Source of the DNA: Acidobacteriota bacterium
GTDB lineage: Bacteria > Acidobacteriota > Vicinamibacteria > Vicinamibacterales > SCN-69-37
Direction of reading: 5' to 3'
NCBI GenBank assembly: GCA_013203475.1
Contig: JABMNV010000051.1
Location: forward strand, 1 to 35,647
Length of the DNA: 35,647 bases
Part shown: positions 1 through 35,647 of the stretch, piece by piece
Numbering within the stretch: position 1 is the first letter of the stretch
Layout of the letters: each line of letters begins with the position of its first letter
The notes under the pieces: generated by a model
What the model was told of the DNA's origin: nothing
Database searches by the model: none
Seen by the model: the letters and a program-made list of their open reading frames with translations, nothing else
Made by a program: the position numbers and the translations under genes

Positions 1-1284
1 GCGACCGAGGCGCTGATCGCGGGCGCGGGGCGCGGCGATGAGCGGCGGCATTTCCCGGAATCCCGTGATGCGCCGGAAGCCTGTGACGGCCTCGAGGACG
101 CCCGCCGCGACCCAGCGTAGCACCATCTGCCCCCCGCGCCACCGCTTGACGTTGCGCTTCACGTGGCGGGTGCGGCTGATGAGGCTCTCGGCCGCGTTCG
201 TGGTACTGAGCGATCGGCGCAGAGCGTCGGAAAGCCCGAGGCTCAGAATGGTCAGGGTTTCCTCCAAGCCTTCGCGCACACTGGCCGCGGCACTGGGATG
301 ATCGCGCTCGAGCCGCGTGGCCAGGTCGCGCAACCCCCGCGTGGCGGCGGCGCCGTCCGTACTCCGGTAGGCGCGCTGCAGGATCGCTTTCACCCACGGC
401 CGCTGGCGTTCCGGCAGATGGTCGAGGACATTCCGAAGCTTGTTCGCCTTATGCCGACGTCGGCATAAGGCGCACACGGCGCAGAACCGCGCGGTCAGCG
501 GGCCGTGGGTGCCCGCGCCCCAGGTGACGGTGTCCCACGCCTCGGCGGGCGCCGAGTCGGCAATGGCCACGGCGGTCTGTCGGCCGGGCACGTCCGCGAT
601 GGCGAAGGTCGCGCCGCCGCGAATGGCCACGCCATAGGCGAGGCCCAGCCGCTCCAGGCCGGCGCGAAACGCGGCGTTGCTGCCATAGTCGGCATCGACC
701 ACGACGCCCGTGATCGTGAAGCCCGCTTTCTGCACGCTGCGCACCTGCGCCAACGCCATCCGCCACTTCTCGCGAAAGACCAGGGTCGGCGGAATGCCGA
801 CGGTGGCGCGGCGGGCGGGATCGTCCATCCACGCGGCCGGCAGATACAGGTCCCACGCGAGGGGCCACGTGCGCCCGTCGGCGATCAACGCACTCGAGAC
901 GGCGACCTGGCAATTCCCGATCTTGCCCAACGCGCCGCAGTACTGGCGGTGCACCCCGACCGAGTGCGTCCCTTGCTTGGGAAAGCCCGTGTCATCGATC
1001 GCCAGGATCCCCGTGCGCACCGGCACGGTCGTCCGCAACTGCGTCCACACGCGGGTCGCGTCCCACGGCGAATGCGTGATGAAGTGCTGGAGGGCCTGAT
1101 ACTGGCCGGGATCACTGAGCCGGCCATGCATCGCCTCCATCGACTTCCGTTCGCTGTCGTTGAACAGGCCGTCGAGATACCGACGGACCGCCTCGCGTTG
1201 CGGTTGGCGACTGAAACAGGCGCTGAACCTGTCCAGGTAGCGGCCCACGCGGCGAAGCAGGGCGCGTGCGGAGTCCGTGGTCAT
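1..1284 (-). CDS. Chimeric transposase: IS701-like N-terminus fused in frame to IS256-like C-terminus (partial)
   Basis: The reading frame is open from an ATG at 1284 to the window edge (428 codons, no stop). Residues 1 to about 268 read like an IS701-family DDE transposase: an AIDDTGFPKQG motif carrying the first catalytic Asp, GVHRQYCGALGKIGNCQ, a WPLAWDLYLP motif, and VVDADYG carrying the second Asp. From about residue 275 the sequence changes family: LRNVLDHLPERQRPWV, LERDHPSAAAS, REGLEETLT, then KRWRGGQMVLRW and FRRITGFRE, which is the C-terminal half of an IS256/Mutator transposase. The switch falls in a CRRRHK segment encoded by a 28-bp palindrome at 445-472. The IS701 catalytic Glu region is absent; the Glu now comes from the IS256 part. 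Seen: continuous frame, no stop. Inferred: a recombination product of two insertion sequences. Whether it is active is unknown, and an assembly chimera must be excluded. Confidence 0.75.
   Translation of the reverse strand, partial: MTTDSARALLRRVGRYLDRFSACFSRQPQREAVRRYLDGLFNDSERKSMEAMHGRLSDPGQYQALQHFITHSPWDATRVWTQLRTTVPVRTGILAIDDTGFPKQGTHSVGVHRQYCGALGKIGNCQVAVSSALIADGRTWPLAWDLYLPAAWMDDPARRATVGIPPTLVFREKWRMALAQVRSVQKAGFTITGVVVDADYGSNAAFRAGLERLGLAYGVAIRGGATFAIADVPGRQTAVAIADSAPAEAWDTVTWGAGTHGPLTARFCAVCALCRRRHKANKLRNVLDHLPERQRPWVKAILQRAYRSTDGAAATRGLRDLATRLERDHPSAAASVREGLEETLTILSLGLSDALRRSLSTTNAAESLISRTRHVKRNVKRWRGGQMVLRWVAAGVLEAVTGFRRITGFREMPPLIAAPRARDQRLGR
445..472. repeat. 28-bp perfect palindrome at the transposase fusion joint
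   Basis: The arm CGCCTTATGCCGAC is followed directly by its exact reverse complement with no spacer; the symmetry fails at 444/473. It lies exactly where the coding sequence switches from IS701-like to IS256-like. It could be two insertion-sequence ends joined head to head, or paired inverted core sites of a tyrosine recombinase. The sequence does not decide between these. Confidence 0.8.
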
Positions 1285-1373
1285 GCGCGCGACGGTACGG
1301 AATCCCGTCGTGCGGTACAAGCAAAATCCGCGCTTTCAGGCCGAAATGCTCAACTCAACCTGGCAGAGTCGTG

Positions 1374-2543
1374 TTAAATGTCCAACAGAATCAACTGGTT
1401 AGCGGAATCGAGACAATTTACCGCGGTGCGATCGGGCTGGAGGGCGCATGAAATGGGCGTTTTCTCGAAGATCGAGACCGACAGGATCTGTAGCCACTGG
1501 TAGAGCGACCCCGGCAGTTGCAGTTCCTTCTTGACGATGGCGATGAGCACGTACGTCGCCACGGCGCACCAGATTTGTGTCTTGACCGCGTTCTCGCTGG
1601 TGCCCAGGAATCGCTGGATGCGCAGGTGCTGCTTGATCCATTTGAAGAACAGCTCGACCTGCCAGCGGCTCTTGTACAGCGCGGCAATCGTCAGGGCGGG
1701 CAGGCGGGTGTTGTTGGTCAGGAAGATCAGGGTCTTGCCGGACTCGGGATCCTTGTACCGGACGCGCCGCAGGTGATCGGGATAGTACCGGGCCGGATAG
1801 AGCCCATTGAGCAGGATGCGTTGATCGCAGATGACGCCGCCCCCACGATCGGTGGGCATCGAGTACACGCGTCGGGCGTCCATTCCGGCCTTGGCGCGGG
1901 TCACGAAGAACGCGCCCGCCTGCTGCAGCGCGTACAGGCGGGCGAAGTCCAGATAGCCGCGATCCATGACGTAGAAGGCCCCGGCCTCGACGGGCAGCAG
2001 ATCCAGGACATTGACTTCGTGGCACTTTCCGTCGCTGATATGGATAAACGCCGGAATCGCACCACGCAAGTCCAACAACGTGTGCAACTTGATGGCGGCC
2101 TTCGTGGTGCGAAACGGCGCCCACTCGAACAGGCTCAGACACAGATCGATGGTGGTGGCATCGAGCGCGTAGACGCTCGCATCGAGATCGAGCACCGACG
2201 GGTCGTGGGCATACAGGGCACGCGCACGTGCGATCAGGCGCTGCACCAGCGCGTGGTAGATTCGCCAGTCGCGCCGATTCAGCGCATCGGCCAGCGTCGA
2301 CCGCGCGGGCGGCGCCGTGAGACCCATGTGAGAGAGTTTCGCGTGATTGGCCGCCAGGCAGACCTCGATATCGCGCAGCGACTCGCGCCACGTCAACTGC
2401 GCGAACGCCAGGACGCGGAACACCTCGGCGCAGCCCAGCGTCCGCACGCCGGCATCGCCCTGATGGCGGGTGATGATGCGGCCGAATATCTTCCAAGGCA
2501 CGAACTCCATCACTTGGGCGAACAGCGTCTGGCCTGCATTCAT
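1374..2543 (-). CDS. IS4-family transposase, intact
   Basis: This is a 389-residue DDE transposase with the N-terminal DUF4372-like domain (about residues 5-75) and a DDE_Tnp_1 catalytic domain. The first catalytic Asp is in YALDATTIDLC, the second in YVMDRGYLDF, and the YREK signature is complete in YKSRWQVELFFKWIK with correct 2-3-6 spacing (Tyr, Arg, Glu, Lys), followed by HLRIQRFLGTS. Length and motifs are those of a full IS4 protein, so this copy may be functional. It faces the same way as the chimeric transposase just downstream, with only 89 bp between. No clear pair of terminal inverted repeats was found by eye; an end-like sequence lies near 2660-2690. Confidence 0.9.
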   Translation of the reverse strand: MNAGQTLFAQVMEFVPWKIFGRIITRHQGDAGVRTLGCAEVFRVLAFAQLTWRESLRDIEVCLAANHAKLSHMGLTAPPARSTLADALNRRDWRIYHALVQRLIARARALYAHDPSVLDLDASVYALDATTIDLCLSLFEWAPFRTTKAAIKLHTLLDLRGAIPAFIHISDGKCHEVNVLDLLPVEAGAFYVMDRGYLDFARLYALQQAGAFFVTRAKAGMDARRVYSMPTDRGGGVICDQRILLNGLYPARYYPDHLRRVRYKDPESGKTLIFLTNNTRLPALTIAALYKSRWQVELFFKWIKQHLRIQRFLGTSENAVKTQIWCAVATYVLIAIVKKELQLPGSLYQWLQILSVSIFEKTPISCALQPDRTAVNCLDSANQLILLDI

Positions 2544-2703
2544 ACGTCACTCCGGGTGCGACACACCCGCGAGCATCGTAGACGCGCCCGGCGCCATTCA
2601 AATCGTGGACACCCATAAATCTGCGGAAACCTCTGTTAATGTTGATCTTGCGGTCGCCAGGCCGCAGATAAACCGGACACTACTGAACAAAAGTAGAAGA
2701 GTC
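2544..2703. other. Upstream end of the IS4 element, non-coding
   Basis: This stretch separates the IS4 start codon from the first IS91-type end. Read toward the transposase it includes GTAGTGTCCGGTTTATCTG, which looks like an insertion-sequence terminus, but the matching left end was not identified. No gene is visible. Confidence 0.35.
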
Positions 2704-2745
2704 GCCGATAGGCCGTATAAAAGGGCTACCCAAAAGACATAAGCT
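2704..2745 (-). repeat. IS91-type element end, copy 1 (solo)
   Basis: The core GATAGGCCGTATAAAAGG is followed by a short hairpin (GGG-CTA-CCC) and then GACATAAG. The same core is found at 2996 and 3917, each time followed by a different hairpin and then (A/T)CATAAC, and there each lies 3' of IS91 transposase remains. This copy has no transposase left behind it; a protease-like fragment follows instead. I read it as the origin-side end of an IS91-family (HUH Y2) element. Confidence 0.6.
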
Positions 2746-2992
2746 TCGCGCACACGGTTGACGTGGACCAGGTGTCGGGCCTGTCATCGCAGCGTCCGCT
2801 CGTGCAGGCCGACATCTCACGAACGGATCACCCGGTGTTCTACGGCTACGAAGACACCGACTTCGTTGTGAAGTACGTCAACGGCCCCATTCTCCGAGTG
2901 GGTGTCGCCGACGCAGGGAACGTCCTCGCGCGCTACGTGGGTGGCGACGATGCCATGATTTCAGGTTTAATGACCGGAAGTGACGTGCCCGC
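2736..2992 (+). pseudogene. Internal fragment of an M14-carboxypeptidase-like gene
   Basis: An open frame encodes HTVDVDQVSGLSSQRPLVQ, then DHPVFYGYEDTDF, VKYVNGP and YVGGDDAMISGLMTGSDVP. This resembles the region after the catalytic domain of exported M14 zinc carboxypeptidases of Acidobacteriota (a DHP..GY...YVNGP...GG....SGLM pattern, from memory). It has no start and no stop of its own: the left side begins just after one IS91-type end and the right side stops at the next one (2996). It is a gene piece trapped between two mobile-element ends. The family assignment is tentative; the truncation on both sides is clear. Confidence 0.45.
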
Positions 2993-2995
2993 TGA

Positions 2996-3075
2996 GCCGA
3001 TAGGCCGTATAAAAGGACTGCCCCCAGTCATAACGCCTGTTTATCAGACCTTGGGGCAGTCTACCCAAGCGCGGA
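2996..3075 (-). repeat. IS91-type element end, copy 2
   Basis: The GCCGATAGGCCGTATAAAAGG core is identical to copy 1 over 21 bases. It is followed by a perfect GACTG-CCCC-CAGTC hairpin and TCATAACG. A second inverted copy, GGGGCAGTC, lies about 25 nt further on. The transposase remnant on the minus strand ends about 160 bp to the right, so this is the 3' (origin-side) end of that element. It directly truncates the M14-like fragment on its left. Confidence 0.65.
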
Positions 3076-3232
3076 TTACGAACGATCGAGCCCTCGCGCA
3101 TGATAGCCCCCGCCAATTCGTCCGCAATCGGGCAAGGCGACTCGGCCCGGGACAGGCCCCGCGCACACCTCCAGCCAATCAGGGCTCCGAAGGAACCGGA
3201 TTGGCCGTCAGCGTGTCTGTCCCGGAGTTGCG

Positions 3233-3895
3233 TCAGCCGTCGCTAGCCCACGCGAGATCAGCGCCGACGTCCAAAGGCAACGGCGGCTCGCGCGCAGGCC
3301 GCATCACCGGTACAGCGTCCGGTAAACCTAGATGCCGCAGGATGCGCGCCACGACCACCGCGTCACGGATCCGGTCCACCAGCGTCATCCGCCCCCCGCA
3401 CCGCGGACAGGCCAGGACATCGAACCCGAAGCTCCGCTCCATCAGTTCCGCCCAGTCCCAGTTGGGCCGGCGCCCGACCCGCTCGTGTCGACATTCGCCC
3501 GACGTCCCCGATCCGGAACTGTCGTCGGCGCCCTGCGCCGGAACAATCTCACTGCGCCACGCGGCACGCGGTGCCAACACGCCGTGATAGAGCACAAGAT
3601 TGATCCGCGGACGTGGCACCAGCGCCGCCAGGCGCTCGAGCAGTTCCACCGAATCAAACACCAGATGCGTCGTCCCATTCGCCCATCGGCGGCGCAACTC
3701 AAGCACCACCTGCCCCTCGGGACTCATGCGCAGGCGCTCCTGCCCCACCGCCGGGCGCAACGCGTACCGGCACAAGCGCTCCAAACGATCACGCGCACCC
3801 GCCCGCACCGCGATTCTGGCATGCAGATCAAACCCCTGCAGACGCGCGTGCCACTCACGCTGGGCCGTTGACGCAGGCGCCGCGACTGCGACGCC
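3233..3895 (-). pseudogene. IS91-family transposase, C-terminal fragment
   Basis: This is the C-terminal part of a Y2 HUH transposase: GFDLHARIAV, LERLCRYALRP, GQERLRMSPEGQVVLELRRRW, NGTTHLVFDSVELLERL, the INLVLYHGVLAPRAAWR segment, NWDWAELMERSFGFDVLACP with a CPRCGG zinc-binding-like pair, and an ending REPPLPLD. The N-terminal zinc domain and the HUH and Tyr motifs are missing, because the gene is cut on its 5' side at the next IS91-type end (3917). The stop codon is intact at 3233. It cannot be active by itself. Confidence 0.85.
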
Positions 3896-3916
3896 GCACC
3901 GCCTGACCGACAGCCC

Positions 3917-3985
3917 GCTGATAGGCCGTATGAAGGGCCTTTTCCCTGACATAACCCTTCCTGTCAGACATTGGGCACACCACCC
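3917..3985 (-). repeat. IS91-type element end, copy 3
   Basis: GATAGGCCGTATGAAGGG differs from the other two copies mainly in the last bases of the core. The following hairpin, AGGG-CCTTTT-CCCT, has a different sequence but the same position, then TGACATAACC and TGTCAGACATTGGGCA, which parallels TTATCAGACCTTGGGGCA of copy 2. It cuts off the 5' part of the preceding transposase fragment. Confidence 0.6.
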
Positions 3986-4091
3986 AGGCGCGGATCGCGC
4001 GCAAGAAGACACAAGAAAGCCAAGCGCAGAGGAGTCCATCGACTGCGACCGCAACAGGGGCAAGACCGATAGGTCCGCGCCGGGCTTTCTG

Positions 4092-4470
4092 TCAGCCGCC
4101 GCTCACCCACACGGGATCGGCGTCGACATCCAAGGGCAGCGGCGGCTCACGCTCGGGGCGCAACGTCGGCACGACCTGCCCGTCGGGCGTGACCCGCAGG
4201 CGATCCTGCCCCACCGACGCGAACCGATCGTCGCCCCCAGGCCTCACCGACATCCCCGCCCGCAGCCCCAGAGCAGCCATGCCTCGCACGGATGCCGCCG
4301 CCAGTCCCGCCAACGTCGGCATCTCGTCAGCCCACGGATCCGCCACATCAACACCATCACGCCCGTCGGACACACCGTGGCGCGCCAACAGGCGCCCTAT
4401 GCGCCTCGCCAGCGTCACCAGCAGCGGCGTCACGTCCGGCGCGACCGGTGTCCAGGTTCAACCTGCCAGC
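4092..4470 (-). pseudogene. IS91-family transposase, internally deleted fragment
   Basis: The frame reads LARRIGRLLARHGV, DPWADEMPTLAGLAAASV, then jumps from GGDDRF to SVGQDRLRVTPDGQVV and again straight to LRPEREPPLPLDVDADP and a stop. Compared with the fragment at 3233-3895 it has lost the FDLHA-LCRY segment and the roughly 150 residues between GQVV and the C-terminal tail. Both losses keep the frame. The upstream side ends at an in-frame stop near 4460. It is a deletion derivative of the same family, with its own element end at 3917. Confidence 0.75.
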
Positions 4471-4555
4471 GATTCACAGCCTGTGCTGGGCTCGCCATGT
4501 CGATCCCAACTCCAAGGATTAGACTCAAGAACAGCATTGTGGACGGATGATCCCA

Positions 4556-5866
4556 TCAGTCGCGAAACATGGCCGTCGTCGCTGAGGCGTCACCGTCGTT
4601 GGCGGCCGGCCTCAGACCAAGCACGTGGGCCATCATTTCGTAGAGATGAATATTCTCAATCGGGGGAATTATCAGACCACGACGGAACTGGGGCCCCACC
4701 GCGATGAGGAGGCCCTGCATCGACTTGGCGCTCGGATCATAGCCATGGTTGCCCCCCACCGAACGGGTCCCGTTCCGCCACTGGCTGACTTGGCGCTGCG
4801 TGCCGACGGACCAACCGTCGTCCGCGATGGTGACGATGGGCGGAATGCGCGGATTCGAGTTGTAGTGCAACGCCGCTGGGACCTCTTCGCGACGGTACAC
4901 CGAGAGAGACGGATGTTTGTCCTTGAGCGCCGCGTAGACGTGGTCGACCGTGTCGGTGCGTGGCCAGAGGCCCACTACTGGAGATACCCCGATGATGTCG
5001 ACTGTATCCACGTTGATGTAGTCGTCCAGCGTGACGATGCGGTCGTTCGCGGTTTCCGACATCCCGTGGTCGGAGACGATCACGTAGTGGACACGTGACG
5101 ACAAGCCGCCGAGCGCGTTCACTCCGTCGACCAGCGCTCCGATTTCCTCGTCGAGACCGGCTGCGGCCTCCAGCACCTCGGTCGAGTTCGGGCCGAAGGT
5201 GTGACCGATGGTGTCCACAGTGCTGAAGTACAGGGTTAGAAACGATGGACGCTGGAGTTCTGGTAACTGCAACCAGTCGAGTACCTGTTGTACCCGTTCT
5301 CGATTTGGCGTCGCGTCGACAAACGGTCTCCAGTGAGAGGGCCGCACACCACCGATGTCCACCTCGGAGCCCGGCCAGAACATGGACGCCGCGATGTGGC
5401 CCTGACGCTCTGCGGTGACCCACAGCGGCTCGCCGCCCCACCAGCGGCTGTCTCTCGACGTAGGCGCCGCCATCGAGAATCGCTCTCCAATCGTTGCGTC
5501 GAGCATGTTGTTGGCGACAATGCCGTGATGCTCGGGATAGAGCCCGGTCACGATCGTGTAGTGGCTGGGGAAGGTCTTGGAGGGGAACTGGGGAATGAGT
5601 CCCTCCGACCGGACGCCCGACGCGGCCAGTGCATTAAGGCGCGGCGTGACCGCCCGGTCGAGGTAGTCCCATCGCCATCCATCGAGGGAGACGAGGATCA
5701 GGATTGGCCGCTCGGCCTGAGCTGCGTGCTCAATCGGCTTAGGCGGTGCCGTCTGACAGGCGCCGGTGCTGACCGTTGCTATCGTCAGGACCAGCGCGAG
5801 GATCCAGCCCCAGTCGCTACGGGTTCGGGTCTTCAAGGTACGTGTAGCCGTGGAGTCCGTCTTCAT
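4556..5866 (-). CDS. Exported ENPP-type nucleotide pyrophosphatase/phosphodiesterase
   Basis: This 436-residue member of the alkaline phosphatase superfamily would hydrolyse phosphodiester or pyrophosphate bonds outside the cytoplasm. Metal and nucleophile residues are all visible: LDGWRWDY with Asp62, the nucleophile Thr98 in FPSKTFPSHYTIVTG, Asp218 and His222 in VDTIGH, Asp266-His267 in SDHGM, and His374 in GGNHGYDP. A basic N-terminus plus a hydrophobic stretch (about residues 20-36) ending TGAC suggests a signal peptide, possibly with a weak lipobox. The ATG lies 50 bp inside the end of speA on the same strand, so the genes are probably co-transcribed; no later ATG keeps the full signal sequence. 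Its 3' end borders the mobile-element region. The substrate cannot be read from sequence. Confidence 0.88.
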   Translation of the reverse strand: MKTDSTATRTLKTRTRSDWGWILALVLTIATVSTGACQTAPPKPIEHAAQAERPILILVSLDGWRWDYLDRAVTPRLNALAASGVRSEGLIPQFPSKTFPSHYTIVTGLYPEHHGIVANNMLDATIGERFSMAAPTSRDSRWWGGEPLWVTAERQGHIAASMFWPGSEVDIGGVRPSHWRPFVDATPNRERVQQVLDWLQLPELQRPSFLTLYFSTVDTIGHTFGPNSTEVLEAAAGLDEEIGALVDGVNALGGLSSRVHYVIVSDHGMSETANDRIVTLDDYINVDTVDIIGVSPVVGLWPRTDTVDHVYAALKDKHPSLSVYRREEVPAALHYNSNPRIPPIVTIADDGWSVGTQRQVSQWRNGTRSVGGNHGYDPSAKSMQGLLIAVGPQFRRGLIIPPIENIHLYEMMAHVLGLRPAANDGDASATTAMFRD

Positions 5867-7793
5867 AAAATCGGAGCAGTCGGCCTGACTCTTCGAATGT
5901 CAGGCGGCCCTCGCGCACCGACACTTCCACAGACGCGCGGAGCGTTCGCAGCAGCGTGTCGGCGTCAAATTCCACGTAGTCGAGCACTTCGCGCACGGTG
6001 TCGCCCTTGATGACCGAGTCCAGCACCACGTTGTTCGTGCTGTCCAGACTGACGTGGACGGCGTGTGTGTCGCCGAACAAGTTATGCAGGTCCCCGAGAA
6101 TTTCCTGGTACGCACCGACGAGAAAGACGCCGAGGTAATACGGATCACCGTTGAACCGATGTAGCGGCAATGTGCGGCGCACGTCTCGACGATCGATGAA
6201 CTGGTCGATCTTGCCGTCCGAATCACACGTGATGTCACCCAGCACGGCCGCGTGCGTGGGGGCCTCGTTCAGTCGGTGAATAGGCATCACGGGGAACAAC
6301 TGCTTGATCGCCCATGAGTCAGGAATCGACTGGAACAGCGAAAAATTGCAGAAGTATGTGTCGGCCAATGCGTCGTCCAGCGACTGCAAATCTTCCGGCA
6401 CATCTTCCATGGTCCGGGTCAGTTTTCGCAGCTTGCTGCAGATGGCCCAGTACAACGTCTCGGCCTGGCATCGTTGGTTCAGGGGGAGGTAGCCGCCATT
6501 AAATAGATTCAGCGCCATGTCGAGCGCCTGCTGGGCATCATGAAAACTTTCGAGTGCGTTACGTGCCGACAGGTTCTGGTGCGTCTCCTTGAGATCGACA
6601 AGGGGCTGCTCAAGCTCCTCGCCTTCTGTCGCGGCCGGAATGGCTTCGTCGCCGAAGCCTGAAACACCAAGCACGTTGAACACCAACATGCTGTGGTAGG
6701 CCACGATCGCCCGGCCACTCTCGGACACGATCGTCGGATGCTTCACTTTCGCCTCGTCGCACACGGATTGGATGTGGTACACGACGTCGTTCGCGTATTC
6801 CTGGAGCGTGTAGTTCACGCTCGACTCGAAGTTGGTCTGCGACCCGTCGTAGTCCACTCCCAGGCCGCCTCCGACGTCGAGCACTTCCAGGCCCGCGCCT
6901 TCCTTGACCAACTCGACGTAAATGCGCGCCGCCTCGTTGAGCGCGCCCTTGACGATGCGGATGTTGGGAATCTGGCTGCCAAGATGGAAGTGCAGAAGCT
7001 TGAAACAGTCCTCCATGCCCTGCGCCTTCAGCTCCTCCAGGCCCCGGAGGACTTCGGCGACGGTCAGGCCAAACTTCGAGCGGTAACCACCTGACGACTG
7101 CCACCGGCCGCCGCCTCGGGCCGCCAGCTTGACGCGCATCCCGATGTTGGGGCGGACCCCCACCTTCTTGGCGTACTCCAGCACCAGACCCAGCTCAGTG
7201 TATTTTTCAACCACGGGGATGATCTTGCGGCCCATCTTCAGGGCCAACATCGCCATCTCAATGAACTCGGCATCCTTGAAGCCGTTGCAGATAATCGGCG
7301 TGTCATTCGTGGTCATGGCAACCACGGCGAGTAGCTCCGGCTTGGAGCCCGCCTCAATACCGAAGCCGTATTCGCGGCCCAGGTCGAGCACTTCCTCAAC
7401 CACCTGCCGCTGCTGGTTCACCTTGATGGGGTAGACACAGACGTACTTGCCTTCGTACTGGTGCTGCGCCATGGCGGACTGAAAGGCGCCATGAATGTCG
7501 CTCAGCCTATGCTTAAGGATGTCGCGAAACCTGATCAGAATCGGAAGGTCGATTCCTCGCAGTTGAAGGTGATCGATCAATTCCTTGATATCAATGGCGC
7601 GACCGGGCTCTTTCGTCGCGTGCGCCAGGACATGGCCGTTCGGCCCCACGGAAAAATAGCCTTGTCCCCAGCGGTCCACATCGTAGAGTTCTGCGGCGTC
7701 TGTGACCGTCCATGGGTCGCCCTGACGCCAGGTCCGCTGCGAGCGGGTCGTCGTATTCACATGTCGATGATATCGATTTTTTACGACCGGCAC
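5817..7793 (-). CDS. speA: Biosynthetic arginine decarboxylase
   Basis: SpeA converts arginine to agmatine, the first step of the agmatine route to putrescine, using PLP in the cytoplasm. The 658-residue length is usual for the biosynthetic type. The N-terminus has WTVTDAAELYDVDRWGQGYF, the PLP lysine is Lys124 in VYPIKVNQQRQVV, and other family blocks are FGIEAGSKPELLAV, KLAARGGGRWQSSGG, FHLGSQIPNI, DVGGGLGVDYDGS and SESGRAIVAYHS, with PVMPIHRLNE and YQEILGDLHNLFGDTHAVHV near the C-terminus. The start is uncertain: GTG at 7793 gives the longest form, while GTG at 7760 leaves an N-terminus closer to the family norm; neither has a clear Shine-Dalgarno. The following ENPP gene starts inside its last codons. 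Confidence 0.96.
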   Translation of the reverse strand: MPVVKNRYHRHVNTTTRSQRTWRQGDPWTVTDAAELYDVDRWGQGYFSVGPNGHVLAHATKEPGRAIDIKELIDHLQLRGIDLPILIRFRDILKHRLSDIHGAFQSAMAQHQYEGKYVCVYPIKVNQQRQVVEEVLDLGREYGFGIEAGSKPELLAVVAMTTNDTPIICNGFKDAEFIEMAMLALKMGRKIIPVVEKYTELGLVLEYAKKVGVRPNIGMRVKLAARGGGRWQSSGGYRSKFGLTVAEVLRGLEELKAQGMEDCFKLLHFHLGSQIPNIRIVKGALNEAARIYVELVKEGAGLEVLDVGGGLGVDYDGSQTNFESSVNYTLQEYANDVVYHIQSVCDEAKVKHPTIVSESGRAIVAYHSMLVFNVLGVSGFGDEAIPAATEGEELEQPLVDLKETHQNLSARNALESFHDAQQALDMALNLFNGGYLPLNQRCQAETLYWAICSKLRKLTRTMEDVPEDLQSLDDALADTYFCNFSLFQSIPDSWAIKQLFPVMPIHRLNEAPTHAAVLGDITCDSDGKIDQFIDRRDVRRTLPLHRFNGDPYYLGVFLVGAYQEILGDLHNLFGDTHAVHVSLDSTNNVVLDSVIKGDTVREVLDYVEFDADTLLRTLRASVEVSVREGRLTFEESGRLLRFYEDGLHGYTYLEDPNP

Positions 7794-7861
7794 TGGACAA
7801 ATAATCGCGCCGGGAGGTTGACAGTCGCCTCAGGGGGCCTGGGGCGGCCGCTGTAGGCGGC

Positions 7862-8632
7862 TCACTTCACGCGAAACAGCGCGTCGTCGAGCGGGAGGTT
7901 GAACTCGACTGTCTTGACGGCGAGTTCGACCTGTAGCGTGCCAGACCGCATGATCTTGATTCTGTGTGCCACCAAGATTCCCTCCACGTCCTGGTAGTCA
8001 TCCAGTTCGGCGTCGCTGGCGTTGATGCCTTCGGTTGTGATCTTCAGCTCGACGAACGTCACGGGGTCCAGGTAGTAGTGCTGAGTGGGGAGGTCTTTGC
8101 GCAAGACCCTCAGGTGATAAGCCTGCTTCGTTGCCACGGTCACGGGGGGGAGTAACTCCACCGTGTACCCTCTGGCCTGATAGTCATACAGCGAACTATC
8201 AAAGTCGGCCTGATCGCGTGCGGCGTCCGCGTCCGGGCCCGTCAGTTCGGTCGGTTGTCCCGTGCCCATCACCGGATCAATGTTCCAGGTCTTCGCGCCG
8301 TCAAACAGACTGACCATCGTCCTGGACGCCTGGCCGGGAACCGCGAGCGTGAGTTCCTGCCTCGCGAGGTTCGGCCGCCGGGCATACACGACAAAGTCAA
8401 GCGTGAGTCCCGGGCCGTTGGCGACACCGCTCATCTTGATGGACTCGACCGCCATCCACGTGTCTCGACCGCCCTTGGTCGCCAGATTGGCTGCGATCAG
8501 TTCATCGACGGTTGGCACTGCGTCTGGCGTGGCAGCGGACGTAGGAACAGGCACCGTCTGGGCAGCCGCGCAGGGCGCAAGTCCGAAAATCAATGTCAGC
8601 GCGTAACACGCCACAATCGCAGGCTTGGTCAT
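7862..8632 (-). CDS. Exported LolA-like (outer-membrane lipoprotein-sorting-like) protein
   Basis: This 256-residue protein starts at the ATG at 8632, which has GAGGAG 7 nt upstream; longer in-frame extensions run through the divergent gene and are not believable. It has a clean signal peptide (hydrophobic core about residues 8-22, ending AAAQ). The mature part has the pattern of small LolA/LolB-like beta proteins of Acidobacteriota: VDELIAANLATKGG, then alternating strands MSGVANGPG, DFVVYARRPNLARQEL, LFDGAKTWNIDP, YHLRVLRKD, HYYLDPVTFVELKI and VAHRIKIMRSG. Such folds bind lipids or hydrophobic ligands in the periplasm; the ligand here is unknown. It lies upstream of speA in the same direction with a 68-bp gap. 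Confidence 0.7.
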   Translation of the reverse strand: MTKPAIVACYALTLIFGLAPCAAAQTVPVPTSAATPDAVPTVDELIAANLATKGGRDTWMAVESIKMSGVANGPGLTLDFVVYARRPNLARQELTLAVPGQASRTMVSLFDGAKTWNIDPVMGTGQPTELTGPDADAARDQADFDSSLYDYQARGYTVELLPPVTVATKQAYHLRVLRKDLPTQHYYLDPVTFVELKITTEGINASDAELDDYQDVEGILVAHRIKIMRSGTLQVELAVKTVEFNLPLDDALFRVK

Positions 8633-8675
8633 CACAAATCTCCTCGGTATCTTCCGATGTGTCCTACTATTCCAC

Positions 8676-10040
8676 ATGCTCAAACAGAACGTCACCCGGC
8701 GGAGTGTCTGCGGCCTGATCGCTGCTGTCATCGTCTGTGCCTCAGGGGTCGACGCCCAACAGGCGAGCCACTGGCCGTCGTTTCGCGGTATTCGCGGGGC
8801 TGGTGTTGCTGATGGTGATCCCCTGCCGGCGAACTGGAATGTGCCCCAGGGAACAGGCGTGCTCTGGAAGATGCCGCTTTCCGGCCTGGGACACTCGAGT
8901 CCGGTCGTCTGGGGCACTCGTGTCTGCGTGACGACAGCTAAGTCTGGCAAGGCCGATGCGGGCTTGAGGCTGGGACTGTACGGTGACATCGCGTCGGTGG
9001 CAGACGACACCGTTCACACGTGGTGGCTGACGTGTCTGGACACCGTGTCCGGCAAGGTGCTGTTCGAAACGAAGATGCACGAAGGAAAACCGGCCGTCAA
9101 GCGTCACACCAAGTCGACGCACGCCAATTCGACGTTGGCCACCGATGGGGTCCACCTCGTGGCCATGTTGGGGTCCGAAGGGCTTCACGCGTTCGACATG
9201 AACGGCAAGCCGCTGTGGAAGACCGATCTGGGCGTACTGGACTCGGGCTACTACCTGGCGCCGGCGGCGCAATGGGAGTTCGGAAGCTCGCCAGTCATTC
9301 ATGACGGCAAAGTTGTCGTGCAGGTGGACGTTCAGCAGAACTCGTTTCTGGCCGCGTTTGATGTCACAACCGGCGCGGAACGGTGGCGCACCGCCAGAGC
9401 CGACGTGCCCACGTGGAGCACGCCGACGATTCATGAGGTGGCTGGTCGTACGCAGGTGCTGGTCAACGGATGGCGCCACATGGGGGCCTACGACTTCGAG
9501 ACGGGCCAGGAGATCTGGAACTTAAAGAGCGCCGGCGGTGACATTCCCGTGCCGACTCCGGTCACGGGCCACGGCCTGGTGTATCTCACGAGCGCCCACG
9601 GGCGTGGCGCGCCCGTGTTCGCCGTCCGTGAAACCGCCACCGGTGACGTCACGCTCTCTGGGGACGCCACCAGCAATGAACACATCGCGTGGAGCCATCC
9701 GCGAGACGGCGCGTACATGATGTCGCCGGTCTTGTACCGAGGATTGTTGTACGTCTCGAAGAACAACGGCGTGTTTGCGGTCTTTGATGCGTTGACGGGC
9801 GAGCGCGTCTATCAGCAGCGCCTGGGCGACGGCACAACCGGATTTACAGCGTCGTTAGTCGCCGGAGACGGCAAGGTGTATTTCTCAAGTGAGGACGGCG
9901 ACGTGTTTGTGGTGCAGGCTGGTCGCGACTTCAAGTTGCTCGCCACCAATCCGCTCGGTGACTATGCGATGGCCACACCAGCGATTGCGGGAGGCACGAT
10001 GTTCTTCCGGACTGGTAGTGCCGTGATCGCTGTGCGCTAG
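8676..10040 (+). CDS. Exported PQQ-repeat beta-propeller protein
   Basis: This 454-residue protein begins with a signal peptide (MLKQNVTRRS, then a hydrophobic core ending GVDAQQ). It has the opening common to exported PQQ-like propellers, HWPSFRGIRGAGVADG...LPANWN...GTGVLWKMPLSGLGHSSPVVWG, and then repeated blades: TWWLTCLDTVSGKVLFETK, LHAFDMNGKPLWKTDLG, FGSSPVIHDGKVVVQVD, LAAFDVTTGAERWRT, GAYDFETGQEIWNL and YFSSEDGDVFVV. The PQQ-dehydrogenase catalytic residues were not recognised, so it may be a structural or binding propeller, not an enzyme. An upstream in-frame ATG at 8625 overlaps the divergent gene; the ATG at 8676 leaves 43 bp for both promoters and gives the normal signal peptide. 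Confidence 0.8.
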   Translation: MLKQNVTRRSVCGLIAAVIVCASGVDAQQASHWPSFRGIRGAGVADGDPLPANWNVPQGTGVLWKMPLSGLGHSSPVVWGTRVCVTTAKSGKADAGLRLGLYGDIASVADDTVHTWWLTCLDTVSGKVLFETKMHEGKPAVKRHTKSTHANSTLATDGVHLVAMLGSEGLHAFDMNGKPLWKTDLGVLDSGYYLAPAAQWEFGSSPVIHDGKVVVQVDVQQNSFLAAFDVTTGAERWRTARADVPTWSTPTIHEVAGRTQVLVNGWRHMGAYDFETGQEIWNLKSAGGDIPVPTPVTGHGLVYLTSAHGRGAPVFAVRETATGDVTLSGDATSNEHIAWSHPRDGAYMMSPVLYRGLLYVSKNNGVFAVFDALTGERVYQQRLGDGTTGFTASLVAGDGKVYFSSEDGDVFVVQAGRDFKLLATNPLGDYAMATPAIAGGTMFFRTGSAVIAVR

Positions 10041-10049
10041 CGCACAGCG
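10028..10049. terminator. 22-bp perfect hairpin over the stop codon
   Basis: CGCTGTGCGCT is followed without a loop by its exact reverse complement, and the TAG stop of the PQQ-repeat gene sits at the centre. It is followed by CACCTTTTGG, a very short T run. It lies at the 3' end of a gene that converges on the FAD-linked oxidase gene, so a transcription end point is plausible. The lack of a proper U tract makes an intrinsic terminator uncertain. Confidence 0.4.
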
Positions 10050-10146
10050 CCACCTTTTGGGGACGGCTCACGTCTTCACGATTCGGACGATGTTCGACAC
10101 CGCCCTGCAGAAGCTGAACGCGACCGCCGGTAGATAGTCAGGCACT

Positions 10147-11787
10147 CTACGCAGGGAACAGCACGCCGGGTGCCAGCACGCCGCGTGGGTCGAGCGCAGA
10201 CTTGATGGCGCGCATCTGATTCAGGCCTTCGTCACCGTAGAGTTGTCGCAGCAGCGCCTGCTTGACCGAGGACCGGCCGACGCCATGCTCGGCCAGCGGA
10301 CAGCCGCCCAGACGAGCCACCGCGCGACCGAATTCGAGAATCGCCTCACGCCCAGCCACGACGTCGTCGAATGATCGTGGAATGACATTCGGATGGACGT
10401 TGCCGTCAGAGATATGTCCCCAGATGGCAAAATCGAGGCCCCGTGCGCGGTAGCCCTCGCGGTAGATGGCCACCATCGTGCCGAAGTGCTCAAACAGCAC
10501 GATCATGTCGGCCGCCGTCTTTTCGATGCGCGCGTCGTGATCCCGTTTGGCGTCGCCCACCCGTCGGTTGACGCCCGCCGGGGCTGATTCTCGAAAGGCG
10601 AGAAACTGGTCGATGCGCCGTTGGTCCCCGGGCCACGCCATCTCGGTGTCGTCGAGTGCGCCGTGTGCGGCGAGCATGCGGCAAAAGCGAACGATCGCGC
10701 CGTCTGTGGCGTCGTCTGACAAGGAAGCGCTGACTTGTTCGAACGCCACTGCAGGCGTCGTCTCGCGAGGCAACTCGAGCTGGACCAGGAGCATCACTGC
10801 CGCGTCGGCGGGGATGGTGATGTCCTGCTTGCGATCGATGCCGTCTTCCCGCAGGATTTCAAGACACCGTCGGTCGACGTGCTCGATGGCCGAAATGTCC
10901 AGGCCGACCGGATCCTTCGTGCGCCATGTCTCCTGTGACGCCCGCCGAAGCGCATCGACCAGTGTGATCGCATCTGATTCCGAGCGGACGGACACAAGCG
11001 CCCATGCCACCGCAGGTGGTTCGGCAAGGACCCGGAACAACACATCAGTGACCACACCCAGAGTGCCTTCCGCCCCGATAAAGAGGTCCACCAGATCCAT
11101 CTCAGGCGCCGCAAAGTACCCAGCCGAACACTTGGGCACAGCGGGCATCACGTAAGTGCCAGGCTGCACCGTGCGCGTGCCGCAGTCGCACGTGATCTCG
11201 AAGCCGCGAACGGGGTCCGCGACGCACTGGCCCCGCGTGATTGCGAGCACATGCCCGCACGCCAGGACCACGGTCAGGCCATCTGTCCACTGACGGGTCG
11301 TGCCGTACTTGAACGTCGCTGCGCCTGCGGCATTGGTGGCGACCACGCCACCTGCAAATGCCCCGGTGTAGGTGGGAGAAGGTGCGTACCAGCGGCCGGT
11401 CGAATGTAGCAATTCCTGCAACGTCGTTAGCGGCACGCCCGATCCCACGCGGAAATGGTGCTGGCCCGATTCCTGAATAGAGACCAGACGTGCAGTTGAG
11501 AGCACCAGGCCGCCGTCGGGCGTCGCACCACCGGTCACCGATGACTGCGCACCGACCGGCAGCACACGCGAGGCGTGGGTCAGCAGGTGAGCAATCTCCT
11601 GCTCCGTGCGAGGCCGAGCCACGCCATCGGCATGCCCGCCGGAATAGTGTGCGGCGTCTTCCGAATGCGCGAGCAGGACGTCGGGTTGTCGGTCGATGAG
11701 AGATTCGGCCAGCGACTCGGCCGTCGACTCCGACGAGAGGCCTGTTGCGCCCTTGGGGCGACGTGCGTGGATGGAGTGGGTGGACAT
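10147..11787 (-). CDS. FAD-linked oxidase (GlcD/D-lactate dehydrogenase family)
   Basis: This protein of about 546 residues has an N-terminal FAD_binding_4 (PCMH-type) domain and a C-terminal FAD-oxidase_C domain. Visible FAD-domain features are RPRTEQEIAHLLTHA, VLPVGAQSSVTGGATPDGG, FRVGSGVPLTTLQELL, APSPTYTGAFAGGVVATNA and FIGAEGTLGVVTDVLFRV. The C-terminal domain has FAIWGHISDGNVHPNV and LAEHGVG, the usual metal and substrate histidine blocks. Relatives oxidise 2-hydroxy acids such as D-lactate or glycolate; the exact substrate is not readable. The start is taken as the ATG at 11787; a GTG at 11808 would add seven residues. It is divergent from the rhodanese gene (41 bp between starts), and no GlcE or GlcF partner is in the window. 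Confidence 0.85.
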   Translation of the reverse strand: MSTHSIHARRPKGATGLSSESTAESLAESLIDRQPDVLLAHSEDAAHYSGGHADGVARPRTEQEIAHLLTHASRVLPVGAQSSVTGGATPDGGLVLSTARLVSIQESGQHHFRVGSGVPLTTLQELLHSTGRWYAPSPTYTGAFAGGVVATNAAGAATFKYGTTRQWTDGLTVVLACGHVLAITRGQCVADPVRGFEITCDCGTRTVQPGTYVMPAVPKCSAGYFAAPEMDLVDLFIGAEGTLGVVTDVLFRVLAEPPAVAWALVSVRSESDAITLVDALRRASQETWRTKDPVGLDISAIEHVDRRCLEILREDGIDRKQDITIPADAAVMLLVQLELPRETTPAVAFEQVSASLSDDATDGAIVRFCRMLAAHGALDDTEMAWPGDQRRIDQFLAFRESAPAGVNRRVGDAKRDHDARIEKTAADMIVLFEHFGTMVAIYREGYRARGLDFAIWGHISDGNVHPNVIPRSFDDVVAGREAILEFGRAVARLGGCPLAEHGVGRSSVKQALLRQLYGDEGLNQMRAIKSALDPRGVLAPGVLFPA

Positions 11788-11828
11788 CAGTGCAGGCGGA
11801 GTCAGCACCGATCATAAGGGGGGACGAG

Positions 11829-12275
11829 ATGAAACGGATACTAAAGGGGATTGGCGTCGCGTTGTGGTGTGTGCTCGTCGTCGGGGGAAGTGTGGAAGAA
11901 GGAAGTGCGTCCACAGAAACGCAGTCGAGGCCAGTCATCACACTTGGCGAATTCGTGCCGCTCCACACAATTGAGCGCGTGCTTGTTCTGGATGTTCGAG
12001 ACGCCGAGAGTTTCGGCCGCGGACACATCCCCAGGGCATCTCATGTGCCCCTCCGTGAAGTGGAGTCGCAGGTCGACGACATTCGCACGCTCGCCAAAGG
12101 CCGGCTGGTGGTGACCTATTGCTCGTGTCCCACCGAAGCCACGAGCCTCATGGCCGCTCGACTCTTGAACGCGGCTGGTATCAGCTCCAAGGCCTTGGTG
12201 GGCGGCTTTCAAGGATGGGTCGAGTCTGGTGGGGCGATCGCGATTCGGGGAGTGTGGCCGCGCGGCACTAGATGA
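11829..12275 (+). CDS. Exported single-domain rhodanese-like protein
   Basis: This 148-residue protein starts at the ATG at 11829, preceded by AAGGGGGG at good spacing, and has a signal peptide (hydrophobic core about residues 8-20). A single rhodanese domain follows: VLVLDVRDAESFGRGHIPRASHVP, then the active-site loop VTYCSCPTEATS with Cys98, then LNAAGISSKALVGGFQGWVESG. Relatives transfer sulfane sulfur; the CxCPxEATS loop is common in exported Acidobacteriota members. The substrate is unknown. Its stop codon overlaps the 3' end of the convergent AbrB pseudogene by 8 bp. Confidence 0.85.
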   Translation: MKRILKGIGVALWCVLVVGGSVEEGSASTETQSRPVITLGEFVPLHTIERVLVLDVRDAESFGRGHIPRASHVPLREVESQVDDIRTLAKGRLVVTYCSCPTEATSLMAARLLNAAGISSKALVGGFQGWVESGGAIAIRGVWPRGTR

Positions 12276-12585
12276 CAGGTCCATCGAAACCCTCAAACGC
12301 GTCAGCAACGATGCTCTCGACCCGCTGCACCTCGTCCTCGCTGAGCTGTTCGAACTTCCCGTCGCGCCATTTCTTCGGAAGCGTGCCGTTGTTACGAGCA
12401 CCGGCCGGAGGCGCAGGCCCCGCACCCGGTCCACAGGTCGAGTGCCTTTGTGGCCCTTTCGCAGCAGGAGACCCTTGTCAGTGAACTCAAACTCCACCGT
12501 TGTGCCTGTTCGGAACCCCAATCGGTCTCGCACCTTCTTCGGTACCGTGATCTGGCCTTTTGAGGAATCACGGTGCCGACGATGA
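12268..12585 (-). pseudogene. AbrB/MazE-type antitoxin, frameshifted
   Basis: The swapped-hairpin signature SSKGQITVPKKVRDRLGF followed by TGTTVEFEFTDKGLLLRKGHKGTRPVDRVRG is unmistakable. However, this frame has no start codon in place: a GTG sits just upstream in another frame (GTG ATT CC), consistent with a lost base. After VDRVRG the frame degenerates, while a different frame carries a plausible acidic tail (LPKKWRDGKFEQLSEDEVQ and DAFEGFDGPVI, stop at 12268). At least two frame changes are needed to read a whole protein, and no toxin partner is adjacent on this strand. A pseudogene or sequencing errors are both possible. Confidence 0.65.
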
Positions 12586-12643
12586 TGGAGATCGAAGCGA
12601 ATCGGGTGTTGCGCAGGTTGGCTCGGTGTGAAAATATGCTTTT

Positions 12644-12913
12644 ATGCGTACAACGGTCGAACTCGATCCCGCGTTGATGCGGGCGGCAAAGGCCCGGTCC
12701 GCTGAGCGAGGGGAATCGCTCAAGAGCTTGCTCGCTCGCGCCGTGGCGGCTGAGTTGGAGGCGGTCCCTGTTCAGGCAGCGACGGCGAAGGTCTCCCTCC
12801 CCTTGTTCGGTAGCGCGAAGGGCTCCAAGGTCAGATTGACGTCCGCCGATTTGGAGCGAGCGCTCGCCGATGCGGATGCCGTTCCCGTGCGGGCCAGATT
12901 GCACCGTACCTGA
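12644..12913 (+). CDS. vapB: VapB-type antitoxin
   Basis: This 89-residue protein opens with a ribbon-helix-helix-like MRTTVELDPALMRAAKARS, AERGESLKSLLARAVAAEL; the strand-helix-helix pattern is typical for antitoxins of PIN toxins. The basic, flexible C-terminal half would wrap the toxin. It sits 2 bp upstream of vapC. There is no Shine-Dalgarno before the ATG; an AT-rich stretch with TATGCT ends 3 nt before it. It would bind and inhibit VapC and autoregulate the operon, which is family knowledge, not shown here. Confidence 0.85.
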   Translation: MRTTVELDPALMRAAKARSAERGESLKSLLARAVAAELEAVPVQAATAKVSLPLFGSAKGSKVRLTSADLERALADADAVPVRARLHRT

Positions 12914-12915
12914 CG

Positions 12916-13359
12916 ATGAAGTTGCTCGATGTGAACGTCTGGCTGGCGGCGGCGTGGGCGCGACATGCCAGTCACCCCATCGCGAAGTCCTGGTTCGACG
13001 AACAGGAGGACGACCTCGCGTTCTGCCGGGTTACCGAGATGTCACTGCTGCGGCTTGTGACAAACCCGGCCGTCACCGGTGCCGATGCGCTGACCCGACA
13101 GAACGCCTGGGACCTGGTCCTGGCGCTGCAGGACGACCCACGCGTGCGGTTCTTGCCGGAACCTCGCAGACTCGGTCCCGCGTGGGTGGCTCTCTCTAAG
13201 CGCCCTGACCGTAGTCACCTCCACTGGACCGACGACTACCTGGCTGCTTTCGCGCAGACGACTCCAGCGACGCTGGTGACACTCGACCGCAAGTTCGCCG
13301 CCCGATACCCGTCGGTGACGGTGGAAGTGCTGGGCGCTCGCTCTCGGAAAGGTCGATAG
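12916..13359 (+). CDS. vapC: VapC-type PIN-domain ribonuclease toxin
   Basis: This is a 147-residue PIN domain with all four expected acidic positions: Asp5 in MKLLDVNVWLAA, Glu41 in RVTEMSLLRL, Asp106/107 in WTDDYLAAFA, and Asp124 in LVTLDRKFAA. The TNPAV segment after Glu41 is characteristic of one VapC subgroup. It would cleave RNA with Mg2+ in the cytoplasm when free of VapB. It is intact, with the toxin start 2 bp after the antitoxin stop. Confidence 0.9.
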   Translation: MKLLDVNVWLAAAWARHASHPIAKSWFDEQEDDLAFCRVTEMSLLRLVTNPAVTGADALTRQNAWDLVLALQDDPRVRFLPEPRRLGPAWVALSKRPDRSHLHWTDDYLAAFAQTTPATLVTLDRKFAARYPSVTVEVLGARSRKGR

Positions 13360-13360
13360 C

Positions 13361-13438
13361 TTGACAGTGGGTCGGCGTGAGTCCGACCGTCGACTCGGCC
13401 CGTACGAGATCGTGGCTCGGCTGGGCGCCGGAGACATG
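13361..13438 (+). pseudogene. N-terminal stub of a PknB-type Ser/Thr kinase
   Basis: From a TTG start the frame reads LTVGRRESDRRLGPYEIVARLGAGDM, which is the start and glycine-rich loop of acidobacterial Ser/Thr kinases (RLGPYEI...LGAGGMG). Homology stops abruptly after GAGDM. Only about 26 residues survive, next to the vapC stop. The 100 bp that follow, up to the small gene at 13542, show nothing recognisable. Confidence 0.6.
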
Positions 13439-13541
13439 ATCGCCGGCGGCCACACCGCGCCGGAGCACGGTGTCAGCGTCAGTTCGCGGGGGCCTGCGCT
13501 CACCTGGAGCATCGACGAACATCTTCGAGCGCATTGGTCGC

Positions 13542-13742
13542 TCAGCGGTCGGGGTGGCGCATGTCTTCGATGGATCGGAACTTCACGACGCCGCGTGGAT
13601 AGACTCTGGGCGCGATCTTCCAGTAGCGTGCGCAGTGTCGCAAGAAACGATCGAAGTCTGCGTTTGCGGACACGTGCAGGGGGGCGGCGTTCATCTCCTC
13701 GATAGAGCGGAATTTCTGCACGGGCACGTTAATCCTCCTCAT
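13542..13742 (-). CDS. Small protein with two KFRSIE motifs, partner of the nucleotidyltransferase
   Basis: This 66-residue protein has the same motif near both ends: KFRSIEEM at residues 10-17 and KFRSIEDM near the C-terminus, flanking FDRFLRHCARYWKIAPRVYPRGV. It overlaps the end of the upstream nucleotidyltransferase gene by 14 bp and has AAGG just before its ATG, so the two are translationally linked. From memory, similar small proteins occur beside this nucleotidyltransferase type in Acidobacteriota, but no function is known to me. The pairing suggests a two-gene toxin-antitoxin or regulatory module. Confidence 0.7.
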   Translation of the reverse strand: MRRINVPVQKFRSIEEMNAAPLHVSANADFDRFLRHCARYWKIAPRVYPRGVVKFRSIEDMRHPDR

Positions 13743-14208
13743 CCTTCAAGTTGAAGCGCTCGCGCAGCGCGGCTGCGTCTTGATGGTCCTTGGCCCGAAC
13801 GGTGCCCTTCTTGAGACGATAGAGGGCCGCCGGTGTCGCCACTTGCACGCGAGTGCCCCCGATATTCTTAGTCTCGGCTTCGACCGTGTCGAAACTGGCG
13901 GCCTCGCCAAGGCGCGTGAGGATATCGAAGTACAGGTCGCCGCTAGGCGGGTAGTAGCGAACGGCAGGGTACTCGCCCAACAAGTCGGCCGCAGAAATCT
14001 CATCGATGTGCGGGTCGTCCGAATACGATGCCCTCAGAGCGACACGCAGTCGTTCGACGTTGTCAGCGGTGGCCCTGATAAACAGGCCGAGGTCCTCGGT
14101 CGCGCGCACCACCCCGTGGAAACCCATTGCGGTGGCGCCGATAAGCACGTACTCCAGACCCGACTCCTCAAAGGCGCGAAGCACACGGAGGATTTCGTCC
14201 CGGTCCAC
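13729..14208 (-). CDS. AbiEii-like nucleotidyltransferase with altered active site
   Basis: From the GTG at 14208 this is a 159-residue protein: VDRDEILRVLRAFEESGLEYVLIGATAMGFHG, then RATEDLGLFIR, HIDEISAADLLGEYPAVRYYPPSGDLYFDIL, and LYRLKKGTVRAKDHQDAAAL. This is the small nucleotidyltransferase family related to AbiEii and MNT toxins or antitoxins. Family members have an ATEDxDLF motif with two catalytic Asp; here the second is Gly41, while Asp39 and a later Asp in YFDIL remain. The frame is otherwise intact. Longer in-frame N-terminal extensions reach into unrelated sequence and were not used. It is co-directional and overlapping with the KFRSIE protein. Confidence 0.8.
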   Translation of the reverse strand: MDRDEILRVLRAFEESGLEYVLIGATAMGFHGVVRATEDLGLFIRATADNVERLRVALRASYSDDPHIDEISAADLLGEYPAVRYYPPSGDLYFDILTRLGEAASFDTVEAETKNIGGTRVQVATPAALYRLKKGTVRAKDHQDAAALRERFNLKDEED

Positions 14209-14214
14209 TCGACA

Positions 14215-14243
14215 AGCATAACGTCTCGCGGATGGTGCGTCAC
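14215..14243 (-). promoter_or_regulatory. Putative promoter of the nucleotidyltransferase pair
   Basis: On the minus strand, GTGACG (14243-14238) and TATGCT (14220-14215) are separated by 17 bp, and TATGCT ends 6 nt before the GTG start codon. The expected transcription start would therefore fall on or next to the GTG, giving a leaderless message. Each box matches the consensus at 4 of 6 positions. Confidence 0.35.
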
Positions 14244-14405
14244 CAGCGCCAGCCTGTGAGAGGCGGAATCGAAGCCGTCGAGGATCGTTGGCACAGGCGT
14301 TCAAGGCCTTCCATGATGCCGGAGCCTGGATTGGCCCGTTGACCTGAAAAAGAGATGAAAGTACCGCAATGGCTGACGGACGGAGCGCCTGTCGCGGCGT
14401 CGACG

Positions 14406-15027
14406 CTAGCTCTCCCTCAGAATCTCGATGGGATTCACACGGGTGGCCGTCCATGCCGGCCGAGCGGCGGCAATGAAGACCACGAGCACGAGGTACGCCG
14501 TGATCAGTCCGGAGCCCCAGTAGGCGAGGGCGAGACCGCCCACCACGCCCATGGCCGACGTTGATGCCGCTTGCCGCAACACCAGTCGGGCCACATCCGA
14601 CGCTATCGCGGCAAGCAAGAGGCCCACGCCGCCCAGCAGCGACAACACGCTTGCGAACAGGCGGGTGCTCGACTGCCCGCGATCGATCCATGAGGTCAGC
14701 AACTCGGCTCGGCTGGAGGGCAATGTTGGATCCAGCTCAAAGAACGCCTGCGCAACAATCTCGTTCGCGCGAGACAGGGGCACTCGCGACTTGCTCAACA
14801 CGACACTCTGCATCCGGAGGTCATCTGGGGTTAGCGGACGGTACAGGATCAAGTCGGGTTCGTCGGTCAGGCCCCTGGTGAGTGTGTCTCGCAGTACGCC
14901 GACGATGACGAATTCCTTGGGCGGAGCCCCACGTTGAGGCATGCTCACTCGTGTCCCTTCAACCGTGGTTTGACCAAACAGTCGGCGGGCCAGTGATTCA
15001 GAGACCACCACCGGTTGGTGGGTTGAC
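14406..15027 (-). pseudogene. FtsX/MacB-like ABC permease (ADOP type), decayed C-terminal part
   Basis: The frame reads PVVVSESLARRLFGQTTVEG, FVIVGVLRDTLTRGL, LILYRPL, a transmembrane-like RLFASVLSLLGGVGLLLAAI, then SDVARLVLRQAA, VVGGLALAYWGSGLITAYL, VLVVFIAAARPAWTATRVNPIEILRES and a stop. This is the usual C-terminus of acidobacterial duplicated orphan permeases. The LYGLVAQ-VAERTREFGIRMALGA region expected after LLAAI, and the segment before the last transmembrane helix, are missing, so at least two internal in-frame deletions have occurred. The 5' side is lost beyond about 15027-15100. The remaining 200 residues cannot form a full permease. Confidence 0.75.
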
Positions 15028-15179
15028 TTAATGCCACCGCCCCGTGGCTTCAGCAGCTTTGGCGGGCCGCCCGGGACGTCATTGTGCCGAGGTTATGACC
15101 ATGTGAACTTTCAGTACTTGCCTCGCGCCGCCGGTGGCGCGTTCGTCCGAGCGACATTTCGAGCTGACCCACGCCGGAG

Positions 15180-15533
15180 GTGCGCCCCCCGCCGAGAAAC
15201 GTCGTTCACAGACGTTACCATTCCTGGCCTCACCCATCCGCCCGGCTCGAAGAGGTACGGCGCGAACGGCGGAGGCTCGCTTGACGCCTTTCACTCTGCG
15301 ACGTTGATCGAAATCGACATGAAGCCGGCGGCGCTGGCGGACCACTACAGCGACCAGATGATCGCCTCTGGCTGGTCACGCGTCGGGCACATGGATAAAG
15401 ACACCGTAGGCACGGCTGTGCGCTTCAGCACTACGACCGTGAGCGGCACGCCTCTCACTGCGTTACTGGTCATCACGCCCGTGGGTCCCCGTGGGACCAC
15501 GCGCGACGACCTGTTCTTGCGCGTCATGCGACA
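15180..15533 (+). pseudogene. Fragment of a conserved exported hypothetical protein
   Basis: Within an open frame running from 15031 to 15615, only the middle looks like protein: GGGSLDAFHSATLIEIDMKPAALADHYSDQMIASGWSRV, then VRFSTTTVSGTPLTALLVITPV and LFLRVMRHG. The pattern 'PAALADHY..QM..SGW' with a strand-rich end recalls small acidobacterial proteins of unknown function. The upstream part (15031-15180) has biased composition and no recognisable start. The 3' part overlaps the end of ctaC on the other strand. I regard it as a displaced gene piece. Confidence 0.4.
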
Positions 15534-16302
15534 CGGCGGACGCCCGGACCCCCGGGACCCCCCCGACTTGTATCGCCGCTTCGGCGCTCAGGAACGCGGC
15601 GTATTCCGTCTCTGACTCGACCGTGAGTTGACCCTTCATGCGGTAGTGACCCAAGCCGCAGAGCTGAGAGCAGGCGATGTCAAACGTGCCGGCCAGCACC
15701 GGCGTGAACCAGACCGGTGAAAGCAGCCCCGGCACCGCATCTTGTTTCACGCGCATCGCCGCCACGCCGAAGCTGTGAATGACGTCCTTGCTCGAGAGTC
15801 GGATCTCGACCGGGCGGTTGATGGGGAGGTGCAGGTCGTTGATCGTGACCAGGTCGTCGGCACCATGCAGTGATGATCGATCCAGGCCCACTGGATTCGA
15901 CGACGAAACCAGCTCGATTCTCGTCTCGCCAAACTCTCCGTCTGCGCCCGGGTAGTGGATGTTCCAGGCATACTGTTCTGCGATCACCCGAACGACCGTG
16001 GTGGACGGGGCAGTGGTGTCTGGCGGCAAGGTCTGTCGGAACCAGATGGGCAGCGCGATCACGACCAGCAGCACTCCTTCGGCCGCCACGATCGCGATCT
16101 CAGACCACAGCGCAGGTCGTCCACGTGTATCGGCGAGATCTGGCTCCGGCTGCCGACCTTCTCGAAACCGGATGAGCACCCACACGAAGTACGCGCCCCA
16201 GCCAGCAAACAGGGCAAACATCAGCCAGTGCACCAGTCGCAGCACCAGATCGATCTCGGGCGCGTGGGCCGAGCCCTGCGGCGGCAGCCACTGGTCAATC
16301 AC
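15463..16302 (-). CDS. ctaC: Cytochrome c oxidase subunit II
   Basis: Subunit II carries the CuA centre that receives electrons from cytochrome c in the periplasm. This 279-residue protein has two transmembrane helices (about residues 20-45 and 66-88) and then the cupredoxin domain. CuA ligands are complete: His176 in VIHSF, then Cys211, Cys215, His219 and Met222 in CSQLCGLGHYRM, plus the aromatic patch YAWNIHYPG. The start is GTG, overlapping the stop of the small upstream gene (GTGA). After EYAAFLSAEAAIQ, where relatives usually end, there are about 34 extra residues (VGGVPGVRAS... to GRDDQ) read from sequence that is antisense to a hypothetical-gene fragment. The natural stop appears lost and the tail acquired. 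Confidence 0.93.
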   Translation of the reverse strand: MIDQWLPPQGSAHAPEIDLVLRLVHWLMFALFAGWGAYFVWVLIRFREGRQPEPDLADTRGRPALWSEIAIVAAEGVLLVVIALPIWFRQTLPPDTTAPSTTVVRVIAEQYAWNIHYPGADGEFGETRIELVSSSNPVGLDRSSLHGADDLVTINDLHLPINRPVEIRLSSKDVIHSFGVAAMRVKQDAVPGLLSPVWFTPVLAGTFDIACSQLCGLGHYRMKGQLTVESETEYAAFLSAEAAIQVGGVPGVRASAVSHDAQEQVVARGPTGTHGRDDQ

Positions 16303-16499
16303 GATTGGCCCTCGTCATCATCGGCCCCCGCCGTCGGCTGCCCGTCGCGCTTGGCAAACCCAACAACAAACCGCCCAAAGACGCCCAGGACCACGGCCGT
16401 GACGCCAACCAGCACCAGCACCGCCGCCTGCACGCCGTCCGTCGTCGCGTTCTCTTCGACCCGGAAACAAATCGGGCAAGCGAGCGCGACGTCACTCAT
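16299..16499 (-). CDS. Small Cys-containing membrane protein of the oxidase operon
   Basis: This 66-residue protein lies between ctaE and ctaC. It starts MSDVALACPICFRVEENATT with a CPIC pair (Cys8, Cys11), has one strong transmembrane helix (about residues 24-47, VQAAVLVLVGVTAVVLGVFGRF in order), and ends in an acidic tail. It overlaps ctaC by the GTGA. Position and size suggest an accessory or assembly subunit, for example metal or heme handling by the CxxC, but it is not a known subunit IV that I recognise. The leader contains a run of 7-bp repeats. Confidence 0.7.
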   Translation of the reverse strand: MSDVALACPICFRVEENATTDGVQAAVLVLVGVTAVVLGVFGRFVVGFAKRDGQPTAGADDDEGQS

Positions 16500-16500
16500 G

Positions 16501-16542
16501 AGCACCCAGCACCCAGCACTGAGCACCCAGCACCCAGCACCC
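16501..16542. repeat. Six tandem 7-bp repeats upstream of the small oxidase-operon gene
   Basis: There are six uninterrupted units of AGCACCC, with the third changed to AGCACTG. On the coding strand they read GGGTGCT and end one base before the ATG at 16499, so the last unit occupies the ribosome-binding position. The ctaE stop is just upstream at 16550. The array is non-coding, and its copy number could vary by slippage. Confidence 0.85.
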
Positions 16543-16549
16543 TTGACTG

Positions 16550-17131
16550 TCACAACAAATACAACCCCACAAATATCGTGAGCCAGACGAGGTCGACGAA
16601 GGCCCAGTAGCGCGTCACTGCCTGCAGTCGCCCGCGCGTCATTGCCTCGCCCACAGATGAGGCGCCGGCCAATATCCACATGTTGGCGATCAGGCCCCCG
16701 ACCACGTGCAGGGCGTGAAGGCCGGTCAGCGTGAAATACATCGCGAAGAACGTGTTCGTCGCGGGCCGAACCCCCTCCACCCACTCGGTCCGATACTCGA
16801 AGCCCTTCATCGCGAGGAAGACGAGCGCCAGTGCCGAAGCCGCCAGAACCAGCGGCCGGTAGTGGCCAACTCTCGCACGTCGGGTTCGACTCATCAGCAC
16901 CAAGACCCACACCAGCACCATGGTGTTGATGGATCCCAGGCCGAGATGCAGCACCTCGCGACCCACGGGCCAGTCCTCTGCCGACACGCGCAACAGTGCG
17001 TACGACGAGAACAGCGCGCCAAATAACATGACCTCTGACGCAATGAACAGCCAGAACCCCATCGTCACATTGCTCACACCGGTGTCGGCGCGCGGCTCGG
17101 TCGTGTAAGGAATGGGGGCATGTCCGCTCAT
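16550..17131 (-). CDS. ctaE: Cytochrome c oxidase subunit III
   Basis: This 193-residue protein starts at the ATG at 17131, which overlaps the ctaD stop (ATGA). It shows the five-helix form of subunit III: TMGFWLFIASEVMLFGALFSSYALLR, VLHLGLGSINTMVLV, LVLAASALALVFLAMKGFEY, NTFFAMYFTLTGLHALHVVGGLI, and RYWAFVDLVWLTIFVGLYLL. The Glu in ASEVMLF and the TGLHALHV-GG block are conserved. It supports subunit I in the membrane. Strict 4-bp coupling places it in one operon with ctaD, the small Cys protein and ctaC. Confidence 0.93.
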   Translation of the reverse strand: MSGHAPIPYTTEPRADTGVSNVTMGFWLFIASEVMLFGALFSSYALLRVSAEDWPVGREVLHLGLGSINTMVLVWVLVLMSRTRRARVGHYRPLVLAASALALVFLAMKGFEYRTEWVEGVRPATNTFFAMYFTLTGLHALHVVGGLIANMWILAGASSVGEAMTRGRLQAVTRYWAFVDLVWLTIFVGLYLL

Positions 17132-18732
17132 GACCGCCCCTGCCACTCTCGTGTCGTAGACTGCCACGGATTGTCCGGTGCCGTTCTCGGCTTCCTCAGC
17201 GTGAGGATGAGGTTGACGATGAAGAACAATTGGACCAGTCCCAAGGCCACCGCTGCCCACGCCTGAAGCTCGTACGTGAATTCGAACCCCGCGCTGGCGG
17301 CGTAGGTGCGACCACCGTCAAAGAGTCGGCGGTTGAGTCCTGCCAGTCCCTGCGCAAACATCGGCATGAAGATCAGGTTCATCGTGATGAGCGATCCCCA
17401 GAAATGCCAGCGACCCAGACGTTCGTCCAGCAGGCGTCCACTGATTCTTGGGAACCAGTGGTAGATACCCGCAAAGAGTGCGAACAGCGTGCCGGGAGCC
17501 ACGATGTAGTGAAAGTGCCCGATCACGTAGTAGGTGTCATGCAGCGGGATGTCAGACGCGGCCAGTCCCAGCGGCAGTCCGGTCAGTCCGCCGATGCCGA
17601 ACATTGGCAGGAACGCCAACGCAAAAAGGGCAGGCACGGTGAATCGAATCGATCCCCCATGCAGTGACAACACGAGCGATGACAGGATGATCACCGACGG
17701 CACCGAGATGATCATGGTCGTCACCTGAAAGAACGCGCTCATCGTCGGTCCCATGCCGGTCAGGAACATGTGGTGAGCCCACACCAGAAACGACATGAAT
17801 CCCATAAACAGCGCGGCGCCCACCATGCCGCGATAGCCCCAGAGCGGCTTGCGTGTGCTCGTGGTGATCACCTCGGCGACGATGCCGAACGCCGGCAGGA
17901 TGAGGACGTACACCTCAGGGTGAGCGAGAAACCAGAACAGGTGCTGCCAGAGGATTGGACTGCCCCCGCCGCTCACCGCCAGCGCCTGCCCTGAGACGAC
18001 GAGTCCGCTTGGCAGGAAAAAGCTTGTGCCCGCGAGTCGATCCATCAGTTGCAGAATCGCCGCGGCCTGCAGTGGAGGAAACGCGAGCAGCAACAGAAAC
18101 GATGTCACCAGCTGCGACCACACGAAAAACGGCAGTGTCATCATCGTCATCCCCGGCGCGCGCAGCTGCAGGATGGTGACGATGATGTTGATTGAGGCGA
18201 AGAGTGACGAAACGATCAGCAGAAACATGCCGACCAACCAGGCCGTCTGTCCTGAGGTGGCCAGGATCGAGAGTGGCGGGTAGGCCGTCCACCCGCTGTT
18301 GGCCGCGCCGCCTGGCAGGAAGAAGCTGGCCAGCATGACGAGTCCGGCCATCAGATAGATCCAATAGCTCAGCATGTTGAGTCGGGGAAACGCCATGTCT
18401 GGCGCGCCGATCATCAACGGGATCAAATAGTTGCCGAATGCGCCGACCGCCAGCGGGACGACAGCGAGAAACACCATGATGGTGCCGTGCATCGCGCCCA
18501 ACTGGTTGTAGAACTCGGGGAGCATGAACCCCCCGGGGGCGTTGCCCGCACCCAGGAGACCGCCGAGCGGCAGCGGGTCAGCTGGCCAGGCCAGTTGCCA
18601 TCGAATCAGCAGGATCAGCAGGAATCCCAGCAGCAGAAACGTCAGGCTGGTCCAGCCGTACTGCAGGCCCACGACCTTGTGATCGGTGGAAAAGATGCGC
18701 ATCTGCGTCCGTGATTCTATACTGCTGACCAT
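17128..18732 (-). CDS. ctaD: Cytochrome c oxidase subunit I
   Basis: This is the heme-copper subunit of the terminal oxidase: it reduces O2 and pumps protons in the cytoplasmic membrane. Twelve hydrophobic segments are visible, with IFSTDHKVVGLQY at the N-terminus, the low-spin heme His in GAMHGTIMVF, the CuB/Tyr block HLFWFLAHPEVYVLILP, the His-His pair in WAHHMFLTGM, and HDTYYVIGHFHYIV carrying heme ligands. HPEVY indicates an A-type oxidase. The start is ambiguous: ATG at 18732 shares its CATG with the divergent small gene, while ATG at 18702 (MRIFSTDHK) is also reasonable and would leave room for a promoter. It is first in the ctaD-ctaE-small-ctaC operon; no cytochrome c or assembly gene is in the window. 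Confidence 0.95.
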   Translation of the reverse strand: MVSSIESRTQMRIFSTDHKVVGLQYGWTSLTFLLLGFLLILLIRWQLAWPADPLPLGGLLGAGNAPGGFMLPEFYNQLGAMHGTIMVFLAVVPLAVGAFGNYLIPLMIGAPDMAFPRLNMLSYWIYLMAGLVMLASFFLPGGAANSGWTAYPPLSILATSGQTAWLVGMFLLIVSSLFASINIIVTILQLRAPGMTMMTLPFFVWSQLVTSFLLLLAFPPLQAAAILQLMDRLAGTSFFLPSGLVVSGQALAVSGGGSPILWQHLFWFLAHPEVYVLILPAFGIVAEVITTSTRKPLWGYRGMVGAALFMGFMSFLVWAHHMFLTGMGPTMSAFFQVTTMIISVPSVIILSSLVLSLHGGSIRFTVPALFALAFLPMFGIGGLTGLPLGLAASDIPLHDTYYVIGHFHYIVAPGTLFALFAGIYHWFPRISGRLLDERLGRWHFWGSLITMNLIFMPMFAQGLAGLNRRLFDGGRTYAASAGFEFTYELQAWAAVALGLVQLFFIVNLILTLRKPRTAPDNPWQSTTREWQGRS

Positions 18733-18733
18733 G
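18716..18733. promoter_or_regulatory. Possible shared bidirectional -10 region and CATG start overlap
   Basis: TATACT on the plus strand (18718-18723) shares its TATA with TATAGA on the minus strand (18721-18716). On the plus strand the box ends 7 nt before the ATG at 18731; on the minus strand it lies 14 nt before the alternative ctaD ATG at 18702. The plus ATG and the longer ctaD ATG share CATG at 18730-18733. No good -35 was found on either side. Confidence 0.35.
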
Positions 18734-18862
18734 CCCGCAACCCACACGCACCCGTCGGCACCCGCCGACGAGCCGGATCTGTCGTCCCGCTACGTCCTGG
18801 TCCTGGTCCTCGAGGTCGTCGTCATCGCCGTGCTGTATTGGCTCGGCCGCTACTTCGGATAA
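18731..18862 (+). CDS. Small single-helix membrane protein before a Na+/solute symporter
   Basis: This 43-residue protein begins MPATHTHPSAPADEPDLSSR, a hydrophilic, His- and Pro-rich head, and continues into one transmembrane helix (YVLVLVLEVVVIAVLYWLG) ending GRYFG. It ends 4 bp before the symporter start, so the two are almost certainly co-transcribed. Small helper subunits before SSS-type transporters are known in other bacteria (for example the DUF4212 type), but this one is shorter and I do not recognise its family. It could stabilise or modulate the symporter. Confidence 0.65.
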   Translation: MPATHTHPSAPADEPDLSSRYVLVLVLEVVVIAVLYWLGRYFG

Positions 18863-18866
18863 GCCC

Positions 18867-20594
18867 ATGCATTGGATTGACTGGACCATCGTTGTTGTCT
18901 ATCTCGTGTGGATCGTCTGGACCGGCTTGCGGCTGAGCCGGCAGACGGAGAAGCTCGAAGGCTATTTTCTGGCCAGTCGATCGCTGCCGTGGTGGGCAGT
19001 CGGCCTGTCTGTCATGGCCACACAGCTGTCGGCCATCACGCTCGTGGGCACCACGGGGCAGGGGTATGTGGCCGGCCTGAGTTTCGTGCAGTTCTACTTC
19101 GGACTGCCGTTAGCCATGATCATCCTGTCGCTGACGGTCGTGCCGTTTTTCCATCGCGCCAAGGTCTATACCGCCTACGAATACCTCGAGCGGCGATTTG
19201 ACTCCAAGACGCGCATGATCACGGCCCTGTTGTTCCTGGTGTCCCGCGGGATGGCGACCGGCGCGATCATCGCGGCGCCCGCCGTCATTCTGTCGGTCAT
19301 CTTCGGATGGAACGTGGTCTTCACGATTCTGGCGTTTGGCGTCCCCACGATTTTCTACACCATGAAAGGTGGCGTGCAGGCCGTCACGTGGGCCGACGTC
19401 AAACAGATGTACGTCATCGTCGGCGGACTGATCGCGGCCGTGGTGGCCCTGATCATGGGCTTGCCTGATGACGTGAGCCTTGGCGCAGCCCTGCACACGG
19501 CCGGCGCCGTCGGCAAGATGCAGGCGCTCGACTTCAGTTTCGACACGACGAATCAGTACACGTTCTGGTCAGGGCTCATCGGTGGCTTGTTCCTCATGTT
19601 GTCGTATTTCGGCTGCGACCAGAGTCAGGTGCAACGCTACCTGACCGCCAAGTCTGTGGACCAGGCCCGCCGCTCGCTCTTGATGAGCGCCTACTGGAAG
19701 ATCCCCCTTCAGGTGCTGGTGTTGATGACCGGCGTGTTGATGTTCACGTTCTTCCTGTTTACCCAGGGACCCATGCTCTTCAAGACGTCGCATCTGGCCC
19801 AGGTGCAGGCCAGCGACCGCGCCGGCGAATACGCCGCGCTCGAACAGGAATACGGCGTGGCGTTCCAGACTAGGCGAGCCGCGGCGATGGCCATGGTTGA
19901 GGCGCAGACCGATCAGACGCCCGTCGACGTCGCGGCATCTGCACGGACAGCGTTTGTGCAGTCTGACGAGGCCATTCGAGACGTGCGGGCGAGAGCGAAG
20001 TCGCTGGTCATCGACACGACGACCGACAAGGCGTACAACGACACGAACTACGTGTTTCCGACGTTCGTGACCAAATATATGCCGATTGGATTTGTCGGCC
20101 TGATCATCGCCGCCATTTTTGCCGCAGCGATGTCGAGCGTGGCCGCCGAACTCAACTCGTTGGCCACGGCCTCCGTGATCGACGTCTATCGTCGCTACCT
20201 CCACCCCGTGGACGAAGACGCGCACTACGTGATGGTGTCCAAGTATGCGACCGTGTTCTGGGGGCTGTTCGCTTGCGGTATTGCCACGTTTGCGGCCGAC
20301 ATGGGATCACTGATCGAAGTGGTCAACAAGTTTGGATCCTATTTCTACGGATCAATCCTCGGCGTCTTTATCCTGGCGCTGGGCGTGAAAAGGGCCAATG
20401 GCCACGGCGCTTTTGTCGGGCTTATCGTCGGCATGCTGGCGGTAGCCTTTGTGGCCTACACCACCAACACCGCGTATCTCTGGCAGAACGTCGTGGGAGC
20501 GGTCGTGGTGACCGTGGTGGGGACCATTGTGTCGAGTGTGACGGGTGGCCCTGCCAAGTCCGTGAGCGACAGCGACGTGCTGACGAGCGCTTAG
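18867..20594 (+). CDS. Sodium/solute symporter (SSS family)
   Basis: This 575-residue protein has about 13 transmembrane helices of the LeuT-fold SSS family. Signature parts are DWTIVVVYLVWIVWTGLRLSR, EGYFLASRSLPWWAVGLSVMATQLSAITLVG (the unwound Na+-site helix), YTAYEYLERRFD, GGVQAVTWADVKQ, MLSYFGCDQSQVQRYLTAKS and AAIFAAAMSSVAAELNSLATASVIDVYRR, the last being the C-terminal signature. Between about residues 305 and 395 it carries an Ala- and Gln-rich soluble insertion longer than in most members. The substrate cannot be read. Next to a terminal oxidase it may import a respirable substrate, but that is only context. Confidence 0.9.
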   Translation: MHWIDWTIVVVYLVWIVWTGLRLSRQTEKLEGYFLASRSLPWWAVGLSVMATQLSAITLVGTTGQGYVAGLSFVQFYFGLPLAMIILSLTVVPFFHRAKVYTAYEYLERRFDSKTRMITALLFLVSRGMATGAIIAAPAVILSVIFGWNVVFTILAFGVPTIFYTMKGGVQAVTWADVKQMYVIVGGLIAAVVALIMGLPDDVSLGAALHTAGAVGKMQALDFSFDTTNQYTFWSGLIGGLFLMLSYFGCDQSQVQRYLTAKSVDQARRSLLMSAYWKIPLQVLVLMTGVLMFTFFLFTQGPMLFKTSHLAQVQASDRAGEYAALEQEYGVAFQTRRAAAMAMVEAQTDQTPVDVAASARTAFVQSDEAIRDVRARAKSLVIDTTTDKAYNDTNYVFPTFVTKYMPIGFVGLIIAAIFAAAMSSVAAELNSLATASVIDVYRRYLHPVDEDAHYVMVSKYATVFWGLFACGIATFAADMGSLIEVVNKFGSYFYGSILGVFILALGVKRANGHGAFVGLIVGMLAVAFVAYTTNTAYLWQNVVGAVVVTVVGTIVSSVTGGPAKSVSDSDVLTSA

Positions 20595-20634
20595 TGTCCT
20601 GTATCAGTGATCAGCGAAGCGTGATGGACGATTG

Positions 20635-21726
20635 ATGCGGTTCGCGGTTGTGATCTCGGCCGTCGTCCTGACTGGCGCGGTGGCACTGGCGCAGCCGCAG
20701 CCTCGGCAGTACGACGTCGTCATCATCAATGCGCGACTTGTCGACGGCACTGGCGCACCCGCGCGGATGGCGAGTGTGGGCATCCGGGCCGGCCGGATTG
20801 TCCGCATCGGCGAGGTCAGTCCGGGTCAGAGCAGCGAGGTGATCGACGCCCGCAGCGCTGTCGTGGCCCCTGGACTCGTCGTGGCGAGCGACGATGCCGT
20901 GCATGGGCCGGGCGTGACAACGGTCGTGGCCGGAACCAGAGGACTGTCTGTCCTTGATGTGGCACAAGAGCTTCAGCGCATCGACGAATCGGGCGCAACG
21001 ACCAACTATGCGACGATGATCGGCCACGCCACCGTTCGTCTGTCGGTGATGGGACGCATCGACCGGGGGCCGACGGTCTCGGAACTCAAGCGGATGAAGG
21101 CGCTGGTGTTTCGAGGCATCGCCGATGGGGCTTTGGGTCTGTCAACCGACCTCACTGACAGTCCGGGTCGCTACGCCGAGGAGCCCGAGATCGTGGAATT
21201 GGCTCGCGTGGCAGGCAATGAAGACGGGTTGTACGCCTCCTACGCCCCCGGTGATGCTGTGGCGGGCGTCGAGGCGGTGCGCAAGGCGATCAAGATTGGG
21301 AGCGTGACCGGGATGGCTGTGCGAATTGCTCGCACCGCGGCGAACGGTGTGGCCGACGCCCTGATCGATGCGGCACGGGTGGGTGGAGCGGACGTGACGG
21401 TCACTGAGGAACGCGGGCCCGGTTTCGCGCTTGCGGATCTTTCTTCTGAGAGGCGCGAGCGTGATGGCGTGTCGCTGGAAGAGGCGGTGCGGCGCCTGAC
21501 ATCGCAGGTGGCCCGGCAGTTCGGTCTGCAGGGACGGGGCGAGATTCGAGTCGGGGCTGCCGCTGATCTGATCGTGTTTGATCCTGCACGGGCGGGTCAG
21601 GCCGCTGGACTGAGCCATGTTCTGGTCAATGGCGTCGTCACCATGCGTGAGGGCGCGCCCGGGCTGGAGCGGGCAGGTCAGGTGCTGCGGCGCCAGGATG
21701 TGCGTGATCAGCAGGCTTGGCATTGA
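20635..21726 (+). CDS. Exported amidohydrolase-like protein without metal ligands
   Basis: This 363-residue protein has a signal peptide (hydrophobic core about residues 4-17, ending ALAQ). The N-terminal beta domain YDVVIINARLVDGTGAP...VGIRAGRIVRIGE and the C-terminal GRGEIRVGAAADLIVFDPARAG show the N-acyl-D-amino-acid deacylase family. The catalytic domain is shortened by over 100 residues, and each metal-binding site I can place is changed: the PGFIDxHxH motif is APGLVVASDD, the GNCGFS cysteine is GTRGLS, YxSHxR is YASYAP, and the later SHLK is absent. Conserved non-catalytic blocks such as MIGHATVR and ADGALGLSTDL remain. The frame is open throughout, so it is either a pseudoenzyme or a recent in-frame deletion product. 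It ends 33 bp before the MarR gene. Confidence 0.75.
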   Translation: MRFAVVISAVVLTGAVALAQPQPRQYDVVIINARLVDGTGAPARMASVGIRAGRIVRIGEVSPGQSSEVIDARSAVVAPGLVVASDDAVHGPGVTTVVAGTRGLSVLDVAQELQRIDESGATTNYATMIGHATVRLSVMGRIDRGPTVSELKRMKALVFRGIADGALGLSTDLTDSPGRYAEEPEIVELARVAGNEDGLYASYAPGDAVAGVEAVRKAIKIGSVTGMAVRIARTAANGVADALIDAARVGGADVTVTEERGPGFALADLSSERRERDGVSLEEAVRRLTSQVARQFGLQGRGEIRVGAAADLIVFDPARAGQAAGLSHVLVNGVVTMREGAPGLERAGQVLRRQDVRDQQAWH

Positions 21727-21751
21727 CAGTAATCCTCGAAACGAATATCGT
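21723..21751 (+). promoter_or_regulatory. Promoter of the marR-dinB operon
   Basis: TTGACA (21723-21728, full consensus) and TATCGT (21746-21751) are separated by 17 bp. The -10 box ends 8 nt before the ATG at 21760, and there is no Shine-Dalgarno, so the message is probably leaderless or nearly so. The repeated TATCGTG/TATCGTC over the -10 is a possible MarR operator for autoregulation. The -35 overlaps the stop codon of the amidohydrolase-like gene. Confidence 0.6.
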
Positions 21752-21759
21752 GTATCGTC

Positions 21760-22239
21760 ATGGTAAGAAGTACGACCGCCACCGAGCCACCACAGCTGGT
21801 GCCACGCACCAAGAAGACCAAGGTCCAGTATCAGGCGTATCTCTCGATCGTTCAGGCAGCTGAAGACATGCGGCGTGACTTCGCCGAACTGTTCAGAGCC
21901 TACGACTTGTCGACTCCTCAGTACAACGTGTTGCGCATTCTCCGTGGGGCAGGCCCGGACGGATTGATGTGCAGCGACGTGTCGAGTCGCCTGCTTACGC
22001 ACGACTCCGATGTCACGCGGTTGCTCGACCGATTGGACCGTCGTGGACTGATTGAGCGGGCGCGGAGTACCGAAGACCGACGTGTCGTGCGCGCCCACAT
22101 TACCGACGTGGGACTGGTCTTGCTGGCTTCGCTGGACGGGCCCGTCGATGCATTGCACCAACGTCAGTTGGGGCACGTGAGTCAGGCGCGCCTGATCGAA
22201 GTGTCCACACTGCTCACCGATGTTCGGAAACAACGATGA
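21760..22239 (+). CDS. MarR-family transcriptional regulator
   Basis: This 159-residue winged-helix regulator has a long dimerisation helix (AYLSIVQAAEDMRRDFAELFRAY), LSTPQYNVLRILRGAGPDGLMCSDVSSRLL for helices 2-3, the recognition helix and wing DSDVTRLLDRLDRRGLIERARSTEDRRVVRAHIT, and a C-terminal helix. DRR in the wing is the usual conserved Asp-Arg. It begins the operon and overlaps the DinB gene by ATGA, so it likely senses a small molecule and controls its own operon. The ligand is unknown. Confidence 0.92.
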   Translation: MVRSTTATEPPQLVPRTKKTKVQYQAYLSIVQAAEDMRRDFAELFRAYDLSTPQYNVLRILRGAGPDGLMCSDVSSRLLTHDSDVTRLLDRLDRRGLIERARSTEDRRVVRAHITDVGLVLLASLDGPVDALHQRQLGHVSQARLIEVSTLLTDVRKQR

Positions 22240-22700
22240 CGCCCTATGCCTCGTATGTCGCTGGACAAGACCCCCTCAACGTTCTGCGTTCCACCCTGGA
22301 CGGATACCGCGCGGTGTTCGCGCGCTCCACGGCCGCCGACTGGGCGGCGCCATGGGCGGAAGGTAAATGGACCGCCCATCAGGTGCTGGTCCACGTGACG
22401 CAGTGGGAGATGTTCTTCAGTGCGCGGGTGCGCATGGCGCTGGCGATGCCCGGCTATGTGGTGCAGGCCATGGAGCAGGACGACGTGCTGAACCTCGAGG
22501 CCCCCGTCGTGGACACCGCCACGGCTTCGGCCGCGTTCGAGGCCGTTCGGCGGATGAATATTGCCTTGATTGCCAGCCTGTCACTGGCTGACCTCGCTCG
22601 GAAGATCACCCATCCAGAGCGGGGTGAGATCGATGTCGAAGATCTGATCGTGACGTTGGCTGGCCATCCAGCTCACCATCTGACCCAGTTGACCAGATGA
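22236..22700 (+). CDS. DinB-family putative metal-dependent enzyme
   Basis: This 154-residue four-helix protein of the DinB/YfiT-like superfamily has a first helix LNVLRSTLDGYRAVFARST, then WAEGKWTAHQVLVHVTQWEMFF with the His-x5-His pair of helix 2, and a C-terminal LAGHPAHHLTQL supplying further histidines. Members use a three-His metal site in thiol-transferase or hydrolase reactions. It overlaps both neighbours by ATGA, indicating a tightly coupled operon with the MarR regulator. Confidence 0.85.
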   Translation: MTPYASYVAGQDPLNVLRSTLDGYRAVFARSTAADWAAPWAEGKWTAHQVLVHVTQWEMFFSARVRMALAMPGYVVQAMEQDDVLNLEAPVVDTATASAAFEAVRRMNIALIASLSLADLARKITHPERGEIDVEDLIVTLAGHPAHHLTQLTR

Positions 22701-23530
22701 AGGCGGTCTTCGTGGTGACCGCGCTCGCCGCTGCGCTTTTTCCCGCGGCTGGCAGGAGCGCGGTGGACGAACCCCAGGTGCTGATACGACCCAGCACCAA
22801 GACTCAAGTGAGCCTCTGGTATCGAGGCCTGCCCGCTCGGGTTCCGCGGCAGGTCGATCTCGACGCGATCCGCGACGCCGGATTCACCGCCGTCACCTGG
22901 CCGCTTCAGCACGTGGACGGCGCGCTCGAACTGCGGCGAATGGCCGGGCGCGCGAGACTCCAGGTGGTCATCCGCTCAGAACCCGTCGCGCTCACCGCCG
23001 CCTCGGCGCTGCAGAAGAGTACGCACGTGGACATCCTCATTCCCCAGACGCCCCTGCGCTTGTTGCCGGTGCTGATGTGGCGTGCGGTGGCCCATGGCGC
23101 GCGCGTCGTGTCGTTTGATGCCGGGCTCACCCAGGGCACGGGCCTGCGTGACGACGCCGGCAACACTCCGTCATGGGTCGCGCCGGTCACCGCCGTGGCC
23201 CATCAACTCTTTCTGAACAGGACGATGGTGGATATGCTGACGACCGAGCCAGGGGTGGAGGTTGAGCCGGCACTGCCCAGGCTCGACGTCGCCCTGCTCG
23301 ACGCCGGCCGTTCATGGGTCCTCATCGCCACCAACGTGTCAGAGCCTGGCGTGCCTCCGGCGGATGCGTACGCGTTCTTGCCGCATCATGTGCCGCCGGC
23401 CGAGTGGCTCAACTTGTTCGATGGGTCAACGATTGGCATGTTGCGCCAACCCAGCGCCGTCCGCTGGCATGTCGTCCTGGGCCCGGGCGACGTGCGGCTC
23501 TACGCGATCAGCAAGATCGAAAAAGACTGA
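22697..23530 (+). CDS. Exported protein of unknown function, glycosidase-like
   Basis: This 277-residue protein has a short signal peptide (MKAVFVVTALAAALFPAAGRSA). The body starts QVSLWYRGLPARVP and DLDAIRDAGFTAVTWPLQHVDG, like the first strand of a TIM barrel. It then has LLPVLMWRAVAHGARVVSFDAG, similar to the beta-galactosidase (clan GH-A) segment 'A-H-G-A-..-F', and VALLDAGRSWVLIATNVSEPGVP, typical of the C-terminal beta-sandwich of such proteins. The central barrel with catalytic Glu residues appears largely missing for a normal glycosidase of 500 or more residues. It is the last gene of the MarR-DinB operon (ATGA overlap). The function is not assigned. Confidence 0.6.
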   Translation: MKAVFVVTALAAALFPAAGRSAVDEPQVLIRPSTKTQVSLWYRGLPARVPRQVDLDAIRDAGFTAVTWPLQHVDGALELRRMAGRARLQVVIRSEPVALTAASALQKSTHVDILIPQTPLRLLPVLMWRAVAHGARVVSFDAGLTQGTGLRDDAGNTPSWVAPVTAVAHQLFLNRTMVDMLTTEPGVEVEPALPRLDVALLDAGRSWVLIATNVSEPGVPPADAYAFLPHHVPPAEWLNLFDGSTIGMLRQPSAVRWHVVLGPGDVRLYAISKIEKD

Positions 23531-23732
23531 CCTGTTACCCGTGGTGCACAGCACTCAGCCGTACGAGAACAATCGAGCGGAGGTCTCGCATCAACCCACG
23601 CGGCAACGTGAACGACAGATGCGTCGGTTCCTCTCGGTGCATGGCGTCGTACTCAATCTCTTCCGCGTGGGTCGGCTGAGACCTAGTCGAGGTCGGCCAT
23701 TGCGGCATGAGTCTCGCGTTGAATCCGTCAAC

Positions 23733-23762
23733 TTGACAGAACCTCTCGGAAGCCGGTAGCTT
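23733..23762 (+). promoter_or_regulatory. Possible promoter before the kinase pseudogene
   Basis: A consensus TTGACA (23733-23738) is followed after 18 bp by TAGCTT (23757-23762), 16 nt before the ATG at 23779. The -10 is weak. The rest of the 248-bp gap from 23531 shows no gene or repeat. Confidence 0.3.
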
Positions 23763-23778
23763 CGGAGCGGCCCCCGTT

Positions 23779-24595
23779 ATGTCGCTGTCTCCTGGACACA
23801 AGTTCGAGCGTTACGAGATCGAGGTGCTACTCGGCTCCGGCGGGATGGGAGCCGTTTACCGTGCCCGCGACACGGTCCTCGGACGCACGGTAGCGATCAA
23901 GACCCAGTGAGCATTTGAAGCGATTCGACCGCGAGGCTCGCTGCGCGTCGTTGCTCAACCACCCGAACGTGGTTACTATCTTCGACGTCGGACCGAGCCA
24001 GGGGGAAGGACTTCCCTACATCGTGCTGGAGTACGTCGACGGCCGCACCTTCCGGCAGATCGTCGATTCCGAGGGACCGCTCGCTTTCGACCGGGCGCTC
24101 GAACTAGTGGCTCAGGTCGCGCAGGGTCTATCTAGAGCGCACGCCGCCGGTATCGTCCACCGGGATGTGAAACCTGCGAACTTGATGTGCACGAGCAGCG
24201 GGGTCGTGAAGATCCTCGACTTTGGGCTCGCCAAGCTCGTTCAGTCGTGCTTCGCGCCTGCCGGTGAATCTCAGACAACGGCTATTCGCCCGAACGACAT
24301 CACGGGAGCCCACGCGCTCGTCGGCACACCGCAGTACATGTCTCCCGAGCAGGTACAAGGCCTTGCCCTCGATCACCGCACCGACCTCTGGTCGCTGGGA
24401 GCGGTATTCGGCTTCCTGCTCACTGGAGCTTCGCTGTTTCGAGGCGATACGGTTCTCGACCTGATGTACGCGATCACCCACCGTGAGCCCGAGCTGCTCT
24501 CGAACCGCAAGCTCGACCAGCCGGTCCGCGATGTCCTCGCACGCGCCCTTGCCAAGGACCCACGAGACCGCTACGCCAGCAAGGTGGCCATGTGA
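23779..24595 (+). pseudogene. PknB-type Ser/Thr protein kinase, frameshifted and truncated
   Basis: The first 43 codons give [32 protein letters not shown], the glycine loop and catalytic Lys, and then a TGA at 23908. The kinase continues one frame over: [56 protein letters not shown] with the catalytic Asp, KILDFGLAK, GTPQYMSPEQVQG, HRTDLWSLGAVFGFLLTG and LAKDPRDRYASKVAM, then a stop. About ten residues between the Lys and LKRF are missing, together with the frame change, which suggests a short deletion. The region after the kinase fold (transmembrane helix and sensor or TPR part) is absent. A 32-nt motif also present at 35615 follows 21 bp later, so an insertion may have cut the 3' end. Confidence 0.85.
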
Positions 24596-24616
24596 TCGAT
24601 GTAGTCGATTGTGGGC

Positions 24617-24648
24617 TTGATCCGATCCGGTGGACGGGTCAGCTACGC
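24617..24648. repeat. 32-nt dispersed motif, copy 1
   Basis: The sequence begins TTGATCCGATCCGGTGGACG and ends CTACGC. It matches 27 of 32 positions with 35615-35646. Both copies lie just behind the 3' end of a shortened gene and in the same orientation relative to it. It resembles the terminus of an insertion sequence, but no transposase follows this copy. Confidence 0.6.
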
Positions 24649-24959
24649 TGGTTGAGTCGTCCTTCGTTCGAACGCTGCCGGGCTCATCCGCCCCACTGAC
24701 GAGTGCCGGCGCCGAAGGATGCACGGACTCGAGCGACGCGGGGGCTTTGGGACTCGCACACCTCACGGGACCACGGGCGTTTGCGCGTCACCTAGCCCTC
24801 CCTGCCAAGATAGCTGAGACACTTCACTCCCCCATAATGGTGGAATTGGAGGATTGAGTCGTGATCGTGGCATGGGCTGGCATGCGTACTGCGACCACGG
24901 CATCGGTGCTCACTCTTCGGTCGCGTCGCACACCTGATTCTGACGTCGCGTATCTGATG
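24649..24959. other. Non-coding stretch after the kinase pseudogene
   Basis: About 310 bp with no recognisable protein in any frame. It may hold worn insertion-sequence remains following the motif at 24617. A short AT-containing segment, CCCCCATAATGGTGG, lies at about 24828-24842. Confidence 0.4.
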
Positions 24960-25277
24960 CTATCGACGGCGACCGCACTGCCGCGAGTCCTTGCCCATCT
25001 TGCCGACGATGATCGAGATGTCCTTTTCAAAGCCGAGTGAGTTCAGCGTCGCGTCCCCGGGCAGGTCGCGCCCTCCCATCATCAGCGTGAACTTCTCGGG
25101 CGTATCCAGTCCGCCCAGGCGTGCCACCACGTCCTTGAACTGGCACACGGTCATCCGGCCGTATTTCTGATCGTCAAGCGTGTGCATGATGTCACCGATT
25201 TTCACGAAGACCGCCGCATGTGCCGCCGTGCTTGCCAGCAGACACACGCCTGCCACCGTCGAAATCAACCTGTGCAT
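24960..25277 (-). CDS. Exported ubiquitin-like (beta-grasp) small protein
   Basis: This 105-residue protein starts at the ATG at 25277, with AAGGAA 7 nt upstream. The signal peptide is MHRLISTVAGVCLLASTAAHA; the predicted mature protein begins AVFVKIG. The mature part follows ubiquitin block by block: VFVK for IFVK in strand 1, an extended strand 2 (IMHTLDDQ), helix TVCQFKDVVARLGG for TIENVKAKIQDKEG, strand 3 FTLMMGGRDL for RLIFAGKQL, then GDATLNSLGFEK for DGRTLSDYNIQK, and strand 5 DISIIVGKM for STLHLVLRL. The domain length (about 72) also fits. The tail is GKDSRQCGRRR with a single Cys and no terminal Gly-Gly, so ubiquitin-style conjugation is not indicated. No E1, E2 or protease partner is nearby; both flanks are transposon and kinase remains. 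The gene itself looks intact. The fold call is from by-eye comparison. Confidence 0.75.
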   Translation of the reverse strand: MHRLISTVAGVCLLASTAAHAAVFVKIGDIMHTLDDQKYGRMTVCQFKDVVARLGGLDTPEKFTLMMGGRDLPGDATLNSLGFEKDISIIVGKMGKDSRQCGRRR

Positions 25278-25352
25278 GTCACGTTCCTTCCCCCAATGGC
25301 CCTACTCCCCTTAGCCGACATTTCCGATTTGGCTCTCCAAGATGGTCACAGC

Positions 25353-25815
25353 CTACACCCGCTCGACCTCTCCTGATCGAATATTCTTGTCGCTCACCGC
25401 CCGACAGAGCGCATGGTCCCACGCCAGGGCATACCGCACCCGTGACGGCAGGGTCAGCACCCATTGCCGCACGGGCACGTCCGGAAACACGTAATCGACC
25501 AAGTGCGCGGCGCGTTCGGTCATGCGGCGCCCACCACAGCTCGGGCAAAAGCCCCGTCCTTTGCACGAGAACGCCACCAGCCGCTCGGACCGACACCCCG
25601 CCCGCCGAAACCGCGCAAACCCGGCGGCCAGACACCCGCAAGTCAGAAAGTCTTCGAACGCGCGCTCGACGAATCGGGGCAGCCGCTGCCCGTCCCGCTC
25701 CTGCGTCGCCTGTGCGCGAAACGTCTCGTAGTGGTCGCGCACGATCTGATGCAACGCTCCCTGTTCGGGCCGTCGATGGGCGCAAAATATGCCAACGACA
25801 TCCGCGCCACCTCCT
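25353..25815 (-). pseudogene. IS91-family transposase, N-terminal zinc-domain fragment
   Basis: The frame reads HRRPEQGALHQIVRDHYETF, LPRFVERAFEDFLTCGCLAAGF, CRSERLVAFSCKGRGFCPSCGGRRM, RAAHLVDYVFPDVPVRQWVLTLP, then SRVRYALAWD and an early stop after a few unrelated residues. The Cys-rich block is the N-terminal zinc ribbon of IS91 transposases; the expected 'C-D-x-C' is AGC, so one Cys partner may be displaced. The catalytic HUH and Tyr regions are missing. The initiation codon is unclear. It complements the C-terminal fragments near 3233-4470 but differs in position and is not the same copy. Confidence 0.85.
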
Positions 25816-25830
25816 CTGGCGGGAGGGTCG

Positions 25831-26132
25831 ATGACTCCATACTCATCGGATTTACGGACAAGAGTGCTGGCTGCGTGGGATCGCTGGGGGGATGCCTAAG
25901 GCCATTGCCGAGGAGTTTTCCGTCAGCCGGGCGTGGGTGCAACGAGTGGTGCAACGGCGACGCGAAACGGGCGAGGTGGAGCCACGACGCCAAACGCGGT
26001 GGCGCACGCCGATCTTGGCGGGCCGCGAGGACGACTTGCGACGGCTGGTGCAGGAACGGCCCGACCGGACGTTGGCCAAGATCCGCGCGGCCCTACAGAT
26101 CTCGGTGGGCATCTCCACGCTGTGGCGGGCCT
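25831..26132 (+). pseudogene. IS630-family transposase N-terminus, frameshifted and truncated
   Basis: From the ATG at 25831 the frame reads MTPYSSDLRTRVLAAWDRWG and stops at 25899. The adjacent frame continues MPKAIAEEFSVSRAWVQRVVQRRRETG, RRQTRWRTPIL, DLRRLVQERPDRTLAKIRAAL and TLWRA, which is the helix-turn-helix region of IS630 transposases. The frame change falls in a run of six G (25886-25891). Family resemblance ends at about 26132, so the DDE domain is gone. IS630 elements sometimes use programmed frameshifting, but the truncation shows this copy is dead. Confidence 0.75.
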
Positions 26133-26177
26133 GCACCATTCCGGGTACACGGCGGCTACACCTTCATGAAACACGCT

Positions 26178-26500
26178 CTAAATGTCGGTGACCTCGTCGT
26201 AGACGATGCCCAGGGTGCGGGCATTGTGCGCGCCAAAGTCCTCGAAACCCTTCAACGTGGGTGAGGTGGCCGAGAACACTTCCTTGCTCTGTCCAGCCTT
26301 CACGCCTGCCCGCGTGTGCTCAAGCAGCGCAGTGAGGTAGTCACGGAAGTACATGAGGTCTGCCCGACGGCCAGTGACCGGGTGGTTCGACCCCGCATGG
26401 CCGAAGATGTACGCCGTGTCGTTATTGTGTTCAGCGGCCGCCAGCTCTAATACCTTCACCCAGTTGGCCACCAGCGCACCGTTCGTCCGGTCGATCCTCC
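26178..26500 (-). pseudogene. C-terminal stub of an MBL-fold metallo-hydrolase
   Basis: The readable part is IDRTNGALVANWVKVLELAA, DTAYIFGHAGSNHPVTGRRADL, YFRDYLTALLEHTRAGVKAG, LKGFEDFG and TLGIVYDEVTDI, with a stop at 26178. This is the C-terminal portion of exported metallo-beta-lactamase-fold hydrolases, including the IFGHAG metal histidine. The N-terminal half with the HxHxDH motif is missing; upstream residues to 26558 are Arg-rich and unlike the family. It lies tail to tail with the IS630 remnant. Confidence 0.7.
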
Positions 26501-26556
26501 GCCGGCGATTGCAGCGGACTTCTTTACGCAGTTCGTAGTGTAAAGTCCGCTTGATC

Positions 26557-28113
26557 ATGACTGCTCACACCCTTCGTCGTCTTTCGAGCGGCGCCGTGCT
26601 GGCGCTGGTCCTCGCGGTCACCCTGTCCGGCCAGGCGCCACCCGACCGCGTCTCCAGACTCCGGGCCGCCATGCCACGCATTGACAAGGTATTCGAGGCG
26701 TTTGCGAAACGTGCCAGAGTGCCGGGTATCACGTATGGCGTGCTGATCGACGGTCGGCTGGTCCACACCGCATCGGTCGGGGTGCGCGAGCTTGCCGACA
26801 AGTCGGCGATTTCGCCAGACACCGTGTTTCGCATTGCGTCGATGACCAAGAGCTTCACGGCGCTGTCGATTCTCAAGCTCCGCGACGATGGGAAGTTGTC
26901 GCTCGACGATCCGGCGGAAATGTATGTGCCCGAACTGGTGACGCTCACCTATCCCACTGCCGACTCGCCGAAACTCACGATTCGGCACCTGCTGTCGCAC
27001 TCAACAGGATTCCCGGAAGACAACCCCTGGGGCGACCAGCAACTGGCGGTGACTGACGATGAGTTCACCGAAATGCTCAAGGGCGGCATTCCGTTTTCTA
27101 CATCGCCCGGGACCAATTACGAATACTCGAACTACGGGTTCGCCATCCTCGGACGAGTGGTGACTCGGGTATCAGGCATGCCGTACGCCGACTATGTGCA
27201 CGACAATATCCTCGAGCCACTCGGCATGACGGCCACGACCCTGCAACCGGCATCAGTGCGTCGCGGCCGCCTCGCATTGGGGTATCGCCTGGAAGACAAC
27301 GAGTTCAAAGAAGAGCCCCAGTTGCCCGACGGGGCGTTTGGGGCCATGGGCGGCATGTTGACCTCCACTCGCGACCTGGGTCGATACGTCGGGTTCCTGA
27401 TGAGTGCGTGGCCAGCGCGAGATGAGCTCGATCTTGGACCCGTTCGCCGGTCGTCGTTGCGCGAGATGCAGCAGCCAGCGCGGTCTCGACCCGCGACGGT
27501 GACGGGCGGGATCGATGGCACGCCAATCCAGCTCAACTCGTCTGCGTACGGGTACGGTCTCGGGATTCGCCAGTCGTGCGACTATCGCCAGATCGTCTCG
27601 CACAGCGGCGGCCTGCCGGGGTTTGGGTCGCAGATGCGTTGGTTGGTTGACGAGGGCGTCGGCCTGATCGCCATGGGAAACTTGACCTATACGGGATGGT
27701 CCGGTGTGTTCGACGAGGCCACCGAGATTCTCAGAGCGACGGGGGCCCTGACGCGTCGCCAGCCCGAACCCAGTGCAGCCCTGCTGGCAGCTCGCGGCGA
27801 CGTCACGCGGCTGGTCAATGAGTGGGATGACGCGCTGGCGGACCGGATCGCGGCCGTGAACCTGTTCCTCGACCAGTCGAAAGAGCGCCGCCGGAATCAG
27901 ATCGCCGGCCTGCGCGATCAGGTCGGCGCCTGTCAGTCTGACGCCCCCTTCGACGTCGAGAACGCCCTCCGCGGCCAGTGGACCATGACCTGCGAGCGTG
28001 GTTCGCTGCGAGTGGCCATCACCCTGGCACCGACCATGCCGCCCAAGGTGCAGCATCTGTCTGTCAGGCCGGCGCCGGCCGAGTCTGCCACGCCCGCCTG
28101 CGGTGTCCGGTAG
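26557..28113 (+). CDS. Exported serine hydrolase (class C beta-lactamase / CubicO family)
   Basis: This 518-residue protein has a signal peptide (core about residues 12-24, ending LSGQAP). The penicillin-binding fold carries the complete active site: Ser95-Met-Thr-Lys98 in RIASMTKSFTAL, Tyr190-Ser-Asn192 in YEYSNYGFAILG, and His349-Ser-Gly-Gly352 in VSHSGGLPGFG. The block ILEPLGMTATTL is also typical. A C-terminal extension of about 110 residues after the fold holds a small beta domain with two Cys (ACQSDAP and MTCERGS). Such proteins act on D-amino peptides or esters in the periplasm; a beta-lactam role is not implied. The start is the ATG at 26557; a TTG at 26551 adds two residues. Confidence 0.88.
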   Translation: MTAHTLRRLSSGAVLALVLAVTLSGQAPPDRVSRLRAAMPRIDKVFEAFAKRARVPGITYGVLIDGRLVHTASVGVRELADKSAISPDTVFRIASMTKSFTALSILKLRDDGKLSLDDPAEMYVPELVTLTYPTADSPKLTIRHLLSHSTGFPEDNPWGDQQLAVTDDEFTEMLKGGIPFSTSPGTNYEYSNYGFAILGRVVTRVSGMPYADYVHDNILEPLGMTATTLQPASVRRGRLALGYRLEDNEFKEEPQLPDGAFGAMGGMLTSTRDLGRYVGFLMSAWPARDELDLGPVRRSSLREMQQPARSRPATVTGGIDGTPIQLNSSAYGYGLGIRQSCDYRQIVSHSGGLPGFGSQMRWLVDEGVGLIAMGNLTYTGWSGVFDEATEILRATGALTRRQPEPSAALLAARGDVTRLVNEWDDALADRIAAVNLFLDQSKERRRNQIAGLRDQVGACQSDAPFDVENALRGQWTMTCERGSLRVAITLAPTMPPKVQHLSVRPAPAESATPACGVR

Positions 28114-28130
28114 CGTGCTGACCCGGCGCG

Positions 28131-29351
28131 CTACGTGCTCGCGCCTAACCCCGCCGCGCGTCCCGTCGCCCACGCCCACGCGAAGTTGTAGCCGCCGATG
28201 GGCCCGAACGCATCGAGCATCTCGCCGCACAAGAACAGCCCCGGCTGCCGCGTGCTTTCAAGCGTGCGTGGGTTCACGTCAGTCAGCGCCACACCACCGC
28301 CGGTGACTTCAGCCTTCTTGTAGCCTTCATCGCTGCTCCACGGCAGTTGGTAGGCGGTGAGCGCCTCGACCAGTGCCGTGCGCTCGCTGCGCCGAAGCTC
28401 TGGCCCACGGCGATCGGGTGGCAGGCCGGCTTCCAGACACAGTACCTCCGTCAATCGTTCGGGCAGGTGCCGTGAGATCAAGTTCGTGATGAACCCCGTC
28501 GTCGCGCTCAGTTCACGTGTCCACGTCTCGGCGTCACGGTCGGTCCATGCCACGCGAAAGACCGCGGGCGTGTCCGACCGGCTTCTCACCGCCACGTGAG
28601 AGACGTCGAGGACGGACGGCCCGCTGTAGCCACGGTGTGTGAACAAGAACCCGCCATGCGACTCGGTCGTGTGGCCTTGCCACTTTGCCCGGATGCGCAC
28701 GTCCAATGAGATACCAGACAGCGAGGCCAGCATCGGCGTGCTCCCTGTGAGGGGGGTCAGTGCCGGATAGGTGGGATGCACCTCGTGTCCCAGCTGTTTT
28801 GCGATGTTCAGTCCAATGCCGTCGCTGCCCGTGAGTGGTACCGACAGGCCGCCCGTTGCCATGATGACTGCAGAGGCCTCGATGTCACCCCGGGTCGTCT
28901 TCAACGTCCACGTTCGCCGACCTTCGACGCTGCTCTTCGGCGCCACGCTCAATGCCGTGACCGTCGTCTGGTTCCGGAACTGGACGCCCCGCGATCCTGC
29001 CAACGTGAGCAGTCCGTCGCGAACGTCACGTGCACGGTCGGACGCAGGAAAGAGCTTGCCCGTCTCGGCTTCGAGCGCGAGGGGAATCCCAACCTCTTCT
29101 TCGAAGAATGTGCGCTGGGCAGCAAGGGGCCAGGAGCGCAACATGCCGCGCATCAGATGAGCAGGAGAGTCGGTGACAAAGCGTTCGGGCTGGAGCGAGG
29201 ACGGCAGAATGTTGCACCGACCACCCCCGCTGATCAGAATCTTCCGCCCGCCGTCAGTCGTGCGTTCCAGCAGAAGGACATCTTCCCCCCCAGCCCGCGC
29301 AAAGATGGCGGCGACCAGCCCAGCCGCACCGGCTCCGACGACGACGATCAC
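28131..29351 (-). CDS. HI0933/YhiN-family FAD-dependent flavoprotein
   Basis: This 406-residue flavoprotein has the Rossmann motif at the N-terminus (VVVGAGAAGLVAAIFAR), then the family hallmarks GGRKILISGGGRCN, LRSWPLAAQRTFF, ETGKLFPASDRARDV, VIMATGGLSVPLTGSDG, YPALTPL and the C-terminal TGGGVALTDVNPRTLES, PGLFLCGEMLDAFGPIGGYNFAWAWATGRAAG. Members are cytoplasmic; some reduce bile-acid-like or other small substrates, and most are uncharacterised. It starts with GTG overlapping the stop of the M16 gene (GTGA), so it is the last gene of that operon. Confidence 0.9.
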   Translation of the reverse strand: MIVVVGAGAAGLVAAIFARAGGEDVLLLERTTDGGRKILISGGGRCNILPSSLQPERFVTDSPAHLMRGMLRSWPLAAQRTFFEEEVGIPLALEAETGKLFPASDRARDVRDGLLTLAGSRGVQFRNQTTVTALSVAPKSSVEGRRTWTLKTTRGDIEASAVIMATGGLSVPLTGSDGIGLNIAKQLGHEVHPTYPALTPLTGSTPMLASLSGISLDVRIRAKWQGHTTESHGGFLFTHRGYSGPSVLDVSHVAVRSRSDTPAVFRVAWTDRDAETWTRELSATTGFITNLISRHLPERLTEVLCLEAGLPPDRRGPELRRSERTALVEALTAYQLPWSSDEGYKKAEVTGGGVALTDVNPRTLESTRQPGLFLCGEMLDAFGPIGGYNFAWAWATGRAAGLGAST

Positions 29352-30805
29352 TTGACGATGTCGTCAACAGCCACGACCCGGACCGGACCGAGGTTGGCTG
29401 CGCGGATGGGCGCCTCGATCTTTGACAGGTCGCCGACGACGATGATGGCGAATTTGTCGGGTTGGATGTACTGCTTGGCCGCGCGCGCGACGTCAGCGGC
29501 GGTGACGGCCTGAATCTTGTCGACATACTCGTTGAAGAGCCCTTCGTTCAGGCTGTAGGTGATCAGTTCACCGACTTGAGCGGCCACTGACCCCGTCGTC
29601 TCGAAGCCCGCCGGGAAACCGAGCGCGAGATAGTTCTTCGCGCGGTCGAGTTCGTCGGCGGGAATCGGCATCTGCATGCCGTTCAGTTCGTTGAAAAACT
29701 CCCGCAGCGACTCCATCGTCTTGTCCGTCTGCACGCCCGATGACGCGAAGAATGGACCCGGAGTAGAGCGCATGTCGAAGCTGGAGCCGGCTCCGTACGA
29801 GTAGCCGTTCTTCTCGCGCAGGTTCTGATTCAGGCGCGAGGTGAACGAGCCACCCAGAATCGTGTTCATCACGTCGAGCACATAAAAGTCGGGCGTGCTG
29901 CGCGGAACGCCGATCCAGCCGATGCGAATCTGCGACTGTGCGGCGCCGGGGCGATCGATCAGGTAGATCTGCTTCGCAGAATGCTGTGGGGCGCTCTCGA
30001 GCGTGGGCTGCGTGGGTGCGGTGCCGTTCGCCCAGTTGCCGAACGTCTTTTCGAGTTTGGGCAAGATCGTGTCGGGCGTCACGTCGCCCACCACGAGCAG
30101 GTGCGAGTTTTGAGGCTGGTAGAACGTGGCGTGAAACGCGCGAATTTCCTGCGCCGTCATCTCGCCGTTCGACACGCTGTTGCCCATGGCCAGGCCTCCG
30201 TAGCGGTGACGCGGACCGTAGACCAGCCGCGAGAAGCCGGCCGATGCGAGCGCGCCCGCGTTGTCGCGCTGCTGAATGAGCGACGTCAGTCGATCCTGGC
30301 GCAGGCGTTCCACCTCGCTCTCCAAAAATGTGGGATGCAGCGCCACGTCTGCCATCAGCGGCAGGGCATCATCGAGCTTCGACACGGGACTGAACATGCC
30401 CACCGTGGCCGAGTCCCAGGCACTGCCGGTGGAGAGGTTGATGCCAAGGAACTCGATGGCGTCGGCCAGCTCGAGCGCGTCACGGGTGCCCGCTCCCTCG
30501 TCGAGCATTGCGGCCGTGAAGCTCGAGAGGCCGTACTTGCCCACCGGGTCAGATGCCGCTCCGGCGCGCACGATCAGGTTGATCTGCACGACCGGAACTT
30601 TCGGCATCTCAACGATCCAGACGGCCAGACCGTTCGAGAGCGCGTGCTTCTGAGTCGGCGGCAGTTTCAGCGCCGGTGCCGTGCCGGCAGCCGGTGGCTT
30701 GGAGCGGTCGGGCGCCTGTTGGGCCGCCAGCGGCCAAACAAGGCCGGCCGCCAAAACGGCAGTGGTAAGGATGAATCCGCCAAAAACTTTCGTGGTGTTA
30801 GTCAT
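29348..30805 (-). CDS. M16-family peptidase-like protein, non-catalytic partner
   Basis: This 485-residue protein starts at the ATG at 30805 with GGGGAC upstream and has a signal peptide (core about residues 8-26, ending AAQQAP). It has two M16 domains: KHALSNGLAVWIVE and VQINLIVRAGAASDP open the first; IRAFHATFYQPQNSHLLVVGDV and YVLDVMNTILGGSFTSRLNQNLREKNGYSYGAGSS lie in the second. At the place of the zinc motif HxxEH it has FTAAMLDEGAGT, so it lacks the ligands. This is the usual arrangement of the inactive subunit in bacterial M16 heterodimers; the active partner is directly upstream (30841-32211). Confidence 0.92.
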   Translation of the reverse strand: MTNTTKVFGGFILTTAVLAAGLVWPLAAQQAPDRSKPPAAGTAPALKLPPTQKHALSNGLAVWIVEMPKVPVVQINLIVRAGAASDPVGKYGLSSFTAAMLDEGAGTRDALELADAIEFLGINLSTGSAWDSATVGMFSPVSKLDDALPLMADVALHPTFLESEVERLRQDRLTSLIQQRDNAGALASAGFSRLVYGPRHRYGGLAMGNSVSNGEMTAQEIRAFHATFYQPQNSHLLVVGDVTPDTILPKLEKTFGNWANGTAPTQPTLESAPQHSAKQIYLIDRPGAAQSQIRIGWIGVPRSTPDFYVLDVMNTILGGSFTSRLNQNLREKNGYSYGAGSSFDMRSTPGPFFASSGVQTDKTMESLREFFNELNGMQMPIPADELDRAKNYLALGFPAGFETTGSVAAQVGELITYSLNEGLFNEYVDKIQAVTAADVARAAKQYIQPDKFAIIVVGDLSKIEAPIRAANLGPVRVVAVDDIVK

Positions 30806-30814
30806 AAAAAATGT

Positions 30815-30849
30815 CCCCAACTCCCCAGTTCCCCAATTCCTCACTTCCC
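30815..30849. repeat. Short imperfect octamer array between the two M16 genes
   Basis: The units CCAACTCC, CCAGTTCC, CCAATTCC and TCACTTCC follow one another. On the coding strand they read GGAAYTGG-like and lead into the ribosome-binding region of the downstream M16 gene. The array overlaps the stop codon of the upstream one. Confidence 0.6.
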
Positions 30850-32211
30850 ACGCGGCAGAACCGACAGTTCGAGCCGCGCTCCCTTCGGAAGCCACCGCTT
30901 AGCCGCCGCCTGAATGTCGTTCGGCTGCAGCGCCAGAAACCTGGCCAGGTCTTCAGCGAAGTAGTCGGGGTTGCCCGTCGCGAAGAAGTAGCCGTTCATC
31001 TGATCCGCTTTCTGACCGCTGCGCTGCATGCCGTTGAGGAAGTTCGACTCGATGCCGTTCAGGGCCCGCTGCACTTCGCGGGCGTCCGGCGGCGTGTCTT
31101 TCAGCTTCTCGATTTCTTCGTCGATGATGCCCTTGATGCGTTCCAGCACTTGGGCGGGCGGGTCATCGGATGGTCGCGCCGTCGCCACGATCATGTAGCG
31201 CGAGGTCAGGGCGGCGCTCTGCTGCGACGCCTGAATGTTCTGCACCAGCTGCAGGTCGTAGACCAGTCGTTTGTAGAGGCGCGAGTTCTTGCCGCCGGTC
31301 AGGATGTTCGAGAGGACGTCCATCTCGGCGTCGCCAGCCCTGAGCAGGGCCGGCGAGTGCCAGACCATGTAGAGGCGTGGCAACTGCACGTTGTCGGTCA
31401 GCGTTTCCTTGACCACGGATGTCAGTTCCACTGGCGGCGCTTCGATGGGAGGCAAGTGGGCGCCAGGTTTCACGTCAGAAAACCAGTGTTCAATCTTCTT
31501 CCGGGCGTCGGCCGGGTTGATGTCGCCGGCGATGGCCGCGCTCGCGTTGCCGGGTGCGTAGTACTTGGTGAAGAACTCCTTCACGTCGGTATCCGTGGCG
31601 GCGGTCAGGTCTTCCATGTAGCCGATGACCGGCCAATAGTACGGGTGCGTCTTGGGGTACATCAGCTCCGTGATGCGGACATTGGCCATCCCGTACGGAG
31701 CGTTCTCGTAGCTCTGGCGACGCTCGTTCTTGACGACGTCGCGCTGACCGTTGACCAACGCGGGAGTCACGGTGGGGAGCAGGAAGCCCATGCGGTCTGA
31801 TTCAAGGAAGAGCGCCAGGTCCAGCGCGTTCGACGGCAGCGACTCGTAGTAGTTCGTCCGGTCCGTCGTCGTGGACCCGTTGTTGCTGCCGCCGGCAGCT
31901 TCCAGGAAGTTGTCGAAGTCACCTTCGGCGACGTGCTCGGAGCCTTCGAAGAGGATGTGTTCAAAGAGGTGCGCAAAGCCCGTCCGTCCGAACTTCTCGC
32001 GCGCCGAGCCGGCGTGATACCAGACGTTGACCGTCACCATGGGCACCGTGTGGTCCTCGTGGAGGATCACGGTCAGGCCGTTGGGCAGCGTGAACATCTC
32101 GTACGGTGCAGAGATGGTGGGAGCCTGCTGTGCCGAGAGCGGCACCATGATCAGGAGGCCCGCCATGACCAGGCCCATGGTCAGAACTGTGAGTCGTCGA
32201 AGTGTTCGCAT
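30841..32211 (-). CDS. M16-family zinc metallopeptidase, catalytic partner
   Basis: This 456-residue protein has a signal peptide (core about residues 8-26, ending LSAQQAP) and GGAGAA just before the ATG. The inverted zinc motif is intact: His81-Leu-Phe-Glu84-His85 in GFAHLFEHILFEGS, with a downstream Glu163 in VVKNERRQS in the place of the third ligand. Other blocks are TLPNGLTVILHEDHTVPMVTVNVWYHAGS, GGSNNGSTTTDRTNYYESLP and LSNILTGGKNSRLYKRLVYD. It degrades peptides in the periplasm, presumably as a dimer with the inactive M16 protein encoded 35 bp downstream. Confidence 0.94.
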   Translation of the reverse strand: MRTLRRLTVLTMGLVMAGLLIMVPLSAQQAPTISAPYEMFTLPNGLTVILHEDHTVPMVTVNVWYHAGSAREKFGRTGFAHLFEHILFEGSEHVAEGDFDNFLEAAGGSNNGSTTTDRTNYYESLPSNALDLALFLESDRMGFLLPTVTPALVNGQRDVVKNERRQSYENAPYGMANVRITELMYPKTHPYYWPVIGYMEDLTAATDTDVKEFFTKYYAPGNASAAIAGDINPADARKKIEHWFSDVKPGAHLPPIEAPPVELTSVVKETLTDNVQLPRLYMVWHSPALLRAGDAEMDVLSNILTGGKNSRLYKRLVYDLQLVQNIQASQQSAALTSRYMIVATARPSDDPPAQVLERIKGIIDEEIEKLKDTPPDAREVQRALNGIESNFLNGMQRSGQKADQMNGYFFATGNPDYFAEDLARFLALQPNDIQAAAKRWLPKGARLELSVLPRGK

Positions 32212-32237
32212 AAGTTCTCCGTCATAATTCGAGCACC

Positions 32238-33395
32238 GTGTTTTCGTCCCGGCTCCCGCCTCGTCTCCAGGCCAACGCGTTTACTCAGGTCGTGGCTGCC
32301 CTCCGGCGGCAGAATGTCGTACTGACCGATCTTACGGTGTCCAACCCGACCAGGGTAGGTCTTTCGTACCTGCCCGACCTGCTTTCGCATCTGGCGGACG
32401 CGCAGGGCCTGTTGTATGACCCCGCGCCATTTGGCCTGGTGTCTGCCCGCGAGGCTGTGGCGTGTGCGATCTCCACCGCGACGGTCCGGGTGCAGCCAGA
32501 TCAGGTGGTGCTGACCGCCAGCACCAGTGAGGCCTATGGTCTGCTGTTCAAGCTGCTGTGCGACCCTGGCGACGCCGTACTCGTGCCCCAGCCCAGTTAT
32601 CCACTGTTTGAGTTGCTGACGCAGCTCGATGCGGTGGAGTCTGCGCCGTATCGGCTTGAGGATCATGGCGTGTGGTCCATCGACCGCGAGAGCCTGCAGG
32701 TGGCCTGTGGTCCGCGCGCCAAGGCCGTCCTGGTGGTCTCGCCGAACAATCCTACGGGCTCAATGTTGCGGCAAGACGACCGCGAGTGGCTGGTGGCGTT
32801 CGCCCTGGAACGTGGTCTGGCGCTGATATCGGATGAGGTGTTTGCTGACTATCCCATCGCACCCCGGCCTGATGCTGCGTCGTTGCTCGGTGAGTCGCGC
32901 GTGCTCACGTTCACGCTTGGCGGTTTGTCCAAGTCGGCCGGGCTGCCGCAGGTAAAACTGGGATGGATGGTGGTGAGCGGTCCAACCGAACACGTGACCG
33001 ATGCCATGGTGCGACTGGACGTCATGTGCGACACCTATCTGTCGGTGTCCACGCCCGTCCAGGTGGCCGCGCCTCGACTCATCGCCGACAGCGCGCCCGT
33101 GCGTCAGGCCATCCGCGATCGCCTGCACCAGAACTATCGCGCGCTGATTGACGCCGCAGCTGATCATCCCTCTGTTCGGGTCGTGCCACCGGAAGGCGGG
33201 TGGTCAGTCCTTCTCCGCATTCCCGACACCATTGGCGAAGAAGCTCTCGTGCTCCGTCTCCTCAACGACGCCCACACCATCGTCCACCCCGGCTATTTCT
33301 TCGATTGCGCTTCCGGCTCACATCTGGTGCTGAGCCTGCTGCCCGAGCCTGAGCCGTTCGCTTCTGGCATCCGGAAGGTTCTGGAACACCTATGA
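32238..33395 (+). CDS. PLP-dependent class I/II aminotransferase
   Basis: This 385-residue fold-type I aminotransferase has LTVSNPTRVGLSYLP near the N-terminus, LYDPAPFGLVSAREAVA, LTASTSEAYGLLFKLL, VVSPNNPTGSML with Asn171, LISDEVFADYP with Asp199, and the PLP lysine Lys232 in LGGLSKSAGLPQVKLGW. The C-terminal GGWSVLLRIP and HPGYFFDCASGSHLVLSLL complete the pattern. The substrate amino acid is not deducible. The start is GTG at 32238, only 26 bp from the divergent M16 start; CATAAT lies 9 nt before it. It overlaps malQ by ATGA. Confidence 0.92.
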   Translation: MFSSRLPPRLQANAFTQVVAALRRQNVVLTDLTVSNPTRVGLSYLPDLLSHLADAQGLLYDPAPFGLVSAREAVACAISTATVRVQPDQVVLTASTSEAYGLLFKLLCDPGDAVLVPQPSYPLFELLTQLDAVESAPYRLEDHGVWSIDRESLQVACGPRAKAVLVVSPNNPTGSMLRQDDREWLVAFALERGLALISDEVFADYPIAPRPDAASLLGESRVLTFTLGGLSKSAGLPQVKLGWMVVSGPTEHVTDAMVRLDVMCDTYLSVSTPVQVAAPRLIADSAPVRQAIRDRLHQNYRALIDAAADHPSVRVVPPEGGWSVLLRIPDTIGEEALVLRLLNDAHTIVHPGYFFDCASGSHLVLSLLPEPEPFASGIRKVLEHL

Positions 33396-34945
33396 CATTT
33401 CGAGGCATCACCCTTCCTCTCTCTGCAATGCCGTCTTCGACCAGTTGGGGCATCGGCGAAATACCTGACCTGCCGCATATGGGCGATTGGATCAACGCCG
33501 CTGGCATGAACGGGCTGATGCTCTTGCCCGTGGGGACGATGGGCGCGGGGGAGTCGTCGCCGTATTCGGCGTGTTCGGCGATGGCGATCGATCCGATCTA
33601 TGTGTCGGTGTCGGCGATGGAGGATTTTGATCACGTCGGCGGCGACGGCCGGCTGTCACCGGAGATGCAGCGGCTGAGGGATGAGGTGAAGGCCAGTCCG
33701 CGCGTGCAGTTCCAGGCCGTGCGGACGCTGAAGCAGGCGGCGTTCGAGATTGCCTGCGAGCGGTTTGTGCGCGACGAGTGGGAGCCGCGGACCGAGCGTG
33801 CCTCCCAGTGTGCCGCCTTTGTCGCGCGCGAGCGATGGTGGCTGCAGGAGTACGCGTTGTTCATGGCGTGTGCGCGCGAGTGGCCGGGCGGGTCGTGGCA
33901 GGAGTGGCCCGAGGCGGTGGCTCGTCGCGATTCAGGTGCGCTCGCCGAGGCCCGCGGACATTTCGCTGATCGCATCTTCTTTGAGCAGTACGTGCAGTGG
34001 ATTGCCGAAGGCCAGTGGCATCAGGCTCGGGAGCGGTTGCGCGAGCAGGGTGTCGCGCTCTATGGCGACTTGCCGTTTGTCGTCAACGCCCAGAGTGCAG
34101 ATGTGTGGTCGCGGCAGGATGAGTTTGCGCCCGAGGTGTCGGTGGGTGTGCCGCCAGATTCGTTCAGCGCCACCGGTCAGGACTGGGGCCTGCCCATGTA
34201 TCGGTGGGACGTCGTCTATCGATCGGAGTTTGCGTGGTTGCGCCATCGGGCCCACCGGATGGCCGCGCTGTATGACGGCTTCCGCGCCGACCACCTCGTC
34301 GGCTTTTACCGAACCTATGGCAAGGTCGCCAACGGCGATACGTTCTTCTCGCCGTCTGATGAGCACACGCAACAGTGGCAGGGCGAGCAGATCATGCGCG
34401 TGTTCCTCGAGTCGGGGGCCGATGTCGTGGCTGAAGACCTTGGCACCGTGCCGACCTTCGTGCGCGAGTCCATCGCCCGGCTGGGCATTGGCGGCTACAA
34501 AGTGTTGCGATGGGAGCGGATGTGGGACCAGCCCGGCCAGCCGTTCACGGCGCCCGCAGACTATCCGGGGCGATCGGTGGCAACGACAGGCACTCATGAC
34601 ACTGAGCCCGTGGCCGAGTGGTGGGACACGGCGGAGCAGACCGAGCGCATCGCGCTAGCTGAACTCTTCAGCCGCGTCGGCCTGGGCGATCTGGATCCGG
34701 CCAGTCCGTGGTCTGACGCCCTCCGCGACGGCCTACTCAGACTGATGTGCTCGGCATCGTCCGACCACCTCATCCTGCCCATCCAGGACGTCTTCGGCTG
34801 GCGCGATCGGATCAATATTCCTGCCACCGTTGGTGACCACAACTGGACCTGGCGGCTGCCGTATGCGGTTGACGGGTGGCGGGGGTTGGATGCGGTGACA
34901 GAGCGGGCTGGATTCCTGCAGTCGGTGTTCAAGCTGGCGCAGTAG
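33392..34945 (+). CDS. malQ: 4-alpha-glucanotransferase (amylomaltase)
   Basis: MalQ disproportionates malto-oligosaccharides, moving glucan chains and releasing glucose in the cytoplasm. This 517-residue GH77 enzyme opens LPLSAMPSSTSWGIGEI and LLPVGTMGAGESSPYSACSAMAIDPIYVS. The catalytic residues are in place: nucleophile Asp300 in GFRADHLVGFYRTYG, acid/base Glu348 in VVAEDLGTVP, and Asp403 in ATTGTHDTEPV. YGDLPFVVNAQSADVW and GVPPDSFSATGQDWGLPMYRW are further GH77 blocks. It is translationally coupled to the aminotransferase gene upstream, an unusual pairing whose reason is not obvious. No glycogen genes are in the window. Confidence 0.96.
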   Translation: MTFRGITLPLSAMPSSTSWGIGEIPDLPHMGDWINAAGMNGLMLLPVGTMGAGESSPYSACSAMAIDPIYVSVSAMEDFDHVGGDGRLSPEMQRLRDEVKASPRVQFQAVRTLKQAAFEIACERFVRDEWEPRTERASQCAAFVARERWWLQEYALFMACAREWPGGSWQEWPEAVARRDSGALAEARGHFADRIFFEQYVQWIAEGQWHQARERLREQGVALYGDLPFVVNAQSADVWSRQDEFAPEVSVGVPPDSFSATGQDWGLPMYRWDVVYRSEFAWLRHRAHRMAALYDGFRADHLVGFYRTYGKVANGDTFFSPSDEHTQQWQGEQIMRVFLESGADVVAEDLGTVPTFVRESIARLGIGGYKVLRWERMWDQPGQPFTAPADYPGRSVATTGTHDTEPVAEWWDTAEQTERIALAELFSRVGLGDLDPASPWSDALRDGLLRLMCSASSDHLILPIQDVFGWRDRINIPATVGDHNWTWRLPYAVDGWRGLDAVTERAGFLQSVFKLAQ

Positions 34946-35104
34946 TTCGCCGCCTCTATCGCGGGATTCCGGTCAGATGGCGGCAATAATGCCAGCGGGC
35001 GGAGGGTAGTTCCACTCCTGAGTCGTGCCATGCCGGTCAGCCGACCCGCAATTGGTGCCTTTCACCTATATGAAGTTAGGCCTCAAACCCACGTTCGGAG
35101 AACT

Positions 35105-35132
35105 TTGCGTCTTCAGGTCGCGGACGTAGAAT
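35105..35132 (+). promoter_or_regulatory. Possible promoter of the terminal toxin-antitoxin pair
   Basis: TTGCGT (35105-35110) and TAGAAT (35127-35132, 5 of 6) are separated by 16 bp. The -10 ends 6 nt before the GTG start at 35139, again leaving no leader. The rest of the gap from malQ (34946-35104) shows no gene. Confidence 0.4.
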
Positions 35133-35138
35133 CAGCGA

Positions 35139-35433
35139 GTGAAGGTCCGGTACTTCATTGACGACTCGACCGCGCAGCCGCACATCTACGGCCACGACGT
35201 CGACGAGCAGGAAGTCGAGGAGGTGCTCGGCAAGGCCCATGGAGGATCGAGCAGGGCGGGACGGAACGCGAATCGCGCTCGGCCAAACGGAAGCCGGCAG
35301 GTATTTGCGGGTCATCTATGTTGCCGACCCGGTGCCTGGGTCGGTGTTCGTGATCACGGCGTACGAACTCGGCGCGAAGGCCCTCAAGGCTTTGCGTCGT
35401 CGTCAGAAGTCATCAACGCGGAAGAAGCCATGA
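35139..35433 (+). pseudogene. DUF4258-like toxin, frameshifted
   Basis: From the GTG the frame reads VKVRYFIDDSTAQPHIYGHDVDEQEVEEVLGK. The protein then continues one base over as PMEDRAGRDGTRIALGQTEAGRYLRVIYVADP, SVFVITAYELGAKALKALRRRQ and a stop. Removing one G at GGCAAGGCCC (35229-35238) would restore a single protein of about 98 residues of the small RelE/BrnT-like group. The ATGA overlap with the next gene fits a toxin-antitoxin operon. A natural inactivation or one sequencing error would explain the shift equally well. Confidence 0.65.
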
Positions 35434-35612
35434 AGAATACGAAGAAGCAGAATGAGTTTCCCGCTGGTTGGAATGCGGCACGTGTCAAACGCGTGATCGC
35501 ACACCATGAACGACAGACCGACGCTGAGGCCGCGGCCGAGAATGAGTTGGCCTATCGATCCACCAAGGCGACGATCATGAAAGTGCCGGTGAAGCTGGTC
35601 CCAGAGGTCTGA
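35430..35612 (+). CDS. Partner antitoxin, shortened
   Basis: This 60-residue basic protein starts KNTKKQNEFPAGWNAARVKRVIAHHERQT and continues DAEAAAENELAYRS and MKVPVKLVPEV before a stop. The FP-GW-ARVRRVIAHYE-QT opening is known to me from antitoxins paired with this toxin type; those usually run a few residues further (VPEVRELI..). The end lies 2 bp before the 32-nt motif at 35615, so the last residues may have been cut off by an insertion. It overlaps the toxin stop by ATGA. Confidence 0.6.
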   Translation: MKNTKKQNEFPAGWNAARVKRVIAHHERQTDAEAAAENELAYRSTKATIMKVPVKLVPEV

Positions 35613-35614
35613 GG

Positions 35615-35646
35615 TTGATCCGATTCCGTGGACGGTTTACCTACGC
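35615..35646. repeat. 32-nt dispersed motif, copy 2 (window edge)
   Basis: The sequence begins TTGATCCGATTCCGTGGACG and ends CTACGC, 27 of 32 positions identical to 24617-24648. It follows directly on the shortened antitoxin gene. An insertion element may begin here and continue beyond the window. Confidence 0.6.
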
Positions 35647-35647
35647 C

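What the first reader, a model, noticed from the sequence alone, without database searches (positions are those of the whole stretch)
1..1284. In-frame fusion of two unrelated transposases at a 28-bp palindrome
One open frame begins as an IS701-type transposase and ends as an IS256-type transposase. The joint is coded by a perfect palindrome and sits at the IS256 C-x-x-H region. The first two catalytic Asp come from one family and the Glu from the other. Such a domain swap between DDE families could be a natural new transposase or a trace of a site-specific joining event.
Basis: partly seen in the sequence, partly recalled or inferred. Interest (0 to 1): 0.7.

Follow-up and report, generated by a model that had tools for sequence, protein, structure and literature searches.

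The report
Transposase halves fused at RIT palindrome
Two unrelated jumping-gene enzymes are joined in one reading frame by a short palindrome that is the end tag of a third mobile element (a three-recombinase "RIT" element), so this is most likely a scar left by that element (or an assembly mis-join at its repeat) rather than a new enzyme.

Summary
On the minus strand, ORF 1284-1 matches an IS701 transposase up to residue 270 and an IS256 transposase from residue 281 on. The gap between is coded by 32 bp: a 20-bp palindrome, TTATGCCGACGTCGGCATAA (449-468), flanked by two near-mirror 6-mers. No other genome searched has the fusion.

The palindrome is not anonymous. In complete plasmids and other contigs it lies at one end of RIT (Recombinase-In-Trio) elements, next to three tyrosine-recombinase genes. 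RIT-type insertions use a 6-bp overlap, and the same IS256 histidine codon is hit in two other complete plasmids. In the window the RIT body is missing, and each side of the palindrome carries the half-gene that normally lies outside a RIT right end (a "right-right" joint). One finished plasmid (Paraburkholderia sabiae) has the same kind of joint between two IS66 transposases. A Pseudofrankia draft has two more.

I therefore read the fusion as a RIT-mediated rearrangement scar. It remains possible that the assembler flipped at the 28-bp palindrome, because the joint is 445 bp from a contig end and the bin holds no RIT. A working domain-swap transposase is unlikely: the IS256 CxxH motif is destroyed and the replacement residues are just the translated palindrome.

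The parts
475..1284 (-). 5' part of an IS701-family transposase gene (codons 1-270)
   Evidence: DDE_5 / NF033540 match; ungapped protein match to intact IS701 relative L048 over residues 1-270, 75% identity
1353..1376 (-). likely IS701 terminal inverted repeat upstream of the gene (TTAACACGACTCTGCCAGGTTGAG)
   Evidence: inferred from alignment with the 21-bp terminal inverted repeats of the intact IS701 copy in L048
469..474 (.). 6-bp overlap (coupling) sequence on the IS701 side, GGCGCA on the + strand
   Evidence: position equivalent to the 6-bp overlaps at RIT ends; differs from CGCGTG in the IS701 relative
449..468 (.). RIT right-end palindrome TTATGCCGA-CG-TCGGCATAA
   Evidence: same palindrome next to recombinase trios in complete plasmids and contigs
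445..472 (.). 28-bp perfect palindrome (20-bp core plus 4 bp of each overlap)
443..448 (.). 6-bp overlap (coupling) sequence on the IS256 side, GGCGAA read on the - strand
   Evidence: mirror of 469-474 at 5 of 6 positions; replaces AATTCA of the IS256 relative and turns the His codon CAC into AAC
1..442 (-). 3' part of an IS256-family (mutator) transposase gene, cut by the contig end
   Evidence: Transposase_mut / NF033543 match; 78% identical to the intact IS256 relative in G100

Best explanation
The fusion is a recombination scar of a RIT (Recombinase-In-Trio) element. SHOWN: RIT elements carry three tyrosine recombinases. Their arrangement is target-left, 6-bp overlap, RIT left end ... RIT right end, 6-bp overlap, 20-bp palindrome, 6-bp overlap, target-right. 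The two overlaps around the palindrome are usually mirror images. Insertions recur in transposase genes, including the IS256 histidine codon. In the window the palindrome and both overlaps are present, but the RIT body is absent, and both neighbours are 'target-right' halves: the 3' part of IS256 and, read antisense, the 5' part of IS701. INFERRED: a RIT once sat in one of the two transposase genes with its palindrome. The recombinases then exchanged strands at the internal core (RIT right end, mirrored overlap, palindrome) with the other gene. Because the overlap there is the reverse complement of the target overlap, pairing by overlap identity aligns the new target backwards. The palindrome thus becomes joined to a second target-right half, while the RIT leaves with the rest. 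The reading frame through the palindrome is open by chance (two of three frames are open). The chimeric protein is a by-product and probably inactive.
For: 1) The palindrome (23 specified bases) occurs in 5 genome loci of a 257-Gb collection, where my rough base-count reckoning expects about 0.01; its NN-centre form occurs in 18 viral contigs. 2) Of 43 distinct palindrome sites, 29 have RIT-end half-sites on exactly one side and none on both. All 12 such complete-plasmid loci with gene annotation show three adjacent tyrosine recombinases, one with a split third gene. The trio proteins match Phage_integrase. 3) Overlap mirroring averages 4.6 of 6 against 2.9 in 2000 re-pairings (maximum 3.5); the window has 5 of 6. 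4) The same IS256 His-codon site is hit in two other complete plasmids: L040 GGTGCA|CTTCCTCAGGAACG and L085 CGTCCA|CTTCATGAGGAACG. 5) A right-right joint without RIT exists in a finished plasmid: two IS66 transposase 3' parts head to head at the palindrome in CP125297. 6) Both transposase matches break at the outer edge of overlap plus palindrome. 7) Published RIT descriptions report about 3.5 kb, a 28-29 bp inverted repeat with an overlapping palindrome, and insertion in a transposase gene (PMC3414803).
Against: No RIT gene or RIT end was found in this bin. The complementary halves (IS701 3' part, and a close match to this IS256's 5' part) are also absent. The joint lies 445 bp from a contig end. 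Right-right joints are rarer in finished records (1 of 22 sites) than in draft genomes (3 of 7), which is what assembly errors would produce. RIT transposition has not been reproduced in the laboratory (PMC10214605). The other right-right joints pair two genes of one family, whereas this one pairs two families.
Confidence: 0.58

Rival explanations
1. Assembly mis-join. In the real DNA two RIT copies, each with its own palindrome, sit in an IS701 and an IS256 gene. The self-complementary 28-bp stretch let the assembler cross from one outer flank to the other, skipping both RIT bodies.
For: A palindrome predicts exactly a right-right product. The perfect core is 28 bp, so a flip needs only word sizes below that length. 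The joint is 445 bp from a contig end; L007's joint is about 170 bp from its contig end. No RIT in the bin. Three of 7 draft-genome sites but 1 of 22 finished sites are right-right.
Against: The finished P. sabiae plasmid has the same kind of joint. The 6-mers on the two sides differ (GGCGAA and GGCGCA), so a word size above 28 could not have made it, and assemblers usually finish with longer words (general knowledge; the assembler used here is unknown).
Confidence: 0.35
2. A functional domain-swap transposase: D and D from IS701, E from IS256, selected as a new enzyme.
For: One open frame with no stop; all three catalytic motif positions nominally present.
Against: Found once only. The linker is translated palindrome; the last part of the IS701 catalytic domain and the IS256 CxxH are lost. 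The only recognisable end is an IS701 end at 1353-1376; the far end lies beyond the contig. In-frame reading through the palindrome occurs at other sites too.
Confidence: 0.02
3. Ordinary illegitimate or replication-slip recombination at a palindrome that arose in the transposase genes themselves, unrelated to RIT.
For: Palindromes promote template switching (general knowledge).
Against: Intact IS256 and IS701 relatives have no such palindrome. The 20-bp core is identical to RIT-end palindromes in other phyla.
Confidence: 0.03
4. A single known transposase family with this architecture.
For: None found.
Against: NCBIfam and Pfam split it at the joint. The nearest relatives of each half are complete IS701 or complete IS256 proteins.
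Confidence: 0.01

Closest known systems
RIT (Recombinase-In-Trio) elements, ritA-ritB-ritC (Van Houdt 2012, PMC3414803)
   Same: The window joint carries the same terminal palindrome (TTATGCCGA-NN-TCGGCATAA) and 6-bp overlaps that flank RIT elements, at a target (IS256 His codon) also marked by this palindrome elsewhere.
   Different: The window has no recombinase trio and no RIT left or right end repeats. Only the palindrome remains, with target-right halves on both sides.
Right-right palindrome joint in Paraburkholderia sabiae plasmid NZ_CP125297.1 (466044-466063)
   Same: 20-bp RIT palindrome, fully mirrored 6-mers, no RIT body, outer transposase halves on both sides.
   Different: Joins two IS66 transposases head to head; the window joins IS701 to IS256 in one reading direction.
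IS701-family insertion sequence (intact copy in L048)
   Same: Transposase residues 1-270 and the upstream terminal repeat.
   Different: The last third of the transposase, and the right end, are missing in the window.
IS256 / mutator-family insertion sequence (intact copy in L049)
   Same: The C-terminal 150 or so residues of the transposase, with the presumed catalytic Glu.
   Different: N-terminal two thirds and the C-x-x-H motif are missing.
Tn916- and Tn554-type tyrosine-recombinase transposons
   Same: Works alike in using a 6-bp overlap or footprint between element end and target (Tn554 6-bp footprint: PMC10214605).
   Different: I know of no report that they carry an end palindrome flanked by mirrored overlaps (from memory; not tested).

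Membership tests
RIT element | Three adjacent, overlapping tyrosine-recombinase genes | tested here: not met
   None beside the joint, and no close RitB in the assembly. The window holds a RIT scar, not a RIT element.
RIT element | Terminal palindrome TTATGCCGA-NN-TCGGCATAA with 6-bp overlaps | tested here: met
RIT element | Repeated TTATGCCGA half-sites 17 bp apart at each end | tested here: not met
   Absent around 449-468; only chance-level matches in the assembly
RIT element | Recombinases actually cut at this core | not testable with these tools
   Needs biochemistry; RIT movement not shown in the literature read (PMC10214605)
IS701 transposase | Full-length match to the family model above its cut-off | tested here: not met
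   265.7 bits passes 150, but model positions 277-363, where the last catalytic acidic residue should lie, are missing
IS256 transposase | Full-length match above the family cut-off, with C-x-x-H | tested here: not met
   70.3 bits against a cut-off of 150; CxxH lost
IS701-IS256 hybrid transposase family | Same fused protein in independent genomes | tested here: not met
   No fused homologue in plasmids, own family, 396 phylum genomes or viral contigs

The most novel reading that the evidence does not exclude
RIT recombinases produce a distinct rearrangement in vivo: because the overlap on the RIT side of the end palindrome is the mirror image of the target overlap, strand exchange there aligns a second target backwards and fuses two outer target halves head to head around a bare 20-bp palindrome. 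RIT elements would thus be a source of inverted joints and chimeric genes, as in this window and in the P. sabiae plasmid.
Probability: 0.45. Interest if true: 0.6.

Novelty: new variant of a known kind. Interest (0 to 1): 0.42.

Why it matters
RIT elements are widespread, but their movement has not been shown and their target specificity and empty sites were listed as untested (PMC10214605). The comparison here yields testable anatomy: half-site TTATGCCGA, a 6-bp overlap, one palindromic end, recurrent targets inside other mobile elements' genes (IS256 and IS66 histidine codons, serine recombinases, ISAs1), and right-right joints as a product. It also warns that predicted proteins containing the peptide LCR-x-RHK may be RIT-end fusions, not real domain architectures.

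Tried and rejected
Searching the exact palindrome in 396 genomes of the phylum gave only the window, which at first suggested a unique feature; the wider collection overturned that. Exact palindrome in viral contigs: none; the NN-centre form gave 18. Literature search for the half-site string returned nothing relevant among the papers listed. I considered the palindrome as a circle junction of one insertion sequence; rejected because the IS701 end is different and the intact IS256 relative shows no such sequence. I considered precise RIT excision (same gene on both sides); rejected because the two sides are different families. A reciprocal chimera was sought and not found. No structure prediction was run: without homologues of the fusion a model would be untrustworthy. 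Nielsen 2017 was not held, and Ricker 2013 was seen only as a citation; neither was read, so some of the RIT anatomy described here may already be published there.

Full report
WHAT IS THERE. The window is the whole of contig C5 of a 264-contig, 3.58-Mb assembly. Pfam and NCBIfam split it into IS701 (residues about 15-279) and IS256 (about 282-396). An intact IS701 relative in another genome of the order (L048, 397 aa) aligns without gaps to residues 1-270. An intact IS256 relative (L049, 424 aa) aligns cleanly from KLRNV, residue 281, to the contig end. Between them the chimera reads CALCRRRHKAN, coded by 32 bp: TGCGCC + TTATGCCGACGTCGGCATAA + GGCGAA. The 28-bp perfect palindrome (445-472) is the longest in the window; shuffled windows gave at most 22.

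THE PALINDROME IS A RIT END. In the own genome it is unique, and it is absent from the other 395 sampled genomes of the phylum. A scan of 84,980 species found it in 5 loci, in Pseudofrankia, Streptomyces, Solirubrobacterales and Rhodobacteraceae. Its NN-centre form is in 18 viral contigs, and 77 plasmid records have a match of some length to the 30-bp query. In intact cases it sits at one end of a 3.3-kb unit with three consecutive tyrosine-recombinase genes and TTATGCCGA half-sites repeated 17 bp apart at both ends. That is the RIT element (PMC3414803: about 3.5 kb, 28-29 bp inverted repeat with an overlapping palindrome, insertion in a transposase gene). Twelve of 12 annotated complete-plasmid loci of this class show the trio beside the palindrome.

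ANATOMY OF A RIT INSERTION. Reading L015 and L017: target-left, 6-bp overlap, TTATGCCGA (left end) ... TCGGCATAA (right end), 6-bp overlap, palindrome, 6-bp overlap, target-right. The target 6-mer is directly repeated at the two outer ends (GGCCCA in L015, GCGTCA in L017). The 6-mers on either side of the palindrome tend to be mirror images: mean 4.6 of 6 over 43 sites against 2.9 for re-paired sites, and 19 sites fully mirrored. The sites are partly related, so this is not a strict probability. Targets recur: IS256 at the CxxH histidine (L040, L085), IS66 at CWAH (L036 twice, L037, L096), serine recombinases at KGTMSEA (L007, L010, L034, L042), ISAs1 (L008) and others. Gene names not given by Pfam are my reading of the translations.

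THE WINDOW JOINT. In the window the palindrome and both overlaps are in register, but there is no RIT end on either side, no RIT end pattern beyond chance in the assembly, and no close RitB (best 28% identity). The IS256 flank starts at exactly the codon position where L040 and L085 have their target-right flank. The IS701 flank begins CACGGC, again like a target-right flank. So both sides are outer halves. The 6-mers are not those of the relatives (CGCGTG in IS701 L048, AATTCA in IS256 L049); GGCGAA replaces the CA of the histidine codon. They behave like coupling sequences.

IS IT REAL DNA? The P. sabiae plasmid CP125297 (complete, circular) has the same right-right form: two different IS66 transposase 3' parts, AHARRQFYELH... 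and AHARRYVFDVH..., head to head around the palindrome with GGCGCA on both sides. So the class exists in finished DNA. But only 1 of 22 finished sites is right-right, against 3 of 7 in draft genomes (window, L007, L034). A palindrome is just what makes an assembler with short words flip from one flank to the other. I cannot decide this without reads; I give the in-vivo joint about 0.58 and the mis-join about 0.35.

HOW IT WOULD WORK (inferred). Overlap identity sets the direction in tyrosine-recombinase exchange (general knowledge). At the inner core (right end, overlap, palindrome) the overlap is the reverse complement of the target overlap. A second target with the same overlap therefore pairs backwards, giving target-right, palindrome, target-right plus a RIT right end joined to target-left. 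This explains why right-right joints have mirrored 6-mers and why three of the four known cases join two members of one family. The window, with two families and 5 of 6 mirrored bases, fits less neatly.

IS THE PROTEIN AN ENZYME? Probably not. The fusion occurs once in everything searched; the IS256 CxxH is gone; the last part of the IS701 domain is gone; the linker is translated palindrome. Two of three frames through the palindrome are open, and ORFs reading LCRRRHK or LCRARHK through it occur elsewhere (L007, L008, L106). So an open frame is not evidence of selection.

VERDICT. A scar of a known kind of element in a little-described form. What is new, as far as the literature I could read goes, is the recognition of right-right palindrome joints and mirrored overlaps at RIT ends.

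Noticed in passing
L037 4506-7806 (NZ_CP117160.1 9419-12719): An IS21-like istA/istB unit in a complete Sphingobium plasmid is bounded on both sides by the RIT palindrome with fully mirrored GGCGCA overlaps; one outer flank reads like an IS66 transposase half.
   Followed up: partly
L040 around 4504, L085 around 4001, L086 around 4001, L096 around 1501: One side of the palindrome is a recurring end sequence (GCAGAGCGTTTTTAGCTTGGCG or similar). In L040 and L086 IS91-family transposase plus tyrosine-recombinase genes lie on that side, and in the L040 and L085 plasmids a RIT end follows about 2.6 kb further on, as if such an element sat between RIT right end and palindrome.
   Followed up: partly
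L008 534-2108: An ISL3-like transposase ORF appears to interrupt a RIT-like recombinase unit that itself interrupts an ISAs1-like transposase gene in Streptomyces humidus.
   Followed up: no
L010 2329-2386: In Pseudofrankia a RIT end has overlap GGCCTC on its inner side and GACCTC on the target side, matching two different right-right joints (L007, L034) of the same genome: possible exchange of overlaps between copies.
   Followed up: partly
window 1374-2543 (-): Apparently complete IS4-family transposase (DDE_Tnp_1 + DUF4372) directly abutting the IS701 end.
   Followed up: partly
window 3233-4433 (-): Fragment of an IS91-type (Y2_Tnp) transposase, with a second short ORF next to it sharing similar C-terminal sequence.
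   Followed up: partly
window 10028-10049: A second perfect palindrome of 22 bp, CGCTGTGCGCTAGCGCACAGCG; two of 20 shuffles reached this length.
   Followed up: no
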